From contig NZ_ASHX02000001.1 of NCBI RefSeq assembly GCF_000478605.2, positions 3,821,895 through 3,885,894 of the forward strand: a DNA stretch of 64,000 bases, in the 5' to 3' direction. Each line of letters opens with the position of its first letter. Position 1 is the first letter of the stretch. Both the position numbers and the translations under genes were made by a program. Below are positions 1 through 64,000 of the stretch, piece after piece. The stretch is from Streptomyces thermolilacinus SPC6. GTDB taxonomy: Bacteria; Actinomycetota; Actinomycetes; Streptomycetales; Streptomycetaceae. Below the pieces are notes generated by a model. That model had not been told where the DNA came from, did no database searches, and worked only from the letters and a program-made list of their open reading frames with translations.

Positions 1-54
1 ACGTTGGCTGAGTTCCACCGCCGCATCCTAGGCCCGCCTCACGACGGGCCGTGA
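1..54 (+). CDS. 3' end of an unidentified gene (partial)
   Basis: An open frame enters the window at base 1 and stops at TGA 52-54. It encodes the last 17 residues, ending LGPPHDGP, of a protein whose body lies outside. The composition is compatible with a real C-terminus, but it is too short to assign. It would overlap, tail to tail, the end of the small minus-strand gene at 39-227. Confidence 0.3.
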   Translation, partial: TLAEFHRRILGPPHDGP

Positions 55-227
55 GCCGCCCGCTCGGCCGTCCGGCAGCGGGGGCGGGCGCAGGGCGGCC
101 AGACGGAGGTGTGGAGGGGCGGCAGCTTGTCGCGGCTGTGGACGACGGTACGGTCCCCCCAGGTCCGCCCCCCGTCCGGCGAGACGCGCAGCGTGAGTAC
201 GGGGCGGCTTTTCTCCCGCCCGCTCAC
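39..227 (-). CDS. 62-aa conserved small protein, translationally coupled
   Basis: This small gene starts at GTG 227 and its start overlaps the stop of the upstream 65-aa gene as GTGA, so the two are probably translationally coupled. The product has the motifs DGGRTWG, TVVHSRDKLPPLHTS and WPPCARPRC, with a Cys pair near the C-terminus. The family is not one I can name. The strongest support that it is real is a second copy inside this window: residues 8-52 match the last part of the XRE-type regulator at 14433-15404 with about 40 of 45 residues identical. That points to a family normally encoded beside such regulators. The function is unknown. Confidence 0.6.
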   Translation of the reverse strand: MSGREKSRPVLTLRVSPDGGRTWGDRTVVHSRDKLPPLHTSVWPPCARPRCRTAERAAHGPS

Positions 228-421
228 GGGTGCGCCTCCGCGTGCCGCCGCAGCAGGACGTTGCAGTCGGAGACGGCCGACAGGTCTCCCTGGTCCCGCG
301 CCCCGCCCCGTAAGAGGGCCAAGGCGGCGCAGTCGGCGCACCCGTCGACAGGCGCCGGCCACCGCTGGGGCAGCGGGAGGTCCGCCATCACCGCCGAGTG
401 GCTCCACGTCTCGTCGTTCAT
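224..421 (-). CDS. 65-aa small protein upstream of the coupled gene
   Basis: The ATG at 421 is preceded by a good Shine-Dalgarno sequence (GAGGAG about 4 nt upstream on the minus strand). The product contains a CADCAAL motif, DLSAVSDCNVLLRRH and several histidines. The Cys-x-x-Cys and later Cys/His residues could bind a metal, but this is inference. It is divergent from the XRE-type regulator at 561 and forms a two-gene unit with the 62-aa gene. Small partner genes beside XRE regulators are typical in Streptomyces. I do not recognise the family. Confidence 0.55.
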   Translation of the reverse strand: MNDETWSHSAVMADLPLPQRWPAPVDGCADCAALALLRGGARDQGDLSAVSDCNVLLRRHAEAHP

Positions 422-560
422 CTCGCTCCTCGGTCGTCGGATTCCGTGCCTTTACGTTCGGTCGGCCACCGGCTGCGCAGTAGGGGCATCGGTAGGGGCA
501 AGTGGTGTCCTGCCGCGTCAACTCCCCGTCCGGGCAGGGGGACGGGGGCATGATGGGCTC

Positions 561-1666
561 ATGGCCATCGGGGAGTTGATCAGGGACCTGCGGAAGGCTC
601 GTGGCTGGTCCCAAGGGCGGCTGCTTCGGAGATCAACGCAAAGTTCGGGACCAACCTCGACCGGGAGTATGTGAGCCGCTGGGAACGTTGCAAGGTGTCA
701 CCCGGGCCCTGCTACCTCCGTTGTCTGTCGGCCGTCCTCGACGTGCCGCTAGCCGTGCTTGAGGGTGAAGTGAAGCGCCGTACGTTCATCAACGATGTCG
801 CCGCAGCCGCCATAGCCCCCGTCGTGGCGTCCGACCTGCTCAGCGCGGGGTTCACGGCGCGGCTCGGCAAGGGGCCGACCCCGGACGACTGGGAGGCGAA
901 GCTCGCCACGTACGGGACCGAGTACATGAGCCTCGGCGCCGCCGACATCCAGCGCCGGGTGGCGGGCGAGCTCGTGGTGGTGCAGCAGCAGCCGGACAGC
1001 CCCCGGCTGTGGTCCGTCGCCGCCCGGCTCATGACCCTGTACGCCAAGACGTTCCCCGGCTCCGACGGCTCCAGGGCGGTCAACTGGTACCGCATGGCCG
1101 CCCGTGCCGCCGACGAGTCCGGGGACGCCGACGCCCGGGTGTGGGTCCGGGGCCGGGCCGCCATCGCGCTCGGGTACGAGGGCGCGGCCCTCGGCGTCGC
1201 CGACATGCTGGCCGACCAGGCCATGGCCATCAGCGACCGGCCGTCGCTCGGCCTGCTGAACGCCGTCTTCGGCAAGGCGCACGCCGCCGCGCTGCGGGGC
1301 GACACGGACACGGCGCGGCGGCTCATGGACGAGGGGCGCCGCCTGTTCGACAAGGCGGGTTCGTACGAGCAGACCAGCGACTACGCCGTGCCGTGGTGGC
1401 GACTGAACGTCTTCGTCTCCCTGCTCGCCGCCCGCCTCGGTGACGAGGCCACGGCGGTCGCCGCCCAGGACGCGGCCCGCCGCGAACTCCCGGCGGAACT
1501 GCCCCGGTTCGCCACGCACCTGGACCTGCACTGCGGCCTCATGCTCGCCCGCTCCGGGGACGTGCCCGCGGGAGTGGCCCAGGCCCGCGCCGCCCTCGAC
1601 GCCCTGCCCCCGGACAAGCACTCCCTGACCCTGCGGCTGCTGATGGCCGAGGTGGAGCGGGCCTGA
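561..1666 (+). pseudogene. XRE-type transcriptional regulator interrupted by a frameshift
   Basis: Translation from ATG 561 gives a normal helix-turn-helix beginning (MAIGELIRDLRKARGWSQ). The frame then fails after base 623 and ends in junk at TGA 671-673. One frame over, the reading resumes at GAG 629 as EINAKFGTNLDREYVSRWER and continues to TGA 1666 with a TPR-like all-alpha body that includes a VKRRTFI stretch. One base appears to be missing at about 621-625, where CTG-GCT-TCG would be expected. Reconstructed, the protein would be about 368 aa, close to the size of this Streptomyces regulator family. It may be a true frameshift, a sequencing error or recoding. Translation could also restart at GTG 671, giving a 331-aa protein without an intact DNA-binding head. 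Confidence 0.75.
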
Positions 1667-1913
1667 GCCGCGGACACGTACTTCTGCCGGGACGTCCCCC
1701 ATCTGGAGTATCGTACTGATGGCGGAGTGTTACCGCTCCGGCACACGTAGGTGATCTCGCTCGCGGGGAATGGCTGTTCTCGCGCGGCCGGCACTAGAGG
1801 AGCGCAATCTCCCGTGGTAGACGTTCGTTCCCGCTTCGCTTTCGTGCGGGATGCAGCCCTGCGCCCGCGCCGGGGCTGCGCGGTCGCCGCCCGCGAGCGG
1901 GGGTGGTAGCCGC

Positions 1914-2186
1914 ATGGTAGGGAGCGAGCTCAACCCCTCCGACCATCCGAAGAAGGAGGTCCGCCGCGCTCTGGAGCGATGGACGGACGAGGGTTGGACA
2001 TTACGCAAAGAGGGGCATTGGGGCCGGTTGTACTGCCCGTGTGAGGCGCGGTGCACCACCATCCCCATCTCCGGGTCGCCTCAGAACGAGGGGGCTCACA
2101 TACGCCGGATCAACCGGTTGGCGTCTCGCTGCCCCCTTCCGTCGGACGCCGCGAACCGCAGCCTGACGGGACGGCCGCGCGCCTAG
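1914..2186 (+). CDS. 90-aa HicA-like small protein (possible toxin), contains TTA codon
   Basis: ATG 1914 is preceded by a purine-rich GGGGGTGG about 8 nt upstream. The product has the layout of the small actinobacterial proteins that resemble HicA mRNA interferases: PKKEVRRALE, then GWTLRKEGHWGRLYC with a His where HicA has its catalytic His, then a SGSPQNEGAHIRRI stretch. Two Cys pairs are present (CPCEARC). Leu in GWTL is encoded by TTA at 2001-2003, which in Streptomyces makes translation depend on the bldA tRNA; I saw no other TTA codon in the recognised genes. It lies just upstream of a helix-turn-helix protein gene. A toxin role is inference from fold-like similarity and context. Confidence 0.65.
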   Translation: MVGSELNPSDHPKKEVRRALERWTDEGWTLRKEGHWGRLYCPCEARCTTIPISGSPQNEGAHIRRINRLASRCPLPSDAANRSLTGRPRA

Positions 2187-2222
2187 CCGCTGGAACATTT
2201 GTCCACATTTCGCGCCGTTCGT

Positions 2223-2244
2223 CCTGTTGACGAATGTCAACAGG
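2223..2244. promoter_or_regulatory. Perfect inverted repeat, likely operator
   Basis: Two 9-bp arms, CCTGTTGAC and GTCAACAGG, are perfectly complementary around a GAAT spacer. The site lies 35 bp before ATG 2279 of a helix-turn-helix gene, in the only gap of this two-gene module, and contains a TTGACG that could serve as a -35 element. An autoregulatory operator is the simplest reading. A short hairpin in the RNA is the alternative. Confidence 0.6.
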
Positions 2245-2278
2245 TCTGCGACTGTGGCGAAGGACTAGGGGGCCAACC

Positions 2279-3199
2279 ATGGACTACGACTTCACCTTTG
2301 TCGTCTCCGGCGTGGACGTGGATGACCAAGCCGCCGTCGAAGCCTTGCTGGAGAACTGCGACGCATTGTTGGCCCGAGCCGGCGGCGTGGACATGCTCAG
2401 CATCACCGGCTCCGGCGCCTCGGCTCTCGAAGCGGCATTGAACGCCGTGTCCTCCGCCCGCGCGGTCGTCCCGCGACTGAAGGTGTGCCGACTGGACCGC
2501 GACCTGGTCGGTGTCCACGAGATCGCCGAGCGGACGGGGCGCACGCGCCAGAATGTCAGCCAGTGGATCGCCGGAGCCCGCAAGGGGCAGGGGGCGCCGT
2601 TCCCCGCCGCCGAGGGAACCGTCGGCAGGTCCCAGGCCTGGCTGTGGAGCGAGGTCAACCAGTGGCTGGCCGGGCATGGTCTCGACGACGGGGTCGCGTA
2701 CCCCACGCGTGCCGAGATGGCGGAGATCGATGTCGCCCTCGCCAACGCGGTCACCCTGCACTTCACCGCCGCTGACACGCCCGGCTTCGAGGCGGGGCGC
2801 GACAGGGTGGTCCAGGAGCTCGAGAGCAAGCACCTCTCGGGGTTCATGAAGTATCTGGCTGGCCTCGATCGCACTACCGGCGTGCGAGGAGGCCACGTGC
2901 TGCTGGTCGCCGACGCGGCGGAACCGGCTCGCGGAGTGATGGAGTGCGTTTCCAGCTTCGACCATGACGTCATCCTGGTGACGGCGACGGACCAGTTCAC
3001 GGCCACTGTGCTCTCCACCCGCGCTCCACTGGGGCCGACAGCGGTCATCACCGTGCCCCGGGAGGCAACGGTCGGCGACTGGCTGAGCCTGGTGCAGGAC
3101 AACCCGCAAGCGGCGTTCGCCCCGGAGGGCCCGGAAGGTGCGGAGGCGGCCGCGAAGGAAGTGCCCACGATCCGGCGCCGCCTCGCCATCGCCGCATAG
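2279..3199 (+). CDS. Helix-turn-helix protein with extra C-terminal domain
   Basis: ATG 2279 has an AGGGGG ribosome-binding site 6 nt upstream (2267-2272). The 306-aa product has three parts: residues 1-70 are a small alpha/beta region (DYDFTFVVSGVDVDD); residues 74-133 are a winged or AlpA-like helix-turn-helix (VHEIAERTGRTRQNVSQWI, then a WLWSEVNQWL recognition tail); residues 140-306 are an additional domain that I do not recognise, with a hydrophobic VLLVADAAEP segment and an acidic Ala/Glu-rich linker. As I recall, shorter relatives of about 160 aa are often found beside HicA-like small genes. It probably represses the module through the palindrome at 2223-2244. The extra domain is the unusual part. 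Confidence 0.7.
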   Translation: MDYDFTFVVSGVDVDDQAAVEALLENCDALLARAGGVDMLSITGSGASALEAALNAVSSARAVVPRLKVCRLDRDLVGVHEIAERTGRTRQNVSQWIAGARKGQGAPFPAAEGTVGRSQAWLWSEVNQWLAGHGLDDGVAYPTRAEMAEIDVALANAVTLHFTAADTPGFEAGRDRVVQELESKHLSGFMKYLAGLDRTTGVRGGHVLLVADAAEPARGVMECVSSFDHDVILVTATDQFTATVLSTRAPLGPTAVITVPREATVGDWLSLVQDNPQAAFAPEGPEGAEAAAKEVPTIRRRLAIAA

Positions 3200-3289
3200 G
3201 CGTCACGGAGTCGGCGGCTTGGCGCCCGCCCGGGGGGATGTCGGGCGGGATCGAGGTCCGCAGCCGCGCGCCGAGCCGGGCTTCGGCGG

Positions 3290-4240
3290 GTGGGGTGGCA
3301 GGTTGGGGTGGTGATCGTCGGGACGCTCGCCCTGGTTCTGGGGCTCCTCGCCGGCGGCGGTGCCGCCCCTCCCGTCACCGATGTCGTCGTGACCGAGCAG
3401 GCTTCCCGGCGGGTCGTCGTGTACGACGGGGCGCGGCTTGTGTGGGGGGCGCCCGGTGAGCGGTGGGCGTTCTCGCCGGTCGGTGACGCCCGGTACGCCG
3501 ATCTCGTGCCCGAGCGGAGCTGGGTCCACCCAGACGAGGCCAAGGTGCGGCGGTGGCGGGGCCGTACGTACCTGCTCACCACCGCCTCGTACGGGTTCGC
3601 CGCCGTCGTCGCCCATCCGTCCGGTGACCGTTACTGGGGCGCCGCCCTCGCCCCCGGCACGATCCGGGTCAACCCGCACAGCGCCGAACTGCTGCCCGAC
3701 GGCTCCGTCGTGGTCGCCGGAAGCACCGGGGACCTGGTCCGGCGGTACGAGCCGCCGCCCGGCCGCCGGTACGCCGACTTCCGGCTCGACGACGCCCACG
3801 GGCTCCAGTGGGACCAGCGGCTGGGCCTGCTGTGGGCGCTCGGGCGGGACCGGCTGGTGGCCCTGCGGCCGTACGGGACCGGCCTGCGCCTCCTGTACGA
3901 CGTGCCGCTGCCCAGCCGGGGCGGCCACGACCTCGGCCAGGTCGCCCGGAACCCGGACCGGCTGTGGGTCACCACCAACACGGCCGTCTACCAGTACGTC
4001 AAGAGCCGCCGCGTCTTCGTGCGGGACCCCAGGGTCAGTCGCCCCCTCGTGAAGGCCGTCGGCGACGACCCCCTCACCGGCCGGGTCCTGTCCACCGCTC
4101 CCGAACCCGGCCTCGCCGAGCCCTGGTGGACGACCACCGTCGCCCTGCACCACCCCACCGGGGCCTACCGCCTGCCCGGCGGCGGCATCTACAAGGCCCG
4201 CTGGTGGAGCCTTCCTCCGCACCCGCCGTACGTCCCCTGA
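3290..4240 (+). CDS. Secreted beta-propeller-like protein, DUF6528-type
   Basis: The frame opens at GTG 3290 (GTG 3311 is equally possible). It begins with a hydrophobic export segment (GVVIVGTLALVLGLLAGGG, residues 5-23). The mature part has repeated strand-rich blocks (TDVVVTEQASRRVVVYD, LLPDGSVVVAGSTG, DLGQVARNPDRLWVTT) typical of a six- or seven-bladed propeller. I associate it with the DUF6528 proteins of actinobacteria, from memory. No catalytic signature is visible, so it could bind a sugar or surface ligand. It is monocistronic, between the regulator module and a gene-poor gap. Confidence 0.65.
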   Translation: MGWQVGVVIVGTLALVLGLLAGGGAAPPVTDVVVTEQASRRVVVYDGARLVWGAPGERWAFSPVGDARYADLVPERSWVHPDEAKVRRWRGRTYLLTTASYGFAAVVAHPSGDRYWGAALAPGTIRVNPHSAELLPDGSVVVAGSTGDLVRRYEPPPGRRYADFRLDDAHGLQWDQRLGLLWALGRDRLVALRPYGTGLRLLYDVPLPSRGGHDLGQVARNPDRLWVTTNTAVYQYVKSRRVFVRDPRVSRPLVKAVGDDPLTGRVLSTAPEPGLAEPWWTTTVALHHPTGAYRLPGGGIYKARWWSLPPHPPYVP

Positions 4241-4796
4241 CACGGGCGCCCGCACCGCGCGAGCCCATGCCGCACCGTCATGTGTGACGAGGCTCACGAT
4301 CGCGTTCTTCGAGTGTCGTTCATGTCGTTCATTTCCTCCTTGCCTTCGCGTGTATCGGCTGGTGAAGTGATCCCCTTGGAACGTCGCAGGGGGTCGGAGT
4401 CCGGCCGGTCGGTCCGGTGCGCCACACCGACCTGATCCGCCGTCAACTCCGTGTCGCCGCCAGGGGGGAGGGCGTACATGTGGGGCTGCCGCTTAGCCGT
4501 TCTTGCTGTTGACGGGTGCGCCCCGGTCGGCCGTCGCTGCGCCAACGGGGCTACGAGCAACCACAGTTGGACGCGTTGCGTCGGCGGACGGCCCCTGTCC
4601 TCTGGTGGGCGGTTGCGGAGTCGCACTCCAACGTGCTGCCGACGTCCGGCACTTGCGCCCGGCCGCCCTCTCCCGTACAGCCCCCGCGGCGCACCCGATC
4701 CCGCCTCTGCCGCGCCCGGCGCCCGCCGCCCCACGCCCGTGCCGCATCGCCGTCGTGCTTGCCGAATCCCTCGTCTCCGTAACGAAAGGAAAGGTC
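4241..4796. other. 556-bp gap with one SD-led mini-ORF
   Basis: No convincing full gene lies here. The last 15 bp carry the ribosome-binding site of the ALF-repeat gene. On the minus strand an AAGGAGG immediately precedes a 12-codon frame (4294-4332). Open frames on the plus strand have no coding-like composition. The promoter of the large downstream gene must be here, but I could not identify it. Confidence 0.4.
4294..4332 (-). CDS. Possible 12-codon mini-ORF with strong Shine-Dalgarno
   Basis: Reading down from 4332, an AAGGAGG followed by two A residues leads into ATG and the peptide MNDMNDTRRTRS before TGA. The spacing to the first ATG is short, but the second ATG (codon 4) is well spaced. 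It could be a leader peptide, the start of a gene whose body was lost, or chance. A longer in-frame reading from ATG 4479 (61 codons) has no ribosome-binding site. Confidence 0.2.
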   Translation of the reverse strand: MNDMNDTRRTRS

Positions 4797-7700
4797 ATGC
4801 CACCCACCCTGTGGAGCAGACGACGCCTCCTCACCACGCTGACCGCCATGACCGCCGCCCCCGCGCTGCCCGGCGTGCTCACCCTCGCCGCCGCACCCGC
4901 GTACGCGACGGACACCAGCGGCATACCCGACCGGCTTCCGGCCACCGAGCGGGCGCGGGCCGTGTGGGCCTACCGCACCGGCGGCCGTGCCGTACGCCAG
5001 GCCGCCGCCGAGGCGCTGGCCGGGGGCGCGGCCCAGATCACGGCCTTCCTGAACGGCGGGCTCGCCGCCGCCCAGGCCGAGGACAACCGTTTCGCCGTGT
5101 TCCAGGGCCTCGCCTGGGCCGGCAGGTCCGTCCAGGCGGCCGGGCAGGAGGCACTGGCCGCCGGTGACGAGGCGATCGCCGCGTACCTGAAGGACGGCTT
5201 CCGGACGCCGCTCAAGACCGATCTGCGGGTCGAGGTCTTCCGCGTCATGAACAGCGGCGGCAGGGCCGTACGCCGGGAGGCCTCCGCCGCTCTGACGACG
5301 GACACCCGCGAGGCACTGGAGACGTTCCTCAACGAGACGCGGTTCACCGCCCAGGACGAGGACGAGCGGGTCGAGATCTTCAGCGTCCTCGCCTCCGCGT
5401 CCCCCGAGGTGAAGAAGTACGCCGAACGGGCGCTCGCCGACGGGTCCCCGAAGGCCATCCACTGGTTCCTCACCACCGGCCAGCACATCGCCCGCGCCCG
5501 TGACGAGGAAACCGCCACGATCGAGCAGCTCGTGGCGATCGTGGAGCGCGAGGGCAAGCAGGCCAAGCTCAAGACGGACAAGGCCGTCGCCGCCTCCAAC
5601 CAGGCCAAGGAGGCAGCGGCCAAGGCGAAGGAGGCCGCCCTCACGGCCGCCGCCGAGGCGCAGGCCGCGCAGAACGACGTCCGCAAGTCGGCGAAGGCCG
5701 CCGACAAGGCCGCCGACGCCGCGCGCGGCGCCGCCAGCGCGGCACAGACCGCGATCAGCGCCTCCCGGGCCGCCCAGTCCGCCTCGCAGCGGGCAGCGCG
5801 GGCCGCGCAGGCCGCCGCCGCGGCCGCCGCGCAGGCGGGCCGGGCCGCGTCCCGCGCCTACCACGCGGCCATCGCCGCGTCCGCCGACGCCAGCAAGGCG
5901 TCCGCCGCGCGCCAGGCCGCCGAAGGCGCCCGCAACGCCGCCGCCAAGGCCCGTACCGCCGCGGCCGCCGCCCAGCAGGCGTCCCTCGCCTCCTCGCAGG
6001 CGTCCGCCGCCGGTGCCGCGGCCGCGTCCGCCGCGGGCAACGCCGCCGCGGCCGCCAACGCCTCCGCCGACGCCGCCGCGGCCGCCGGTGCCGCCACCGA
6101 CCAGGCGCGCCGGGCCCGCGAGGCGGCCGCCGAGGCCAACGCGCAGGCCGCCCGCGCCAGCAGCGCCGCCGCCCTGTCCCAGCGCCTCGCGGGCGCTTCC
6201 GCCGCCGCGGCGGCCGAGGCGCACCGGGCGGCCAACTCCGCCGCCGACCACGCCGACAAGGCGGCCGCGGCGGCCGAGGAAGCCGCGCGGTACGCCGGGC
6301 AGGCCATCGAGTACGCCAAGCGGTCCACCGCGTACGCCGACGCGGCCTACCAGGCGGCCACCACCGCCGCCGACGCGGTCAAGAAGGCGCAGGAGGTCGA
6401 GGCGGCGGCCCGCGCGGCCGAGGCCGAACGGATCCAGCAGGACACCGAGATCGGCATCGTCGCGGCCCGGCTCAAGGCCGCGCAGGAGAAGGCGGCCCTG
6501 GAGCGGCTCTCCCGGCAGCGCACCCAGAGCGAGCAGACCTCGCAGGAGATCACCGCCCTCGTCGAGCAGGCCCAGAGCGCCCTGGCCGCCGGGGACGACG
6601 CCCGGGCCGTGGAGCTGGGCCGCAAGGCGGCCGTCATGCTCCTGGACAGCCACGGCACCTGGACCCGCGAGGCGGCCGAGTTCGCCCTCGCGGGCGGCGA
6701 CTACGAGATCCTCAACTGGATCGACGCCGACCGGCTCGCCGCGCAGCAGCAGGACGACCGGGAGACCGTTCTCGCCGTCGCCCAGGTCGCCGCCCCGGAC
6801 GTCGCGGCGGCCGCGCAGAGCGCCCTGGAGAGCCAGGACACCGGCGCGGCGAGCCGCTTCCTCGCGCAGGGCATGACGGAGGCGGCGGCCACCGAGAACC
6901 GGGTCACCATCTTCAAGATCCTGAGCCAGGACCCCGGCCCGGCGGTCAAGGCCAAGGCCCAGGCCGCGCTCGACGACGGCAGCCCCGAGGCGCTGTTCCG
7001 CTTCCTGAGCACGGAGTACGCCGAGGCGGTCAAGGAAGACGACAACGTCGAGATCTTCCGCATCCTCAACACGGGCGGCGCCTACCTGAAGTCCGCGGCA
7101 CAGGTCGTGCTGGAGGGCTCCGCCCTGATGCGGCGCTCGTTCGTCGCGCACGACCAGTACAACGTGGCCCGCCTCGACCAGGACGCCGAGGCCCATGTCG
7201 CGGCGATCCGGGCCTCCATCGCCCACGCCGCCCGCGTCGCGCAGAAGGCGCTGGAGGACGCCGCGTACGCCCTCAAGGCGGCGGCGGAGGCCCGCAAGGC
7301 CGCCACCGAGGCGTCCAACTGGGCGGCCAAGGCGAAGGGTTACGCCGACGCCGCGGCGGCCGCCGCCACGGAGGCCCGGGACAACGCCGCCGCCGCCGAC
7401 GCGTGGGCCGCCAAGGCCGCGGCGTCCGCGACCCAGGCGAAGGAGGCGGCGGCCGTCGCCCGTACCGCCGCCCGGACCGCGAACTACTCCGCGAACCAGG
7501 CGTACGCCTCCGCGGGCCAGGCGCAGGCGTCGGCCCACTCGGCGGCGCAGTCCGCGGCGCAGGCCCGCGCCGCGGCGACGCAGGCGGGCCAGGACGCGCG
7601 GGCCGCCGCGGCGGCGGCGAGCGACGCGCACCGCATCGCGCAGCAGAAGCGGCAGCAGGAGATCGCCGCGGCGGCGGCCGAGGCGGCGCGCAAGGCCCGG

Positions 7701-8195
7701 GAGAACCAGCAGAACGGCACCAACCCGGCCGACACGCCCGACAGCGACAAGAACAAGGCCAAGGAGGACGCCGAGTTCCTCGGGCTGACCGCCGACCAGT
7801 GGACGACGTGGTCCGGCCGCATCAGCACCGTGGCCGGGACGATCTCGGCCGCCGCCGGTGGCGCGGCGCTGATCGCCGCGATGATCCCGGGCGGCCAGCC
7901 CGTCGCGGCGTTCCTCGGCGGCGTGTCGGTCATCGCGGGCGGCATCTCCGTGCTGGCCGGCGGCGTGAACGTCATCGCCACCGGGTTCTCGGCGGGCTGG
8001 GGCAGCGCCGACTTCAACAAGTCGCTGGGAACTTTCGCGGTGAGCGCGCTGTTCTTCGGTAAGGGGCGCGCGCTGAGCTGGGCGTCCAAGCGGGTCGAGG
8101 GGCTGAGCGGCATCGCCGACGAGGTCGGCACGAAGGTGTCCGGCTTCCTGGAGGACACCGCGACGGCGGCCATCGGATGGCTGAACTGGAGCTGA
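4797..8195 (+). CDS. Tat-exported ALF-repeat / coiled-coil giant protein
   Basis: ATG 4797 is preceded by GAAAGGAAAGG. The 1132-aa product begins with a twin-arginine signal (WSRRRLLTTL, cleavage near AYA-TD, residue 38). Residues about 40-240 and 604-780 carry short repeats of the ALF type (ALADGSPKAIHWFL, ALDDGSPEALFRFL), known from Streptomyces exported proteins. Residues about 244-581 and 798-971 are extremely Ala-rich heptad regions, predicted long coiled coils. A hydrophobic Gly/Ala segment (about 1011-1068, including AALIAAMIPGG) precedes a 65-residue tail ending IGWLNWS. In related actinobacterial proteins ALF and Ala-rich stalks carry polymorphic toxin domains. Here no nuclease or HINT domain is visible, so the tail may be membrane-active or a truncated effector. 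A membrane protein gene follows at 8292. Confidence 0.75.
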   Translation: MPPTLWSRRRLLTTLTAMTAAPALPGVLTLAAAPAYATDTSGIPDRLPATERARAVWAYRTGGRAVRQAAAEALAGGAAQITAFLNGGLAAAQAEDNRFAVFQGLAWAGRSVQAAGQEALAAGDEAIAAYLKDGFRTPLKTDLRVEVFRVMNSGGRAVRREASAALTTDTREALETFLNETRFTAQDEDERVEIFSVLASASPEVKKYAERALADGSPKAIHWFLTTGQHIARARDEETATIEQLVAIVEREGKQAKLKTDKAVAASNQAKEAAAKAKEAALTAAAEAQAAQNDVRKSAKAADKAADAARGAASAAQTAISASRAAQSASQRAARAAQAAAAAAAQAGRAASRAYHAAIAASADASKASAARQAAEGARNAAAKARTAAAAAQQASLASSQASAAGAAAASAAGNAAAAANASADAAAAAGAATDQARRAREAAAEANAQAARASSAAALSQRLAGASAAAAAEAHRAANSAADHADKAAAAAEEAARYAGQAIEYAKRSTAYADAAYQAATTAADAVKKAQEVEAAARAAEAERIQQDTEIGIVAARLKAAQEKAALERLSRQRTQSEQTSQEITALVEQAQSALAAGDDARAVELGRKAAVMLLDSHGTWTREAAEFALAGGDYEILNWIDADRLAAQQQDDRETVLAVAQVAAPDVAAAAQSALESQDTGAASRFLAQGMTEAAATENRVTIFKILSQDPGPAVKAKAQAALDDGSPEALFRFLSTEYAEAVKEDDNVEIFRILNTGGAYLKSAAQVVLEGSALMRRSFVAHDQYNVARLDQDAEAHVAAIRASIAHAARVAQKALEDAAYALKAAAEARKAATEASNWAAKAKGYADAAAAAATEARDNAAAADAWAAKAAASATQAKEAAAVARTAARTANYSANQAYASAGQAQASAHSAAQSAAQARAAATQAGQDARAAAAAASDAHRIAQQKRQQEIAAAAAEAARKARENQQNGTNPADTPDSDKNKAKEDAEFLGLTADQWTTWSGRISTVAGTISAAAGGAALIAAMIPGGQPVAAFLGGVSVIAGGISVLAGGVNVIATGFSAGWGSADFNKSLGTFAVSALFFGKGRALSWASKRVEGLSGIADEVGTKVSGFLEDTATAAIGWLNWS

Positions 8196-8291
8196 CCGGG
8201 CGGCGGTCCGGCCAGTGGTGAGAGACGGGTGGGCGGCGCCTCGCGGGTGCCGCCCACCCGGGCACGGTACGGAGGGCAGGGGGAGGACGGC

Positions 8292-8672
8292 GTGATCGCC
8301 GAGGGGCTGACGGCCGGGCAGTGGTGGATCGTGGCGCTCGCCGTGTCAGCGCTGGTCCCGGCGGCGTTCTACTTCTGCCTCAGGAGCGTGAAGGGCGCGG
8401 TGTTCTCGCTGGCCGTGCCCGTCATCGGCGCGCTCTCCGTCCTCGGCTTCAGCGCAGGGCGGGGCCACGCGGAGGTGGAGGCCCTGGTCATGTACAGCGT
8501 CTCGATGCTCTCCCTGGCCCTCCTGCTGGCCGCCCTCAGGCCCGAGGTCCGCACGTACGCGGAGAGGCGGCGGCGCGGCGAGGAGTACGCGGCCCCGAAG
8601 TGGAAGGTCAACCTCTACGCGGTGCTGGTCCTCGCGTTCGCGACCGGCCTGATGGTCCTGCTGCTGGCGTGA
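8292..8672 (+). CDS. Four-helix membrane protein downstream of ALF protein
   Basis: GTG 8292 follows a strong GGGGGAGGACGG. The 126-aa product has four predicted membrane helices at about residues 10-29, 35-54, 66-84 and 108-126, with a charged loop (RTYAERRRRGEEY) between helices 3 and 4. It lies 96 bp after the ALF-repeat gene on the same strand. I recognise no family. The arrangement of a large exported stalk protein followed by a small polytopic membrane protein fits an effector and immunity pair, or a membrane anchor for the secreted protein. Both are inference. Confidence 0.6.
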   Translation: MIAEGLTAGQWWIVALAVSALVPAAFYFCLRSVKGAVFSLAVPVIGALSVLGFSAGRGHAEVEALVMYSVSMLSLALLLAALRPEVRTYAERRRRGEEYAAPKWKVNLYAVLVLAFATGLMVLLLA

Positions 8673-8736
8673 GGGGCCCCGTCCGTACGGGCACACGCAC
8701 CGCCGCCGCACCCGCCCCCGTACCGGCGAACAGCCC

Positions 8737-9396
8737 TCAGCCGCCGCTCAGTTCCCTCAGCCGCCGGTCCAGGGCGAGCGACAGCTCCGCGTCCACCACG
8801 CTCTTGGCGAGCGGCCGCAGCCGTTTCACGTCCTCGTCGCGGGCGTGCTCGCGCAGCAGGTCCGTGAACAGCCTCGCCAGCGCGTCCGCGTGGGTGCGCA
8901 CGTCCCGCGCCGCACCCAGCACCGCCGCCAGCGGCACCCCCTCCCGTACCAGCGCCGACGACACGTCCAGCAGCCGCCGGCTCACGTGCACGATGTGCTG
9001 GCCGTCCATCGCGAGGTAGCCCAGGTCCAGCGCGGTGGCGAAGTTCTCGGCGGTGACCTGGTCGCCGAAGTGGTCGGCCAGCTGCTCCGGCGTGAGCCGT
9101 ACGGGCTCCTCCTCCGTCGGCTCGCCGAGCCCCAGCACCTCGCCCACGTCACGGCCGCTCTCGAACGCGGCGGCCAGGTCCGCGATGCCGTTCAGGGTGT
9201 GGCCGCGCTCCAGCAGCGCGGCGATCGTCCGCAGCCGCGCCAGGTGGTGGGGGCCGTACCAGGCGATGCGGCCCTCGCGGCGCGGCGGCGGGATCAGCCC
9301 GCGCTCGCGGTAGAAGCGGAGCGTCCTGGGGGTGATGCCGGCCGCCTCGGCCAGCTCCTCCATGCGGTACTCACGGTCCTCACCCTCGTTCGCCAC
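8737..9396 (-). CDS. MerR-family transcriptional regulator
   Basis: The 219-aa product starts at ATG 9396. It has an N-terminal MerR winged helix (YRMEELAEAAGITPRTLRFYRERGL, then LARLRTIAALLERGHTLNGI, residues 10-75) and a helical C-terminal part without the Cys cluster of metal sensors. It is therefore more likely to respond to an organic effector. It is divergent from the monooxygenase operon at 9517 and shares a 120-bp intergenic region with two dyads, so control of that operon is likely. Confidence 0.85.
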   Translation of the reverse strand: MANEGEDREYRMEELAEAAGITPRTLRFYRERGLIPPPRREGRIAWYGPHHLARLRTIAALLERGHTLNGIADLAAAFESGRDVGEVLGLGEPTEEEPVRLTPEQLADHFGDQVTAENFATALDLGYLAMDGQHIVHVSRRLLDVSSALVREGVPLAAVLGAARDVRTHADALARLFTDLLREHARDEDVKRLRPLAKSVVDAELSLALDRRLRELSGG

Positions 9397-9453
9397 GCCC
9401 GCAAGCCTATGTCGTACCAGGGGTAACTTCCTCGTCCCGACCTCTACCGCTCA

Positions 9454-9499
9454 GTAGGGAGCTGCCCTACCCTCCCAACAGTGCCAGTAATTGCTGGCA
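9454..9499. promoter_or_regulatory. Two dyads between merR and the monooxygenase operon
   Basis: The first dyad has perfect 6-bp arms, GTAGGG (9454-9459) and CCCTAC (9465-9470). The second is a near-perfect 18-bp palindrome at 9482-9499 with arms TGCCAG and CTGGCA around an AATT centre. The second lies just before the ribosome-binding site of the monooxygenase gene. MerR proteins bind dyads placed between the -35 and -10 elements; I could not place those elements with confidence. Confidence 0.45.
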
Positions 9500-9516
9500 G
9501 AGTCTTGGGAGGCGGC

Positions 9517-11061
9517 ATGAGCGACCACGCGCGCGAACACGTACGAGTGGCGGTGATCGGTTCCGGATTCGGCGGCCTCGGTGCCGCCGTCCGGCTGCGC
9601 CGCGAGGGCATCACCGACTTCGTCGTCCTGGAGCGGTCCGGCTCGGTGGGGGGCACCTGGCGCGACAACAGCTACCCCGGCTGCGCCTGCGACGTCCCGT
9701 CGCACCTGTACTCGTTCTCGTTCGCGCCCAACCCCGACTGGCCCCGCACCTTCTCCGGGCAACCGCACATCCGCGCGTACCTGGAGCGGGTCACCGACAC
9801 CTTCGGGCTCCGCCCCCATCTGCGCCTCGGGCACGAGGTGCTGATGACGCGCTGGGACCCGGACGCGCTGCGCTGGGAGGTCGAGACCTCGCGCGGCACC
9901 CTCACCGCCGACATGGTCGTCTCCGCGACCGGTCCGCTCTCCGACCCGAAGATCCCGGACGTGCCCGGCCTCGACGGCTTCCGCGAGGCGGGCGGCAAGG
10001 TCTTCCACTCCGCCCGCTGGGACCACGACCACGACCTGACCGGCAAGCGCGTCGCGATGATCGGCACCGGCGCGTCCGCCATCCAGATCGTCCCCGCCAT
10101 CCAGCCGAAGGTCGGCCGCCTCACCCTCTTCCAGCGCACCCCGCCGTGGGTGATGCCCCGCGTCGACCGGGCCGTCACCGCGCCCGAGCGCTGGCTCCAC
10201 CGGCAGCTGCCGTTCACCGGCAAGGCCCGCCGGGGCATCCTGTGGGGCATCCGCGAGCTCCAGGTCGGCGCGTTCACCAAGCGGCCCGAAGTACTGTCGC
10301 TCGTCGAGGCGCTCGCCAAGGCGAACATGCACCGCGCCGTCAAGGACCCCGCCCTGCGCGCCAAGCTGACCCCGTCGTACCGGATCGGCTGCAAGCGCAT
10401 CCTGCTGTCCAACGACTACTACCCGGCCGTCGCCCGCCCCAACGTGGACGTCGTCGCCGCCGGGCTGACCGAGGTGCGCGGCCGGACCGTCGTCGGCGCG
10501 GACGGCACCGAGGCCGAGGTCGACGTGATCATCTTCGGTACGGGCTTCCACGTCACCGACATGCCGATCGCCGAGCGCGTCGTCGGCGCCGAGGGGATCA
10601 CCCTCGCCGAGGCGTGGAAGGACGGCATGGAGGCGCTGCGCGGCGCGACCGCCGCCGGGTTCCCCAACTTCATGACGGTCATCGGCCCCAACACCGGGCT
10701 CGGGAACTCCTCGATGATCCTCATGATCGAGTCGCAGCTGAACTACATGGCCGACTTCGTCCGCCAGCTCGGCCTCCTCGGCGAGGGCCGCGCCCTCGCC
10801 CCGCGCCCCTCCGCCGTCGCCGCGTGGAACCGGCGCGTCCAGGCGCGGATGGAGCGCACGGTGTGGAAGTCCGGCGGCTGCGACAGCTGGTACCTCGACG
10901 CCAACGGGCGCAACACGACCCTGTGGCCGGGCACCACGTCCGAGTTCCGGCGCGCGACACGGACCGTGGACCTCGGGGAGTACGAGGTGGTCCGGGCACC
11001 CGCCGGGGCCGCGGGAACCGGCAAGGCCGCCCCGCGCGGCCGTGAGGAGGCGACGGCGTGA
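9517..11061 (+). CDS. Flavin-containing (Baeyer-Villiger type) monooxygenase
   Basis: ATG 9517 has GGGAGG 4 nt upstream. The 514-aa enzyme shows the FAD-binding GSGFGGLG (residues 11-18), the GGTWRDNSYPGCACDVPSH block typical of the class, a second Rossmann motif GTGASAIQ for NADPH, and GKVFHSARWDHD, close to the Baeyer-Villiger fingerprint GxxxHxxxWD. It would insert oxygen into a ketone, or oxidise a heteroatom, using NADPH. It is the first gene of a tightly overlapped operon with an alpha/beta hydrolase and an SDR. That suggests oxidation to an ester, hydrolysis, and alcohol/ketone interconversion. The layout resembles the mycobacterial mymA cluster. Confidence 0.88.
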   Translation: MSDHAREHVRVAVIGSGFGGLGAAVRLRREGITDFVVLERSGSVGGTWRDNSYPGCACDVPSHLYSFSFAPNPDWPRTFSGQPHIRAYLERVTDTFGLRPHLRLGHEVLMTRWDPDALRWEVETSRGTLTADMVVSATGPLSDPKIPDVPGLDGFREAGGKVFHSARWDHDHDLTGKRVAMIGTGASAIQIVPAIQPKVGRLTLFQRTPPWVMPRVDRAVTAPERWLHRQLPFTGKARRGILWGIRELQVGAFTKRPEVLSLVEALAKANMHRAVKDPALRAKLTPSYRIGCKRILLSNDYYPAVARPNVDVVAAGLTEVRGRTVVGADGTEAEVDVIIFGTGFHVTDMPIAERVVGAEGITLAEAWKDGMEALRGATAAGFPNFMTVIGPNTGLGNSSMILMIESQLNYMADFVRQLGLLGEGRALAPRPSAVAAWNRRVQARMERTVWKSGGCDSWYLDANGRNTTLWPGTTSEFRRATRTVDLGEYEVVRAPAGAAGTGKAAPRGREEATA

Positions 11062-12011
11062 ACCCCACCCCGTACGCGGCGGCCACGCCCCGCGCCCTGA
11101 CCGCCGTCTCCACCGACGGCCAGTCCCTGCACGTCGAGGAGTACGGCCCCGAGGACGCGCCCGCCGTCGTCCTGGCCCACGGCTGGACCTGCTCCACCGA
11201 CTTCTGGGCCGCCCAGGTGCGGGACCTCGCCACCGACCACCGGGTCGTCGTCTACGACCAGCGCGGCCACGGCGCGACCCCGCCCGCCGCCGGACCTTCC
11301 GGCTACAGCACCCGGGCGCTCGCCGACGACCTGGAGGCGGTGCTCACCGCGACGCTCGCGCCAGGCGAGAAGGCCGTGCTGGCCGGGCACTCCATGGGCG
11401 GCATGACCCTGATGGCAGCCGCGGGGCGCCCCGCCCTGCGCGCCCACGCCGCCGCCGTCCTCCTGTGCAGCACCGGGCCGTCCCGGCTGGTCCCCGAGGC
11501 GCTCGTCGTGCCGCTGCGCGCGGGCGCCCTGCGGACCCGGATCACCGGCGCGATCCTCGGCGCCCGCGCCCCGCTCGGGCCCGTCACGCCCGTGTCGAAG
11601 GCGATCCTCAAGTACGCCACGATGGGCCCGGGTTCGGCGCCCGAGCGGGTCGCCGAGTGCGCCCGCATCGTGCACGCCTGCCCGCGCGCCGTGCGGGTCG
11701 CCTGGTCGCAGGTGCTGGCCGGGCTCGACCTGGAGGCGGGCGTACGGGAGCTGGACGTGCCGGCCGTGGTCGTCGCGGGCACCGCCGACCGGCTCACCCC
11801 GCCGGTCCACGCCCGCGCGCTGGCCGACGCCCTGCCGCGCTGCGTGGGCCTCGACGTCCTGCCGGGCGTCGGGCACATGACGCCCGTGGAGGCGCCCGAG
11901 GCGGTGACCTCCCGGCTGCGCGAACTGACCGCGGCGTACCTGCGCGGCGCGGACGGCCCCCGTACCGACACCACCCCCACCCCCGAGACGACGGAAGAGG
12001 AAGCCGTATGA
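11058..12011 (+). CDS. Alpha/beta hydrolase
   Basis: GTG 11058 overlaps the stop of the monooxygenase gene (GTGA), showing translational coupling. The 317-aa product has an HGW oxyanion-hole motif (LAHGWTC), nucleophile elbow GHSMGG, acid residue in GTADRLTP and catalytic His in GVGHMTP, so the full Ser-Asp-His triad is present. It probably hydrolyses the ester or lactone made by the upstream monooxygenase. It overlaps the following SDR gene by ATGA. Confidence 0.88.
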   Translation: MNPTPYAAATPRALTAVSTDGQSLHVEEYGPEDAPAVVLAHGWTCSTDFWAAQVRDLATDHRVVVYDQRGHGATPPAAGPSGYSTRALADDLEAVLTATLAPGEKAVLAGHSMGGMTLMAAAGRPALRAHAAAVLLCSTGPSRLVPEALVVPLRAGALRTRITGAILGARAPLGPVTPVSKAILKYATMGPGSAPERVAECARIVHACPRAVRVAWSQVLAGLDLEAGVRELDVPAVVVAGTADRLTPPVHARALADALPRCVGLDVLPGVGHMTPVEAPEAVTSRLRELTAAYLRGADGPRTDTTPTPETTEEEAV

Positions 12012-12889
12012 GCAGGGTCAGCCTCGAAGGGCAGGTCGCCGTCGTCACGGGCGGCGCGCGCGGTGTCGGCGAGCTGCTGGCGCGCAAGCTCTCCGCGCGC
12101 GGCGCGAGGATCGCGCTGGTGGGCCTGGAGCCGGACGAGCTGAAGCGGGTCGCGGAGCGGCTGCACACCGACAGCGACTGGTGGCACGCGGACGTCACCG
12201 ACCACGAGGCGATGGCGCGCGTCGCGGCCGAGGTGAAGGAGCGCTTCGGCAAGGTGGACGTCGTCGTCGCCAACGCCGGTGTCGCGACGGGCGGTCCGTT
12301 CGCGGACTCCGACCCGGTGGCGTGGCGGCGCGTCATCGAGGTCAACCTCATCGGCGGCGCCGTGACCGGGCGGGCGTTCATGCCCGTACTGACGGAGAGC
12401 CGCGGGTACTTCCTCCAGATCGCGTCGCTCGCCGCGATCACGCCCGCGCCGATGATGACGGCGTACTGCGCGTCCAAGTCGGGCGTGGAGGCGTTCGCGC
12501 ACAGCCTGCGCGCGGAGGTCGCGCACCGGGGCGTGCGGGTCGGGGTCGGCTACCTGTCGTGGACGGACACCGACATGGTGCGCGGCGCCGACCAGGACGA
12601 GGTGATGCGGGAGTTGCGGCAGCGCCTGCCGTGGCCGTCCAACCGCACGTACCCGCTGGGCCCGGCCGTGGACCGGCTGGTGCAGGGCATCGAGCGGCGC
12701 TCGGCGCACGTGTACGCCCAGTGGTGGCTGCGCGGGATGCAGTCCGTACGGGGCTATCTGCCGTCGCTCATCGCGGCGGTGGGCCAGCGGGAGATGCGGC
12801 GCTTCGAGCCCCGTCTCGCGGGCGTGGCCCGGGGCCTCGTGGGGGCGGGCGGAGCCGCCGACGAGCGGGCGCGTGCGGAGCGTGACTGA
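12008..12889 (+). CDS. Short-chain dehydrogenase/reductase
   Basis: ATG 12008 overlaps the hydrolase stop (ATGA). The 293-aa protein has the classical SDR cofactor motif TGGARGVG (residues 16-23), the NAG motif in VVANAGV, a catalytic Ser in IASLAA and YCASK as the YxxxK pair. The C-terminal 90 residues are longer than the SDR core and positively charged. Third gene of the monooxygenase operon. It likely interconverts the alcohol and ketone of the same substrate. The substrate itself cannot be read from the sequence. Confidence 0.88.
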   Translation: MSRVSLEGQVAVVTGGARGVGELLARKLSARGARIALVGLEPDELKRVAERLHTDSDWWHADVTDHEAMARVAAEVKERFGKVDVVVANAGVATGGPFADSDPVAWRRVIEVNLIGGAVTGRAFMPVLTESRGYFLQIASLAAITPAPMMTAYCASKSGVEAFAHSLRAEVAHRGVRVGVGYLSWTDTDMVRGADQDEVMRELRQRLPWPSNRTYPLGPAVDRLVQGIERRSAHVYAQWWLRGMQSVRGYLPSLIAAVGQREMRRFEPRLAGVARGLVGAGGAADERARAERD

Positions 12890-12985
12890 TCGAAATGCGC
12901 GGTATGCCCGCTCGTGCCAGGCTGGTCGGCGCGGGGCCGCTCACGGCTCCGCGTTCCCCCTCCCCGTGTAGGAGTGACACCCGCT

Positions 12986-13180
12986 ATGGGCATCTCTGAC
13001 CAGTTCAAGGACAAGGCCGAGCAGCTTCAGCAGCAGGGCAAGGAGCGCGCTCAGGGCATGAAGGACGAGGCGCAGCAGCGCATGCAGCAGCGCAAGGGCA
13101 AGAAGCAGCGGGGCGAGTCCCAGCGCGACCGCGAGGACATGCCGATGAGCGACAGGCAGGGCACGATGGACGAGGCCTGA
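12986..13180 (+). CDS. 64-aa hydrophilic stress-type protein
   Basis: ATG 12986 follows AGGAG (12970-12974). The 64-residue product is almost entirely charged and Gln-rich (ISDQFKDKAEQLQQQGKERA, then KGKKQRGESQRD), with no hydrophobic core. That suggests a disordered hydrophilin or CsbD-like stress protein. Such small genes are often sigma-B-type targets in Streptomyces; I did not identify a matching promoter. A clear terminator hairpin follows at 13204-13235. Confidence 0.65.
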   Translation: MGISDQFKDKAEQLQQQGKERAQGMKDEAQQRMQQRKGKKQRGESQRDREDMPMSDRQGTMDEA

Positions 13181-13203
13181 CGCCCCGCCCTCCCCTTCCC
13201 CGA

Positions 13204-13235
13204 CGCCCCGCCCGGCCCCCCGGCCAGGCGGGGCG
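13204..13235. terminator. Hairpin terminator between convergent genes
   Basis: Perfect 9-bp arms CGCCCCGCC and GGCGGGGCG enclose a 14-nt loop. It lies 24 nt after the small stress-protein gene and can also serve the convergent phosphotransferase gene. Confidence 0.6.
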
Positions 13236-13301
13236 CCCGGGTGCGGGCGTGCATGGCCCTCATGGGCGGTGACCGCGCGGGCGGGTGAGGCGGGGTGCGG
13301 G

Positions 13302-14192
13302 TCACAGGATGCCCCGCCACCTCCAGGGACGCGGCCCGAAGTGGCCCCGCAGGCAGGCGACTCGGTGCCGTGCCTCCCCGGCACAGGCGGGGTTGCTGCC
13401 CGCGTGCCGTGCCGCGTACGTCACCATGCGCAGCTCCCGGATGCGGGCGAGCGTCCCGTAGCCCGGCCACTCGGTCACGTCAAAGCCGTACGCGTCGCAG
13501 AAACCGCGGTACTCCGCCGAGGTGACCGCCCCGGTGGTCCGATGCCGCACCGCCGTGGAAGTCAGGTCCCACTCGGGTGGGCCGACGGAGAACCGTTCCA
13601 AGTCCAGCACAAGGCGCTGCCCGCCTTCCGTCCGGACAAAGTTGCCCGGCCACGCGTCGCCGTGCACGGCGCACGCGGGCAGTCCGGCCGGACGCTCGCG
13701 CCACGCGCCGGCCAACTCCCGGTGCAGACCCCGGAGCCAGGCCCGGTCGTCCGGGCTGAGCGTGGTCGCCGCGCCGATCCGCGCGGCGATCCCGGTGAAC
13801 GGGTCCAGGGCACCGAGGCCCGAGGCCGGTGCGGGAAGCCCGTGCAGCCGCCGCAGCAGCACCGCCACGTCCTCAGCGCTGCCGTGCTGGTGAGGGGGCA
13901 ACTCCTCCCAGAACGTCACGGGACGGCCGCGCAGTTCGACGGGCTGGTCCACATCGAGCGGCCGTACGACGGGCACGCCCTGGCCCTCCAGCCAGCGCGC
14001 CACCCACACCTCGCGCTTCATGCCAGCGAGCCGCCCGCCCCTTCCCACACGGACGGCCACGCACTGACCGGGTAGTCGCCATGTCCCGTTCTCCGCAAGC
14101 CGCACGGGCTCGGCGTCCCCACCGCGCAGCCCGACGGAGGCACACGCCTCGCCGACCGTCCGCCGCCCGTCCACGTCGGCTGCGGAGCTCAT
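13302..14192 (-). CDS. APH-family phosphotransferase
   Basis: The frame is read from ATG 14192 (296 aa); GTG 14219 with a GGGGG upstream is an alternative start. The kinase-like catalytic loop is VHGDAWPGNF (HGDxxxxN) followed by a metal-binding LDLERF, and an earlier TFWEEL stands in the hinge. This is the aminoglycoside/choline/homoserine kinase-like superfamily. The substrate is unknown and antibiotic resistance should not be assumed. It is divergent from an XRE-type regulator at 14433, a common pairing in Streptomyces. Confidence 0.8.
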   Translation of the reverse strand: MSSAADVDGRRTVGEACASVGLRGGDAEPVRLAENGTWRLPGQCVAVRVGRGGRLAGMKREVWVARWLEGQGVPVVRPLDVDQPVELRGRPVTFWEELPPHQHGSAEDVAVLLRRLHGLPAPASGLGALDPFTGIAARIGAATTLSPDDRAWLRGLHRELAGAWRERPAGLPACAVHGDAWPGNFVRTEGGQRLVLDLERFSVGPPEWDLTSTAVRHRTTGAVTSAEYRGFCDAYGFDVTEWPGYGTLARIRELRMVTYAARHAGSNPACAGEARHRVACLRGHFGPRPWRWRGIL

Positions 14193-14432
14193 GCCCTGTC
14201 GAGGCTCACCCACGGGCACAGCCCCCGTCCGCCTAAAGCGTCTCGCCCGCCCCCTTCACCGCGATGCCCCTGCGGGATCGAGCTGTCGGCTTCGTCGCAC
14301 GCGTCCTTCCCCGACGGACGTCTTCTCAGTCGGCAGACCGAGACAGCTCTGGCCGGATCGACTACCCCCTACGGGTGCTCATAGGCGCCGGGGATCCTGT
14401 GGCGGCCTCCTCCCGCGCGTACGCTCGGCCTC

Positions 14433-15404
14433 ATGCCTGCCAACTTGGGTAACCGGCTCAGGGACGTGCGGAAGCGGCGCGGGCTGACGCAGTCGGGGCT
14501 CGCGCGCGAGTCCGGGGTCTCCGTGTCGCTCATCCGGAAGCTGGAGCAGGGCGAACGGCGCGACGCGCGCCTGGAGACCGTGCGGCGCCTCGCCGCGACG
14601 CTTCGGGTGCCCACCTCGTCACTCGTGGTGGAGCCGGCCGAGGAAGGCGCGACCACGGCCGTACTCGACGCGTGGGAGCCCGTCAGGAAGGCCCTCACCG
14701 CACCGGCCGCCGACATGACCGACCTCGACGAACCGCCCACCGCGCAGGGCCTGAGCGCGGCACTCGACGCCGCCGTACTCCTCTTCTCCGGCGACCGGTT
14801 CGCGGAGTTGCGCGCCGTCCTGCCCGCCCTGCTGCGCGACACCGCCGTCCTGGCCCGGCTCGACCCGGAGGGGCACCCGCTCCTCGTACGCCTCTTGCAG
14901 CTCACCGGATGGCTCCTGACGCAGACCCGCCAGTTCGAGGCCGCCGAGTGGGCCCTTGGGATCGCGCTCGACGGATCGGCGGACCGGCTGCAAGGGGCCT
15001 CCACCGTCAGCACGACGTGCTGGCTCCTCCTGCGCCAGGGCAGGCTGGGGGAGGCCCGCGAGCTGGCCGCACGGTGGGCCGACGAGACGGAGCCGCGCCT
15101 GTCACGAGCGACGCCGGACGAACTGGTCGCCTGGGGATGGCTGTTGCTGCGCCTGTCGGCTGCCGCCGTGCGGGACAACAGGCCCGAGGAGGCCGAGGAC
15201 GCCCTGCGGCTGGCCCACGCCGCCGCCGTGGCGATGGGCAGGGAGTTCGCCCAGCGTCCCCTCCTCACCCTGCGGGTCTCGCGGGACGGCGGGCGCACCT
15301 GGGGTGAGCGGACGGTCGTCCACAGCCGCGACAGGCTCCCGCCCCTCCACACATCCGTCTGGCCGCCCTGCGCCTGCCCCCGGTGCCGGGCGAGGGGTGA
15401 CTGA
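14433..15404 (+). CDS. XRE-type regulator fused to a tiny-protein copy (chimera)
   Basis: ATG 14433 is 7 nt after a -10-like TACGCT (14420-14425) with no Shine-Dalgarno, so the mRNA is probably leaderless. Residues 5-65 form the helix-turn-helix (GNRLRDVRKRRGLTQSGLAR, then SVSLIRKLEQGERR). Residues about 70-270 are the helical repeat body of this regulator family. After the AMGREFA motif, where relatives continue for roughly another 100 residues, the frame switches to RPLLTLRVSRDGGRTWGERT and ends WPPCACPRCRARGD. That tail matches the 62-aa protein at 39-227 over about 45 residues with 5 differences. An in-frame deletion joining the regulator to a downstream small gene is the likely origin. 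The gene ends 7 bp from the convergent tricorn gene. Confidence 0.8.
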   Translation: MPANLGNRLRDVRKRRGLTQSGLARESGVSVSLIRKLEQGERRDARLETVRRLAATLRVPTSSLVVEPAEEGATTAVLDAWEPVRKALTAPAADMTDLDEPPTAQGLSAALDAAVLLFSGDRFAELRAVLPALLRDTAVLARLDPEGHPLLVRLLQLTGWLLTQTRQFEAAEWALGIALDGSADRLQGASTVSTTCWLLLRQGRLGEARELAARWADETEPRLSRATPDELVAWGWLLLRLSAAAVRDNRPEEAEDALRLAHAAAVAMGREFAQRPLLTLRVSRDGGRTWGERTVVHSRDRLPPLHTSVWPPCACPRCRARGD

Positions 15405-15411
15405 ACCCCAC

Positions 15412-18400
15412 TCACGGCCTCGGGGGCAGGGGCGGGCGGGCGAGGTCGGGGGTGGCGGAGTAGTCCGGGGGGCTGGACGGCGGGGTCTTCTTCAGGAGCC
15501 CCAGCGCCAGGTCCACCGCGTCCGCCAGCTGGCGGTGGCGGCCCTCCGCCCAGTCCAGCGGGGTGCGCTCGATCTCGATGTCCGGTTCCACGCCGTGGTT
15601 CTCCACGCCCCAGCCGTACGCCTCGAACCACGCCGCGTTCATCGGCACCGTGATCACCGTGCCGTCGCCCAGCCGGTGGCGGCCCGTCATGCCGACCACG
15701 CCGCCCCACGTGCGCTGGCCCACGACCGGCCCCAGGCCCTGGAGCTTGAACACCGCCGTGATCATGTCGCCGTCCGACGACGTGGCCTCGTCCGCCAGCG
15801 CCACCACCGGGCCGCGCGGCGAGTTCGACGCGTACGACACGGGCTGCGCGTTCCGCGTCAGGTCCCAGCCCAGGATGCGGCGCGTCAGCTTCTCCACCAC
15901 CAGCTCGCTGATGTGCCCGCCCGCGTTGCCCCGCACGTCCACGATCAGCGCCGGGCGCGACACCTCAAGGCGCAGGTCCCGGTTGAACTGCGCCCACCCC
16001 GAGCCGCCCATGTCCGGGATGTGCAGGTACCCGCACCGCCCGTCGCTCAGCTCCCGTACGACCTCACGGCGCTTGGCCACCCAGTCCTGGTACCGCAGCG
16101 GCCGCTCGTCGATCAGCGGCACCACCGCGACCCGCCTCGGCCGCCCCGCCTCCCCGTTGCCCGGCGCGAACGTCAGCTCCACCGTCGTACCGCCCGCCGC
16201 CGCCAGCAGCGGGTACGGCCCCGTCACCGGGTCCACCGGCCGCCCGTCCACGTGCGTCAGCACCGCACACTCCCGGATGCCCGTACCCGCCAGCGGCGAA
16301 CGCGCCTTGGAGTCCGACGAGTCACCCGGCAGGATGCGCTTGACGACCCACTTCCCGTCCCGGCACACGAGGTTGGCGCCCAGCAGGCCCATCGCCCGCT
16401 GGTAGTGCGGCGGGCCCTCGTTGCGCCGCGCGGGCGTCACGTACGCGTGGGACGTGCCCAGCTCGCCCAGCACCTCCCGCAGCAGGTCCGCGAACTCGTC
16501 CGGCGACGCGACCCGTTCGACCAGCGGCCGGTACTGGTCCAGCACCCCGTCCCAGTCGATGCCCGCCATGCCCGGTTCCCAGAAGTACGCACGCGTGATG
16601 CGACCCGCCTCGTCGTACGCCTGCCGCCACTCCGCGCCCGGGTCCACCTCGTGCTGGATGCGCCGCGCGTCCACGTACACCGTCGTGTCCACGTCGCCCA
16701 TCTCGTTCGCCGGGACCGCCCGCAGCTCGCCCTCGTCCACGACGACCAGCCGCGTCCCGTCACCGCTCACCGCGAACCAGTCCAGGTGCGCGACCAGCTC
16801 CGACTTGCGGGCCTTCGTGAGGTTGAAGTGTTCCAGCGTGGGCCGCTCCGACGGGTCCGACGGGTTCACGAACGTCTCGCCCAGGGCCCCCGAGATCGGC
16901 CACCGCAGCCACACCAGACCGCCGCCGCTGACCGGGTGCAGCGACGAGTACTTCGACGCCGCCACCGGGAACGGCGTCACCCGGCTCTCCAGGCCCTCCA
17001 CCTCCACCAGCACCGTCCCGTCGCCCGCCCGCTCGTCGTCGCCCAGGTCCAGGCCGCCCGCCGCGGGCCGCCCCTCCGGCGACAGCGCGAACGGCGACGG
17101 TGTCGTGGAGGCCAGCGGTACGAGGTAGGGGCGGCAGCCCAGCGGGAACGACAGGTCCCCGGTGTGCACGTCGTACACCGGGTCGAAGCCGCGCCACGAC
17201 AGGAACGCCAGATACCGGCCGTCCCGTGTGAACACCGGGCTCTCGTCCTCGAACCGGCCGTTCGTCACGTCCACGACCAGGCGGTCCTTGATGCGGGCCA
17301 TCTTGATCTGGCGCAGCGACCGGCCGATGAACGGGTGCGACCAGGTGAGCCACTGCCCGTCGGGCGAGAAGGCCAGGTCGCGCACCGGGCCGTTGTCGGA
17401 GCGGATCAGCTCCGTGACCAGGCCGTCGTCGGCCACCGCGCCCCCTCCGGACGGTTGGGCGGTGTCCGGGGCGGGGGATTCCGCCGGGGGAGGGGTTTCC
17501 GCGCCGAGCGGCTCGGGGGTGGCCGGCGGGTCCACGATGTCCGTGGCACCGGCACCGGCACCGGCATCGGCACCGGAACCGGCCCCTGGCCCTGACCCGG
17601 GCTCGGCACCGGAACCGGCCTCGGACACGGAGCCGGTCGGCGCCGCTTCCGTCGTACCCTCCGCCTCTGCCGTAACTCCCGCCTCCGGTGCCGCGCCCGT
17701 GGCCTCGGCGCCCGTACCGGTGGCCTCCGCGTCCGCGTCCGGCAGCGTCAGCCTCCGCAGCCTGCCCCCCCTCGGCTCGGTGTCGTCGGCCGGTTCGCCC
17801 GCCGCCTCGACGGCCTCCTCCGACGCGTCCAGCAGCAGCAGCCGCCCGTCGTGCGACGCGATGGCCAGCCGCTCGCCGTCCGGGTCGGACACCATCTCCA
17901 GTACGCGGCCCAGCCGCCCGGCGGCCAGGCGGCGCGGCGGGCGCTGGCCGCTGGCGCGCGGCAGGTACGCGATCTCCACCGCGTCCTCGCCCTCCGCGTC
18001 CGTCACGTACGCGACCCGGCCCCCGTCCAGCGTCTCCGGCAGGCGCACCCGCACGCCCGGCGTGTCCGCGATCGACCGCGCCGGGCCGTCCCGGTGCGTG
18101 AGCCAGTACAGGCTGCCCCGCACGCACACCGCGCTCGCCCGCCCGGTCTCGTCCACGGCCACCGACTGGATGTGCCGCGCGGCCGGCACCTGGTACGTGC
18201 GCCGCCCCGCGCGCGGCCCCCCGAGCCGTACCGCCAGCTTCCGGGGGCGCGCGTCCGGCGTCAGCGCGTCCACCATCCACAGGTCGCCCGCGCACTGGTA
18301 GACGACCCGGCGCCCGTCGGACGAGGCGTGCCGGGCGTAGAACGCGTCATGGTCGGTGTGGCGCCGCAGGTCGGAGCCGTCCGGCAGGCACGAGTACAGG

Positions 18401-19047
18401 TTCCCGACGCCCTCGTGGTCGGACAGGAACGCGATCCTGCCGCCCACGAACATCGCGCAGTCCAGGTGCCCGCCCAGGTCCGGCAGCAGCCGCTCGCCGT
18501 GCAGCCACAGCCGCCCGGTCGCCCCGCCCCGGTACCGCTTCCACGCGGCGGGCTCGTGCGGCGGCTTGCCCGTCAGCAGCAGCGTCCGGTGCTCCCCGTC
18601 CACGTCGGCGACCTGGATGTCGGCGCACGGCCCCCAGGGCAGCCGACGGCCGGGGCTGCCGTCCACGGACACCTTGTACGCCCACGAGAAGTGCGAGAAC
18701 GGCTGCCCGTGCGACGCCACCGCCAGGATGTTGCCGTCCGGGTCCCAGCCGCAGACCCGCGTGTCCAGCGACCCCCAGTACGACAGGCGCCGCGCCGGGC
18801 CGCCCTCGACCGGTACGAGATGGATCTCCGGGTCGAGGCTGCGCCAGCTCGTGTACGCGATGTGCCGCCCGGCCGGGGAGAAACGCGGGTGCCCGACTCT
18901 CGTACGGTCCACGGTGAGCCGCCAGGCACGGCCGGGGGACTCGCCGTCGGCGACGAGCGGGGCGATCCACAGATCGTCCTCCGCCGCGAAGCACAGCAGA
19001 TCGTCGTGGACGTGGGGATACCGGAGGTACGCGCCGTCACTGCTCAC
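15412..19047 (-). CDS. tri: Tricorn-type protease (S41 family)
   Basis: GTG 19047 starts an 1211-aa protein with tricorn architecture: an N-terminal beta-propeller region (WDPDGNILAVASHG, LSDHEGVGNLY), a second propeller, a C1 helical part, a PDZ domain near residues 860-950 and a C-terminal S41 catalytic part. Catalytic candidates are all visible: His in GTSHAY, Ser in ATSSDGDMI and Glu in VENHGVEPD. It should degrade peptides released by upstream proteases in the cytoplasm. An unusual Ala/Gly/Glu/Pro-rich insert of about 100 residues (residues about 437-539; bases about 17430-17740) interrupts the propeller region. It is divergent from the TetR gene at 19304. Confidence 0.9.
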   Translation of the reverse strand: MSSDGAYLRYPHVHDDLLCFAAEDDLWIAPLVADGESPGRAWRLTVDRTRVGHPRFSPAGRHIAYTSWRSLDPEIHLVPVEGGPARRLSYWGSLDTRVCGWDPDGNILAVASHGQPFSHFSWAYKVSVDGSPGRRLPWGPCADIQVADVDGEHRTLLLTGKPPHEPAAWKRYRGGATGRLWLHGERLLPDLGGHLDCAMFVGGRIAFLSDHEGVGNLYSCLPDGSDLRRHTDHDAFYARHASSDGRRVVYQCAGDLWMVDALTPDARPRKLAVRLGGPRAGRRTYQVPAARHIQSVAVDETGRASAVCVRGSLYWLTHRDGPARSIADTPGVRVRLPETLDGGRVAYVTDAEGEDAVEIAYLPRASGQRPPRRLAAGRLGRVLEMVSDPDGERLAIASHDGRLLLLDASEEAVEAAGEPADDTEPRGGRLRRLTLPDADAEATGTGAEATGAAPEAGVTAEAEGTTEAAPTGSVSEAGSGAEPGSGPGAGSGADAGAGAGATDIVDPPATPEPLGAETPPPAESPAPDTAQPSGGGAVADDGLVTELIRSDNGPVRDLAFSPDGQWLTWSHPFIGRSLRQIKMARIKDRLVVDVTNGRFEDESPVFTRDGRYLAFLSWRGFDPVYDVHTGDLSFPLGCRPYLVPLASTTPSPFALSPEGRPAAGGLDLGDDERAGDGTVLVEVEGLESRVTPFPVAASKYSSLHPVSGGGLVWLRWPISGALGETFVNPSDPSERPTLEHFNLTKARKSELVAHLDWFAVSGDGTRLVVVDEGELRAVPANEMGDVDTTVYVDARRIQHEVDPGAEWRQAYDEAGRITRAYFWEPGMAGIDWDGVLDQYRPLVERVASPDEFADLLREVLGELGTSHAYVTPARRNEGPPHYQRAMGLLGANLVCRDGKWVVKRILPGDSSDSKARSPLAGTGIRECAVLTHVDGRPVDPVTGPYPLLAAAGGTTVELTFAPGNGEAGRPRRVAVVPLIDERPLRYQDWVAKRREVVRELSDGRCGYLHIPDMGGSGWAQFNRDLRLEVSRPALIVDVRGNAGGHISELVVEKLTRRILGWDLTRNAQPVSYASNSPRGPVVALADEATSSDGDMITAVFKLQGLGPVVGQRTWGGVVGMTGRHRLGDGTVITVPMNAAWFEAYGWGVENHGVEPDIEIERTPLDWAEGRHRQLADAVDLALGLLKKTPPSSPPDYSATPDLARPPLPPRP

Positions 19048-19237
19048 GCTTTCATGCTTTCCGCGTGCGCCGGACGCGGCAACTCGACCGGCGTATCGGT
19101 CAGATGTTCCCGGCCTCGCTCCGGGGCCGGTCCCGCGCCGGGGCGGACACGCACCGGGCCGGCCCCGCGCCGGTCCCGCGGCCCGGGTCCGCGCCGCGCA
19201 CCGGTCGGCCAGGCGAGGGCCGTGACCCAGACCACGT

Positions 19238-19299
19238 ACGAAACGGTTTCGTTTCGCTGCCGCCCTGTCCTACCCTTCTGGTGTACGAAACCGTTTCGT
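19238..19299. promoter_or_regulatory. Twin 15-bp palindromic operators upstream of tetR
   Basis: Two near-identical palindromes occur at 19238-19252 and 19285-19299: ACGAAAC, one centre base (G, then C), GTTTCGT. Their centres are 47 bp apart, and the second ends 4 nt before ATG 19304. This is the typical operator form of TetR repressors and implies autoregulation, possibly also of the divergent tricorn gene. The site so close to the start codon suggests direct blocking of the promoter or initiation region. Confidence 0.8.
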
Positions 19300-19303
19300 T
19301 CGG

Positions 19304-19891
19304 ATGGATACGCACATGGCCCGCAGCAGACTCACCCCGGAACGCGAGTCCGAGCTGTACGAGACCGTCATCGACCTCCTCGGCGAGGTCGGGTACGACG
19401 GCCTCACCATGGACGCCATCGCCGCCCGCACGCGCTCCAGCAAGGCCACCCTCTACCGCCAGTGGGGGAGCAAGCCCGAGCTGGTCGCGCAGTCGCTGCG
19501 GCACCACAAGCCCGTCGAGCTCGCGGAGATCGACACCGGAACGCTCCGGGGCGACTTCCACGAGATGATCGGGCGCACCGACGACTGCCGCATGGCCAAG
19601 GACTCCGCGATGATGCGGGGCCTCGCCCACGCGGTCAGCGAGAACCAGGAACTGCACCAGGCGCTGCGCGAGCTGCTGATCGAACCGGAGATGACCGGGC
19701 TCGACCAGGTGCTGCGCCGGGCCGTGGAGCGGGGCGAGGTCGCCGCCGACAACCCGGCGCTCGGCCTGGTCCCGCACATGATGATCGGCGCCTTCGTCGC
19801 CCGGCCCCTCATCGAGGACCAGCCGGTCGACCAGGCGTACCTCTCCTCCTACGTGGACGCCGTCGTGCTCCCCGCCCTCGGCGCCCCCTGA
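19304..19891 (+). CDS. TetR-family regulator
   Basis: The 195-aa protein starts at ATG 19304 (ATG 19316 is an alternative). It has an N-terminal TetR helix-turn-helix (TMDAIAARTRSSKATLYRQWGSK, about residues 33-55) and a helical ligand-binding part. Twin palindromes lie immediately upstream. The next gene on the strand is an MMPL exporter, and TetR-plus-exporter pairs are usually a repressor and its target. Here 400 bp containing a tandem repeat separate the two, and no copy of the palindrome is seen directly before the exporter. Control may therefore be by read-through. Confidence 0.88.
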   Translation: MDTHMARSRLTPERESELYETVIDLLGEVGYDGLTMDAIAARTRSSKATLYRQWGSKPELVAQSLRHHKPVELAEIDTGTLRGDFHEMIGRTDDCRMAKDSAMMRGLAHAVSENQELHQALRELLIEPEMTGLDQVLRRAVERGEVAADNPALGLVPHMMIGAFVARPLIEDQPVDQAYLSSYVDAVVLPALGAP

Positions 19892-19895
19892 CCGG

Positions 19896-20168
19896 ACCCC
19901 GTCCCGTGAGGGGCGGACCCCCGGGCCCACCGGACCCCGCCCCGTGAGGGGCGCGGCCCCGGGCCCACCGGGCCCACCGGACCCCGTCCCGTGAGGGGCG
20001 CGGCCCCGGGCCCACCGGGCCCACCGGACCCCGTCCCGTGAGGGGCGCGGCCCCGGGCCCACCGGGCCCACCGGACCCCGTCCCGTGAGGGGCGCGGCCC
20101 CGGGCCCACCGGGCCCACCGGACCCCGTCCCGTGAGGGGCGGACCCCCGGGCCCACCGGGCCGGCCGG
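19896..20168. repeat. 47-bp GC-rich tandem repeat, six units
   Basis: Units begin ACCCCGTCCCGTGAGGGGCG at 19896, 19934, 19981, 20028, 20075 and 20122 (ACCCCGCCCC in the second). The period is exactly 47 bp except between the first two units (38 bp). Each unit contains a CCCC/GGGG stem. The array starts 5 nt after the tetR stop. The period is not a multiple of three, so it is not a coding repeat. It may act as a weak terminator or attenuator between tetR and the exporter, or as a length-variable locus. Confidence 0.9.
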
Positions 20169-20295
20169 CCCCCGGCAGTCCCCAGCCGGATCGCGCCGCC
20201 GCCCGGACCCCAGTACCTGACACGTACCGCTCACGCTGTCGGGCCGACTCCCCGCACCGTCCTGCCCTGTCCACTCACCTCGGGAGTACGCCCCA

Positions 20296-22500
20296 GTGGC
20301 CACGTTCCTCTACAAACTCGGCCGGTTCGCCTTCCGGCGGCGCCATCTCGTGACCCTGCTGTGGGTCGCGCTGCTGGCGCTCGCCGGAGTGGGCGCCGCG
20401 TCCGCGCCCGCAGCCACCTCCAGCTCCTTCTCCATGCCCGGTACGGAGGCCCAGAAGGCCTTCGACCTGCTGGAGAAACGATTCCCCGGCGGCAGTGCCG
20501 ACGGCGCCACCGCGCGGGTCGTCTTCAAGGCGCCCGACGGGCAGAAGATGACCGACCCGGCCAACAAGGCGCGCGTGGACAAGGCCGTCGCCGACCTGCG
20601 CGCCGGTTCCGACCAGGTCGCAGGCGTCACCGACCCGTACGCCGCGCAGGCCGTCTCGCGTGACGGCGGCACCGCGTACATCCATGTGACGTACAAGGCC
20701 AACGGCATGGAGCTGACCGACGCGACGCGCGACGCGCTGACGGAGACGGGTGAGGAGGCGCGCGACGGCGGACTGACCGTCGAGATCGGCGGCGACGCGC
20801 TCCAGGCGATGCCCGAGACCGGCACCGGCGAGATCATCGGCGTGGTCGTCGCGGGGATCGTCCTCGTCATCACCTTCGGCTCGCTCGTCGCGGCCGGGCT
20901 GCCGCTGCTCACCGCGATCATCGGCGTCGGCATCGGCGTCTCGTCGATCACCGCCCTCGCGAGCGCGCTGGACCTCGGCTCCACCACCGGCACCCTCGCC
21001 ACGATGATCGGCCTCGCCGTCGGCATCGACTACGCCCTGTTCATCGTCTCCCGCTACCGCGCCGAGCTGGCCGAGGGCCGCGAGCCCGAGGACGCCGCGG
21101 GACGCGCCGTCGGCACGGCGGGCTCGGCCGTCGTCTTCGCCGGTCTGACCGTCGTCATCGCCCTGGTCGGCCTCGCCGTCGTCAACATCCCGATGCTGAC
21201 GAAGATGGGCGTCGCCGCCGCCGGCACGGTCGCCATCGCCGTACTGATCGCGCTCACCTTCATACCGGCGCTGCTCGGCTACGCGGGCAGGCGCATCCTC
21301 GGCCGCAAGGCCCGCAAGGAGCTCGCCGACGGCGGGGCCGTCGTGGACAGGAGCGAGGACGGGGCCGACGAGGAGAAGGCGAACGCCGGTACCCGCTGGG
21401 CCCGGTTCGTCCTGCGCCGCCCGGTCACCGTGCTGCTCGTCGGTGTCGTCGGCCTCGGCGCGCTCGCCGTACCGGCCGCGTCGCTGGAGATGGGCCTCCC
21501 GGACGACGGCGCCCAGCCGACCTCCACCACCCAGCGCCGCGCGTACGACCTGCTGTCCGACGGGTTCGGCCCCGGCTTCAACGGCCCGCTGATGGTCGTC
21601 GTGGACGGCGACCAGGCCGCCGCGGGCAAGGCCGCCGACACGATCAAGGGCCTCGACGGGGTCGCCGCGGTCGTCCCGCCCACGCCGAACAAGGCCGGCG
21701 ACACGGCCATCATCACCGTCGTGCCGAAGGACCGCCCGTCGTCCACGGCCACCGAGGACCTCGTCCACGACATCCGCGACAGGACCGGCGACGACGTCCT
21801 CGTCACCGGCCAGACCGCGATGAACATCGACTTCTCGCAGAAGATGAACGACGCGCTGCTGCCCTACCTGGCGCTCGTGGTCGGCCTCGCCTTCCTGCTG
21901 CTGATGGTCGTCTTCCGGTCCGTGCTCGTGCCGCTCAAGGCCGCCCTCGGCTTCCTGCTGTCGGTGGTCGCCGCGCTCGGCGCCGTCGTCGCCGTCTTCC
22001 AGTGGGGCTGGCTCGGATCGGTCTTCGGCGTGGAGCAGACCGGCCCGATCATGAGCATGATGCCGATCTTCATGGTGGGGGTCGTGTTCGGCCTGGCCAT
22101 GGACTACGAGGTGTTCCTCGTGACCCGGATGCGCGAGGCGTACGTCCACGGGGAGCGGCCCGGCGAGGCCATCGTCACCGGCTTCCGCCACGGCGCACGC
22201 GTCGTGACCGCCGCCGCGGTCATCATGATCGCCGTGTTCGCGGGGTTCATCGGGGCGAGCGAGCAGATGGTCAAGATGATCGGCTTCGGTCTCGCGGCGG
22301 CGGTCCTGTTCGACGCGTTCGTCGTCCGCATGGCCATCGTCCCGGCCGTCCTCGCCCTGCTGGGCCACAAGGCGTGGTGGCTGCCGCGCTGGCTGGACCG
22401 CGTCCTGCCCAACGTGGACGTCGAGGGCGAGAGCCTGCGCAAGGAGCTGGCCGAGGGCGGGCGCCCGGACGAGCCGGAGCGCGAACTCGTACGAGCCTGA
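20296..22500 (+). CDS. MMPL-family transporter
   Basis: GTG 20296 has CGGGAG upstream. The 734-aa protein has the RND/MMPL layout: a helix near residues 18-35, an extracytoplasmic loop, five helices at about 175-340, then the repeat with a helix near 375 and five helices at about 515-690. It carries GIDYALF and AMDYEVF, the paired Asp-Tyr motifs of the proton relay in transmembrane helices 4 and 10. Members export lipids or hydrophobic compounds using the proton gradient. The substrate is unknown. The upstream TetR is the probable regulator. Confidence 0.88.
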   Translation: MATFLYKLGRFAFRRRHLVTLLWVALLALAGVGAASAPAATSSSFSMPGTEAQKAFDLLEKRFPGGSADGATARVVFKAPDGQKMTDPANKARVDKAVADLRAGSDQVAGVTDPYAAQAVSRDGGTAYIHVTYKANGMELTDATRDALTETGEEARDGGLTVEIGGDALQAMPETGTGEIIGVVVAGIVLVITFGSLVAAGLPLLTAIIGVGIGVSSITALASALDLGSTTGTLATMIGLAVGIDYALFIVSRYRAELAEGREPEDAAGRAVGTAGSAVVFAGLTVVIALVGLAVVNIPMLTKMGVAAAGTVAIAVLIALTFIPALLGYAGRRILGRKARKELADGGAVVDRSEDGADEEKANAGTRWARFVLRRPVTVLLVGVVGLGALAVPAASLEMGLPDDGAQPTSTTQRRAYDLLSDGFGPGFNGPLMVVVDGDQAAAGKAADTIKGLDGVAAVVPPTPNKAGDTAIITVVPKDRPSSTATEDLVHDIRDRTGDDVLVTGQTAMNIDFSQKMNDALLPYLALVVGLAFLLLMVVFRSVLVPLKAALGFLLSVVAALGAVVAVFQWGWLGSVFGVEQTGPIMSMMPIFMVGVVFGLAMDYEVFLVTRMREAYVHGERPGEAIVTGFRHGARVVTAAAVIMIAVFAGFIGASEQMVKMIGFGLAAAVLFDAFVVRMAIVPAVLALLGHKAWWLPRWLDRVLPNVDVEGESLRKELAEGGRPDEPERELVRA

Positions 22501-22762
22501 CGCCCGCGGGGCCCGCACTCCGAGGCCCCGCACCCCGGAGGGCCCCGCACCTCAGCGGCGCCCCACCCGGCTCCTGGGGGCCGCACCCCGGACGGCGCCG
22601 GGCCCTGTGCCCGCAGCCCGCACGGCCGAGCTGACCCCCGGGCCGGGGCCCCGTGGCCGCCCGCCCCTGGAGCCCGCACCCCGGAGGCACCCCGGCCGGG
22701 CCCGGGGGGACCCGCACCGCCGGAAACGGCACCGCCCGGCCGGGCCCGGGACCCGCACCGCC

Positions 22763-22795
22763 GAGAACGCCCCGCCCCCACGGCGGGGCGTTCTC
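22763..22795. terminator. Strong hairpin terminator
   Basis: Perfect 14-bp arms GAGAACGCCCCGCC and GGCGGGGCGTTCTC enclose a 5-nt loop. It lies 263 nt after the MMPL stop, within the repeat-rich gap, and would stop transcription in either direction. Confidence 0.75.
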
Positions 22796-22928
22796 CGTTC
22801 CGGCGCGGGGTGCTTCCGCCTACTTGCCGCGGGCCACGCCGCCCTGCGCCGCCGCCGTGGGCGGGCGCCCTGCCGGGCGGTCGCCCGGGGCATGCCTCCG
22901 TGGCCCTGCCGGGCGGTGCACGCACAGA

Positions 22929-23083
22929 TGTGGGCAATCGTTCCGCAGGGCGGAACCGGTGGGCACAACGGGTGCCCCGCCGGGGAGGGTGCCCACCTGT
23001 ACGTGAGGCGCTGGACGGGGGCGCCCTACAGGTCCGCTGTGGCCACCCGTTCCGCCCCTGGCGGACCAGCTGCCCACAGCGGA
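22929..23083. repeat. Dispersed stem-loop repeat, copy A
   Basis: Bases 22958-23083 match 59709-59836 closely. The core is a nested stem: ACCTGTA (22995-23001) pairs with TACAGGT (23027-23033), and inside it GGCGC pairs with GCGCC. On the left (22929-22967) is a GTTCCGC-AGG-GCGGAAC hairpin flanked by GTGGGCA. On the right (23047-23079) is the same kind of hairpin in reverse orientation. The element is thus bounded by inverted arms, like a small non-autonomous repeat. It lies between convergent genes. Confidence 0.75.
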
Positions 23084-23357
23084 ACCGCCCGCAGGGCAGG
23101 GCAGTTCGCCCCGGGCCGGGGCAAGCCAGGGGCTCGGGCGCTGGGGTCCGCGCTGGCCGCCCGGTAGGCGGGCACCGTCCAGGAGGGGGCAGAGGTGCCC
23201 GTCCAGGGGCGCGGCCGTGGGGTGTCGCGCGGCAGGGGGCGCCGCTCAGAGGGCAGGGCCTGGGGTGACCGCCCACGCAGGAGGGCGCCGGACACGGGCC
23301 TCGGGCGCAAGGGCCCGGGACGGCCGGGCGGCAGGGGGCGCCGTCCAGGGGGGGGGG

Positions 23358-23560
23358 CTGGGCCTGGGGTGACCGCCCAGCAGGTGGGCGCGGTCCAGGG
23401 GGCTGGGCCTGGGGTGACCGCCCAGCAGGTGGGCGCGGTCCAGGGGGCTGGGCCTGGGGTGACCGCCCAGCAGGTGGGCGCGGTCCAGGGGGCTGGGCCT
23501 GGGGTGACCGCCCAGCAGGTGGGCGCGGTCCAGGGGGCTGGGCCTGGGTGACCCGCCAGG
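23358..23560. repeat. 45-bp tandem repeat, about 4.5 units
   Basis: The motif CTGGGCCTGGGGTGACCG recurs at 23358, 23403, 23448 and 23493 with an exact 45-bp period, and a broken fifth copy begins at 23538. Degenerate relatives lie upstream near 23255. The array ends at the stop codon of the SsgA-like gene. Near-identical units imply recent expansion. Confidence 0.9.
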
Positions 23561-23561
23561 G

Positions 23562-23960
23562 TCAGTGGGTCACGGGGGTGGCCGTGGTGGCGTACGTACG
23601 CCGCAGGAAGTTCCGCAGCGCCGACGAGTCGAACTGCACCACCACCGCCGTGCCCTCCGGCGAGTGGAACTCGACCACCGTCTGCACCCGCCCGCACGGC
23701 CACACGTCCACGTCACCGTCGTGCGCCGGCGCCCGCAGCCCGGTCTCCAGGAGCGTGCGCGGGAACGTCCAGCTGCCGCCCGGCAGCACGAACCGCACGC
23801 ACCCCGGCGCCACGTCCGGCCCGTACCGCAGCGCCACCGGCACCGGCCGGGACAGCGGGCCGTCGGTCACGACCAGGCCCCGCGCCCGCACCTCCACCGG
23901 ACGCGGCTCGTCTTCCCCGGCAGGCCGGGCCTCCTCGGGGTGTGCGTCGGCGGGGCACAT
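23562..23960 (-). CDS. SsgA-family sporulation/cell-division protein
   Basis: The start at ATG 23960 is supported by AGGAG 7 nt upstream. The 132-aa product matches the SsgA-like family in size and in block order: VPVALRYGPD near the middle, SWTFPRTLLETGL, GDVDVWPCG and SPEGTAVVVQFDSSALRNFLRRTY. These proteins occur in morphologically complex actinomycetes and help place septa or control peptidoglycan during sporulation. Which paralogue this is cannot be told here. It is monocistronic, divergent from the cbiMQO operon, and its 3' end abuts the 45-bp array. Confidence 0.88.
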   Translation of the reverse strand: MCPADAHPEEARPAGEDEPRPVEVRARGLVVTDGPLSRPVPVALRYGPDVAPGCVRFVLPGGSWTFPRTLLETGLRAPAHDGDVDVWPCGRVQTVVEFHSPEGTAVVVQFDSSALRNFLRRTYATTATPVTH

Positions 23961-24062
23961 CGCGGGCTCCTCACACTCGCCGTCAACTGAAGGCCGACGG
24001 GTACCCCCGGATCGCCGGGCCATCCCTCCACCCGGCAATCGCTTTCTGTGACGAGCCCGCTC

Positions 24063-24079
24063 TTGCAAGTTGTTTGCAG
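24063..24079 (+). promoter_or_regulatory. Nur-like box upstream of cbiM
   Basis: The sequence TTGCAA-GTTGT-TTGCAG matches the form I recall for the Streptomyces nickel regulator Nur (TTGCAA, five bases, TTGCAA) with one difference. It lies 122 bp before ATG 24201, where an operator of a metal-uptake operon would be expected. It suggests repression by nickel. Confidence 0.6.
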
Positions 24080-24200
24080 GAGCGGTCATCATCGAACGGC
24101 CGGATATCGACGAACCAGAACACCGACGGCAGCCGGGAAGACCGACGGAAACCGGAACACCACGGAAGCGTCCTGCGAAAGCCGAAAGCGGTCCCTACCC

Positions 24201-25274
24201 ATGCATGTGCCCGACGGATTCATCAACGCGCCCGTGTCCGCGGCGGCCGGTCTCGTCGCCGCGGGCGCCGTCGCGGCGGGCCTGCGCGGCGCGCGCCGGG
24301 AGCTGGGCGGCGAGCGGACGGCGCCGCTGGCGGGACTCGTCGCCGCGTTCATCTTCGCCGTCCAGATGCTGAACTTCCCCGTCGCCGCGGGCACCAGCGG
24401 CCATCTGCTGGGCGGGGCGCTCGCCGCGATACTCGTCGGCCCCTGGACGGGCATGCTCTGCATCGCCGTCGTGCTGCTGATGCAGGGCGTGCTGTTCGCC
24501 GACGGCGGGCTCACCGCGCTCGGCGTCAACATCACCGTCATGGGCGGTGTCACGGTCCTCGTCGCGTACGGCCTGTTCCGCGCCCTCGTGAAGGTCCTGC
24601 CGCGCACCCGCCGCTCGGTGACCGCCGCCACGTTCGTCGCGGCGCTCGTCTCCGTACCGGCGTCGGCGGCGGCGTTCACGCTGATCTACGCGGTCGGCGG
24701 CACCACCGACGTGCCCGTCGGCAAGGTCCTCGCCGCGATGCTCGGCGTGCACACGCTGATCGGGATCGGCGAGGCCGCCATCACCATGGCGACGGTCGGT
24801 GCGGTCATCGCCGTACGGCCCGACCTCGTGTACGGCGCGCGCGGCCTCACCGCGCCGCTGAAGCTGCGGGTGGGCGGCGAACTGGTCGACGCCGCGCCCG
24901 CCGCGCGGCCCGCCCCGGCCGCCGTCGGCACGCGGAAGGTGTGGGCCGCCGGGCTCGCCGCGTCCGTCCTCCTCGCCGGGTTCGTGTCGTTCTACGCCTC
25001 CGCGAACCCCGACGGCCTGGAGAAGGTCGCCGCCGACCACGGCATCGACAGCAAGGTCCAGGAGCACGCCACGGCGGACTCCCCGCTCGCCGACTACGGC
25101 GTCAAGGACCTCACCGACGCCCGCCTGTCCGGGGGGCTGGCGGGCACCATCGGCGTCGGCGCGACGCTCGCGCTCGGTACGGGCGTGTTCTGGGCGACGC
25201 GCCGACGCCGTACCCCCGGCGCCCCCGTACAGCAGTCGGCACAGCCCTCCCCGCGGTCGAAGGAAGCACTCTGA
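24201..25274 (+). CDS. cbiM: Energy-coupling factor nickel/cobalt transporter, CbiM(N) subunit
   Basis: ATG 24201 gives MHVPDGFIN, the metal-binding N-terminus of CbiM/NikM. The 357-aa protein has the CbiM membrane domain (about residues 1-215, with HLLGGALAAILVGPW and GVNITVMG), a linker, and a C-terminal part with a membrane helix (about 248-266) followed by the PDGLE motif (270-274) of the CbiN-like partner. M and N functions are therefore fused. It forms the substrate-specific component of a group I ECF importer with the next two genes. The Nur-like box upstream favours nickel over cobalt. No cobalamin riboswitch was recognised. Confidence 0.9.
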   Translation: MHVPDGFINAPVSAAAGLVAAGAVAAGLRGARRELGGERTAPLAGLVAAFIFAVQMLNFPVAAGTSGHLLGGALAAILVGPWTGMLCIAVVLLMQGVLFADGGLTALGVNITVMGGVTVLVAYGLFRALVKVLPRTRRSVTAATFVAALVSVPASAAAFTLIYAVGGTTDVPVGKVLAAMLGVHTLIGIGEAAITMATVGAVIAVRPDLVYGARGLTAPLKLRVGGELVDAAPAARPAPAAVGTRKVWAAGLAASVLLAGFVSFYASANPDGLEKVAADHGIDSKVQEHATADSPLADYGVKDLTDARLSGGLAGTIGVGATLALGTGVFWATRRRRTPGAPVQQSAQPSPRSKEAL

Positions 25275-25275
25275 C

Positions 25276-26037
25276 GTGGGCGCAGGTCACGCGCACAAGC
25301 TCTACCGGCACGGGCACTCGCCCGTGCACGCCCTGCCCGCGCACACCAAGCTCCTCGCCGTCCTCGGCTTCGTCCTGGTCGTCGTGTCCACGCCCCGCGA
25401 GGCGATGTGGGCGTTCGGCGCGTACGCGCTGCTGCTCGCGGCGGTGGCGTACACGGCCCGCGTCCCGGCGCCGTACCTGCTGAAGCGGCTCGTCATCGAG
25501 GTCCCGTTCGTCGCGTTCGCGTTCCTGATGCCGTTCGTCGTGCCGGGCGAGCCGGTCACCGTCCTCGGTGTGACGGTCTCCGTGCCCGGCCTGTGGGACG
25601 CGTGGAACGTGCTGGCCAAGGGCACGCTCGGGGTCGCCGCGTCCGTGCTGCTGGCCGCGACGACGGAGCTGCGGGAGCTGCTGCTCGGCCTCCAGCGGCT
25701 GAGGCTGCCGCCGATGCTCGTCCAGATCGCCTCCTTCATGATCCGGTACGGGGACGTCATCACCGACGAGATGCGCCGCATGTCCGTCGCCCGCCGCTCG
25801 CGCGGGTTCGAGGCGCGGGGTGTACGGCACTGGGGCGTCCTCGCCAAGTCGGCGGGCGCCCTGTTCATCCGGTCGTACGAGCGTGGCGAACGCGTCCACC
25901 TGGCCATGGTGAGCCGTGGCTACACGGGGACGATGCCGGTGATCGACCAGGTCACGGCGACGGGCGCGCAGTGGCGGCGGGCGGCGGCCCTCCCCGTGTC
26001 GGCGCTCGCGGTGTGTCTGCTGGGATGGACGCTATGA
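25276..26037 (+). CDS. cbiQ: ECF transporter transmembrane subunit CbiQ
   Basis: GTG 25276 starts one base after the cbiM stop. The 253-aa protein has the T-component pattern: N-terminal HALPAHTKLLAVLGFV, several membrane helices, and the conserved cytoplasmic Arg-rich motif RRMSVARRSRGFEARG that couples to the ATPase, followed by SYERGERVHLAMVSRGYTG. It works with CbiM and CbiO. Its stop overlaps the cbiO start (ATGA). Confidence 0.92.
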   Translation: MGAGHAHKLYRHGHSPVHALPAHTKLLAVLGFVLVVVSTPREAMWAFGAYALLLAAVAYTARVPAPYLLKRLVIEVPFVAFAFLMPFVVPGEPVTVLGVTVSVPGLWDAWNVLAKGTLGVAASVLLAATTELRELLLGLQRLRLPPMLVQIASFMIRYGDVITDEMRRMSVARRSRGFEARGVRHWGVLAKSAGALFIRSYERGERVHLAMVSRGYTGTMPVIDQVTATGAQWRRAAALPVSALAVCLLGWTL

Positions 26038-26072
26038 CGACACCGCCCGGGATGGACGCCATGACGACACCG
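26022..26072 (+). repeat. 27-bp-period duplication over the cbiQ/cbiO junction
   Basis: A 24-bp unit at 26022-26045 recurs at 26049-26072 with one difference. Each copy contains GGGATGGACGC followed by an ATG (26034 and 26061). The duplication is nine codons long and in frame, so it adds a second start codon and a repeated MDAMTTP peptide to CbiO. Confidence 0.85.
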
Positions 26073-26861
26073 ACGCCGCCCGCCTCCCCCTCGCCGTCCT
26101 TCGTGCCGTCGCTCGACGTGCGGGGCCTCGCCTACGCGTACCCGGACGGGCACCAGGCGCTGTTCGGCGTGGACCTGACCGTGGAGCGCGGCGAGCGGGT
26201 CGCGCTGCTCGGTCCGAACGGCGCGGGGAAGACCACCCTCGTCCTCCACCTGAACGGCATCCTCACCGCCGGTGCGGGCACGGTCGCCGTGGCGGGCCTG
26301 CCGGTCGAGCCCGCGAACCTGGCGGAGATCCGCCGCCGCGTGGGCATCGTCTTCCAGGACCCCGACGACCAGCTGTTCATGCCGACCGTACGGGAGGACG
26401 TGGCGTTCGGCCCGGCGGCGGCCGGGCTGCGCGGCGCCGAACTGGACGCCGTCGTGACGCGGGCCCTGGAGCGGGTCGGCATGGCGGCGTACGCGGACCG
26501 GCCGCCGCACCACCTGTCGTTCGGGCAGCGGCGGCGCGTCGCCGTCGCGACGGTCCTCGCGATGGAGCCGGAGATCCTCGTACTGGACGAGCCGTCGTCC
26601 AACCTGGACCCGGCGTCCCGTCGCGAACTGGCCGACGTCCTGCGGTCGTTGGACGTGACCGTCCTGATGGTCACGCACGACCTGCCGTACGCGCTTGAGC
26701 TGTGCCCGCGCTCGGTGATCCTCAGCGAGGGCGTCATCGCGGCGGACGCCCCGACCGGTGAGCTGCTCGCGGACGAGGAGCTGATGCGGGAGCACCGCCT
26801 CGAGCTGCCGTTCGGCTTCGACCCGGCCGCGCGGCCGCCCCGGAATCCGGGCGTTCGCTGA
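26034..26861 (+). CDS. cbiO: ECF transporter ATP-binding subunit CbiO
   Basis: ATG 26034 overlaps the cbiQ stop; ATG 26061 is an equally supplied in-frame start owing to a local duplication. The 275-aa ATPase has Walker A GPNGAGKTT, Q-loop FQDPDDQLF, signature LSFGQRRRVAV, Walker B ILVLDEPSS and switch His VTHD. Signature LSFGQ instead of LSGGQ is the form seen in CbiO/NikO proteins. It energises metal import through CbiQ and CbiM. Confidence 0.92.
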   Translation: MTTPPGMDAMTTPTPPASPSPSFVPSLDVRGLAYAYPDGHQALFGVDLTVERGERVALLGPNGAGKTTLVLHLNGILTAGAGTVAVAGLPVEPANLAEIRRRVGIVFQDPDDQLFMPTVREDVAFGPAAAGLRGAELDAVVTRALERVGMAAYADRPPHHLSFGQRRRVAVATVLAMEPEILVLDEPSSNLDPASRRELADVLRSLDVTVLMVTHDLPYALELCPRSVILSEGVIAADAPTGELLADEELMREHRLELPFGFDPAARPPRNPGVR

Positions 26862-26918
26862 GCCGTTGCACCATGGGGTGAGCGAGCGACCCCGAACCCG
26901 AGAGAGAGTGCGTGCGCA

Positions 26919-28094
26919 GTGGACGTCCAGGGCACCGTGGAGACTGGTTTCGAGCCGGTGAAGGACGCGTTCACGCGCAACTTCGAGCAGCGCGGGGAGC
27001 GGGGCGCGGCCGTCGCCGTGTACCGGGACGGCCGCAAGGTGGTGGACCTGTGGGCCGGTACGCGTGACGTGGACGGCACGGCCCCGTGGGCGGTGGACAC
27101 CGCGCAGGTGGTGCGGTCCGTGACGAAGGGCGTCGCGGCGGCGGTGCCGCTGCTGCTGCACCAGCGCGGGCAGCTCGACCTGGACGCCCCGGTCGGCACG
27201 TACTGGCCCGAGTTCAAGGCGGCGGGCAAGGAGCGGACGCTCGTACGGCACCTGCTGGCGCACCGCGCGGGCGTACCGGTGCTGGACGCGCCGCTCACGC
27301 CCGGCGAGGCGCTGGACGCGGCGGGCGGCTTCGAGCGTGCCGCGGCGGCGCTGGCGGCCCAGGCGCCCGTGTGGGAGCCCGGCACGGTCCACGGCTACCA
27401 CGCGCACACGTACAGCTGGCTGCTGGCCGCCCTGGTGCGGCGCGTCACCGGCCGGCCCATCGGTCGGTGGGTCGCGGAGGAGATCGCCCGGCCGCTCGGC
27501 CTCGACCTGTGGCTGGGCCTCCCGGACGAGGAGTCCCACCGCGTCGGGCGGATCGGCCGCCTGGAGGAGCCGCCCGCGTCGGCGTCGGGCGGTCTGGTGC
27601 TGCGCCCGAAGCGGGCCGTGGCCGACGCGTACCGGGACGCGGGGTCGCTGACGCGGCGGGCGTTCGCCGTGATCGACCCGGCGCCCGACGAGAACGCCCC
27701 CGAGTACCGGGCGGCGGGCCTGCCCGGCTCGGGGGGCATCGCGACGGCCCGCGCCCTGGCCCGGTTCTACGCGGCGCTGCTCGGCCCCGTGGACGGTCAC
27801 CGGCTGTTCGCCCCGGCGACGCTGGCGATGGCCCGCACCGAGGAGTCGGCGGGCCCCGACCGCGTCCTGGTGGTCGGCACCCGCTTCGGCCTCGGCTACA
27901 TGCTGCACGGCCCGGCGTCGCCGCTGCTGGCCCCCGGCTCCTTCGGCCACCCGGGCCGCGGCGGCTCCCTGGCGTTCGCCGACCCGGAGTCGGGCGTGGC
28001 GATGGCGTACGTCACGAACGGCATGCGCAAGGGCGTGACGGCGGACCCGAGGGCGCAGGCGCTGGTGCGGGCGGTGGCGAAGGCGACCGGTTAG
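26919..28094 (+). CDS. Serine hydrolase of the beta-lactamase (class C-like) family
   Basis: GTG 26919 follows a GAGAGAGAG stretch. The 391-aa protein has the SxxK active-site motif SVTKG (about residue 68), a Tyr motif in GYHAHTYSW standing for YxN, and HPGRGGS near the C-terminus in place of KTG. There is no signal peptide, so it is probably a cytoplasmic esterase or D-aminopeptidase-like enzyme and not a resistance beta-lactamase. It is monocistronic, convergent with the LysR gene, with a hairpin between. Confidence 0.85.
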   Translation: MDVQGTVETGFEPVKDAFTRNFEQRGERGAAVAVYRDGRKVVDLWAGTRDVDGTAPWAVDTAQVVRSVTKGVAAAVPLLLHQRGQLDLDAPVGTYWPEFKAAGKERTLVRHLLAHRAGVPVLDAPLTPGEALDAAGGFERAAAALAAQAPVWEPGTVHGYHAHTYSWLLAALVRRVTGRPIGRWVAEEIARPLGLDLWLGLPDEESHRVGRIGRLEEPPASASGGLVLRPKRAVADAYRDAGSLTRRAFAVIDPAPDENAPEYRAAGLPGSGGIATARALARFYAALLGPVDGHRLFAPATLAMARTEESAGPDRVLVVGTRFGLGYMLHGPASPLLAPGSFGHPGRGGSLAFADPESGVAMAYVTNGMRKGVTADPRAQALVRAVAKATG

Positions 28095-28112
28095 GGCCTG
28101 TGCCCCGGCCGC

Positions 28113-28133
28113 CCGCTTCGGTCGCCGAAGCGG
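28113..28133. terminator. Hairpin terminator between convergent genes
   Basis: Perfect 9-bp arms CCGCTTCGG and CCGAAGCGG enclose TCG. It lies 18 nt after the serine hydrolase stop and faces the convergent lysR gene. Confidence 0.6.
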
Positions 28134-28205
28134 CCGGCCGGCCGCCGTTCAGCGGCCTGCCCTATCCGGCCCGCACGGGCGTCCCCTGGCGGGCCGATGG
28201 TGCGA

Positions 28206-29111
28206 TCAGGCGTTCTCCTCCGGCCACGGCGTGTCCAGGCAGCAGCGGACGAAGTCCTGGACCACGGGATCGCCGTCGTCGGCGGAGGCCCAGGCGACGC
28301 CGACCTGGCTGGGGCCGACGCCGCTGACGGGACGGTAGACGATGCCGGGCCGGGCGTAGAAGCGGGCGGCGGACGCGGGGGCGAGGGCGACGCCGTAGCC
28401 GTTGGCGATGGCGCTGAGCCAGTCGTCCGGCTGGTCGGTGACAGCGCCGATGCGGACCGGGTGGCCGTCGCGTTCCCCGGTGGCGAGCCAGTGGTCCCGC
28501 CACCAGCCCGATTCGGGCGGGGCGGCCACGAACGGCTCGTCCCACAGGCCCCGGAACGGGATCAGGCGGTGCGCGGCGAGAGGGTGACCCTCGGGGAGGG
28601 CCACCCAGCGAGGCTCGCTGAACAGCACCGCCGTCCGCAGGGATTCCTGGCCGGGGAAGGGCAGCCGCAGCAGGGCGACTTCGACGTCCCCGTCGGCGAG
28701 CCCGGCGCTGGGGTTCGACCAGGCGGCCTGCCGCATGTCCACCCGCCAGCCCGGACGACGCCGGGTGAACTCCGCGATGATGCGCGGGGTCGCCTCGTTG
28801 GCGGCACTGGCCAGGAAGCCGACGCGCAGCGAGCGGGCCGCCCGGCTCGCAACGCCCCGTGTCTCCCGCAGCATCCGGTCCCACTCCCCGAGCAGGGCGG
28901 GCGCCCGGTCCGCCAGGGTCCGGCCCGGCTCCGTGAGGGTCATGCCGGTCCGGGACCTCGTGAACAGACGCACACCGAGCTGGGTCTCCAGCCGCTTGAT
29001 CTGTTTGGTGAGCGCCGGCTGGGACACGAACAGTCGCTCCGCGGCGCGGGTGAGGGAGCCCTCCTCCGCCACGGCGACGAAGCAGCGCAGCAGCCGGGGG
29101 TCGACATCCAT
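28206..29111 (-). CDS. LysR-family transcriptional regulator
   Basis: The start chosen is ATG 29111, 8 nt after a -10-like TATAAC with no Shine-Dalgarno, suggesting a leaderless mRNA. The 301-aa protein has the LysR helix-turn-helix (LLRCFVAVAEEGSLTRAAER, then SQPALTKQIKRLE) and a periplasmic-binding-like effector domain (SLRVGFLASAANEAT onwards). It is divergent from a DoxX-like membrane gene, its probable target. A dyad at 29125-29136 overlaps its promoter. Confidence 0.9.
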   Translation of the reverse strand: MDVDPRLLRCFVAVAEEGSLTRAAERLFVSQPALTKQIKRLETQLGVRLFTRSRTGMTLTEPGRTLADRAPALLGEWDRMLRETRGVASRAARSLRVGFLASAANEATPRIIAEFTRRRPGWRVDMRQAAWSNPSAGLADGDVEVALLRLPFPGQESLRTAVLFSEPRWVALPEGHPLAAHRLIPFRGLWDEPFVAAPPESGWWRDHWLATGERDGHPVRIGAVTDQPDDWLSAIANGYGVALAPASAARFYARPGIVYRPVSGVGPSQVGVAWASADDGDPVVQDFVRCCLDTPWPEENA

Positions 29112-29119
29112 GCCCACAG

Positions 29120-29136
29120 GTTATATACGCAGGTAT
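29120..29136. promoter_or_regulatory. lysR promoter with overlapping dyad
   Basis: On the minus strand TATAAC (29120-29125) is a -10-like element 8 nt before ATG 29111. The dyad ATAC-GCAG-GTAT (29125-29136) lies in the spacer position, where LysR proteins commonly bind for autoregulation. AT content here is far above the surroundings. Confidence 0.45.
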
Positions 29137-29227
29137 TGGACGGCCCTCAAGGGCTCGGGGGAGGCTTGTCGGGGCGAGCGGCCCGGATTCGCCGGACTGG
29201 ACAGGGCCCGACCGGAGGGCGAGGCAC

Positions 29228-29578
29228 ATGTTCACCGCGTACGCGATCATCACCGTCATCACCGTCCTGGCCAACGCGGCCATCGCCGTCGCGGACTTCG
29301 CGCGGGCCGGGTTCGTCCTCGCCAACTCGGCCGCCGTGGACATTCCGCCGACCTGGCTCCCGTGGCTCGCCTCGCTCAAGGCGGCGGGCGCCGCCGGTCT
29401 CCTCCTCGGGCTCATGGGTGTGCCGGTCATCGGCGTCGCCGCCGCGACAGGGCTCGTCCTGTTCTTCGTCGGCGCGGTCCTCGCACACATCCGTGTCCGC
29501 GCGTACGGCACCCTCGCCGGGCCCGGCGGCTATCTGGCGCTGGCCGCCGCGTCCCTCGTCCTCGCCGTCATGCGGTGA
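29228..29578 (+). CDS. DoxX-like small membrane protein
   Basis: ATG 29228 follows GGAGGGCGAGGCAC. The 116-aa product is nearly all membrane: helices at about 3-22, 45-66, 68-90 and 96-114, with short loops and a conserved LKAAGAAGLLLGL segment typical of the DoxX-like family in actinobacteria. The role of this family is poorly defined, with links to redox or metabolite homeostasis. It is divergent from a LysR regulator. Confidence 0.8.
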   Translation: MFTAYAIITVITVLANAAIAVADFARAGFVLANSAAVDIPPTWLPWLASLKAAGAAGLLLGLMGVPVIGVAAATGLVLFFVGAVLAHIRVRAYGTLAGPGGYLALAAASLVLAVMR

Positions 29579-29596
29579 ACGGCGGCGTGCCGCACG

Positions 29597-29643
29597 GAAG
29601 GCCACGGTCCACGAGGGCCCGAAGGCCACGGTCCACGGGGGCC
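29597..29643. repeat. Two-copy 24-bp-period direct repeat
   Basis: GAAGGCCACGGTCCACG occurs at 29597 and again at 29621, just after the DoxX-like gene and before the terminator. The rest of the 29579-29784 gap holds only the terminator hairpin. Confidence 0.7.
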
Positions 29644-29651
29644 GGCTCGCA

Positions 29652-29680
29652 CCGGTGTGCCGCCGGCGGCGGCACACCGG
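29652..29680. terminator. Very strong bidirectional terminator hairpin
   Basis: Perfect 13-bp arms CCGGTGTGCCGCC and GGCGGCACACCGG enclose a GGC loop, between the convergent DoxX-like and GH43 genes. Confidence 0.75.
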
Positions 29681-29784
29681 CGCCGGCGGACTCCCTCCTC
29701 GTCGGCAGGGGCCGTACCCGCGGGCACCGGGAGCCGCGCAGGCGGTCCTGACACGCACCGCCGCCTCCTCGCCGCCGAGCCCGG

Positions 29785-30852
29785 TCAGTATGCGGTGGGC
29801 CAGCCGCCGCTCCACGTCAGCCGGTTGAGGCCGAGCTTGGGAGCGCCGTTGTCACGGCCGTCGTAGTAGTGGTAGACGAGCAGGTCCCCGTCCGCGTCGG
29901 ACATGATGTCCTGTCCGCCGGGGCCGATCACGGACCCGTGGGACGCCAGGACCACGGTGCCGCCGTCCTTGTTCATCGCGACGCCGTCGCGGTCGTAGTA
30001 GGGCCCGGTGGGCTTGGTGGCCCTGCCGACCTTGATCTTGTACGTGGAGGCCGTACCGCTGCAGCAGGTGTCGTACGAGGCGAAGAGGTAGTAGTACCCG
30101 TTCCGCTTGACCACGGTCGGGCCTTCCACCGCCCTCGGCGCCTGGGAGCGTGAGGCGAGCGAGTGGCGGGTGGTGTCCCCCGCGTACTGCTTGCCGGTCC
30201 GCGGGTCGAGGCGGATCATCTTGATCCCGCTCCAATGGGAGCCGAAGGCCAGCCACCACGTGCCGTCGTCGTCGACGAACAGGTCGGGGTCGATGGCGTT
30301 GTAGTCGCTGCCGGCCGTGGAGGAGTGGACGATGCCCTGGTCCTTCCAGCTGCCCGGCGTTCCGGTCGTGGAGGTCGCGAGGCCGATGGCCGAGGTGTTG
30401 GAATGGAAGGTGGAGACGGAGTAGTACATCAGGTACCGGCCGCCGTGGTAGGACAGGTCGGGTGCCCACGGGTCGTTCCCGGCCGAGTAGCGCGACCACC
30501 AGCCGGGCGGCGAGGAGAAGGCGTTGCCGTCGCGGCGGAAGGCGACGCGGTCGGTGGACGTGCGGGACTCCACGTAGCCGTGGGTGGAGTGGAGCAGGTA
30601 GCGCCCGTCGGGCGCCCGCAGCATGGTCGGGTCGTGGACGACGACGTCGCCGGTGACCCGTCCGGGGCCGGGGTAGGCGGACGCGCTCGACGGCGCCGCC
30701 GCGGCCTTCGGCTGCGCGTCCTCTCCGAACACCCCGAAAGCCGTGCCGTAGGCCATGGCCCCTGCGGCGGCCAGCGCCAGCGGGATACCTGACAGCAGGA
30801 CCGTCCTCCTTCTGCGGTGCCGCGCCCTGCCGTGGCGGTGCAGCTGTGTCAT
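29785..30852 (-). CDS. Secreted GH43 arabinan endo-1,5-alpha-arabinosidase-like enzyme
   Basis: ATG 30852 has GGGAG 5 nt upstream. The 355-aa protein starts with a basic export signal (RHRRRRTVLLSGIPLALAAAG) and an Ala cleavage region near residue 45. The five-bladed GH43 propeller follows: catalytic base in VHDPTMLRAPDG, pKa-modulating Asp in AIDPDLFVDDDG and the acid Glu in AVEGPTVVKRNGYYYLF. A pair of Cys in YDTCCSG is typical of arabinanases. It should cut plant arabinan outside the cell. No sugar regulator is adjacent. Confidence 0.88.
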   Translation of the reverse strand: MTQLHRHGRARHRRRRTVLLSGIPLALAAAGAMAYGTAFGVFGEDAQPKAAAAPSSASAYPGPGRVTGDVVVHDPTMLRAPDGRYLLHSTHGYVESRTSTDRVAFRRDGNAFSSPPGWWSRYSAGNDPWAPDLSYHGGRYLMYYSVSTFHSNTSAIGLATSTTGTPGSWKDQGIVHSSTAGSDYNAIDPDLFVDDDGTWWLAFGSHWSGIKMIRLDPRTGKQYAGDTTRHSLASRSQAPRAVEGPTVVKRNGYYYLFASYDTCCSGTASTYKIKVGRATKPTGPYYDRDGVAMNKDGGTVVLASHGSVIGPGGQDIMSDADGDLLVYHYYDGRDNGAPKLGLNRLTWSGGWPTAY

Positions 30853-31210
30853 GCGTGCTCCCAATCTGTCCGTACCTGGGGGGCACCCGTGCGGAACGGG
30901 CTGCTCAACGGTCGCCGCAGGGCCGGGAATGGTTGCCGTCCCGCCGAAACGCCTGCCTCCGGCCGCTGCGCCCGGGCACGGGAAACGCTCGGTCCCGGCC
31001 GCCCGGCGCGCGCCTCCCGCCGGTTCGGAGGACCAGAGGCATCCGCGTGGCCGCCCTCGGAAGCGCGCGGGGACGGGGAGGCCACGACAGGAAGCCGGGG
31101 AGGCCGAGCGGCGCACGCGGGAGCTGGTCCGCGCCCCGTCCGCACGGCGGGCCTCGGCGGAGCGCGCCCGGCGGCGGTCCTCGCGTGCCGCGCGGCGCCG
31201 CGCGGGAGGC
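30853..31210. other. 358-bp gap, promoter region of the GH43 gene
   Basis: The bases next to 30853 carry the GH43 ribosome-binding site. No gene, clear operator or strong hairpin was recognised in the remainder, although frames are open throughout because of GC content. Confidence 0.4.
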
Positions 31211-31588
31211 TCAGCGGCCGCCGTCCCCCGCCAGCCGGTCCGCGAGGGCCTGCAGGGACGGGACGAACCAGGTCTGCGTGCCGCGGTTGCACTCGCGGAC
31301 GAAGTCGCGCAGCGCAGCGCTGGCGGACGTGTGGGCCTCGATGTCGCCCACCACCGCCAGCCCCACCCGGTAGTTCGCGAACTTCTGCACGATGTCCCCG
31401 GCGATCCGCGTCCGCAGCTGGAAGAACGCCGCGTCGAACCGCGCCGCCGGGACGACGACCCACCGGGCGCCCTGGTAGGCGGCGTTGCCGATGAGGTCCA
31501 CCGCGTCGCGCTCGTCCGCGATCGGCTCGCCCTCCCGGTCGCACATCAGGACCGGTACGTCATGGATCTCCCGCAGGGTGGCCGTCAT
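31211..31588 (-). CDS. DUF4180 family protein
   Basis: ATG 31588 is 7 nt after a -10-like TATCCT (minus strand, bases 31596-31601) and lacks a Shine-Dalgarno, so it is probably leaderless. The 125-aa product has the DUF4180 pattern: REIHDVPVLMCDREG, AVDLIGNAAYQGARWVVVP, FFQLRTRIAGDIVQKFANYR and a C-terminal RGTQTWFVPS. The function of this family is unknown. It is divergent from a methyltransferase gene. Confidence 0.85.
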   Translation of the reverse strand: MTATLREIHDVPVLMCDREGEPIADERDAVDLIGNAAYQGARWVVVPAARFDAAFFQLRTRIAGDIVQKFANYRVGLAVVGDIEAHTSASAALRDFVRECNRGTQTWFVPSLQALADRLAGDGGR

Positions 31589-31696
31589 GGGGGCGAGGAT
31601 AGGCCGCCGCGCGCCCGTCCGGCCAAGGGATTTCCCCGCGACCAGGGGGTTTGCCGCGGGGCGGGCGTTGTCAGTGGCGGGTGCGAGGCTGGGGAC

Positions 31697-32359
31697 ATGA
31701 GCGAACTCGGCGCCGCCATCGCCTCGTACTGGGAGGCCGCCTCGTCGTCCTTCGACACCGAGCCGGACCACGGCCTGCGCGACCCGCGCACCCGTGACGC
31801 CTGGCGCGCCCGGCTGCGCCAGTGGATACCGGGCGGGCCGTGCGGCGTCCTCGACGTGGGCTGCGGCACGGGCTCGCTCGCGCTGCTCCTCGCCGAGGAC
31901 GGGCACCGCGTGACCGGCGTGGACCTGGCTCCCGGCATGGTGGCGCGGGCCGAGGAGAAGTTCGCGGCGGCCGCGCTGCCCGGCCGGTTCGTCGTGGGCG
32001 ACGCGGCGCGGCCGCCCGTGGGCGACGAGCGGTTCGACGTCGTCCTCGTACGGCACGTCGTGTGGACCCTCCCCGACCCCGACGCGGCCCTGCGCGTGTG
32101 GACGGGGCTGCTGCGGGACGGCGGGCTGCTCGTCCTGGTCGAGGGCCGGTGGGGCGAGGCCGGCGGGGACGTCACGCCGTACGTCCGCGGGGGCGAGGCC
32201 CTGCCGTGGGCCGGCGGGGTGCCCGCCCGCACCCTGGCCGAGGCGATGGCCCCGCTCGCCCGGGAGGTGCGGGTCGAACGGCTCGACGGCGACCCCGCCC
32301 TGTGGGGCCGTCCCGTCGACGACGAGCGGTACGCCCTCCTGGCGTCGGCGCGGGCATGA
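31697..32359 (+). CDS. Class I SAM-dependent methyltransferase
   Basis: ATG 31697 begins a 220-aa protein with the SAM-binding motif LDVGCGTGSLALLLA (about residues 51-65), the acidic VTGVDLAPGM, and DVVLVRHVVWTLPDP in motif IV position. The substrate is not predictable from the sequence. It is monocistronic, ending in a possible hairpin at 32427-32466 before the convergent YbaK gene. Confidence 0.82.
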   Translation: MSELGAAIASYWEAASSSFDTEPDHGLRDPRTRDAWRARLRQWIPGGPCGVLDVGCGTGSLALLLAEDGHRVTGVDLAPGMVARAEEKFAAAALPGRFVVGDAARPPVGDERFDVVLVRHVVWTLPDPDAALRVWTGLLRDGGLLVLVEGRWGEAGGDVTPYVRGGEALPWAGGVPARTLAEAMAPLAREVRVERLDGDPALWGRPVDDERYALLASARA

Positions 32360-32426
32360 CCGGCCGATAACATTCGCGCCCTGGCGGATCACCGGCCCCA
32401 CCCGTACCCGCACGCCCCGGACGGGC

Positions 32427-32466
32427 GCGGTCCCGTCGGCCCGGCTCACGGCCCCGAAGGGACCGC
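32427..32466. terminator. Possible long-loop terminator
   Basis: Perfect 8-bp arms GCGGTCCC and GGGACCGC enclose 24 nt between the convergent methyltransferase and YbaK genes. The long loop makes it less certain than other hairpins here. Confidence 0.35.
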
Positions 32467-32483
32467 CGCCGTGACGAGTGGGG

Positions 32484-32990
32484 TCAGGCGGTCCGCTCGC
32501 GCACGTCCACCAGTCGGCCGCCCGCGTGGGCGACGAGGCTCTCCGGGTCGAGCGGGAACACCGTGTGCGGGGTCCCGGCCGCCGCCCACACCACCGGGTG
32601 GTCCAGCAGCCGCCGGTCGGCGAGGACGGTCGTACGGGTGCGGTGGCCGAACGGCGGTACGCCTCCGATCGCGTACCCCGTCGTCTCGCGGACCAGCTCC
32701 GGGTCGGCGCGCTCCACCACGGCGGCGCCCAGCTCGTCCCGTACGCGCGCCACGTCCACGCGGGACGCCCCGTCCATCAGGACCAGCACGGGCACCCCGT
32801 CGGCGGCGAACACCAGCGACTTGACGATCTCGCGGGGCGCGCAGCCGATGGCGGCGGCGGCCTGCGCGGCGGTCCGTACGGCGTCCGGGTAGCGGCGGAC
32901 CTCCACGTCGAGGCCGAGCCCCCGCAGGGCCTCGGCGAAACGGGGGTGGGCGACGGATGCGGCGGTTTCGGTGCTGTCCCTGTTGTCCAT
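32484..32990 (-). CDS. YbaK/EbsC-type aminoacyl-tRNA deacylase
   Basis: ATG 32990 is 8 nt after a -10-like TAGCGT (minus strand, 32999-33004) without a Shine-Dalgarno. The 168-aa protein has the family markers: IVKSLVF with the conserved Lys, TGYAIGGVPPFGH, and a C-terminal AAGTPHTVF. These proteins hydrolyse mischarged Pro-tRNA or Cys-tRNA products in trans. It is monocistronic, next to the penicillin-binding protein gene on the same strand. Confidence 0.88.
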   Translation of the reverse strand: MDNRDSTETAASVAHPRFAEALRGLGLDVEVRRYPDAVRTAAQAAAAIGCAPREIVKSLVFAADGVPVLVLMDGASRVDVARVRDELGAAVVERADPELVRETTGYAIGGVPPFGHRTRTTVLADRRLLDHPVVWAAAGTPHTVFPLDPESLVAHAGGRLVDVRERTA

Positions 32991-33164
32991 GCCGTCGCAC
33001 GCTAGCGGCCCGCGCGGCCGCCGGGCGACCCGCTTTCCCCCGGCAGGCCACGCGCCCGCACGACCCCGAGCCCGCGCCGGTATGAGCCCGCGCCCGTGCG
33101 GCCCCGGCGCACACCCCGCGCGAGCGCCGCACAGCCCGCAGCGGGCGGCCCCGCACCCCGCCCC

Positions 33165-34793
33165 TCAGCGGGCGTTCAGCACGGACGCCACCAGCGGGCC
33201 CGCCGCGTCGCCGCCGTGGCCGCCCGACTGGACGACGGCCGCGGCGGCCAGGTCGTCGGCGAACGCCGCGAACCAGCTGTTCGCCTCACCCTGGTCGTCC
33301 ACCTCCGCCGAACCGGTCTTCGCGCCCTTGTCGCCGCCCACGCCCGCCATCGCGGCGGCGCCCGTGCCGTTGCCGCGCGCCGTCGCGCGCATCATGTCGC
33401 GCAGCTGCCGGGCGGCGGAGCCGTCCAGGGCGCGGGGCGCGCGGGCGATCTCCCGGTCGTCCAGCGACGCCGGGACGATGACCGGCTGCTTGAACACACC
33501 TGCCTTCGCGGTGGCCGTGATGGACGCGATGTTCAGGGCGTTCATCTGGACGGTGCCCTGCCCGATGTACTGGGCGGCGGCCACCCCGCCGGTCTCGGCG
33601 GGAACGGAGCCGTCCCAGGTGGGCACGCCCGTCTTCCACTCCAGCCCGATGCCGAACACGTCCCGCGCCTCCTTGCCGAGCGCGGCGTCGTCGCCCACGT
33701 CGTCGATGAGCTTGATGAAGGCGGTGTTGCAGGAGCGCGCGAAGCTCTGCCGGAACGTCTTGCCGTCGAGCGAGAAGCCGTCCAGGTTGTGGAACCGGGT
33801 GCCGTGGTACATCGCCTCGGCGGGGCACTCCGCGACCCGGTCGGCGGCGACGAGGCCCTTCTCCAGCAGCAGCGCCGCCGTGACGACCTTCATGGTGGAG
33901 CCGGGCGCCTGCTTGCCGAGGAACGCCGCGTTCCAGCCGTCCTTGCGGTTGTTGGCGACCGCCCGTATCTCCCCCGTACTGGGTTTGATCGCGACCACGG
34001 AGGACTCGGCGTACCGCTGCACCGCCTTCTCGGCGGCGGCCTGCACCCCGGCGTCCAGCGTCGTCCTGACCTCGCCGGGCTTGCCCTCGCGCAGGGTGAG
34101 CAGCGTCCGGGGGGCCGCGTCGCCCTCGTCCGCGACGACCAGCTCGACGCCCGGCGTGCCGCCCGCCTCGGTGCCGTACCGCTCGCGCAGCTCGTCCAGG
34201 ACGGGCCGCAGCGACGGGTACCGCTCCGCCGTCAGCTCCGTGCCGTTGCGGTCCAGGGCCTTGATGGCGGGCGCGCCGGACGAGGTGACCCTCAGCGACT
34301 GGCCGTCCCTCAGCTGCGGGTGGACCACCGCCGGGGACCAGGCGACGCGCGGCTGCCCGGTGGACAGGCCCCGTACGACGCTGAGCCGCGAGGTGTACGT
34401 CCACGGGACGCGCACGCCGTCGTACGAGACGACCGCGCTCACCGTGAACGGCACCGTCGTCCCGCTGGGCGTCCCCGCCGTGGCCTTCACGCCCGTGACG
34501 TGCGTCTCCGTCAGGTACAGGCTCAGCGCGGACTGCGCGGTGGCCGGGTCGTTGGTGAACTGCGCGGCCTTCTCCGGGTCCCCGGCCGCCCAGGCGGCGA
34601 GGAAGCCCTCCGCGGTGGACCTGGTCTCCTCGGCCGTGACGGGCCCGCTCCGCTTCGGCGAGCCGTCGGCCGACGTGGCGGTGGTCGTGCCGCCGGTCAG
34701 CCCCTCGTACAGGTTGTAGGCCCCGTATCCGACGCCTCCGGCGACGAGGACGAACACCCCGCCGACGATGGCCACTTTCGCTCCGCTGCGCAT
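33165..34793 (-). CDS. Penicillin-binding protein (MecA-like N-terminus, transpeptidase)
   Basis: The start at ATG 34793 (preceded by GAGGGGG) gives 542 aa. A single membrane anchor lies at residues 6-29. An NTF2-like MecA N-terminal domain follows (AEGFLAAWAAGDPEKAAQF), then a dimerisation-like part and the transpeptidase with all three motifs: STMK (SxxK), SCN in FARSCNTAF (SxN) and KTGSAEV (KTG). There is no transglycosylase domain, so this is a class B-type enzyme for peptidoglycan cross-linking outside the membrane. Its 5' region up to 34990 has no other gene. Confidence 0.9.
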   Translation of the reverse strand: MRSGAKVAIVGGVFVLVAGGVGYGAYNLYEGLTGGTTTATSADGSPKRSGPVTAEETRSTAEGFLAAWAAGDPEKAAQFTNDPATAQSALSLYLTETHVTGVKATAGTPSGTTVPFTVSAVVSYDGVRVPWTYTSRLSVVRGLSTGQPRVAWSPAVVHPQLRDGQSLRVTSSGAPAIKALDRNGTELTAERYPSLRPVLDELRERYGTEAGGTPGVELVVADEGDAAPRTLLTLREGKPGEVRTTLDAGVQAAAEKAVQRYAESSVVAIKPSTGEIRAVANNRKDGWNAAFLGKQAPGSTMKVVTAALLLEKGLVAADRVAECPAEAMYHGTRFHNLDGFSLDGKTFRQSFARSCNTAFIKLIDDVGDDAALGKEARDVFGIGLEWKTGVPTWDGSVPAETGGVAAAQYIGQGTVQMNALNIASITATAKAGVFKQPVIVPASLDDREIARAPRALDGSAARQLRDMMRATARGNGTGAAAMAGVGGDKGAKTGSAEVDDQGEANSWFAAFADDLAAAAVVQSGGHGGDAAGPLVASVLNAR

Positions 34794-34991
34794 GCCGCGG
34801 TTCCCCCTCTGCCGCACACGTCCCCCTTGAACGTGTTCAAGATCCCCCTGTGGGGCCACCCTAACCACACGCCGGAGCCGACCGGCGGCCCCGTTACCCG
34901 AACGGAATCAACCACCGGCCCTCAGACCCGCACATCCGGCCACGTCCGCGCGGAGGCGGACAACGCCCCTGAAGGCGGCCGCCCGCGCGTC

Positions 34992-35144
34992 TCATCGGTC
35001 CACGTACGCCACGCCGGAGAGGTACGCGACCAGCGCGACCGCGCGGATGACGACCAGGGCCGTCAACGCGCACCCGAGCGCTCCGAGCACCCCCGCGATC
35101 GCCGTCCACCCCACGCGCGTCGCCCGCCCGGCCCGCCGGACCAC
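34992..35144 (-). CDS. Small membrane protein or remnant without clear start
   Basis: On the minus strand a frame ending at TGA 34992-34994 encodes a plausible membrane protein: YWYDDSEYENVVRRAGRAT, then VGWTAIAGVLGALGCAL and VVIRAVALVAYLSGVAY. The coding-like sequence extends upstream to about 35180, but an in-frame TAG near 35205 comes before any ATG or GTG. Only GTG 35144 is available, giving 50 aa. A lost start or a frameshift is likely. Confidence 0.35.
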   Translation of the reverse strand: MVRRAGRATRVGWTAIAGVLGALGCALTALVVIRAVALVAYLSGVAYVDR

Positions 35145-35305
35145 GTTCTCGTACTCGCTGTCGTCGTACCAGTAGCGATCAGCCGTCGGACCCCCGGCCG
35201 CACCCTACAGCCGCCCGGCCGAAGGGCGTCGGCGCTCACCGGGACCACCGGAGAACGCCGGGAGGGCGCGGCCGACGGCCGCGCCCTCCCGTTCCGTTCA
35301 GGCCG

Positions 35306-37171
35306 CTAGACCCATGTGTCGAGCCACATCCGGGCCCGCCACTGGTCCATCGGGATCGTCTCGCCCGTGTAGAGCGGCCAGAAGTAGATGAAGTTCCAGA
35401 CGATCAGCAGGACCAGCACCCCGGCGGCGACCGCGCCGATCGTGCGGCGGCGTTCCGCGCGGGCGTACGGGTCCGAGCCCGCCGCCCCGGCGCCCGCGCC
35501 CGCAAGTCCGGCGCCCGCGCCCGTCAGCCCCGTGCCCTGCGGCGCCGGTCCCGGACCTCCGTCCGCGCCCGCCCGTGTCGCCGGCGGGCCCAGCATGGCG
35601 CCGATCATCATGGCGACCGCCAGGCACAGGAACGGCACGAACACCACCGCGTAGAACAGGAAGATCGTCCGCTCCTGGTACAGGAACCACGGCGCCCACC
35701 CGGCCGCGACCGCGCACACGATGGCGCCCGCCCGCCAGTCGCGGCGGAAGAACCAGCGCCACAGCACGTACAGCAGCGCGAAGCACGCCGCCCACCACAG
35801 CATCGGCGTGCCGATCGCCAGGACCTCGCGGGCGCACTTCTCCGCCGCGTCCGCCGGGCAGCCCTTCTCGCCCTGCGCGGGCGACTCGTAGAAGTACGAC
35901 ACGGGGCGGCCCAGGATGATCCAGCTCCACGGGTTGGACTCGTACGTGTGCCCCGACGTCAGGTTGACGTGGAACGTGTACACCTCCGACTCGTAGTGCC
36001 ACAGGCTCCGCCACCAGTCGGGGAACAGCCACGACCAGGAGCTGTCCCGGCCGTCGCCCGTCGTCGCCCAGTCGCGGAAGTAGCCCTTGTCGGAGGTGAT
36101 CCAGCCGGTCCACGACGCCACGTACGTCGCCAGCGCCACCGGCACCGTCGAGACGAACGCGGGCAGCACGTCCCGCTTCAGCGCCGCCGCGTACGGGCGG
36201 TGCGCCCCCGCCACGCGGCGCGCGCCCACGTCCCACGCGACCGTCAGCAGCCCGAACGCGGCCATGATGTACAGCCCGTTCCACTTGGTGGCCGCCGCCA
36301 GGCCCAGCATCACGCCCGCCGCCAGCCGCCACGGCCGCCACCCGAGCCGCAGGGTCTCCGCGATCCGCACATCCGGCCGCAGCACCCCGTCCGCGTCCAC
36401 CGGCAGGGCCGTCGCCAGCCGCCGCCGCGCCCAGTCCCGGTCGGCCAGCAGACAGCCGAACGCGGCCAGCACGAAGAACATCAGCACCTGGTCCAGCAGC
36501 GCCGTACGGCTCATCACGAAGTGCAGCCCGTCCACGGCGAGCAGCGCGCCCGCCAGGCAGCCGAGGAACGTCGAGCGGAACAGCCGCCGCCCGATCCGGC
36601 ACAGCATCAGCACCGACAGCGTCCCGCACACGGCGACCATGAAGCGCCAGCCGAACGGGTCGAAGCCGAACATCCACTCGCCGAGCCCGATGACCCACTT
36701 GCCGACCGGCGGGTGCACCACATAGCCCGGATCGACCGGGACGGCGACCGCGCCGGGGTCCCTCAGGATCGTCCCGTCGACGTCCTTCGGCCACGAGCCC
36801 TCGTAGCCGTTGTGGATCAGCGCCCAGGCGTCCTTGGCGTAGTACGTCTCGTCGAATATCACCGCGTGCGGCGAGCCCAGGTTCCAGAACCGCAGCACCC
36901 CGGCGACCAGCGCCACCAGCAGCGGCCCGCCCCACGGCGCGACCCGCAGCAGGGCGTGCGCCGTGCGCGGCGGCAGCCCGTGCCAGTGGCCCGACGGCCG
37001 GACGTACGGCGGCACGAGCCGCTCCCGCAGCCCGGTCACCGCGCGCGGGGCGTACCCGAACCGGCGCAGGCGCCGCTCCCAGGAGGGCGGCTCGTGTCCC
37101 CCGAGGGGGTCGGCGGCGGGCCCGCCCGGGCCGTCCTGTCCGTGCAGGGCCTGAGGCGCAGTTCTGGTCAC
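35306..37171 (-). CDS. pmt: Protein O-mannosyltransferase (GT39)
   Basis: GTG 37171 is 6 nt after a -10-like TACGAT, suggesting a leaderless mRNA. The 621-aa polytopic protein carries the essential acidic pair of the first loop in IFDETYYAKDAW, further PMT blocks (VHPPVGKW, HFVMSRTALLDQ, SWSWLFPDWW) and about ten membrane helices. An Ala/Gly-rich cytoplasmic linker (residues about 530-575) precedes the last helix. It transfers mannose from polyprenyl-phosphate-mannose to exported proteins. It is divergent from rsmI, an arrangement I recall in other Streptomyces. Confidence 0.92.
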   Translation of the reverse strand: MTRTAPQALHGQDGPGGPAADPLGGHEPPSWERRLRRFGYAPRAVTGLRERLVPPYVRPSGHWHGLPPRTAHALLRVAPWGGPLLVALVAGVLRFWNLGSPHAVIFDETYYAKDAWALIHNGYEGSWPKDVDGTILRDPGAVAVPVDPGYVVHPPVGKWVIGLGEWMFGFDPFGWRFMVAVCGTLSVLMLCRIGRRLFRSTFLGCLAGALLAVDGLHFVMSRTALLDQVLMFFVLAAFGCLLADRDWARRRLATALPVDADGVLRPDVRIAETLRLGWRPWRLAAGVMLGLAAATKWNGLYIMAAFGLLTVAWDVGARRVAGAHRPYAAALKRDVLPAFVSTVPVALATYVASWTGWITSDKGYFRDWATTGDGRDSSWSWLFPDWWRSLWHYESEVYTFHVNLTSGHTYESNPWSWIILGRPVSYFYESPAQGEKGCPADAAEKCAREVLAIGTPMLWWAACFALLYVLWRWFFRRDWRAGAIVCAVAAGWAPWFLYQERTIFLFYAVVFVPFLCLAVAMMIGAMLGPPATRAGADGGPGPAPQGTGLTGAGAGLAGAGAGAAGSDPYARAERRRTIGAVAAGVLVLLIVWNFIYFWPLYTGETIPMDQWRARMWLDTWV

Positions 37172-37327
37172 CGCGCCATCGTAGGGAACGCCCCCGTACG
37201 ACTCCCGCGCCCGGCCCGTCCGCGCGCCCCGTGCCCCGGACCCCAGCTCGGCCCGCGCCGCCCGCTCGCCCGCCCCCGTACGCCCGCCGACGCCCGGTGC
37301 GCCGCGCGCTGCTGCGAGACTGGCTGC

Positions 37328-38185
37328 GTGACTGGAACGCTCGTACTCGCAGGTACCCCCATCGGCGACATCGCCGACGCCCCGCCCCGTCTCGCCGCCG
37401 AGCTGGCGGAGGCCGACGTCGTCGCCGCCGAGGACACCCGCCGGCTGCGCCGCCTCACCCAGGGCCTCGGTGTGCAGCCGCGCGGCCGGGTCGTGTCGTA
37501 CTTCGAGGGCAACGAGACCGCGCGCACGCCCGAACTGGTCGAGGCCCTCGTGGGCGGCGCGCGGGTGCTGCTGGTCACCGACGCGGGCATGCCGTCCGTC
37601 TCCGACCCCGGCTACCGGCTGGTCGCCGCCGCCGTCGAGCGGGACATCAAGGTCACCGCCGTGCCCGGCCCGTCCGCCGTGCTCACCGCGCTCGCCCTGT
37701 CCGGCCTGCCCGTGGACCGGTTCTGCTTCGAGGGCTTCCTGCCCCGCAAGTCCGGCGAGCGGCTCGGCCGTCTGCGCGAGGTCGCCGCCGAGCGCCGCAC
37801 GCTCGTCTACTTCGAGGCCCCGCACCGCCTCGACGACACGCTCGCCGCGATGGCCGAGGTGTTCGGCGCGGACCGGCGGGCCGCCGTGTGCCGGGAGCTG
37901 ACCAAGACGTACGAGGAGGTCAGGCGCGGCGGCCTCGGGGAGCTGGCCGCGTGGGCCGCCGAGGGCGTACGGGGCGAGATCACCGTCGTCGTGGAAGGCG
38001 CTCCCGAGACGGGTCCCGCCGAGCTCGACCCGGCCGAGCTGGTCCGGCGCGTCCGCGTACGGGAGGAGGCGGGGGAGCGGCGCAAGGAGGCCATCGCCGC
38101 CGTCGCCGCCGAGGCGGGACTGCCCAAGCGCGAGGTGTTCGACGCGGTGGTCGCCGCGAAGAACGCCGAGGGTGCCGCCCGTTGA
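37328..38185 (+). CDS. rsmI: 16S rRNA (cytidine-1402-2'-O)-methyltransferase RsmI
   Basis: GTG 37328 follows GAGACT by 6 nt and has no Shine-Dalgarno. The 285-aa tetrapyrrole-methylase fold shows VLAGTPIGD, AAEDTRRLRRL, VTDAGMPSVSDPGY and GPSAVLTALALSGLP, all diagnostic of RsmI. It methylates the ribosomal decoding site. It is divergent from pmt. Confidence 0.93.
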   Translation: MTGTLVLAGTPIGDIADAPPRLAAELAEADVVAAEDTRRLRRLTQGLGVQPRGRVVSYFEGNETARTPELVEALVGGARVLLVTDAGMPSVSDPGYRLVAAAVERDIKVTAVPGPSAVLTALALSGLPVDRFCFEGFLPRKSGERLGRLREVAAERRTLVYFEAPHRLDDTLAAMAEVFGADRRAAVCRELTKTYEEVRRGGLGELAAWAAEGVRGEITVVVEGAPETGPAELDPAELVRRVRVREEAGERRKEAIAAVAAEAGLPKREVFDAVVAAKNAEGAAR

Positions 38186-38379
38186 GCGCCGGGGGACCGA
38201 GCGCCGCCCGGGTCCGCGTGCCCCGTGGCTGAGCGCCCGGGACTGAGGGCCGGAAAGCGGGCAACACGGGCAGAAAGCGGTAGAGCCGACTACAGGGCTA
38301 TCGTGAAAGGCACAGTCCTCACCTGCTGAGGCACGCCGTCCGCGAAGGCGTTCCCGCGCGGCGGCGGGAAGGAGCGGGC

Positions 38380-38868
38380 ATGAGCGAGACCCCCGGTATC
38401 CCGGTCGGCCACGAGGCGTACTCCTTCGCCTGTCTGGGCTGCGGCTACGGCTGGGAGCAGGCGTACGAGATCGAGCACCACAGCGACATCGCCGGCCACG
38501 ACTTCGTCATCTACCGCGCCGACGGGCGCCGCGTGCCCTCACCGCTCTCCAAGCCGACGTGCCCGAACTGCGGGCGGCACGTCGTCCGGATCATGGGCTC
38601 CGGCCGGATCTCGGTGGTCCTCGACCACGGCCAGGCACGTCCGGCGGGGGAGGGTGCTGCCGGGCCCGGGTACCGCAGGGCCGCGCCGGTGGCGACCGCC
38701 GGTCCGATCGGCCAGGAGCTGGAGGCCAAGGCGCCGCAGGGCGGCGCGGACACCGTGACGGGCCCGGAGGCTGAGCGGTCCGGGGCGACCCGCGTGGACG
38801 AGCCGGGCGGGGAGGAGCCGCGCCGAGGGCGCCGCTCGCACCTGCTGCACCCGTTCCACCGGCACTGA
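38380..38868 (+). CDS. Zinc-ribbon protein of unknown function
   Basis: ATG 38380 has GGAAGGAGCGGGC upstream. The 162-aa product has two Cys pairs, CLGCGYGW (about residues 18-25) and CPNCGR (about 61-66), spaced as a zinc ribbon around a YEIEHHSD stretch. A disordered Pro/Ala/Glu-rich tail ends in HPFHRH. No enzymatic domain is visible. Its 3' end is partly duplicated just after the stop. It is followed 158 bp later by the TatD gene. Confidence 0.7.
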   Translation: MSETPGIPVGHEAYSFACLGCGYGWEQAYEIEHHSDIAGHDFVIYRADGRRVPSPLSKPTCPNCGRHVVRIMGSGRISVVLDHGQARPAGEGAAGPGYRRAAPVATAGPIGQELEAKAPQGGADTVTGPEAERSGATRVDEPGGEEPRRGRRSHLLHPFHRH

Positions 38869-38900
38869 CGCGCACCACTGCACCCGTTCCGCCGGCACTG
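38845..38900 (+). repeat. Duplication of the zinc-ribbon gene 3' end
   Basis: A 23-bp segment at 38845-38867 containing the last codons and the beginning of the stop recurs at 38878-38900 with one difference (period 33 bp). The second copy lies outside the coding region. Confidence 0.7.
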
Positions 38901-39026
38901 GGCGTACCGGCGCGACGTACAGGGGCGAGGTGCCCGTGCGACGTACGGGGGGCGGGCGCCCGGTGCCGTGTTTTCGGGGCCGGATATCCGCAGGAGCGGG
39001 CGCTCCCGCTTTCGTACGATCAGGGC

Positions 39027-39896
39027 ATGAGTGCCAAGGACGCCCCGCCCCCGCTGCCCGAGCCCCTGCCCGTCGCGGTGGCCGATTCGCACACCCACCT
39101 CGACATGCAGGCCTCGACCGTCGACGAGGCCCTGACCAAGGCCGGGCTCGTCGGCGTGGAGACCGTCGTGCAGGTGGGCTGCGACCTGAAGGGCTCCCGG
39201 TGGGCGGCGGAGACGGCCGCCCAGTACGAGAACGTCCACGCAGCCGTCGCCCTCCACCCCAACGAGGCGCCGCGCATCGTGCTCGGTGATCCCGACGGCT
39301 GGTCGCGGCAGGGGGCGCGCGAGGCGGGCGGGGACACCGCGCTGGACGACGCGCTCGCCGAGATCGACCGGCTCGCCGCGCTGGACCACGTGAAGGCGGT
39401 CGGCGAGACGGGTCTCGACTACTTCCGTACGGGGCCCGAGGGCAAGGAGGCGCAGGAGCGCTCGTTCCGCGTCCACATCGAGATCGCCAAGCGGCACGGG
39501 AAGGCGCTGGTCATCCACGACCGGGAGGCCCACGAGGACGTGCTGCGCGTCCTGGCGGAGGAGGGCGCCCCGGAACGGACCGTCTTCCACTGCTACTCGG
39601 GCGACGCCGACATGGCCCGGATCTGCGCCGAGCGCGGCTACTACATGTCGTTCGCCGGGAACGTCACGTTCAAGAACGCCCAGCCGCTGCGCGACGCCCT
39701 CGCGGTCGCCCCGCTGGAGCTGGTGCTGGTCGAGACGGACGCGCCGTTCCTGACGCCCGCGCCGTACCGGGGGCGGCCGAACGCCCCGTACCTCATCCCG
39801 GTCACCGTGCGCGCGATGGCCGCCGTACGGGGGATCGGCGAGGAGGCCATGGCGACGGCGATCGCGGAGAACACCGCACGCGCGTTCGCCTACTGA
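39027..39896 (+). CDS. TatD-family metal-dependent hydrolase (DNase)
   Basis: ATG 39027 is 6 nt after TACGAT (39015-39020), a clear leaderless pattern. The 289-aa TIM-barrel hydrolase has all metal ligands: DSHTHLD, the Glu in GETGLDYF, His in VIHDREAH, His in FHCYSGD and Asp in VETDAPFL. TatD enzymes are 3'-5' exonucleases in DNA repair. It lies directly upstream of the rpf-rsmA-ispE operon. Confidence 0.92.
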   Translation: MSAKDAPPPLPEPLPVAVADSHTHLDMQASTVDEALTKAGLVGVETVVQVGCDLKGSRWAAETAAQYENVHAAVALHPNEAPRIVLGDPDGWSRQGAREAGGDTALDDALAEIDRLAALDHVKAVGETGLDYFRTGPEGKEAQERSFRVHIEIAKRHGKALVIHDREAHEDVLRVLAEEGAPERTVFHCYSGDADMARICAERGYYMSFAGNVTFKNAQPLRDALAVAPLELVLVETDAPFLTPAPYRGRPNAPYLIPVTVRAMAAVRGIGEEAMATAIAENTARAFAY

Positions 39897-39979
39897 GGGC
39901 CGGGGTGGCGGTCGCGACACGACGGTGTGTAGTCGAGTGATACGTTTATGTGACTGATCTCGGCTAGGGTCCCGGCTTC

Positions 39980-41695
39980 GTGAAGACCTCTCGCAAGAAC
40001 CGCCGCCGCAGGTCCCCCGTCGCCGCCGCGCGCCCCCGCGCCGCCGCCCCGCCCCGCGCGTCCAGACCGGGCGGCGCCGCGCGGGCGTCCGCCCCGCCAC
40101 GCGAACCCGCCGGCCCGCCCGAACCGGCGCCCTCGCCCGTACCGGACCCCCCGCCCGAACCGGCGCCCTCGCCCGTACCCGGCGCCCCGCCCGAAGCGGG
40201 TGCCCCGCCTGATCCCGCCGGGCCGGGCGCCCCCGGTCCCGGCGGCCGTACAGCACGGAAGCCGCCCGCGTCCGGTCGTACGGGGTCCAAGCCGCCCGCG
40301 TCCGGTTGTACGGCACCGAAGCCACCCAGGCCCGGCGGCCGTAAGGGCCGGAAGGCCGCCGCCCCTGGCCGCGCCGCCACCGCACCCGCCACGACACCCG
40401 CACCCGCCACGACACCCGCACCCGCCACGACACCCGCGCCCGCCCCGGCCCCCGCCCCTCCCGCCGTACCCTCCGAGCCCGCGCCGGCCCGGCAGGTCCA
40501 GGTCTGGTGGCTCGTGCCGCGGGCCCTCGTGGTCGCCGGGCTCGTCGCCCTCCTGGTGAGCGGCGCCGTGCTGGTCACCGACCACAAGACGGTCCGGCTC
40601 AGCGTGGACGGCTCGCCCCGCACCCTGCACACCTTCGCCGACGACGTGGGCGAACTGCTCGCCGCCGAAGGCGTCGCCACCGGCCCCCACGACCTCGTGG
40701 CCCCCGCGCTCCGCACGCCCCTGACCGGAGGCGACGAGGTGGCCGTCCGCTGGGGCCGCCCCCTCCGTCTCGACCTCGACGGCCGCGCCCGGCACCTGTG
40801 GACCACCGCCCGTACGGTGGACCAGGCCCTGCGCGCCCTCGGCGTCCGGGCCGAGGGCGCGCACCTGTCGGTCTCCCGCTCCGCCCGCATCGGCCGCGAG
40901 GGGCTGGCCCTCGCGGTACGCACCGAACGCGCCGTGACGTTCCGCGCCGACGGCCGCGAGCGCACGATCCGTACGAACGCCGCCACCGTCGCCGAGGCCC
41001 TCCGCCAGGCCCGGATCACCCTCCAGGGCCGCGACACGACGTCCGTACCGCCCGGCGCCTTCCCCCGCGACGGCCAGACCGTCACCGTCCAGCGCGTGCG
41101 GGACCGCCGCGAGACCCGCTACGAGACCGTCCCGTACGCCGTGCGGCGCGTCCGGGACCCGGGCCTGTACCGGGGCACCGAGGTCGTGGACCGGAAGGGC
41201 CGACCCGGCCTGCGCCGCCTCACGTACGAGATCCGCACCGTGGACGGCGTCCCCCGCCACACCCGCAGGACCGGCACCGCCCTGGTCCGCGAGCCGGTCA
41301 CCCGGGTCGTCCGCTTCGGCACCCGCGAGCGCCCCCGGAGCACCCCGCCGGGCGGCGCGCAGGCGCGCCCGCAGTCCGGCTCCCCGTACCGGCCCCGGAA
41401 GGCGACCGCCGCCGAGCCCCGCCGGACGTACCACTCAGGCTCCGTCGCGGGCGCCGAGCGCCTGAACTGGGCGGCGCTCGCCGCCTGCGAGTCCGGTGGC
41501 CGTCCCGACGCCGTTGACCCGTCCGGCACGTACGGCGGTCTGTACCAGTTCGACCTGCGGACCTGGCGTTCCGTCGGTGGCAGCGGCCGCCCGCAGGACG
41601 CGTCCGCCGCCGAACAGACATACCGGGCGAAGAAGCTCTACGCGAAGCGGGGGGCGAGCCCGTGGCCGGTGTGCGGCCGTAGGCTGTATCGGTGA
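39980..41695 (+). CDS. rpfB: RpfB-like resuscitation-promoting factor
   Basis: GTG 39980 is about 10 nt after a TAGGGT -10-like element. The 571-aa protein has an unusually long Pro/Ala/Arg-rich N-terminus (1-175) with internal repeats ([21 protein letters not shown]), one membrane helix (about 176-199), three ubiquitin-like DUF348 units (about 203-345), a G5 domain and the C-terminal Rpf lysozyme-like domain ([13 protein letters not shown] with catalytic Glu; final Cys in WPVCG). It cleaves peptidoglycan at the cell surface to promote germination or growth. Its stop overlaps the rsmA start. Confidence 0.9.
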
Positions 41696-42549
41696 GCACC
41701 ACTGAGCCCGACGCCCTCCTCGGCCCCGCCGACATCCGCGAACTGGCCGCCGCCCTGGGCGTACGTCCCACCAAGCAGCGCGGTCAGAACTTCGTCATCG
41801 ACGCCAACACCGTCCGGCGCATCGTCCGCACCGCGGAGGTACGCCCCGACGACGTCGTGGTGGAGGTCGGCCCCGGGCTCGGCTCCCTCACCCTGGCGCT
41901 GCTGGAGGCCGCCGACCGCGTCGTGGCCGTCGAGATCGACGACACGCTCGCCGCGGCCCTGCCCGCCACGATCACCGCCCGCATGCCCGAGCGGGCCACG
42001 CGCTTCTCGCTGGTCCACTCCGACGCGATGGACGTGCGGGAGCTGCCGGGCCCGCCGCCCACCGCGCTCGTCGCGAACCTGCCGTACAACGTCGCCGTGC
42101 CCGTCCTCCTGCACATGCTGGACCGGTTCCCGACCATCGAGCGGACCCTCGTCATGGTCCAGGCGGAGGTCGCCGACCGGCTCGCCGCCCGCCCCGGCAA
42201 CAAGGTGTACGGCGTGCCGTCCGTGAAGGCCAACTGGTACGCCGAGGTCAAGCGCGCCGGAGCCATCGGGCGCAACGTGTTCTGGCCCGCGCCGAACGTG
42301 GACTCCGGCCTCGTGTCCCTCGTGCGCCGCGACCCGCCCGCGACGACCGCCTCCAAGCGGGAGGTGTTCGCCGTCGTGGACGCCGCCTTCGCGCAGCGCC
42401 GCAAGACCCTGCGCGCCGCGCTCGCCGGGTGGGCCGGTTCGCCCGCCGCCGCCGAGGCCGCGCTCGTCGCCGCCGGAGTGTCCCCGCAGGCGCGGGGCGA
42501 GTCGTTGACCGTCGAAGAGTTCGCCCGTATCGCGGAGGCCCGAGCGTGA
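41692..42549 (+). CDS. rsmA: 16S rRNA adenine-N6,N6-dimethyltransferase RsmA (KsgA)
   Basis: GTG 41692 overlaps the rpf stop (GTGA). The 285-aa enzyme has GQNFVID, SAM motif [12 protein letters not shown], acidic VAVEIDD and catalytic NLPYNVAVP, all as in KsgA. It dimethylates A1518 and A1519 of 16S rRNA. Translation is coupled to rpf upstream and ispE downstream, an order conserved in actinobacteria. Confidence 0.95.
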
Positions 42550-43439
42550 GCATCACCGTACGAGTCCCGGCCAAGGTCAACGTCCAGCTCGCGGTCGGCC
42601 CGGCCCGCCCCGACGGCTTCCACGACCTGGCGAACGTGTTCCTCGCCGTGTCCCTGTACGACGAGGTGACCGCCACCCCCGCCGACAGCCTGCGGATCAC
42701 GTGCGAGGGCCCCGACGCGGAACAGGTGCCCCTGGACCGTACGAACCTCGCCGCCCGCGCGGCGGAACTGCTCGCCGCCCGGCACGGCATCGCCCCCGAC
42801 GTGCACCTGCACATCGCCAAGGACATCCCCGTCGCGGGCGGCATGGCGGGCGGCAGCGCCGACGGGGCCGCCGCCCTCCTGGCCTGCGACGCCCTGTGGG
42901 GCACGGGCGCGAGCCGCGCCGAACTGCTGGACATCTGCGCCGAGCTGGGCAGCGACGTGCCGTTCTCCCTCGTCGGAGGCGCCGCGCTGGGCACCGGCCG
43001 GGGCGAGCAGCTCACCGAACTGCCGCTGGGCGGCACGTTCCACTGGGTGTTCGCCGTCGCCGACGGGGGCCTGTCCACCCCGGCGGTGTACCGGGAGTTC
43101 GACCGGCTCACGCCCGACGCGCCCGTGCCCGAGGCGTCCCCCGCGCTCCTCGAAGCGCTGCGCACGGGCGACACGACCGCCCTCGCCGGGGCCCTCGCCA
43201 ACGACCTCCAGCCCGCCGCGCTGTCCCTGCGCCCGTCGCTCGCCGACACCCTCGCGGCCGGCACGGCGGCCGGGGCGCTCGCCGGGATCGTGTCCGGCTC
43301 GGGACCCACGACGGCGTTCCTGGTCAAGGACGCGGAGGCGGCCGAGTCCGTCGCGGCCGCGCTCATCGCGTCCGGCACGTGCCGCACGGCCCGCGCGGCC
43401 ACCTCACCGGCGCCCGGCGCGCGGGTGCTCACCGCGTGA
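42546..43439 (+). CDS. ispE: 4-diphosphocytidyl-2-C-methyl-D-erythritol kinase
   Basis: GTG 42546 overlaps the rsmA stop (GTGA). The 297-aa GHMP kinase has [11 protein letters not shown] at the N-terminus, the ATP loop [18 protein letters not shown] and C-terminal [10 protein letters not shown]. It catalyses the fourth step of the non-mevalonate isoprenoid pathway. It is the last gene of the coupled operon. Confidence 0.95.
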
Positions 43440-43581
43440 CCGCGCGGCCGCACCCGTAGCCGTGCCGGGCGGCCGTACCCCGTGGCCGTGCCGGGGAGCC
43501 GTACCCCGCGTGCGTGCCGAGTAGCCGCACTGAGTATCCGTACTCTCCCGGCCGCGCGGCCCGGCGGCGACCCTTGCCCGC

Positions 43582-43935
43582 ATGCCGACACGTACGGGAA
43601 CGCGACTCACGGCGCGTGACCTCGCCGCCAACACGCCCGCCACCAGGGACCGTTACATCGACCTCCTGCGGGTCGCGTCCCTGGCGGTGGTCGTCCTCGG
43701 GCACTGGCTGATGGCCGCCGTCACCGACGACGGCCGGGTCGGCAACCTCCTCAGTCCTTCCGGATCGTGCCGTGCGGGGCGTCGAACACGAACACGCTCG
43801 TGGCCGCGCGACGACAACGGCCCGTTCCTGCGGCACGTCACCTCCGCCGCCGGCGGCGAGGTGATCGTCCGCGACACCGATCTCCGGGGCGCCCCCTACG
43901 AGCCGAGCGGCACGGTCCGGCCCGACAGCGCCTAG
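43582..43935 (+). pseudogene. Truncated acyltransferase-3 start joined to an unrelated fragment
   Basis: From ATG 43582 the frame reads like the beginning of an acyltransferase-3 membrane protein (RDRYIDLLRVASLAVVVLGHWLMA, with a DDGRVGNLL continuation). It breaks near base 43752. After the junction one frame reads FRIVPCGASNTNTLVAA and another reads DDNGPFLRHVTSAAGGEV to the TAG at 43935. This looks like the tail of a different protein with its own frameshift. A deletion fusing two genes is the likely cause, and the product is unlikely to work. Confidence 0.6.
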
Positions 43936-43951
43936 GAAGCACCGGCGACGG

Positions 43952-43980
43952 CGCGCGGCGGAGGGGGAACCCGCCGCGCG
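43952..43980. terminator. Strong hairpin terminator
   Basis: Perfect 10-bp arms CGCGCGGCGG and CCGCCGCGCG enclose a 9-nt loop, between the remnant ending at 43935 and the convergent gene ending at 43994. Confidence 0.65.
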
Positions 43981-43993
43981 TCCTCGGGTGTCG

Positions 43994-45076
43994 TCAGGCC
44001 GGGGGCAGGCAGGTGTGGAGGGTGGCGGAGGTGCTCGCGAAGGACTTCAGGGCCGTGCGCAGCGACGCGTGGTCCAGGGCCAGGCCGTCGTCCGGGACGA
44101 TCTCGTACACGCCCGTCCCGTCCGCGCCCGGGCACTTCGCCGTCATCCGGTAGTGGCCCTTCGGCGAGTCCGCCTTGCCGTTCACCGGGAGCGCTTCGCC
44201 CGACAGGGCCGCCTCGCCGTACGGCCCGTACGACGCCTTGAACGTGTACAGCGGCGTCCCGAGGCCGCTGCCCAGCACGCACCGCTCCACCGGCGCGGGC
44301 TCCGCCACCGTCTCGGCGACCGTCCCCGCGCCCCACCGCCGCGCGGTCGCCGCGTCCACGACGCCCCGGCACGTGCCCGACGCCTTCGCCAGTGGCCGCC
44401 GCGCGTCCACGACCGGCGCCGCCACGTCCTGTACGGGCCTCGCCGTCTGGTCGCCCGTGTCGCAGCCGGTGCGCCGGGCGCGCGCCGCGGCCGTGTCCGC
44501 CAGGGCGGAGACCAGCCGCGCACGGGCCGCCCCGTCCTCGAAGGTCCGCTCACCCGTCAGTCGCGCGTCCGCCACCGCGAGCAGCCCGTCACCGGACTGG
44601 GTGCCGCAGTCCAGCATCAGCACCACCCGGCCGCGCGCGGCGCCCGCGGCGTCGTCGGGGCCGTACGAGAAGGACCCCGTCCGGCCGCCGCCCAGCGGCA
44701 CCGCCGTCTCGCCCGGGTCGATCGCGCCGTCCGGGCCGAACGGCTCCTCGGCGTTGCGCACCCGTATCTCGACCCGCGCGTCACCGCCCGCGCCGCCGGG
44801 CCCCGAGACGGAGCAGTACCAGCCGTCCTGCCGCAGCTCGCTCGACACGGTCAGCGCTGTGTCGGGCAGCAGCGCCCGCACGCGGTCGCCCGCGAGGTCG
44901 CCCTCGCAGGCGCCGGCCAGCGCGGAGCCGTCGCCGCTCCACGCCTCGTACCCCCCGGACAGCCAGAACGCCCCCCCGGCCACGGCGACGGCCGCCGCCG
45001 ACGCGACGGCCGTCAGCCGCGCCCCCCGGCGTCGTCGGGGCGCCCGGGTGGCCTGGTCCTTGCTGTCCTCGCTCAT
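43994..45076 (-). CDS. Membrane-anchored exported protein of unknown function
   Basis: ATG 45076 starts a 360-aa protein. A basic cytoplasmic N-terminus (RAPRRRRGARL) and one hydrophobic helix (about residues 20-41) anchor an extracytoplasmic part with two similar halves, each beginning with a GAC or GTC Cys block (LAGACEGDLAG; SGTCRGVVD) and containing paired Cys (GWYCSVSG; VLMLDCGTQ; CLPPA at the end). The halves suggest an internal duplication held by disulfides. I recognise no named family. A lipoprotein gene follows the same strand upstream at 45186. Confidence 0.7.
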   Translation of the reverse strand: MSEDSKDQATRAPRRRRGARLTAVASAAAVAVAGGAFWLSGGYEAWSGDGSALAGACEGDLAGDRVRALLPDTALTVSSELRQDGWYCSVSGPGGAGGDARVEIRVRNAEEPFGPDGAIDPGETAVPLGGGRTGSFSYGPDDAAGAARGRVVLMLDCGTQSGDGLLAVADARLTGERTFEDGAARARLVSALADTAAARARRTGCDTGDQTARPVQDVAAPVVDARRPLAKASGTCRGVVDAATARRWGAGTVAETVAEPAPVERCVLGSGLGTPLYTFKASYGPYGEAALSGEALPVNGKADSPKGHYRMTAKCPGADGTGVYEIVPDDGLALDHASLRTALKSFASTSATLHTCLPPA

Positions 45077-45185
45077 GTCGTGCCTCTCGCAGTGGGACGT
45101 CGTACGGACACGGACACGCGGTACGACGTCCTCCGGTTTCTTCCGTTCTCCTGTTTCTCCGGGTGGTACGACCCGGAGAAGGGCC

Positions 45186-45947
45186 TCAGTTCGCCGTGAC
45201 GGCGAGGGTCGCCTTCGCCAGTTCGTACGCGGGGAGCATCGCCTCGTGCTCCTCGGTGTCCATGCCGCCCAGCTCCAGCACGAGCGGGCCGCGCGGCGTC
45301 ATCACGGCCAGGGCGCGGGCCTTCTTCTGCTCGTCGAGGAGCGCGCTGGTGACGAGGTACGTCACCTCGGTCGCCGCGAGCGCGCCGTCCTTGCCCACCC
45401 GGACGTCACGATAGACGGCCTTCGCGGGCGAGTCGTCGCCGGCGACGAAGGACTCCAGCGCGGCGCGCGGCGTGGTGTCCTTGGCGTCGTCCGTCCACAC
45501 CTTCAGGAAGCCGATGTACCCGGCGGGCTTGGCGTCGATCTCGCACCCGAGGGTGAGGGTGCCCTGCTCCAGCAGCTCGTTCAGTTCCTCGAGGTCCGGG
45601 TCGGTGATCGGCTTGACCTTCTTCGGCTCCCAGTCGGCGGCCGTGTCGAACGTCACCGGCACCGGCAGCGGGCACGCCGACCCCGCCGCACCGACGGTCC
45701 CGCCCTTCGCGGCGGGGGAGGCGGAGGCGGCGGGAGAGGGAGAGACGGCGGGGGAGGGGGCGGCCGGGGAGCGCGTGGCGGCGGAGCCCGGTGCCGCCTC
45801 GGTCTTCGTACCGGCCGGCTCCGTGCCCAGTCCGCACCCGGCCAGCAGCGCCGCGGCCGCCACCGCCGCCGTGCCCCGCACCGCACCGCGGCCCGCACCC
45901 CGCACCGTGCCTCTGTCCGTGTCCCGCGCCTCGCCCCGCGTCGTCAC
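45186..45947 (-). CDS. Lipoprotein of unknown function
   Basis: The 253-aa product has a hydrophobic signal ending in the lipobox LLAGC (Cys about residue 38), then a Pro/Ser/Ala-rich spacer (SPAAPSPAVSPSPAAS) and a compact domain with VPVTFDTAADWEPKKVKP and YIGFLKVWTDD. This resembles the small extracytoplasmic lipoproteins common in Streptomyces. The function is unknown. It is separated by 109 bp from the anchored protein gene downstream. Confidence 0.75.
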   Translation of the reverse strand: MTTRGEARDTDRGTVRGAGRGAVRGTAAVAAAALLAGCGLGTEPAGTKTEAAPGSAATRSPAAPSPAVSPSPAASASPAAKGGTVGAAGSACPLPVPVTFDTAADWEPKKVKPITDPDLEELNELLEQGTLTLGCEIDAKPAGYIGFLKVWTDDAKDTTPRAALESFVAGDDSPAKAVYRDVRVGKDGALAATEVTYLVTSALLDEQKKARALAVMTPRGPLVLELGGMDTEEHEAMLPAYELAKATLAVTAN

Positions 45948-46062
45948 TCCGGCCCCTCCCCTTGCCTCGACGGTCGCCGCACGCTACCGCACGGCCGGCC
46001 GGGCACCCCCCGGCGCCCACTACCCTGGAAGGTCGATCCGTCCCGCCACCCGCAGGAGTGAA

Positions 46063-47892
46063 ATGGCCGCGAACCTGGTCAATGTCGAGGCCGTCAGCAA
46101 GGTGTACGGCACCCGTGCCCTGCTCGACGGAGTGTCCCTCGGCGTGTCCGAAGGCGACCGGATCGGTGTGGTGGGGCGGAACGGCGACGGCAAGACCACG
46201 CTGATCCGCGTCCTCGCCAAGCTGGAGGAGGCCGACAGCGGCCGCGTCACCCACAACGGCGGCCTGCGCCTGGGCGTCCTCACCCAGCACGACTCGCTCG
46301 ACCCGGCCGCGACCGTGCGGCACGAGGTGATCGGCGACCTCGCGGACCACGAGTGGGCGGGCAGCGCCAAGATCCGCGACGTGCTCACCGGCCTGTTCGG
46401 GGGCCTCGACCTGCCCGGTTTCCCGCAGGGCCTGGACACGGTGATCGGCCCGCTGTCCGGCGGTGAGCGGCGCCGTATCGCGCTCGCCAAGCTGCTGATC
46501 GCCGAGCAGGACCTGATCGTCCTCGACGAGCCGACCAACCACCTGGACGTCGAGGGCATCGCCTGGCTGGCCCGGCACCTCCAGGCCCGCCGCTCCGCGC
46601 TCGTCTGCGTCACCCACGACCGCTGGTTCCTCGACCAGGTGTGCACCCGCATGTGGGACGTCCAGCGCGGCACGGTCCACGAGTACGAGGGCGGCTACTC
46701 CGACTACGTCTTCGCGCGCGCCGAGCGGGAGCGGATCGCCGCCACGGAGGAGACCAAGCGGCAGAACCTGGTCCGCAAGGAGCTGGCGTGGCTGCGGCGC
46801 GGCGCCCCCGCCCGTACGTCCAAGCCCCGCTACCGCATCGAGGCGGCCAACGAGCTGATCGCCGACGTGCCGCCGCCGCGCGACGCGAGCGAGCTGATGC
46901 GGTTCGCGTCGGCCCGGCTCGGCAAGACCGTGTTCGACCTGGAGGACGTGACCGTCCAGGCCGGTCCGAAGGTGCTGCTGAAGCACCTGACGTGGCAGCT
47001 CGGCCCGGGCGACCGGGTCGGCCTCGTCGGCGTGAACGGCGCGGGCAAGACCTCGCTGCTGCGGGCGCTGGCCGAGGCGGCCGTGTCGCAGGGCGAGAAG
47101 CAGCCCGCCGCTGGACGGGTCGTCGTCGGGCGGACCGTGCGCCTCGCCTACCTGTCGCAGGACGTGGCGGAGCTGCCGCCCGCGCTGCGCGTGCTGGAGG
47201 CCGTCCAGCAGATCAGGGACCGCGTCGACCTCGGCAAGGGCCGGGAGATGACGGCGGGGCAGCTGTGCGAGAAGTTCGGCTTCACCAAGGAGAAGCAGTG
47301 GACGCCGGTCGGGGACCTGTCCGGCGGTGAGCGGCGCCGCCTCCAGCTGCTGCGGCTGCTGATGGACGAGCCGAACGTCCTCTTCCTCGACGAGCCGACC
47401 AACGACCTGGACATCGAGACGCTGACGCAGCTGGAGGACCTCCTCGACGGCTGGCCCGGCTCGATGATCGTCATCTCCCACGACCGGTTCTTCCTCGAGC
47501 GCACCACGGACCGGACGTTCGCGCTGCTCGGCGACGCGACGCTGCGGATGCTGCCGCGCGGGATCGACGAGTACCTGGAGCGGCGCGAGCGGATGGTCGA
47601 GGCGGCGTCCACGCCCTCGCCCGCCGCCGCGGCCGCCGCCGCTCCGGCCGCCGCGGCCAAGGCGGCGAAGGCGGTGTCCGCCGCCGACGCCCGCGCCGCG
47701 AAGAAGGAACTCCAGCGGATCGAGCGGCAGCTCGACAAGATCTCCAGCCGGGAATCCACCCTTCACGCCCAAATCGCGGAGAATGCCACGGACTTCGAGA
47801 AGGTGGCGAAACTGGACGCAGAGCTGCGAGAACTCGCCAGTGAGCGCGAGGACTTGGAGACGCGCTGGCTGGAGCTCGCCGAGGACGCGTGA
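46063..47892 (+). CDS. ABC-F family ATPase
   Basis: ATG 46063 has AGGAG 4 nt upstream. The 609-aa soluble protein has two ATPase domains and no membrane helices: first Walker A GRNGDGKTT, LSGGERRRIALAKLL and LDEPTNHLD; second GVNGAGKTS, LSGGERRRLQLLRLL and LDEPTNDLD. An Ala-rich linker and C-terminal coiled coil (ISSRESTLHAQIAENATDFE) follow. ABC-F proteins act on ribosomes as translation factors or antibiotic protectors. This one resembles the Uup/EttA housekeeping side, by inference. A terminator follows. Confidence 0.9.
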   Translation: MAANLVNVEAVSKVYGTRALLDGVSLGVSEGDRIGVVGRNGDGKTTLIRVLAKLEEADSGRVTHNGGLRLGVLTQHDSLDPAATVRHEVIGDLADHEWAGSAKIRDVLTGLFGGLDLPGFPQGLDTVIGPLSGGERRRIALAKLLIAEQDLIVLDEPTNHLDVEGIAWLARHLQARRSALVCVTHDRWFLDQVCTRMWDVQRGTVHEYEGGYSDYVFARAERERIAATEETKRQNLVRKELAWLRRGAPARTSKPRYRIEAANELIADVPPPRDASELMRFASARLGKTVFDLEDVTVQAGPKVLLKHLTWQLGPGDRVGLVGVNGAGKTSLLRALAEAAVSQGEKQPAAGRVVVGRTVRLAYLSQDVAELPPALRVLEAVQQIRDRVDLGKGREMTAGQLCEKFGFTKEKQWTPVGDLSGGERRRLQLLRLLMDEPNVLFLDEPTNDLDIETLTQLEDLLDGWPGSMIVISHDRFFLERTTDRTFALLGDATLRMLPRGIDEYLERRERMVEAASTPSPAAAAAAAPAAAAKAAKAVSAADARAAKKELQRIERQLDKISSRESTLHAQIAENATDFEKVAKLDAELRELASEREDLETRWLELAEDA

Positions 47893-47964
47893 CCCGCGCG
47901 GCGCGCGAACGCCCCCGCCGGGCGCGCGGAGAACGCGGGTAGAGCCGATAACAGGGGCGTCACG

Positions 47965-48002
47965 GGCCGGTCCTCCCTTGGGAACAGGGGAGGTCCGGCC
48001 CC
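47965..48002. terminator. Strong hairpin terminator after ABC-F gene
   Basis: Fourteen-bp arms pair with a single T-T mismatch: GGGCCGGTCCTCCC (47965-47978) and GGGAGGTCCGGCCC (47989-48002) around a 10-nt loop. It separates the ABC-F gene from the PQQ-like gene. Confidence 0.7.
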
Positions 48003-48159
48003 TTGGCGCGCGCGGGGCGGGTGGTAGAAAGAAACCCCGCTCGACTCACGTACCAGTGCGACATCCCTGTCCGAATCGCTCCATTCCGGCGACGAGCCTC
48101 GCGTCGGAATCGCGGGGGAGGCCGGTCGGTCAGCGGATCGCACGAAGGGGGAAGCGCTG

Positions 48160-50076
48160 ATGACTCAGCCGCCCAGCCAGCAACCGCCGCAGGGAGGCTC
48201 CGGGTCTCCGCAGGACCCGAACGGGGTCCCCCAGCCGCCCTCGGCACCTCCGGCGCAGCCGCCGGCCGCCCCGGCGCAGCCGCCCGCCCCGTTCGCGAAG
48301 CCCGAGGCGCAGCCGCCCGCCCAGCCGCAGCAGCCGCCCGCGGCCCCGGCCGAGCCCGCCGCCGGGTACGGCTTCCCGCAGGCGCCCGGCCAGCCCCCGG
48401 CGCCCGGCTACGGCTACCCTCAGGCCCCCGGTCAGCAGCCCGGCCAGCCCGGCCCCTACGGGCAGCAGCCCGGCCCGTACGGCCAGCCCGGTCCCTACGG
48501 GCAGCAGCCGAACCCCTACGGGCAGCCGGGCCCCTACGGGCAGCAGCCGAACCCCTACGGGGGCTACCCGACCCAGCCCCAGTACCCCGGAGTCACGGGC
48601 ACCGGGCCGGGCGGCCCCGGCGGCAACGCGTCGAAGAAGAAGACCCTCATGGTCGTCGCGGGCTCGCTGGCCGCCCTCCTCGTCGTCGGCGGCGTCTCCT
48701 GGTGGGCGCTCAGCGGCGACGACGAGCAGCAGAAGACGACCGTCGCCCAGCCGTCCGGCTCCCCGTCCGAGCCGGCCCCGTCCGTGTCCGAGGACAAGGG
48801 CGACGGCACCGGCGGCGACCGCGAGGTGGACGACGACCTGAACGCGGGGCGCAAGCCAGGCGAGGCCAAGGTCGAGTGGCTCCTCAAGAACGACGTGGAC
48901 CTGCCGCGCAACGGCGCCGACGTGTACGGCCCCTGGGTCGTCGGCGACACGATCGTCAAGGCCATGTACCGGAGCATCGAGGGCTTCTCCGCCGCCGACG
49001 GCAAGAAGAAGTGGAGCGTCCCCTTCACCACGGACGTCTGCGAGGCCGCGAACGCGCCCACCGCGAACGGCGTCATCGTCCTCGGCCTCAAGGACGGCAC
49101 CGGCGACCGCGCCGACTGCCGCGTACTCCAGCAGGTCGACCTCAAGGCGGGCAAGGCCGGCTGGAAGACCGAGGTGCCCAAGGCCACCGGGTTCAGCGCG
49201 CTATCCGACCCCACCCTCGCCATCGCGGGCAACACCGTCGCCGCCGCGGGCACGGGCAACTCCTACGGGTTCTCCCTCACCGACGGCAAGCAGATCTTCG
49301 GCAAGCCCTCCGACGGCTGCCAGCCCTACGCCTTCGCGGGCGAGGGCAGCCGTCTGATCGCCGCCGCCAGCTGCCGGGTCTCCGACTACAAGAACCCGCA
49401 GCAGGAGGTCTGGGAGGTCGATCCGGCCACCGGCAAGCCCAAGTGGAAGTACCAGCTGACGCGCGGCTGGGAGGTGAACAAGGTCTACTCGGTCAGCCCG
49501 CTCGTCGTGAACGCCGTCCACGATGAGAAGAAGCAGCGCACCGTCCTCGCGTTCACCGACTCGGGCAAGCTGCGCTCCCAGCTGTCCGGCGGCAGCGACA
49601 AGTTCCGCGCCCCCTGCGGCGGTGGCGGCCTCATCGTCTTCGGCCAGCGCCTCCAGGGCTGCACCGGCGTCGCGGCCGACGCGAACACGTTCTACATGTC
49701 GACCGAGCCGACCAGCCTGACGCGCGGCACCAACCACGTCGTGGCGTTCGACCTGAACACCGGCAAGCCCAAGTGGCGCGCCACGGCCGGCGCGGAGAAG
49801 ACGATGCTCCCGATGCGCCTCGACGGCGGCAAGCTCATCGTCTACATCGAGGGCTCCTGGGACCGGGGCGGCGCCATCGCCTCCCTCGCCCCGACCGGCG
49901 GCCAGCCGACCGTGCTGCTCCAGCACCCGGAGTCCGTCGCCCGCATCGAGCGCGACTTCTGGCAGCCCCGGTACCTGTACGCCGACGGCCGGTCCTTCAT
50001 CGCCAGCGGCCGGGTCAGCGCCCGGGGCGACAAGGCCGAGCTGGAGACCAAGACCATGATCGCCTTCGGCAGGTAA
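48160..50076 (+). CDS. Membrane-anchored PQQ-like propeller protein, paralogue 1
   Basis: ATG 48160 follows AAGGGGGAAGCGCTG. The 638-aa product has a long Pro/Gln/Gly-rich cytoplasmic N-terminus (1-155) with PYGQQP repeats, one membrane helix (about 162-184) and a large extracytoplasmic PQQ-like beta-propeller (for example WVVGDTIVKAMYRSIEGFSA, and GKPKW units that open blades). Such proteins are common in Streptomyces, where some flank serine/threonine kinase genes. No kinase is adjacent here. A structurally similar gene follows in tandem. Confidence 0.78.
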   Translation: MTQPPSQQPPQGGSGSPQDPNGVPQPPSAPPAQPPAAPAQPPAPFAKPEAQPPAQPQQPPAAPAEPAAGYGFPQAPGQPPAPGYGYPQAPGQQPGQPGPYGQQPGPYGQPGPYGQQPNPYGQPGPYGQQPNPYGGYPTQPQYPGVTGTGPGGPGGNASKKKTLMVVAGSLAALLVVGGVSWWALSGDDEQQKTTVAQPSGSPSEPAPSVSEDKGDGTGGDREVDDDLNAGRKPGEAKVEWLLKNDVDLPRNGADVYGPWVVGDTIVKAMYRSIEGFSAADGKKKWSVPFTTDVCEAANAPTANGVIVLGLKDGTGDRADCRVLQQVDLKAGKAGWKTEVPKATGFSALSDPTLAIAGNTVAAAGTGNSYGFSLTDGKQIFGKPSDGCQPYAFAGEGSRLIAAASCRVSDYKNPQQEVWEVDPATGKPKWKYQLTRGWEVNKVYSVSPLVVNAVHDEKKQRTVLAFTDSGKLRSQLSGGSDKFRAPCGGGGLIVFGQRLQGCTGVAADANTFYMSTEPTSLTRGTNHVVAFDLNTGKPKWRATAGAEKTMLPMRLDGGKLIVYIEGSWDRGGAIASLAPTGGQPTVLLQHPESVARIERDFWQPRYLYADGRSFIASGRVSARGDKAELETKTMIAFGR

Positions 50077-50190
50077 CGCGTCGGCCCGGCCCCGCCGGTC
50101 GTCGGCCCGCCCCCGGTCGGCCCGCACCGGCCGGGGCGCGGGCCGCACCCACGACTTCCTTCCCCAGAGCTTCCGCAGAGGTACGCACCG

Positions 50191-52116
50191 ATGACGCAAC
50201 CGCCCCCGCCGCCCAACCAGCCCCCGGGCCCGCCCAGCGAGCCGCCCGGCCCGCCCCCGCAGGGCGGCTTCGGCGCCCCGCAGGACCCGCCGTCCGGCGG
50301 TTTCGGCGCGCCGCAGGACCCGCCGCCCGGTGGTTTCGGCGCCCCGCAGGACCCGCCGTCCGGCGGCTTCGGCGCGCCCACCCCGCCGCCGCAGGGCACC
50401 CCCGCGTACGGCTACCCGCAGGCCCCCCAGGGCCCGGGCGCCCCGCAGGGCCCCGGCGGACCGGCCCCCGTGCCGCCGCCCGGCCAGCCCGCGACCCCGG
50501 CGTACGGCTACCCGGGCCAGCCGCCCGTACAGCCGCCGCCCGGCATGCCCGGCCAGCCGCCCGCGTACGGCTACCCGACCGCGCCCATGCACCAGATGGC
50601 CCCTCAGCCCGGCATGCCCGGCGGCCCGGCGGGACAGGGCGGGCGCGGCAGGCTGTCCGCCCAGATGAAGATCATCATCGCGGCGGCCGTCGCCGTGGCG
50701 CTCATCGTCGGCGCCGGTGCCTGGTACGCCACCAGCAAGGGCGACGACCCGGCCGAGAACACCGCCAACAGCAGCACCGGCACGAGCGGCGGCGGCGAGA
50801 ACGGCGGCGACGACGGTGGCGCCAAGGCCCCCGACGGCGCGGGCAAGGAGAAGGTGCCCGCCAACACGCAGGCGAAGGTCGCGTTCTCCGTCCCGGCGCC
50901 CGTCGTCGCCGACACGGTGACCGCCACCGGCTCGTGGCTGACCGACAAGACGTACGCCAAGTCCGGCGTCAACGAGGTCGTCGGCTACGACGCGGCCAAG
51001 GGCACCAAGCTGTGGACCGTGCCGCTGCCCGGCGAGCTGTGCGCCGCGAGCCGCCATGTGAAGGACAACAAGACCGCCGTGGTCTTCCAGCCGTCCAAGC
51101 CGACGCCGCAGAACAAGTACCCGGGCTGCTCCGAGGTCGGGGTGTTCGACCTGGACGCCGGCAAGATGCTGTGGACCAAGTCCGTCACGGGCGCCACGCG
51201 CGGCGAGCGCAAGGTCACCTGGGACGAGGTCACCATCGGGGCCGGTACGGTCGCGGCCGGCGGCATGTACGGCGGCGCGGCCTGGGACCTGGCCACCGGC
51301 AAGGAGCTGTGGCGCCCCCAGGAGAACGCCGAGAACTGCCGTGACATGGGCTACGGCGGCGGCGAGGGCCTCGTCGCGGCCCGCAAGTGCGGTGACATCG
51401 ACAACCCGACGGTGACGATCCAGAACCTCAACCCGGTCACGGGCGCGCCGCTCTCCTCGTACAAGATGCCCCCGGGTGTCGAGTACGCGTCCGTCGTCTC
51501 GACCAAGCCGCTGGTCGTCGCGGCCGACGTCGGTGACACGGCGGGCGACGGCTCCGGCATCTCGGACTTCTTCTCCATCGACGAGAACACCGGCAAGCTG
51601 AAGGTGAAGATCGCCGCCGACGCCGACCGGTACGCGGCCGAGTGCAAATCCACCAGCGTGGAGAAGTGCGAGAAGCTCGTCGTGGGCAACGGCCGCCTCT
51701 ACCTGCCGACCGAGCAGCACGAGGGCTCCGGCTCGGACAGCGGTCCCTCCCGGGTCAACGAGGTCGTCGCCTTCGACCTGACCACCGGGCAGCTCACCGG
51801 CCAGCGGCTGGACTCGGGCAAGCACCGCGAGGTCATCCCGGTCCGGATGGACGGAGGCAACCTCATCGCGTACAAGTCGCCCGCGTACGAGATCGGCGGT
51901 CAGGTCGTCAGCGTGGACGGCGCCTCCTTCAAGGAGACGGTCCTGCTGAACACCCCGGTGGAGCGGTCGATCAACAACGCCGAGCAGACCCTCTCCGACC
52001 GTGAGGCCCTCCTCTACCGCGACGGACGGCTGTACATGGGCGACTATTTCATCTCGAAGCCCTCCACGGTGGTGAAGGAGACGCGCTACCTCGCGCTGGT
52101 GTTCACCACCCAGTGA
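50191..52116 (+). CDS. Membrane-anchored PQQ-like propeller protein, paralogue 2
   Basis: ATG 50191 follows AGAGG. The 641-aa product repeats the layout of its upstream neighbour: Pro/Gly-rich N-terminus (1-155) with four GGFGAPQDPP units, helix at about 159-180 and an extracytoplasmic PQQ-like propeller (VVGYDAAKGTKLWTVPL, VAFDLTTGQLTGQRL). Similar size and order imply tandem duplication, but the N-terminal repeats differ (PYGQQP versus GGFGAP), so they have diverged independently. A strong terminator follows 12 nt after the stop. Function unknown. Confidence 0.78.
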   Translation: MTQPPPPPNQPPGPPSEPPGPPPQGGFGAPQDPPSGGFGAPQDPPPGGFGAPQDPPSGGFGAPTPPPQGTPAYGYPQAPQGPGAPQGPGGPAPVPPPGQPATPAYGYPGQPPVQPPPGMPGQPPAYGYPTAPMHQMAPQPGMPGGPAGQGGRGRLSAQMKIIIAAAVAVALIVGAGAWYATSKGDDPAENTANSSTGTSGGGENGGDDGGAKAPDGAGKEKVPANTQAKVAFSVPAPVVADTVTATGSWLTDKTYAKSGVNEVVGYDAAKGTKLWTVPLPGELCAASRHVKDNKTAVVFQPSKPTPQNKYPGCSEVGVFDLDAGKMLWTKSVTGATRGERKVTWDEVTIGAGTVAAGGMYGGAAWDLATGKELWRPQENAENCRDMGYGGGEGLVAARKCGDIDNPTVTIQNLNPVTGAPLSSYKMPPGVEYASVVSTKPLVVAADVGDTAGDGSGISDFFSIDENTGKLKVKIAADADRYAAECKSTSVEKCEKLVVGNGRLYLPTEQHEGSGSDSGPSRVNEVVAFDLTTGQLTGQRLDSGKHREVIPVRMDGGNLIAYKSPAYEIGGQVVSVDGASFKETVLLNTPVERSINNAEQTLSDREALLYRDGRLYMGDYFISKPSTVVKETRYLALVFTTQ

Positions 52117-52127
52117 TCCCGTGCGCC

Positions 52128-52170
52128 CCCGCGGCCCGGTACGTCCTCCCCGGACGTGCCGGGCCGCGGG
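52128..52170 (+). terminator. Long hairpin terminator after PQQ-like pair
   Basis: Seventeen-bp arms, CCCGCGGCCCGGTACGT and ACGTGCCGGGCCGCGGG, pair fully except for one T-G position, around a 9-nt loop, followed by CTTTCCC. It is 12 nt after the second propeller gene. Confidence 0.8.
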
Positions 52171-52354
52171 CTTTCCCGGGGGCCGCCGGGCCTGCGCGGC
52201 GTCAGCCCGCCGCAGCCCAAGTAGCCCTGTCCGGCGAAGAATTCGGCATTGTGGGGGGCTCCTGGCCGGTAGGGGGCGCACGACGTCGAACAAGCGTGTA
52301 GCTTGCCGGGTCATGGACGGCCGGGGGGCCGTGCCAGGGGGTTGGGGGTTCTCG

Positions 52355-53044
52355 ATGGGCGTGCGTCTGATGGTGGTCGACGACCACCGCCTGCTCGCCG
52401 AGGCGCTCGCCTCGGCCCTGAAACTGCGCGGACACCGCGTGCTCGCCGCCGCCGCGCCCGCCGCGGGCGCGGCCGAACTGGTGGTGAGCCGCGCCCCTGA
52501 GGTGTGTCTCCTCGGCACGGCGACCCCCGCGGAGCCCGGCGCCTTCGACCCGGTCGTACGGATCAAACGGGACCGCCCGCAGGTCGCGGTGGTGGTCCTC
52601 GGCCCGGTGCCGAGCCCGCGCGGCATCGCGGCGGCCTTCGCGGCGGGCGCCTCCGGGTACGTACGGCACGACGAGCGCATCGAGGGCGTCGAACGGGCCA
52701 TCATGAAGGCCCGCGCCGGGGAGACCGCCGTCGCCCCGCAGCTCCTCCAGGGCGCGTTCACCGAGCTGCTGAACCCGTCCGCCACCCCCGACGACGAGGG
52801 TCAGCGCCTGCTGCGGATGCTGACGCCCCGCGAGGTGGAGGTCCTCGTGCGGGTCACGGAGGGCGAGGACACCCGCCTCATCGCCGCCGGGATGGGCATC
52901 GCCCCCAGCACGGCCCGCACCCATGTGCAGAGGGTCCTGATGAAGCTCGGCGTCGGCTCCCGCCTGGAGGCCGCCGCGCTCGCCGCCCGCACGGGCCTCC
53001 TCGACCGCGCCGCCGACCTCTCCGGAATCCCGCACCAGCGATAG
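52355..53044 (+). CDS. Atypical LuxR-type response regulator lacking phospho-acceptor Asp
   Basis: ATG 52355 (ATG 52313 is an alternative) gives 229 aa. The N-terminus is a receiver-like domain with the acidic pair in MVVDDHR (residues 9-10), but the position of the phosphorylated Asp in EVCLLGTATP is Gly 54, and the conserved Lys is Arg in GYVRHD. Residues about 158-220 form a LuxR helix-turn-helix (LTPREVEVLVRVTEGEDTRL, then APSTARTHVQRVLMKLGV). It should not be switched by phosphorylation. Like other atypical regulators it may bind a ligand or be constitutive. No kinase is nearby. It lies just upstream of galTEK. Confidence 0.85.
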   Translation: MGVRLMVVDDHRLLAEALASALKLRGHRVLAAAAPAAGAAELVVSRAPEVCLLGTATPAEPGAFDPVVRIKRDRPQVAVVVLGPVPSPRGIAAAFAAGASGYVRHDERIEGVERAIMKARAGETAVAPQLLQGAFTELLNPSATPDDEGQRLLRMLTPREVEVLVRVTEGEDTRLIAAGMGIAPSTARTHVQRVLMKLGVGSRLEAAALAARTGLLDRAADLSGIPHQR

Positions 53045-53222
53045 ACCGGCACGCACGCGCAGCCGGGTAAGCAATCGCGCGGCCGGTACGCACGCGAGAC
53101 CCTGTACCCGACGTACAGCCGGTATTGCGCCGCGCCTCATTGACGCACACTGTTCGGTTCTGCTTCCTTGTGTGTGATTCTGTTCGATCTGGTCGCGCCA
53201 TGAGGGAGAGAGAGTTCCCGCC

Positions 53223-54272
53223 GTGAAGAAGACGTCCACCCGGCTCGCCGACGGGCGCGAGCTGGTGTACTACGACTCCCGCGACGACGTGGTGCGCGAC
53301 ACGGCCGATCCGCGGCCCCTCCACCCCGTCGCCACCACCGCCGAGATCCGCGAGGACGTCCTCCTCGGCGACCGCGTCGCCGTCGCCTCCCACCGGCAGG
53401 ACCGCACCCACCTCCCGCCGCCCGACGCCTGCCCGCTCTGCCCCTCGCGCGACGGCCGGCACACCGAGATCCCCGACAGCGACTACGACGTCGTCGTCTT
53501 CGAGAACCGCTTCCCCTCGCTCGCCGGTGACGCGGGACGCTGCGAGGTCGTCTGCTTCACCTCCGACCACGACGCCTCCTTCGCGGACCTCACCGAGGAG
53601 CGGGCCGCGCTCGTCCTGGAGGCGTGGACCGACCGCACCGCCGAACTAGCCGGACTGCCCGGCGTGGAGCAGGTGTTCTGCTTCGAGAACCGGGGCGCCG
53701 AGATCGGGGTCACCCTCGGCCACCCGCACGGCCAGATCTACGGCTACCCCTTCACCACCCCCCGCACGGCGCTGATGCTGCGCTCCCTGGAGGAGCACGC
53801 GGCCCGCACCGGCGGCGCCAACCTCTTCGACGACGTCGTCGCGCGGGAGCGCGCCGACGGCGAGCGCGTCGTCCTCGACACCGGCCACTGGACCGCGTTC
53901 GTCCCGTACGCCGCCCACTGGCCGTACGAGGTGCACCTCTACCCCCGCCGCCGCGTCCCGGACCTGCCCGCGCTGGACGAGGCGGCGCGCGCCGAGTTCC
54001 CCCGCGTCTACCTGGAGTTGCTCAGGCGCTTCGACCGGATCTTCGGCGGGGGCCGGCCGCCCACCCCGTACATCTCCGCGTGGCACCAGGCGCCGCTGCG
54101 CGACCCGCGGCGCGACGCGTTCGCGCTGCATCTCGAGCTTTTCACCATCCGCCGCACATCCGGCAAGCTGAAGTTCCTCGCGGGCTCCGAATCGGGCATG
54201 AGCGTGTTCATCAACGACGTCCCGCCGGAGGCCGCGGCCCGGCGACTGCGAGAGGTAGCGAGCGGATCATGA
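53223..54272 (+). CDS. galT: Galactose-1-phosphate uridylyltransferase
   Basis: GTG 53223 has GGGAGAGAGAG upstream. The 349-aa enzyme has Zn-binding CPLC (about residues 75-78), VFENRFPS and the active-site HPHGQIY. It transfers UMP between UDP-glucose and galactose-1-phosphate in the Leloir pathway. It is the first gene of the galT-galE-galK operon, and the stop overlaps galE (ATGA). Confidence 0.95.
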
Positions 54273-55243
54273 AGTACCTGGTTACGGGCGGGGCCGGATA
54301 CGTCGGCAGTGTCGTCGCCGCACATCTGCTGGAGGCCGGCCACGAGGTGACCGTCCTGGACGACCTCTCGACCGGCTTCCGCGAGGCCGTCCCCGAGGGC
54401 GCCGCGTTCGTCGAGGGCCGCGTCCAGGACGCCGCCCGCCACCTCGACGGCTCCTACGACGGGGTGCTGCACTTCGCGGCGTACTCGCAGGTCGGGGAGT
54501 CCGTCGCCAAGCCGGAGAAGTACTGGGAGAACAACGTCGGCGGCACGATGGCGCTGCTCGCCGCGATGCGCGCCGCCGGGGTGCGCCGCCTCGTGTTCTC
54601 GTCCACCGCCGCCACGTACGGCGAGCCGGTCTCCACCCCGATCACGGAGACCGACCCGACGGCACCCACCAGCCCGTACGGCGCTACCAAGCTGGCGGTC
54701 GACCACATGATCGGCGGTGAGGCGGCCGCGCACGGCCTGGCCGCGGCCTCCCTGCGGTACTTCAACGTCGCGGGCGCGTACGGCGAGCGGGGCGAGCGCC
54801 ACGACCCGGAGTCGCACCTCATCCCGCTGGTCCTCCAAGTCGCCCTGGGACAGCGGGAGTCCATCTCCGTGTACGGGGGCGACTACCCGACCCCGGACGG
54901 CACCTGCGTCCGTGACTACATCCATGTCGCCGACCTCGCCGAGGCGCACCTGCTCGCCCTGGACGCCGTCACGCCGGGAGAGCACCTCGTGTGCAACCTC
55001 GGCAACGGCAACGGCTTCTCCGTACGGGAGGTCGTGGAGACCGTCCGGAAGGTGACCGGCCACCCCGTGCCCGAGGTCACCGCCGCGCGCCGCCCCGGCG
55101 ACCCGGCCGTCCTCGTCGCGTCGGCGGCCGTCGCGCGGGAGCGGCTCGGCTGGCGGCCCTCGCGCCCGGACCTCGCCGACATCGTGGGCGACGCCTGGGA
55201 CTTCGCGCGGCGGCGCGCGGCACAGAGAGAGGCGGGACGGTGA
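54269..55243 (+). CDS. galE: UDP-glucose 4-epimerase
   Basis: ATG 54269 overlaps the galT stop. The 324-aa extended SDR has GGAGYVG (NAD binding, residues 7-13), DDLSTGF, catalytic SSTAATYG and YGATK (YxxxK). It interconverts UDP-galactose and UDP-glucose. It overlaps galK by GTGA. Confidence 0.95.
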
Positions 55244-56463
55244 CCGCGACGGGGGCCCCGGCCGTGGCGGAGGAGGCCGCCACGCGGTTTTGGGAGCTGT
55301 ACGGCGCCGCGCCGGACGGCGTGTGGGCGGCGCCCGGCCGGGTGAACCTGATCGGCGAGTACACGGACTTCAACGACGGGTTCGTGATGCCGCTGGCCCT
55401 GCCGCACACGGCGGTCGCCGCCGTGGCCCGCCGCACGGACGGCCGCCTGCGGCTCCACTCGGCGCAGGCGCAGGCCGACGGGTGCGCGCAATCAGACGGG
55501 CGGGCACGGGTGGAGGGCCGTCAGGGCGTGGTCGAGCTGGAGGCCGCCGCGCTGCGGCCGGGCGCCGTGCCGGGCTGGGCGGCGTACCCCGCCGGGGTCG
55601 TCTGGGCGCTGCGCGAGGCCGGGCACCCCGTCGGGGGCGGCGCCGACATCCAACTGTCGTCCACCGTGCCCACGGGCGCCGGGCTCTCGTCGTCCGCCGC
55701 GCTGGAGGTCGTCACCGCCCTCGCCCTGAACGACCTGTACGGGCTCGGGCTGACCGGCCCCGAACTGGCCGTTCTTGCCCGGCGCGCCGAGAACGCCTTC
55801 GTCGGCGTGCCCTGCGGCGTCATGGACCAGATGGCGTCCGCCTGCTGCGCGTCCGGGCACCTGCTGCACCTCGACACCCGCGACCTGACGTGCCGCCAGG
55901 TGCCGTTCGACCCGGCGGGGCACGCGCTGCGGCTGCTCGTCGTGGACACGGGCGTGCGGCACGCGCTCGGGGACGGCGCGTACGCCGAGCGGCGCGCCGG
56001 GTGCGAGGCGGGCGCGCGGGCCCTCGGGGTGCGCACGCTGCGCGAGGTCCCGTACGACACGCTCCCCGAGGCGCTGGGGCGGCTGGACGACCCGGCCGTG
56101 CGCGCCTGCGTGCGCCACGTCGTGTCCGAGAACCGGCGCGTCGAGCGGACGATGGCGCTGCTCGACGCCGGGGACGTACGGGCCGTGGGCGCCGTCCTGT
56201 CCGATGGGCACGCGTCGCTCCGGGACGACCTGCGGGTCTCCTGCCCGGAGCTGGACCTCGTCGTGTCGTCGGCGCTCTCCGCCGGGGCGCTCGGCGCCAG
56301 GATGACCGGCGGCGGCTTCGGCGGCTCGGCGGTCGTCCTCGCCGGGGAGGACGCGGCGGACACCGTCGCCTCGGCGGTGGCGGGCGCCTTCGCCGCGGCG
56401 GGGTACCGGGCGCCGCGGATCTTCCCGGCCGTACCGTCGGAGGGCGCCCGCCGTCTGCTCTGA
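55240..56463 (+). CDS. galK: Galactokinase
   Basis: GTG 55240 overlaps the galE stop. The 407-aa GHMP kinase has [16 protein letters not shown] (galactokinase signature with Tyr for the usual His), [16 protein letters not shown] and C-terminal [10 protein letters not shown]. It phosphorylates galactose. It ends the operon. The 365-bp gap to the next gene (56464-56828) holds no recognised gene and must carry the promoter of the response regulator. Confidence 0.95.
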
Positions 56464-56828
56464 ACGCCCGCCCCCGTCGCTCCGAACGCCCTGGAGGCAA
56501 CGCCCTGAACGCTCAGAGCGTGATCCGAAGGAGCGGCAGCCGGTTCGGGAACTGTCGATTTCCGTCCCGTAACGACACTGCCGACACACGGGAAACACCC
56601 TGGCCGGTCAGTTCCGCAAATCCGCTTCCCCTCCGGACTCACGCCCGTACGCTGATGGACAGCATCGGTGGGGGCCGGTGCCGATCAGGGGGCGAGAGCA
56701 GTCGGGTACGGCGCGCCCGGGGCGGGGTAGCACTCACAGCACGGCGGCGGCCGCGCGGTCCATGTGAGGGCACCGGCTCCGGGCGCCGTATCCGCGCCGG
56801 TCCGCTTCCTCGACGCATGGGGGTGTCC

Positions 56829-57608
56829 ATGGTCCGCATCCGGGTCCTGGTGGTGGACGACCACCGCATCTTCGCCGAGTCGCTCGCCGCGGCGCTGGCG
56901 GCCGAGCCCGACGTGGACGTCACCGCGGCGGGCAGCGGCCCCGCCGCGCTGCGCTGCCTCGACCGGGCGGCCGCCGAGGGCCGCCGGTTCGACGTGCTCC
57001 TCGTCGATGCCGACCTGGGCGTGGCCACGGGCCGGACCGCCGGGCAGGCCGTCGCGCGGGTCGTCCCCGACGGCGGCGCGGCCGACGGCATCGTGGACGG
57101 GATCTCCCTGGTCGCCGGGGTGCGCGAGGCCCAGCCCGCCGTACGGATCGTGGTGCTCGCCGAGAGGGACGACCCGGGCCGCGCCGCCCTCGCCCTCCAG
57201 GCGGGGGCCAACGGCTGGGTGGCCAAGGACTGCTCCCTCCAGCGGCTCCTCGGCGTGATCCGGGGCGTCCTGCGCGACGAGACCCATCTGGCGCCCGCGC
57301 TGCTCACGGGCGTGCTGCGGGAGCTGACGGCCGCCCGCAAGCACCGCACGGACAGCGAACGGCTCGTGGAGTCCCTGACGCCGCGCGAGCGGGAGGTTCT
57401 GCGCTGCATGGTCGCGGGCCTCGGGCGCAAGGCCGTCGCCGAGCGCCTCTTCCTGTCGCCGCACACGGTCCGTACGCATATGCAGAACGTGCTGGGCAAG
57501 CTCGGCGTGCACTCCACGCTCGCGGCGGTCGCGCTGGCCCGCCGGGCCGGGGTCGGGCCCGCCGAATCAGCCGGGGATGTTGTCGAACGGGGCGGTCAGC
57601 TGGCGTAG
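56829..57608 (+). CDS. LuxR-type response regulator (orphan)
   Basis: ATG 56829 has GGGGG 5 nt upstream; in-frame ATG 56817 is an alternative. The 259-aa protein keeps the acidic pair in VLVVDDHR, the phospho-acceptor Asp 60 in VLLVDADLG and the Lys in GWVAKDCS. An insert of about 30 residues rich in Gly/Ala (VATGRTAGQAVARVVPDGG) follows Asp 60. The LuxR helix-turn-helix is at about 185-245 (LTPREREVLRCMVAGLGRKA). No partner kinase is adjacent. Its 3' end overlaps the convergent tamR-like gene by 42 bp. Confidence 0.88.
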   Translation: MVRIRVLVVDDHRIFAESLAAALAAEPDVDVTAAGSGPAALRCLDRAAAEGRRFDVLLVDADLGVATGRTAGQAVARVVPDGGAADGIVDGISLVAGVREAQPAVRIVVLAERDDPGRAALALQAGANGWVAKDCSLQRLLGVIRGVLRDETHLAPALLTGVLRELTAARKHRTDSERLVESLTPREREVLRCMVAGLGRKAVAERLFLSPHTVRTHMQNVLGKLGVHSTLAAVALARRAGVGPAESAGDVVERGGQLA

Positions 57609-58064
57609 CAGCGCCGCCAGATCGGCGCGCTGGGCGCGGGACAGCTGCGCCAGGATCGCCCGCTCCTGATCGAGCAGCCCGGCGAGCGCCTGGTCGGCGC
57701 GGTCGCGGCCCTCGGCCGTGAGGCGTACGAGGACACCGCGCCGGTCCGTCGGGTCGGGCAGCCGCTCCACGAGGCCCTTCTTCGCGAGCCGGTCGATGCG
57801 GTTGGTCATCGTGCCGGACGTGACGAGCGTCTGCGTGAGGAGCTGGCCGGGGGAGAGCTGGTACGGCGCGCCCGCGCGGCGCAGCGACGTGAGGACGTCG
57901 AACTCCCACGGCTCCAGCTGGTGCTCGGCGAAGGCGAGGCGGCGGGCCCGGTCCAGGTGGCGCGCCAGCCGGGACACCCGGCTCAGCACCTCGAGCGGCT
58001 CCACGTCGAGGTCCGGGCGCTCGCGGCGCCATGCAGCGACCAGACGGTCCACCTCGTCCTCCAT
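57567..58064 (-). CDS. tamR: MarR-family regulator, TamR-like
   Basis: ATG 58064 is 7 nt after TACACT (minus strand, 58072-58077) and has no Shine-Dalgarno, so it is probably leaderless. The 165-aa protein has the MarR winged helix (LEPWEFDVLTSLRRAGAP, LTQTLVTSGTMTNRIDRLAKKGLVER, DPTDRRGVLVRLT). It is divergent from a trans-aconitate methyltransferase gene with a palindrome between them. In S. coelicolor the MarR protein TamR in this position responds to trans-aconitate and citrate-cycle intermediates, so the same role is likely. Its last 42 bp overlap the convergent response regulator. Confidence 0.88.
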   Translation of the reverse strand: MEDEVDRLVAAWRRERPDLDVEPLEVLSRVSRLARHLDRARRLAFAEHQLEPWEFDVLTSLRRAGAPYQLSPGQLLTQTLVTSGTMTNRIDRLAKKGLVERLPDPTDRRGVLVRLTAEGRDRADQALAGLLDQERAILAQLSRAQRADLAALLRQLTAPFDNIPG

Positions 58065-58071
58065 GACGATC

Positions 58072-58113
58072 AGTGTAGGCGATCTGTCGATATGAAGTCT
58101 CTTGATGTCAAGA
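58072..58113. promoter_or_regulatory. tamR promoter and palindromic operator
   Basis: The minus-strand -10-like TACACT is at 58072-58077. A perfect palindrome TCTTGA-TG-TCAAGA occupies 58100-58113 in the tamR-tam intergenic region. Its form and position fit a MarR-family operator controlling both divergent genes. Confidence 0.7.
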
Positions 58114-58194
58114 AATACCGTCCGTACGATTGAGGGGGCCCCGACTGGAGCAACGTTTGGCTGAGATATCTCGTACCAGCAAGGGGAATTGACC

Positions 58195-59022
58195 ATGCGA
58201 TCCGCACCGATTTGGGACCCTCGGCAGTATCTGCGCCACTCCGGCCACCGCGCGCGGCCGTTCTTCGATCTGCTGGCCCGGATCCCCGAGCTGCCCGCCG
58301 CGAAGGAGGGGCGGCCCGCCCGCATCGCCGACATCGGCTGCGGGCCAGGCAACATCACCGCGCTGCTCGCGGATCGCTGGCCGGACGCGCACATCACCGG
58401 GTTCGACCTCTCGCGCGAGATGCTCGACATGGCCGAGCGGGACCACGCCGGGCCCACGCCGGGCGGCGGCCGCATCGACTTCCGGCGCGCGGACGCCGCC
58501 GGGTGGGTGCCCGACGAGCCGTACGACCTGATCGTCTCCAACGCGGCGCTCCAGTGGGTGCCGGGGCACGCCGAGTCGTTCGGCGGCTGGCTCGACGGGA
58601 TCGTGCCCGGCGGCACGCTCGCCTTCCAGGTGCCGGCCAACTTCACCTCGCCCAGCCACGCCCTGCTGGCCGAACTGTGCGAGTCCCCGCGCTGGCGCGA
58701 CCGGCTCGGCGACCACGCGCGGGGGTACGTCCACATACTTCCGGCGACGGAGTACCTGGAGCGGCTGGCCGACCTCGGGTGCGCGGCCGACGTGTGGGAG
58801 ACCGTGTACGCCCAGCTCCTCCAGGGCGAGGACCCGGTCCTCGACTGGACCAAGGGCACGGCCCTGCGGCCGGTGCTGACGGCGCTCGGTGAGGACGCGG
58901 AGGCGGTGGCGGAGTTCCTGTCGCAGTACCGGGACCTGCTGCGCAAGGCGTACCCGCCGGGCCCGCACGGCACGGTGTACCCGTACCGCCGCGTCTTCGC
59001 GGTCGCCCGGAAGGAGTACTGA
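58195..59022 (+). CDS. tam: Trans-aconitate 2-methyltransferase
   Basis: ATG 58195 has AAGGGG 9 nt upstream. The 275-aa SAM enzyme has ADIGCGPGNITALLA, GFDLSREMLD, and the family-typical SNAALQWVPGH and QVPANFTSPSH blocks. It methylates trans-aconitate, an inhibitor of aconitase, and so protects the citrate cycle. It is under the divergent TamR-like regulator. The VOC gene follows 5 bp later. Confidence 0.9.
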   Translation: MRSAPIWDPRQYLRHSGHRARPFFDLLARIPELPAAKEGRPARIADIGCGPGNITALLADRWPDAHITGFDLSREMLDMAERDHAGPTPGGGRIDFRRADAAGWVPDEPYDLIVSNAALQWVPGHAESFGGWLDGIVPGGTLAFQVPANFTSPSHALLAELCESPRWRDRLGDHARGYVHILPATEYLERLADLGCAADVWETVYAQLLQGEDPVLDWTKGTALRPVLTALGEDAEAVAEFLSQYRDLLRKAYPPGPHGTVYPYRRVFAVARKEY

Positions 59023-59027
59023 ACGTC

Positions 59028-59390
59028 ATGCTGACCGCTGTCGATCACGTCCAGCTCGCGGCGCCCGCCGGTTCGGAGGACGCGATGCGCGCGTACTACG
59101 TGGGCGCGCTCGGGATGACGGAGATCCCGAAGCCGCCGTCGCTCGCCGCGAACGGGGGGTGCTGGTTCCAGTCGGGTGCGGTGCAGCTGCACGTGGGCAT
59201 CGAGGCGGGTTTCCGGCCCGCGCGGAAGGCGCATCCGGGGCTGCGGGTGCGGGGGATCGAGGCGTACGCGGCGCGGCTGGCGGCGCACGGGGCGCCGGTG
59301 GTGTGGGACGACAAGCTGCCGGGTCACCGCCGCTTCTACTCCGAGGACCCGTACGGCAACCGCCTCGAGTTCCTGGAACCCGCCCCCTGA
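59028..59390 (+). CDS. VOC-family (glyoxalase-like) protein
   Basis: ATG 59028 lies 5 bp after the tam stop, so the two are co-transcribed. The 120-aa protein has one vicinal-oxygen-chelate repeat pair: AVDHVQLAAPAG at the N-terminus (His ligand), FQSGAVQLHVGIE, and GHRRFYSEDPYGNRLEFLEP with the C-terminal Glu ligand. The substrate is unknown. Its operon with tam suggests a link to citrate-cycle stress, by inference. Confidence 0.85.
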   Translation: MLTAVDHVQLAAPAGSEDAMRAYYVGALGMTEIPKPPSLAANGGCWFQSGAVQLHVGIEAGFRPARKAHPGLRVRGIEAYAARLAAHGAPVVWDDKLPGHRRFYSEDPYGNRLEFLEPAP

Positions 59391-59671
59391 CCCGGGCCCC
59401 CGCCCTTGGGGCCCGACCCGAGGGCCCCGAGCCCACCCCCTGGCCCCGAGCGCCTTGGGCCCGTGCCCCCGGCCCGAGCTGGCCCTGAGCCCGTGCCCGG
59501 CCCGGAGCGCCCTGAGCCCGTGCCCCCAGGTGCGGCCCTCGCCCCCCCCGCACCCGGAGCGCCCGGCCGCTGTGCCGGGGCCCGAGCGGTGCCCGCACCG
59601 TGCCGGGCCTGCGGACGGGGGCTGTCGCCCCCCCCCGTTGGGGGCAGGCGTCCCGCAAGGGGCGGTGGGGG

Positions 59672-59707
59672 TCCCCCCTGGTCGAGCGAAGCCGAGACCT
59701 TGGGGGA
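59672..59707. repeat. Imperfect hairpin repeat of the common Streptomyces type
   Basis: TCCCCC and GGGGGA bound an imperfect 36-bp palindrome with GGTC/GACC pairing around an AGCGAAGC centre. I recall this type as a very common intergenic hairpin in Streptomyces genomes. It directly adjoins the dispersed repeat that starts at 59709. Confidence 0.6.
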
Positions 59708-59708
59708 G

Positions 59709-59836
59709 GGTGGGCACAACGGGGTACCCCGCCCCGGAGGGCGCGCACCTGTGCGTGAGGCGCTGGACGTGGCGCCCTACAGGTCCGCTGTGCCCACCCG
59801 TTCCGCCCTCTGGGCGGACCAGCTGCCCACAGCGGA
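59709..59836. repeat. Dispersed stem-loop repeat, copy B
   Basis: This segment matches 22958-23083 through most of its length (for example GTGAGGCGCTGGACG, and CAGCTGCCCACAGCGGA at the right end). The nested stem is preserved: ACCTGT (59747-59752) pairs with ACAGGT (59779-59784) and GGCGC with GCGCC, although the loop differs in length and sequence. The left GTTCCGC hairpin of copy A is missing; a different hairpin repeat stands there. Confidence 0.75.
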
Positions 59837-60158
59837 GCGGACGCGCACGGCAGCGCGCCCCGCACGGGCGGCCGGACCGCAGCGGAGGCGGCCCGCATGG
59901 GCGTGTCACGCAGCAGGATCACTGGGGGCGTGCGGTCATCGAGTCGGGCCCGCCGCACACAGCGGTCGGCGGAGCCCCAGGGGGCCAGGGGCGCAGCCCA
60001 AGGCAAGGCGCCGTGCTGGGGGCAGAGGGCGCTGCCGCGCCGGGGCTCGGGCCGGCAGGAGGTCGGGTGCCCCCCAGGGGGCCAGGCGGCCAGGGGAGCA
60101 GGGGTGTGGCCCCCACGGGCGGCGGGAGGGCCGGTGGGGGGCTACAGGGGGTGCGGCG

Positions 60159-60833
60159 TCAGGACTTCCGGTGGCCTATGAGGCGGGGCTTCTGCTCCAG
60201 CCCGTCCAGCCCATGCCAAGCCAGGTTCACCAGATGCGCCGCCACCTCCGCCTTCTTCGGCTTGCGCGCATCCAGCCACCACTGCCCCGTCAGGGCGACC
60301 ATCCCCACCAGCGCCTGCGCGTACAGCGGGGCCAGCTTCGGGTCGAAGCCCCGGGCCTTGAACTCGAGGCCCAGGATGTCCTCCACCTGCGTGGCGATGT
60401 CCGAGATCAGCGACGCGAACGTGCCCGTGGACTGCGCCACCGGCGAGTCCCGCACCAGGATGCGGAAGCCGTCCGTGTACGTCTCGATGTAGTCCAGCAG
60501 CGCGAACGCCGCCTGCTCCAGCAGCTCACGCGGATGCCCCGCCGTGAGCGCGCCGGTCACCATGTCGAGGAGCTGGCGCATCTCGCGGTCCACCACGACC
60601 GCGTACAGCCCCTCCTTGCCGCCGAAGTGCTCGTACACGACCGGCTTCGACACCCCGGCCTTCGCCGCGATCTCCTCCACCGACGTGCCCTCGAAGCCGC
60701 GCTCGGCGAACAGCGTCCGGCCGATGTCGAGCAGCTGCTGGCGCCGCTCGGCACCCGTCATCCGGACCCGGCGCCCGCGCCGGGGCTTGTCGCTGCTGGT
60801 ACCACTGCCGTCGATCGCCACGCCGTCCATCAT
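60159..60833 (-). CDS. TetR-family regulator in desaturase operon
   Basis: ATG 60833 overlaps the desaturase stop (ATGA), so the two are translationally coupled. The 224-aa protein has a TetR helix-turn-helix (TSVEEIAAKAGVSKPVVYEHFGGKE, about residues 49-73) and a long helical effector domain. It probably represses its own operon in response to fatty acids or acyl-CoA, by analogy with regulators of desaturases. Palindromes upstream of the desaturase (62005-62031) are candidate sites. Confidence 0.88.
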   Translation of the reverse strand: MMDGVAIDGSGTSSDKPRRGRRVRMTGAERRQQLLDIGRTLFAERGFEGTSVEEIAAKAGVSKPVVYEHFGGKEGLYAVVVDREMRQLLDMVTGALTAGHPRELLEQAAFALLDYIETYTDGFRILVRDSPVAQSTGTFASLISDIATQVEDILGLEFKARGFDPKLAPLYAQALVGMVALTGQWWLDARKPKKAEVAAHLVNLAWHGLDGLEQKPRLIGHRKS

Positions 60834-61804
60834 GCCGCGTTCGCGGAGCTCGCCTGGCGGCGGGCTTCGATGCGGGCCTCGGTGGGCCAGCGCACGTCGT
60901 ACGCCCAGCCCAGCTTCTCGAACCAGCGGATCAGCCGCGCGCTGGAGTCGATCTGCCCGCGCATCACGCCGTGCCGGGCGCTCGTCGGGTCGGCGTGGTG
61001 CAGGTTGTGCCACGACTCGCCGCACGACAGGACGGCCAGCCACCACACGTTGCCCGAGCGGTCACGCGACTTGAACGGGCGCTTGCCCACCGCGTGGCAG
61101 ATCGAGTTGATCGACCACGTCACATGGTGCAGCAGCGCCACCCGTACCAGGGAGCCCCAGAAGAACGCCGTGAACGCGCCCCACCACGACATGGTCACCA
61201 GGCCGCCCACCAGCGGCGGGATCGCCAGCGACACGACCGTCCACAGCACGAACTGGCGGGAGATCCGCCGCAGCGCCGGGTCCTTGATCAGGTCGGGGGC
61301 GTACTTCTGCTGCGGGGTCTGCTCCTCGTCGAACATCCAGCCGATGTGCGCCCACCACAGGCCCTTCATCAGCGCGGGGACCGTCTCCCCGAACCGCCAC
61401 GGCGAGTGAGGGTCGCCCTCCGCGTCGGAGAACTTGTGGTGCTTGCGGTGGTCCGCCACCCAGCGGACCAGCGGTCCCTCCACCGCCAGCGACCCCATGA
61501 TCGCCAGCGCGATCCGCAGCGGCCGCTTCGCCTTGAACGAGCCGTGCGTGAAGTACCGGTGGAAGCCGATCGTGATGCCGTGGCAGCCGATGAAGTACAT
61601 CGCCGTGAGCAGCCCCAGATCGAGCCAGCTCACCCCCCAGCCCCAGGCCAGCGGCACGGCCGCCACCAGGGCGAGGAACGGCACGATGATGAAGAGGAGC
61701 AGGGTGATCTGCTCGATGGAGCGCTTGCTGTCGCCGCCGAGCGTGGCGGACGGAAGGTCTTTCTGCTGCGTGCTTTGGTCGAGCACTTCCGGGCTCATGG
61801 TCAT
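60830..61804 (-). CDS. Fatty acid (acyl-CoA) desaturase
   Basis: ATG 61804 has GGAGG 8 nt upstream. The 324-aa membrane enzyme has the three His boxes of delta-9-type desaturases: HRYFTH, HRKHHKF and HNLHH, with hydrophobic helices between (TLLLFIIVPFLALVAAVPL; LLTAMYFIGCHGITIG). It introduces a double bond into acyl chains using a di-iron centre, adjusting membrane fluidity. It is the first gene of a coupled operon with a TetR regulator, and is divergent from ppc. Confidence 0.92.
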   Translation of the reverse strand: MTMSPEVLDQSTQQKDLPSATLGGDSKRSIEQITLLLFIIVPFLALVAAVPLAWGWGVSWLDLGLLTAMYFIGCHGITIGFHRYFTHGSFKAKRPLRIALAIMGSLAVEGPLVRWVADHRKHHKFSDAEGDPHSPWRFGETVPALMKGLWWAHIGWMFDEEQTPQQKYAPDLIKDPALRRISRQFVLWTVVSLAIPPLVGGLVTMSWWGAFTAFFWGSLVRVALLHHVTWSINSICHAVGKRPFKSRDRSGNVWWLAVLSCGESWHNLHHADPTSARHGVMRGQIDSSARLIRWFEKLGWAYDVRWPTEARIEARRQASSANAA

Positions 61805-62004
61805 GGGCGTCCTCCAGGAGTGAGGCGGATGGTTCACGGATCTGACGGATGAGTCGGGTACCCCGAGCGCGTCGAAAGCCGACCTGTGCGTCGGGTACCT
61901 CGCGTGCCCCGGTCTGCTCGCGTACGTCCGGGTGATGGGAGAAACGGGGGACTTCCGGGGCGAACGGGATGGGAGACGGAACGGGACGTACGGTGCCCGC
62001 TGGC

Positions 62005-62031
62005 TACGGTGCCGTAACCTACGGAGACGTA
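62005..62031. promoter_or_regulatory. Paired dyads upstream of the desaturase operon
   Basis: TACGG-TG-CCGTA (62005-62016) is followed 3 nt later by TACG-GAGA-CGTA (62020-62031), in the 436-bp region between the desaturase operon and ppc. The pair resembles a TetR operator for the downstream coupled regulator. On the ppc side a -10-like TATCCT occurs at 62094-62099. A duplicated TCGGGTACC (61857 and 61898) is also present. No gene was seen in 61805-62240. Confidence 0.45.
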
Positions 62032-62240
62032 AGTATGGCAGCGCCCCGGCCCGCGGCAAGAGGGCTGCGAGCGGCGTGGCCCGGACGGACACCTATCCTG
62101 GTTCCGTCGGACAGCGCGGTCCGCAGCGTCCCGCTGGGATCGCCTCGCGCCAACCGGCCGGTAGCGCGAAGGGGCATTCCCCGGGGACACCTCAGCAGTA
62201 CCCCCTCCAGACGTGCTCATCACTGCAAGGAGCCGCACCT

Positions 62241-64000
<1,760 letters not shown>

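Follow-up and report, generated by a model that had tools for sequence, protein, structure and literature searches.

A translationally coupled microprotein pair in the putative regulated slot of WhiJ-like XRE loci of Streptomyces

At one end of a 64,000-nucleotide stretch of the Streptomyces thermolilacinus SPC6 genome (referred to here as the window), two very small overlapping genes, s65 and s62, diverge from an XRE regulator gene that carries a frameshift. What are such genes, and do they belong with the regulator? We consider it probable that they encode two coupled microproteins and form a cassette which, like abaA or iosA, fills the regulated slot at XRE loci of the WhiJ-like kind. The features of the locus are:

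39–227, minus strand: s62, a 62-aa microprotein gene, second gene of the pair, with a GTG start that has 4 nt in common with the s65 stop
224–421, minus strand: s65, a 65-aa microprotein gene (CxxC...HxxxH), leading gene of the pair, with an ATG start
481–500: box I, TAGGGGCA-TCGG-TAGGGGCA, two 8-bp direct repeats with a 12-bp period
528–560: site of a second box found in many relatives right before the xreA start, degenerate in the window (from an alignment of upstream regions)
561–1666, plus strand: xreA, an XRE/TPR-like regulator gene, frameshifted, divergent from s65

A sequence-only reading of this DNA had pointed out 65-aa and 62-aa genes overlapping by GTGA beside an XRE regulator, and both the coordinates and the four common bases were confirmed. 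The two proteins are confirmed members of two genuine small-protein families, not chance ORFs. The genes are also adjacent in other species, with ≈35–76% identity by tblastn where most of the protein aligns. Among the named loci having both families, s65 came first in 45 of 49, with the order s62-s65 in the other four, and an ATGA or GTGA overlap in the s62 frame was present at 44 of the 45 loci with the order s65-s62. Both families are under purifying selection: the median pairwise dN/dS was 0.29 for s65 (35 non-independent pairs) and 0.16 for s62 (40 non-independent pairs), and a frame-shifted control yielded a median of 1.45 from just four usable s65 pairs and had no usable s62 pair. The window s65 (P0001) and s62 (P0002) matched no Pfam or NCBIfam model, and neither matched DUF397 (PF04149); aligned members of the families gave only weak Pfam matches (best E 0.0088) and no NCBIfam match at E 0.01. 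No second s65 was found in the 64-kb window or, by profile, in the window's genome, and no sigma-70-type promoter was found at window positions 380–700.

In a 16-row alignment of s65, residues C28, C31, R42, D46, H60 and H64 are invariant. In a 43-row alignment, C31 and H60 are invariant, C28, A41, R42, D46 and V55 are conserved in at least 90% of rows, and H64 in fewer than 90%. The AF2 model (mean pLDDT 82, with blocks 21–60 at 89–96) is a helical hairpin made up of helices 29–44 and 47–63. C28 and C31 are placed at the opening of the first helix and H60 and H64 at the close of the second, and therefore both pairs should lie at the same end of the hairpin, judged by position along it. On this model, s65 is a candidate metal-clamped helical hairpin, with the Cys and His residues as putative ligands of a metal such as zinc. 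Neither Foldseek against the PDB nor a PDB sequence search with s65 returned anything significant. An alignment-based search detected s65 in 138 of 199 same-genus genomes, commonly in multiple copies; the genus was taken as Streptomyces since the named loci belong to it, apart from a few from Actinacidiphila.

The s62 protein has an Asp-box-like SxDxGxTW motif and a C-x-C-x2-C tail, which reads C-A-R-P-R-C in the window copy, where the middle Cys (C48) has been replaced. In a 68-row alignment, T12, R14, V15, S16, D18, G20, P44 and C46 are invariant, and C48 and C51 are conserved in at least 90% of rows. The AF2 model (pLDDT 76, pTM 0.42) has strands at residues 9–13 and 27–30 and a low-confidence helix at 49–58. 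Foldseek found nothing significant in the PDB, the top match being a 17-residue stretch of a sialidase with an E value of 5.5. A single-sequence search placed s62 in 56 of the 199 same-genus genomes, including the window's own. With the alignment as query, matches were found at the family level in 35 of 150 genomes and nine of 17 genera, some by weak matches alone, and at the class level in 29 of 394 genomes, of which 17 were of the same genus and 12 from outside the family. The matches in those 12 genomes were weak (E 1.5e-5 to 9.9e-5) and lay inside long frames of 436–1265 aa; we read them as Asp-box motifs belonging to larger proteins. With the single s62 sequence as query, no homolog was found in the genome contig collection; the alignment-based search of this collection gave 140 stretches, the best 80 of which make up the named s62 set, which is biased towards the window's s62.

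The description of the regulator that diverges from the pair as broken was borne out. The start and first HTH residues of xreA are encoded in ORF 51–674, and the remainder (P0003, 671–1666) is in another frame. The frameshift falls within the region coding for the HTH, and the xreA genes of most relatives read through it. The frameshift could be an error of sequencing or assembly in a system that is intact, since the remainder is open for 331 codons and reaches 84% identity to its relatives; the degenerate second box fits a relaxed constraint, which argues against such an error, yet a degenerate box occurs also in relatives with an open xreA. We regard an error as possible, but rather unlikely.

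The start codons of s65 and xreA lie 60 and 80 bp, respectively, from the beginning of box I, and the box is the sole match to its own pattern in the window at ≤2 mismatches, where 0.03 would be expected. The exact pattern TAGKGGCA-N4-TAGKGGCA had eight matches in seven of the 199 genomes, all eight preceding the start of a P0003 match by 122–174 bp, while the matches to a control pattern with the repeat reversed were scattered over many genomes. Homologs of xreA were found in 18 of the 199 genomes, at 19 loci including the window's, and two more loci that were retrieved later both carry the exact repeat. A looser pattern, TAGKGKSA twice, derived from the very upstream regions that were scored, matched with ≤1 mismatch at 15 of the 19 loci, and 12 of these 15 matches sit 79–82 bp from the start; the pattern was missed at L182, L187, L189 and L190. 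(L191 and L192 were excluded from this count; the L191 genome holds an exact match.)

A divergent s65 was detected by profile at seven of the 21 xreA loci (the window's, L175, together with L178, L179, L180, L181, L184 and L185) and at neither of the two retrieved later. At L187 an s65 lies at a greater distance from xreA, and upstream of xreA there is another small CxxC-H-H ORF at L177 and a small CxxC gene at L190. Because nine of the 14 loci lacking a profile-detected divergent s65 still carry the repeat, the repeat speaks mainly for control of xreA itself. Of the 21 loci, only the window's was found to have an s62 next to xreA. The link between xreA and the repeat is thus strong and that between xreA and s65 partial, and a link to s62 is so far seen in the window only. 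Judging from this distribution, box I is operator-like, and we infer that it is bound by XreA.

To what extent do the two families accompany XRE regulators in general? Forty s65 loci, about every fourth among the matches listed with a few substitutions, and therefore covering the better matches, were compared with 40 control positions generated by a coordinate shift, of which 24 were in the sampled genomes and 16 in other genomes of the set, unmatched for chromosome arm. (One s65 locus, L233, is interrupted by a contig end.) Both sets were scanned alike with HTH and DUF profiles that we built from the regulators and neighbours near s62, xreA and xreB; the training set included the regulators of three of the 40 loci (L196, L224 and L228). 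An XRE HTH was present within 1.5 kb at 32 of the 40 s65 loci, compared to one of the 40 controls (Fisher p ≈ 2e-13), and at 29 of 37 when three loci already represented in the search alignment (L194, L196 and L198) were left out; eight of the 40 had no XRE within this distance. Within the same 1.5 kb, DUF6879 was found at 17 s65 loci and no controls, DUF397 at 14 and none, and s62 at four and none. Within 3.5 kb, the counts were 33 versus two for XRE and 14 versus one for DUF397. The earlier proposal of a regulator and small-partner system agrees with these counts, the arrangement recurring in other genomes, and the contrary prospect, that there would be no homologues next to XRE regulators elsewhere, clearly failed. 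The pattern is in fact wider than first proposed.

Among the 32 XRE-adjacent s65 loci, 18 have s65 divergent from the regulator, 5' to 5', with a DUF6879 gene of the regulator's cluster intervening in six of them, 13 have s65 downstream on the same strand, and one has another arrangement. The downstream loci, ten of which have a gap of 57–109 bp between profile matches, suit a reading in which s65, s62 or both interact with the XRE protein and alter how it binds DNA, as a sensor or anti-regulator and not as an output, much as the DUF397 protein SCO4542 has been proposed to act on WhiJ. The presence of several regulator classes (DUF5753, xreA and xreB) might likewise be expected if the partner contacts a part that they have in common. 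However, DUF397 genes lie within 1.5 kb at the 14 loci counted above, so that s65 adds to DUF397 and is not a substitute for it, and the 18 divergent loci have s65 in the slot of abaA and iosA, not in that of bldB. We consider a co-regulator unlikely, and the coupled cassette in the regulated slot remains our preferred reading.

The neighbourhoods of s62 are similar in kind. Within 2.5 kb of the named s62 loci (the best 80 of 140), and by our own profiles, a DUF5753-type XRE or a DUF6879 gene was present at 42, an xreB-type XRE at 12 and neither at 26; s65 was within 700 bp at 49, and 29 had a DUF397-like gene, again within 2.5 kb. Pfam searches of representative neighbours returned DUF6879 and HTH_31-DUF5753, and DUF397 for one small neighbour; the commoner, 74-aa small neighbour had a DUF397 match just under the cut-off (22.8 of 24 bits). 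At five loci (L134, L142, L146, L151 and L152), an s62 with no detected s65 diverges from an XRE-DUF397 pair, and s62 may therefore be able to occupy the regulated slot alone. One genome (G105) has eight s62 matches, among them those at L045, L062, L063 and L064; several come with an s65 and some adjoin XRE-DUF6879 clusters, which points to local amplification.

The window contains a second copy of s62, at what we call site 2:

14433–15404, plus strand: P0004, an in-frame xreB-s62 fusion consisting of residues 1 to ≈270 of an XRE/TPR-like regulator and an s62 core
15237–15389, plus strand: the second s62 core, 84% identical to s62 residues 3–52, forming the tail of P0004
15412–19047, minus strand: tricorn protease, site 2 marker, also in S. 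somaliensis

This copy had previously been described as fused to another XRE regulator. The second copy exists, but it contains s62 alone, with no s65. Nor does the fusion serve as evidence for a regulator and small-partner system, because in six relatives xreB, s65 and s62 follow one another as distinct genes on the same strand: S. roseolilacinus (L075), S. somaliensis (L076), Streptomyces sp. DH12 (L114), Streptomyces sp. TRM49041, S. benahoarensis and S. pacificus (the last three accounting for L078, L082 and L102). By our own gene calls, the full xreB in these relatives is 376–396 aa long, and it is 74–85% identical to that of the window over the first 262 residues. With separate genes in all six, the fusion is best explained as the product of a deletion that would have run from the last part of xreB through the whole of s65 into the beginning of s62, and a Rosetta-stone argument from the fusion was rejected. 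Recent gene conversion between the two s62 copies is not supported either, the DNA of the fusion copy being 87% identical to the first copy, compared to 86% and 85% to those of S. roseolilacinus and S. somaliensis. The S. somaliensis operon adjoins a tricorn protease gene and a 195-aa TetR-like gene, as does the fusion in the window. In a PADLOC scan, the HTH part of P0004 was the sole match. Before xreB in the window (≈14415–14434) and in the six relatives there is a similar stretch, of the GCGTACTCTCGGCCT type, that ends at the start codon and looks like a conserved core promoter.

The surroundings of the pair itself, site 1, are also conserved, and are marked by two genes:

1914–2186, plus strand: 90-aa gene, also in S. 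roseolilacinus, with no Pfam match
2279–3199, plus strand: 306-aa HTH-like protein gene, 78% identical in S. roseolilacinus, with no Pfam family above cut-off

These two genes are conserved together in S. roseolilacinus and may be an undescribed two-gene module; the 90-aa protein presumably resembles HicA-like proteins. Further along the window, positions 4797–8195 (plus strand) encode a protein of 1132 aa in which seven ALF short repeats (PF03752) were matched and which has, by eye, a twin-arginine-like start.

In S. roseolilacinus, xreB-s65-s62 sits between the genes that flank the pair in the window, with genes for 90-aa, 305-aa and 327-aa proteins on one side and, on the other, genes that we take to be exonuclease III-like, GNAT-like and protease-like. 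In TRM49041 and DH12, xreB-s65-s62 adjoins the exonuclease-like gene as well. In the s62 tree, both window copies cluster with the xreB-linked s62 of L075, L076 and L114 (support 0.88). The window s65 clusters mainly with xreB-linked s65 (support 0.64), in a group that includes L108, L128 and L129, where xreB was not seen; its closest partner is a 23-residue fragment from S. somaliensis (support 0.89), and the xreA-linked s65 of L180 (48% identical) has no firm place in the tree. S. pacificus and TRM49041 have an xreA at another place in their genomes, and none was detected in the S. roseolilacinus, S. somaliensis and S. benahoarensis genomes. From the site 1 synteny and the tree grouping we infer, with moderate strength, that the pair in the window derives from an xreB operon, and that xreA, together with its repeat, replaced xreB at this site.

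The history of the two sites bears on whether the pair in the window is a decaying remnant of mobile regulator clusters that has no function now, a reading that concerns the window copy and not the family. The frameshift in xreA, the deletion in the site 2 copy and the lost middle Cys of the window s62 are all in line with decay. Against this, neither ORF is interrupted, the window retains the coupling and an intact box I, and the family has a low dN/dS; we think it improbable that the pair is a mere passenger. A type II toxin–antitoxin system, with the XRE protein as antitoxin and repressor and s65 or s62 as the toxin, would fit an XRE gene with small coupled genes and an operator-like repeat, and XRE-DUF397 pairs have been predicted to be toxin–antitoxin systems (PMC4239341), but it is very unlikely, since the putative antitoxin is frameshifted in the window while the pair is still open, s62 is retained without s65 at site 2, and the related XRE-DUF397 pair Scr1/Scr2 showed no such behaviour when tested (PMC6262351). 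In S. somaliensis (L076 4660–4930) s65 is frame-broken, while its xreB and s62 are open, and in DH12 (L114 4986–5169) s62 is split over two frames, with the neighbouring xreB and s65 open; a broken s65 or s62 beside an open regulator is neutral on the toxin–antitoxin reading.

We thus return to the coupled cassette. In the mechanism that we propose, s65 and s62 would be translationally coupled and carried in the regulated slot of XRE loci in Streptomyces and its close relatives. The XRE protein encoded next to them would bind direct-repeat operators and control the pair, whether the two genes have a divergent promoter or lie downstream in the regulator's own operon, and s65 and s62 would be the output arm of the switch, or its feedback partner. 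In the window, XreA would recognise box I at 481–500 and control both its own gene and s65-s62; since XreA is now frameshifted, the pair is probably outside its control. An xreB-s65-s62 operon would be ancestral, replacement of the regulator at site 1 would have put the pair under the XreA operator, and the xreB copy at site 2 would have lost s65 by deletion, giving the fusion. The families, the coupling, the adjacency and its geometry, the operator-like repeat with its link to xreA, and the synteny are all computed; the direction of control and an action through protein–protein contact are proposed. More generally, and as a tentative though plausible extension, a metal-clamped s65, often co-translated with an Asp-box/CxCxxC s62, may be a common, unrecognised output arm of XRE switches, with cassettes that swap regulator classes and a new regulator that captures the pair by bringing its own operator. 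The pair looks like a real, undescribed part of XRE switches, even though its own switch gene is broken in the window. A conserved small cassette in a regulated slot with an operator-like repeat would provide a directly testable output for WhiJ-like switches.

How does the pair compare with known systems? The SxDxGxTW motif of s62 resembles the BNR/Asp-box repeats of sialidases, and PF02012 weakly matched eight of 24 members (best E 0.0088). These repeats occur several times in a propeller, whereas s62 has one motif, no propeller and a C-x-C-x2-C tail; given the single motif and the low-confidence model (pTM 0.42), we rejected a sialidase fragment. P0003 weakly matches the NsdA family model NF053720 over residues 29–314, but at 36.2 bits, compared to a curated cut-off of 75, which places this frameshifted remainder outside the family. 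Literature searches on DUF6879, on Asp-box small proteins in Streptomyces and on NsdA with tetratricopeptide, subscription papers being outside their scope, found no paper. Genes like s65 or s62 are not named in the available parts of accounts of whiJ, bldB/DUF397, abaA and iosA (PMC10294661, PMC4255298, PMC10364602, PMC6262351, PMC12243394, PMC8939145, PMC4239341). Scr1/Scr2 and other XRE-DUF397 pairs of S. coelicolor also combine an XRE regulator with a small partner in a single locus; the partner, however, is a DUF397 protein, and the portions seen mention no s65- or s62-like third gene.

There is a further likeness to the WhiJ/AbaA/BldB clusters. The whiJ locus acts on development, and nothing was known of WhiJ targets at the time of one review (PMC4255298). 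The locus had earlier been called reminiscent of but different from WhiJ-type clusters. The difference holds for the window, where neither P0003 nor P0004 matches DUF5753, placing its regulators in other XRE classes, where no HTH_31-DUF5753 regulator adjoins the pair, and where the DUF397 profile found no DUF397 gene within 1.5 kb of xreA (L175); it does not hold for the family, since 42 of the 80 named s62 loci (the best 80 of 140) lie in or beside WhiJ-type clusters, with DUF5753-type XRE or DUF6879 genes, DUF397-like genes are near s62 at 29 of the 80, and HTH_31-DUF5753 regulators are adjacent at many family loci. s65 and s62 themselves are neither DUF397 nor HATPase proteins, and no Pfam or NCBIfam model scores them above its cut-off. 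At several loci, s65 diverges from an XRE-DUF397 pair, which is the place of abaA or iosA (PMC10294661). According to the same source, the XRE regulator of iosA-whiJ9-bldB9 in S. venezuelae binds direct repeats in the intergenic gap. The repeat sequences differ from box I, and IosA is a predicted 15-kDa basic protein, whereas s65 and s62 are ≈7 kDa each and coupled; the arrangement of a small gene adjoining an XRE regulator, with direct repeats in the gap, is the same in both (PMC10294661).
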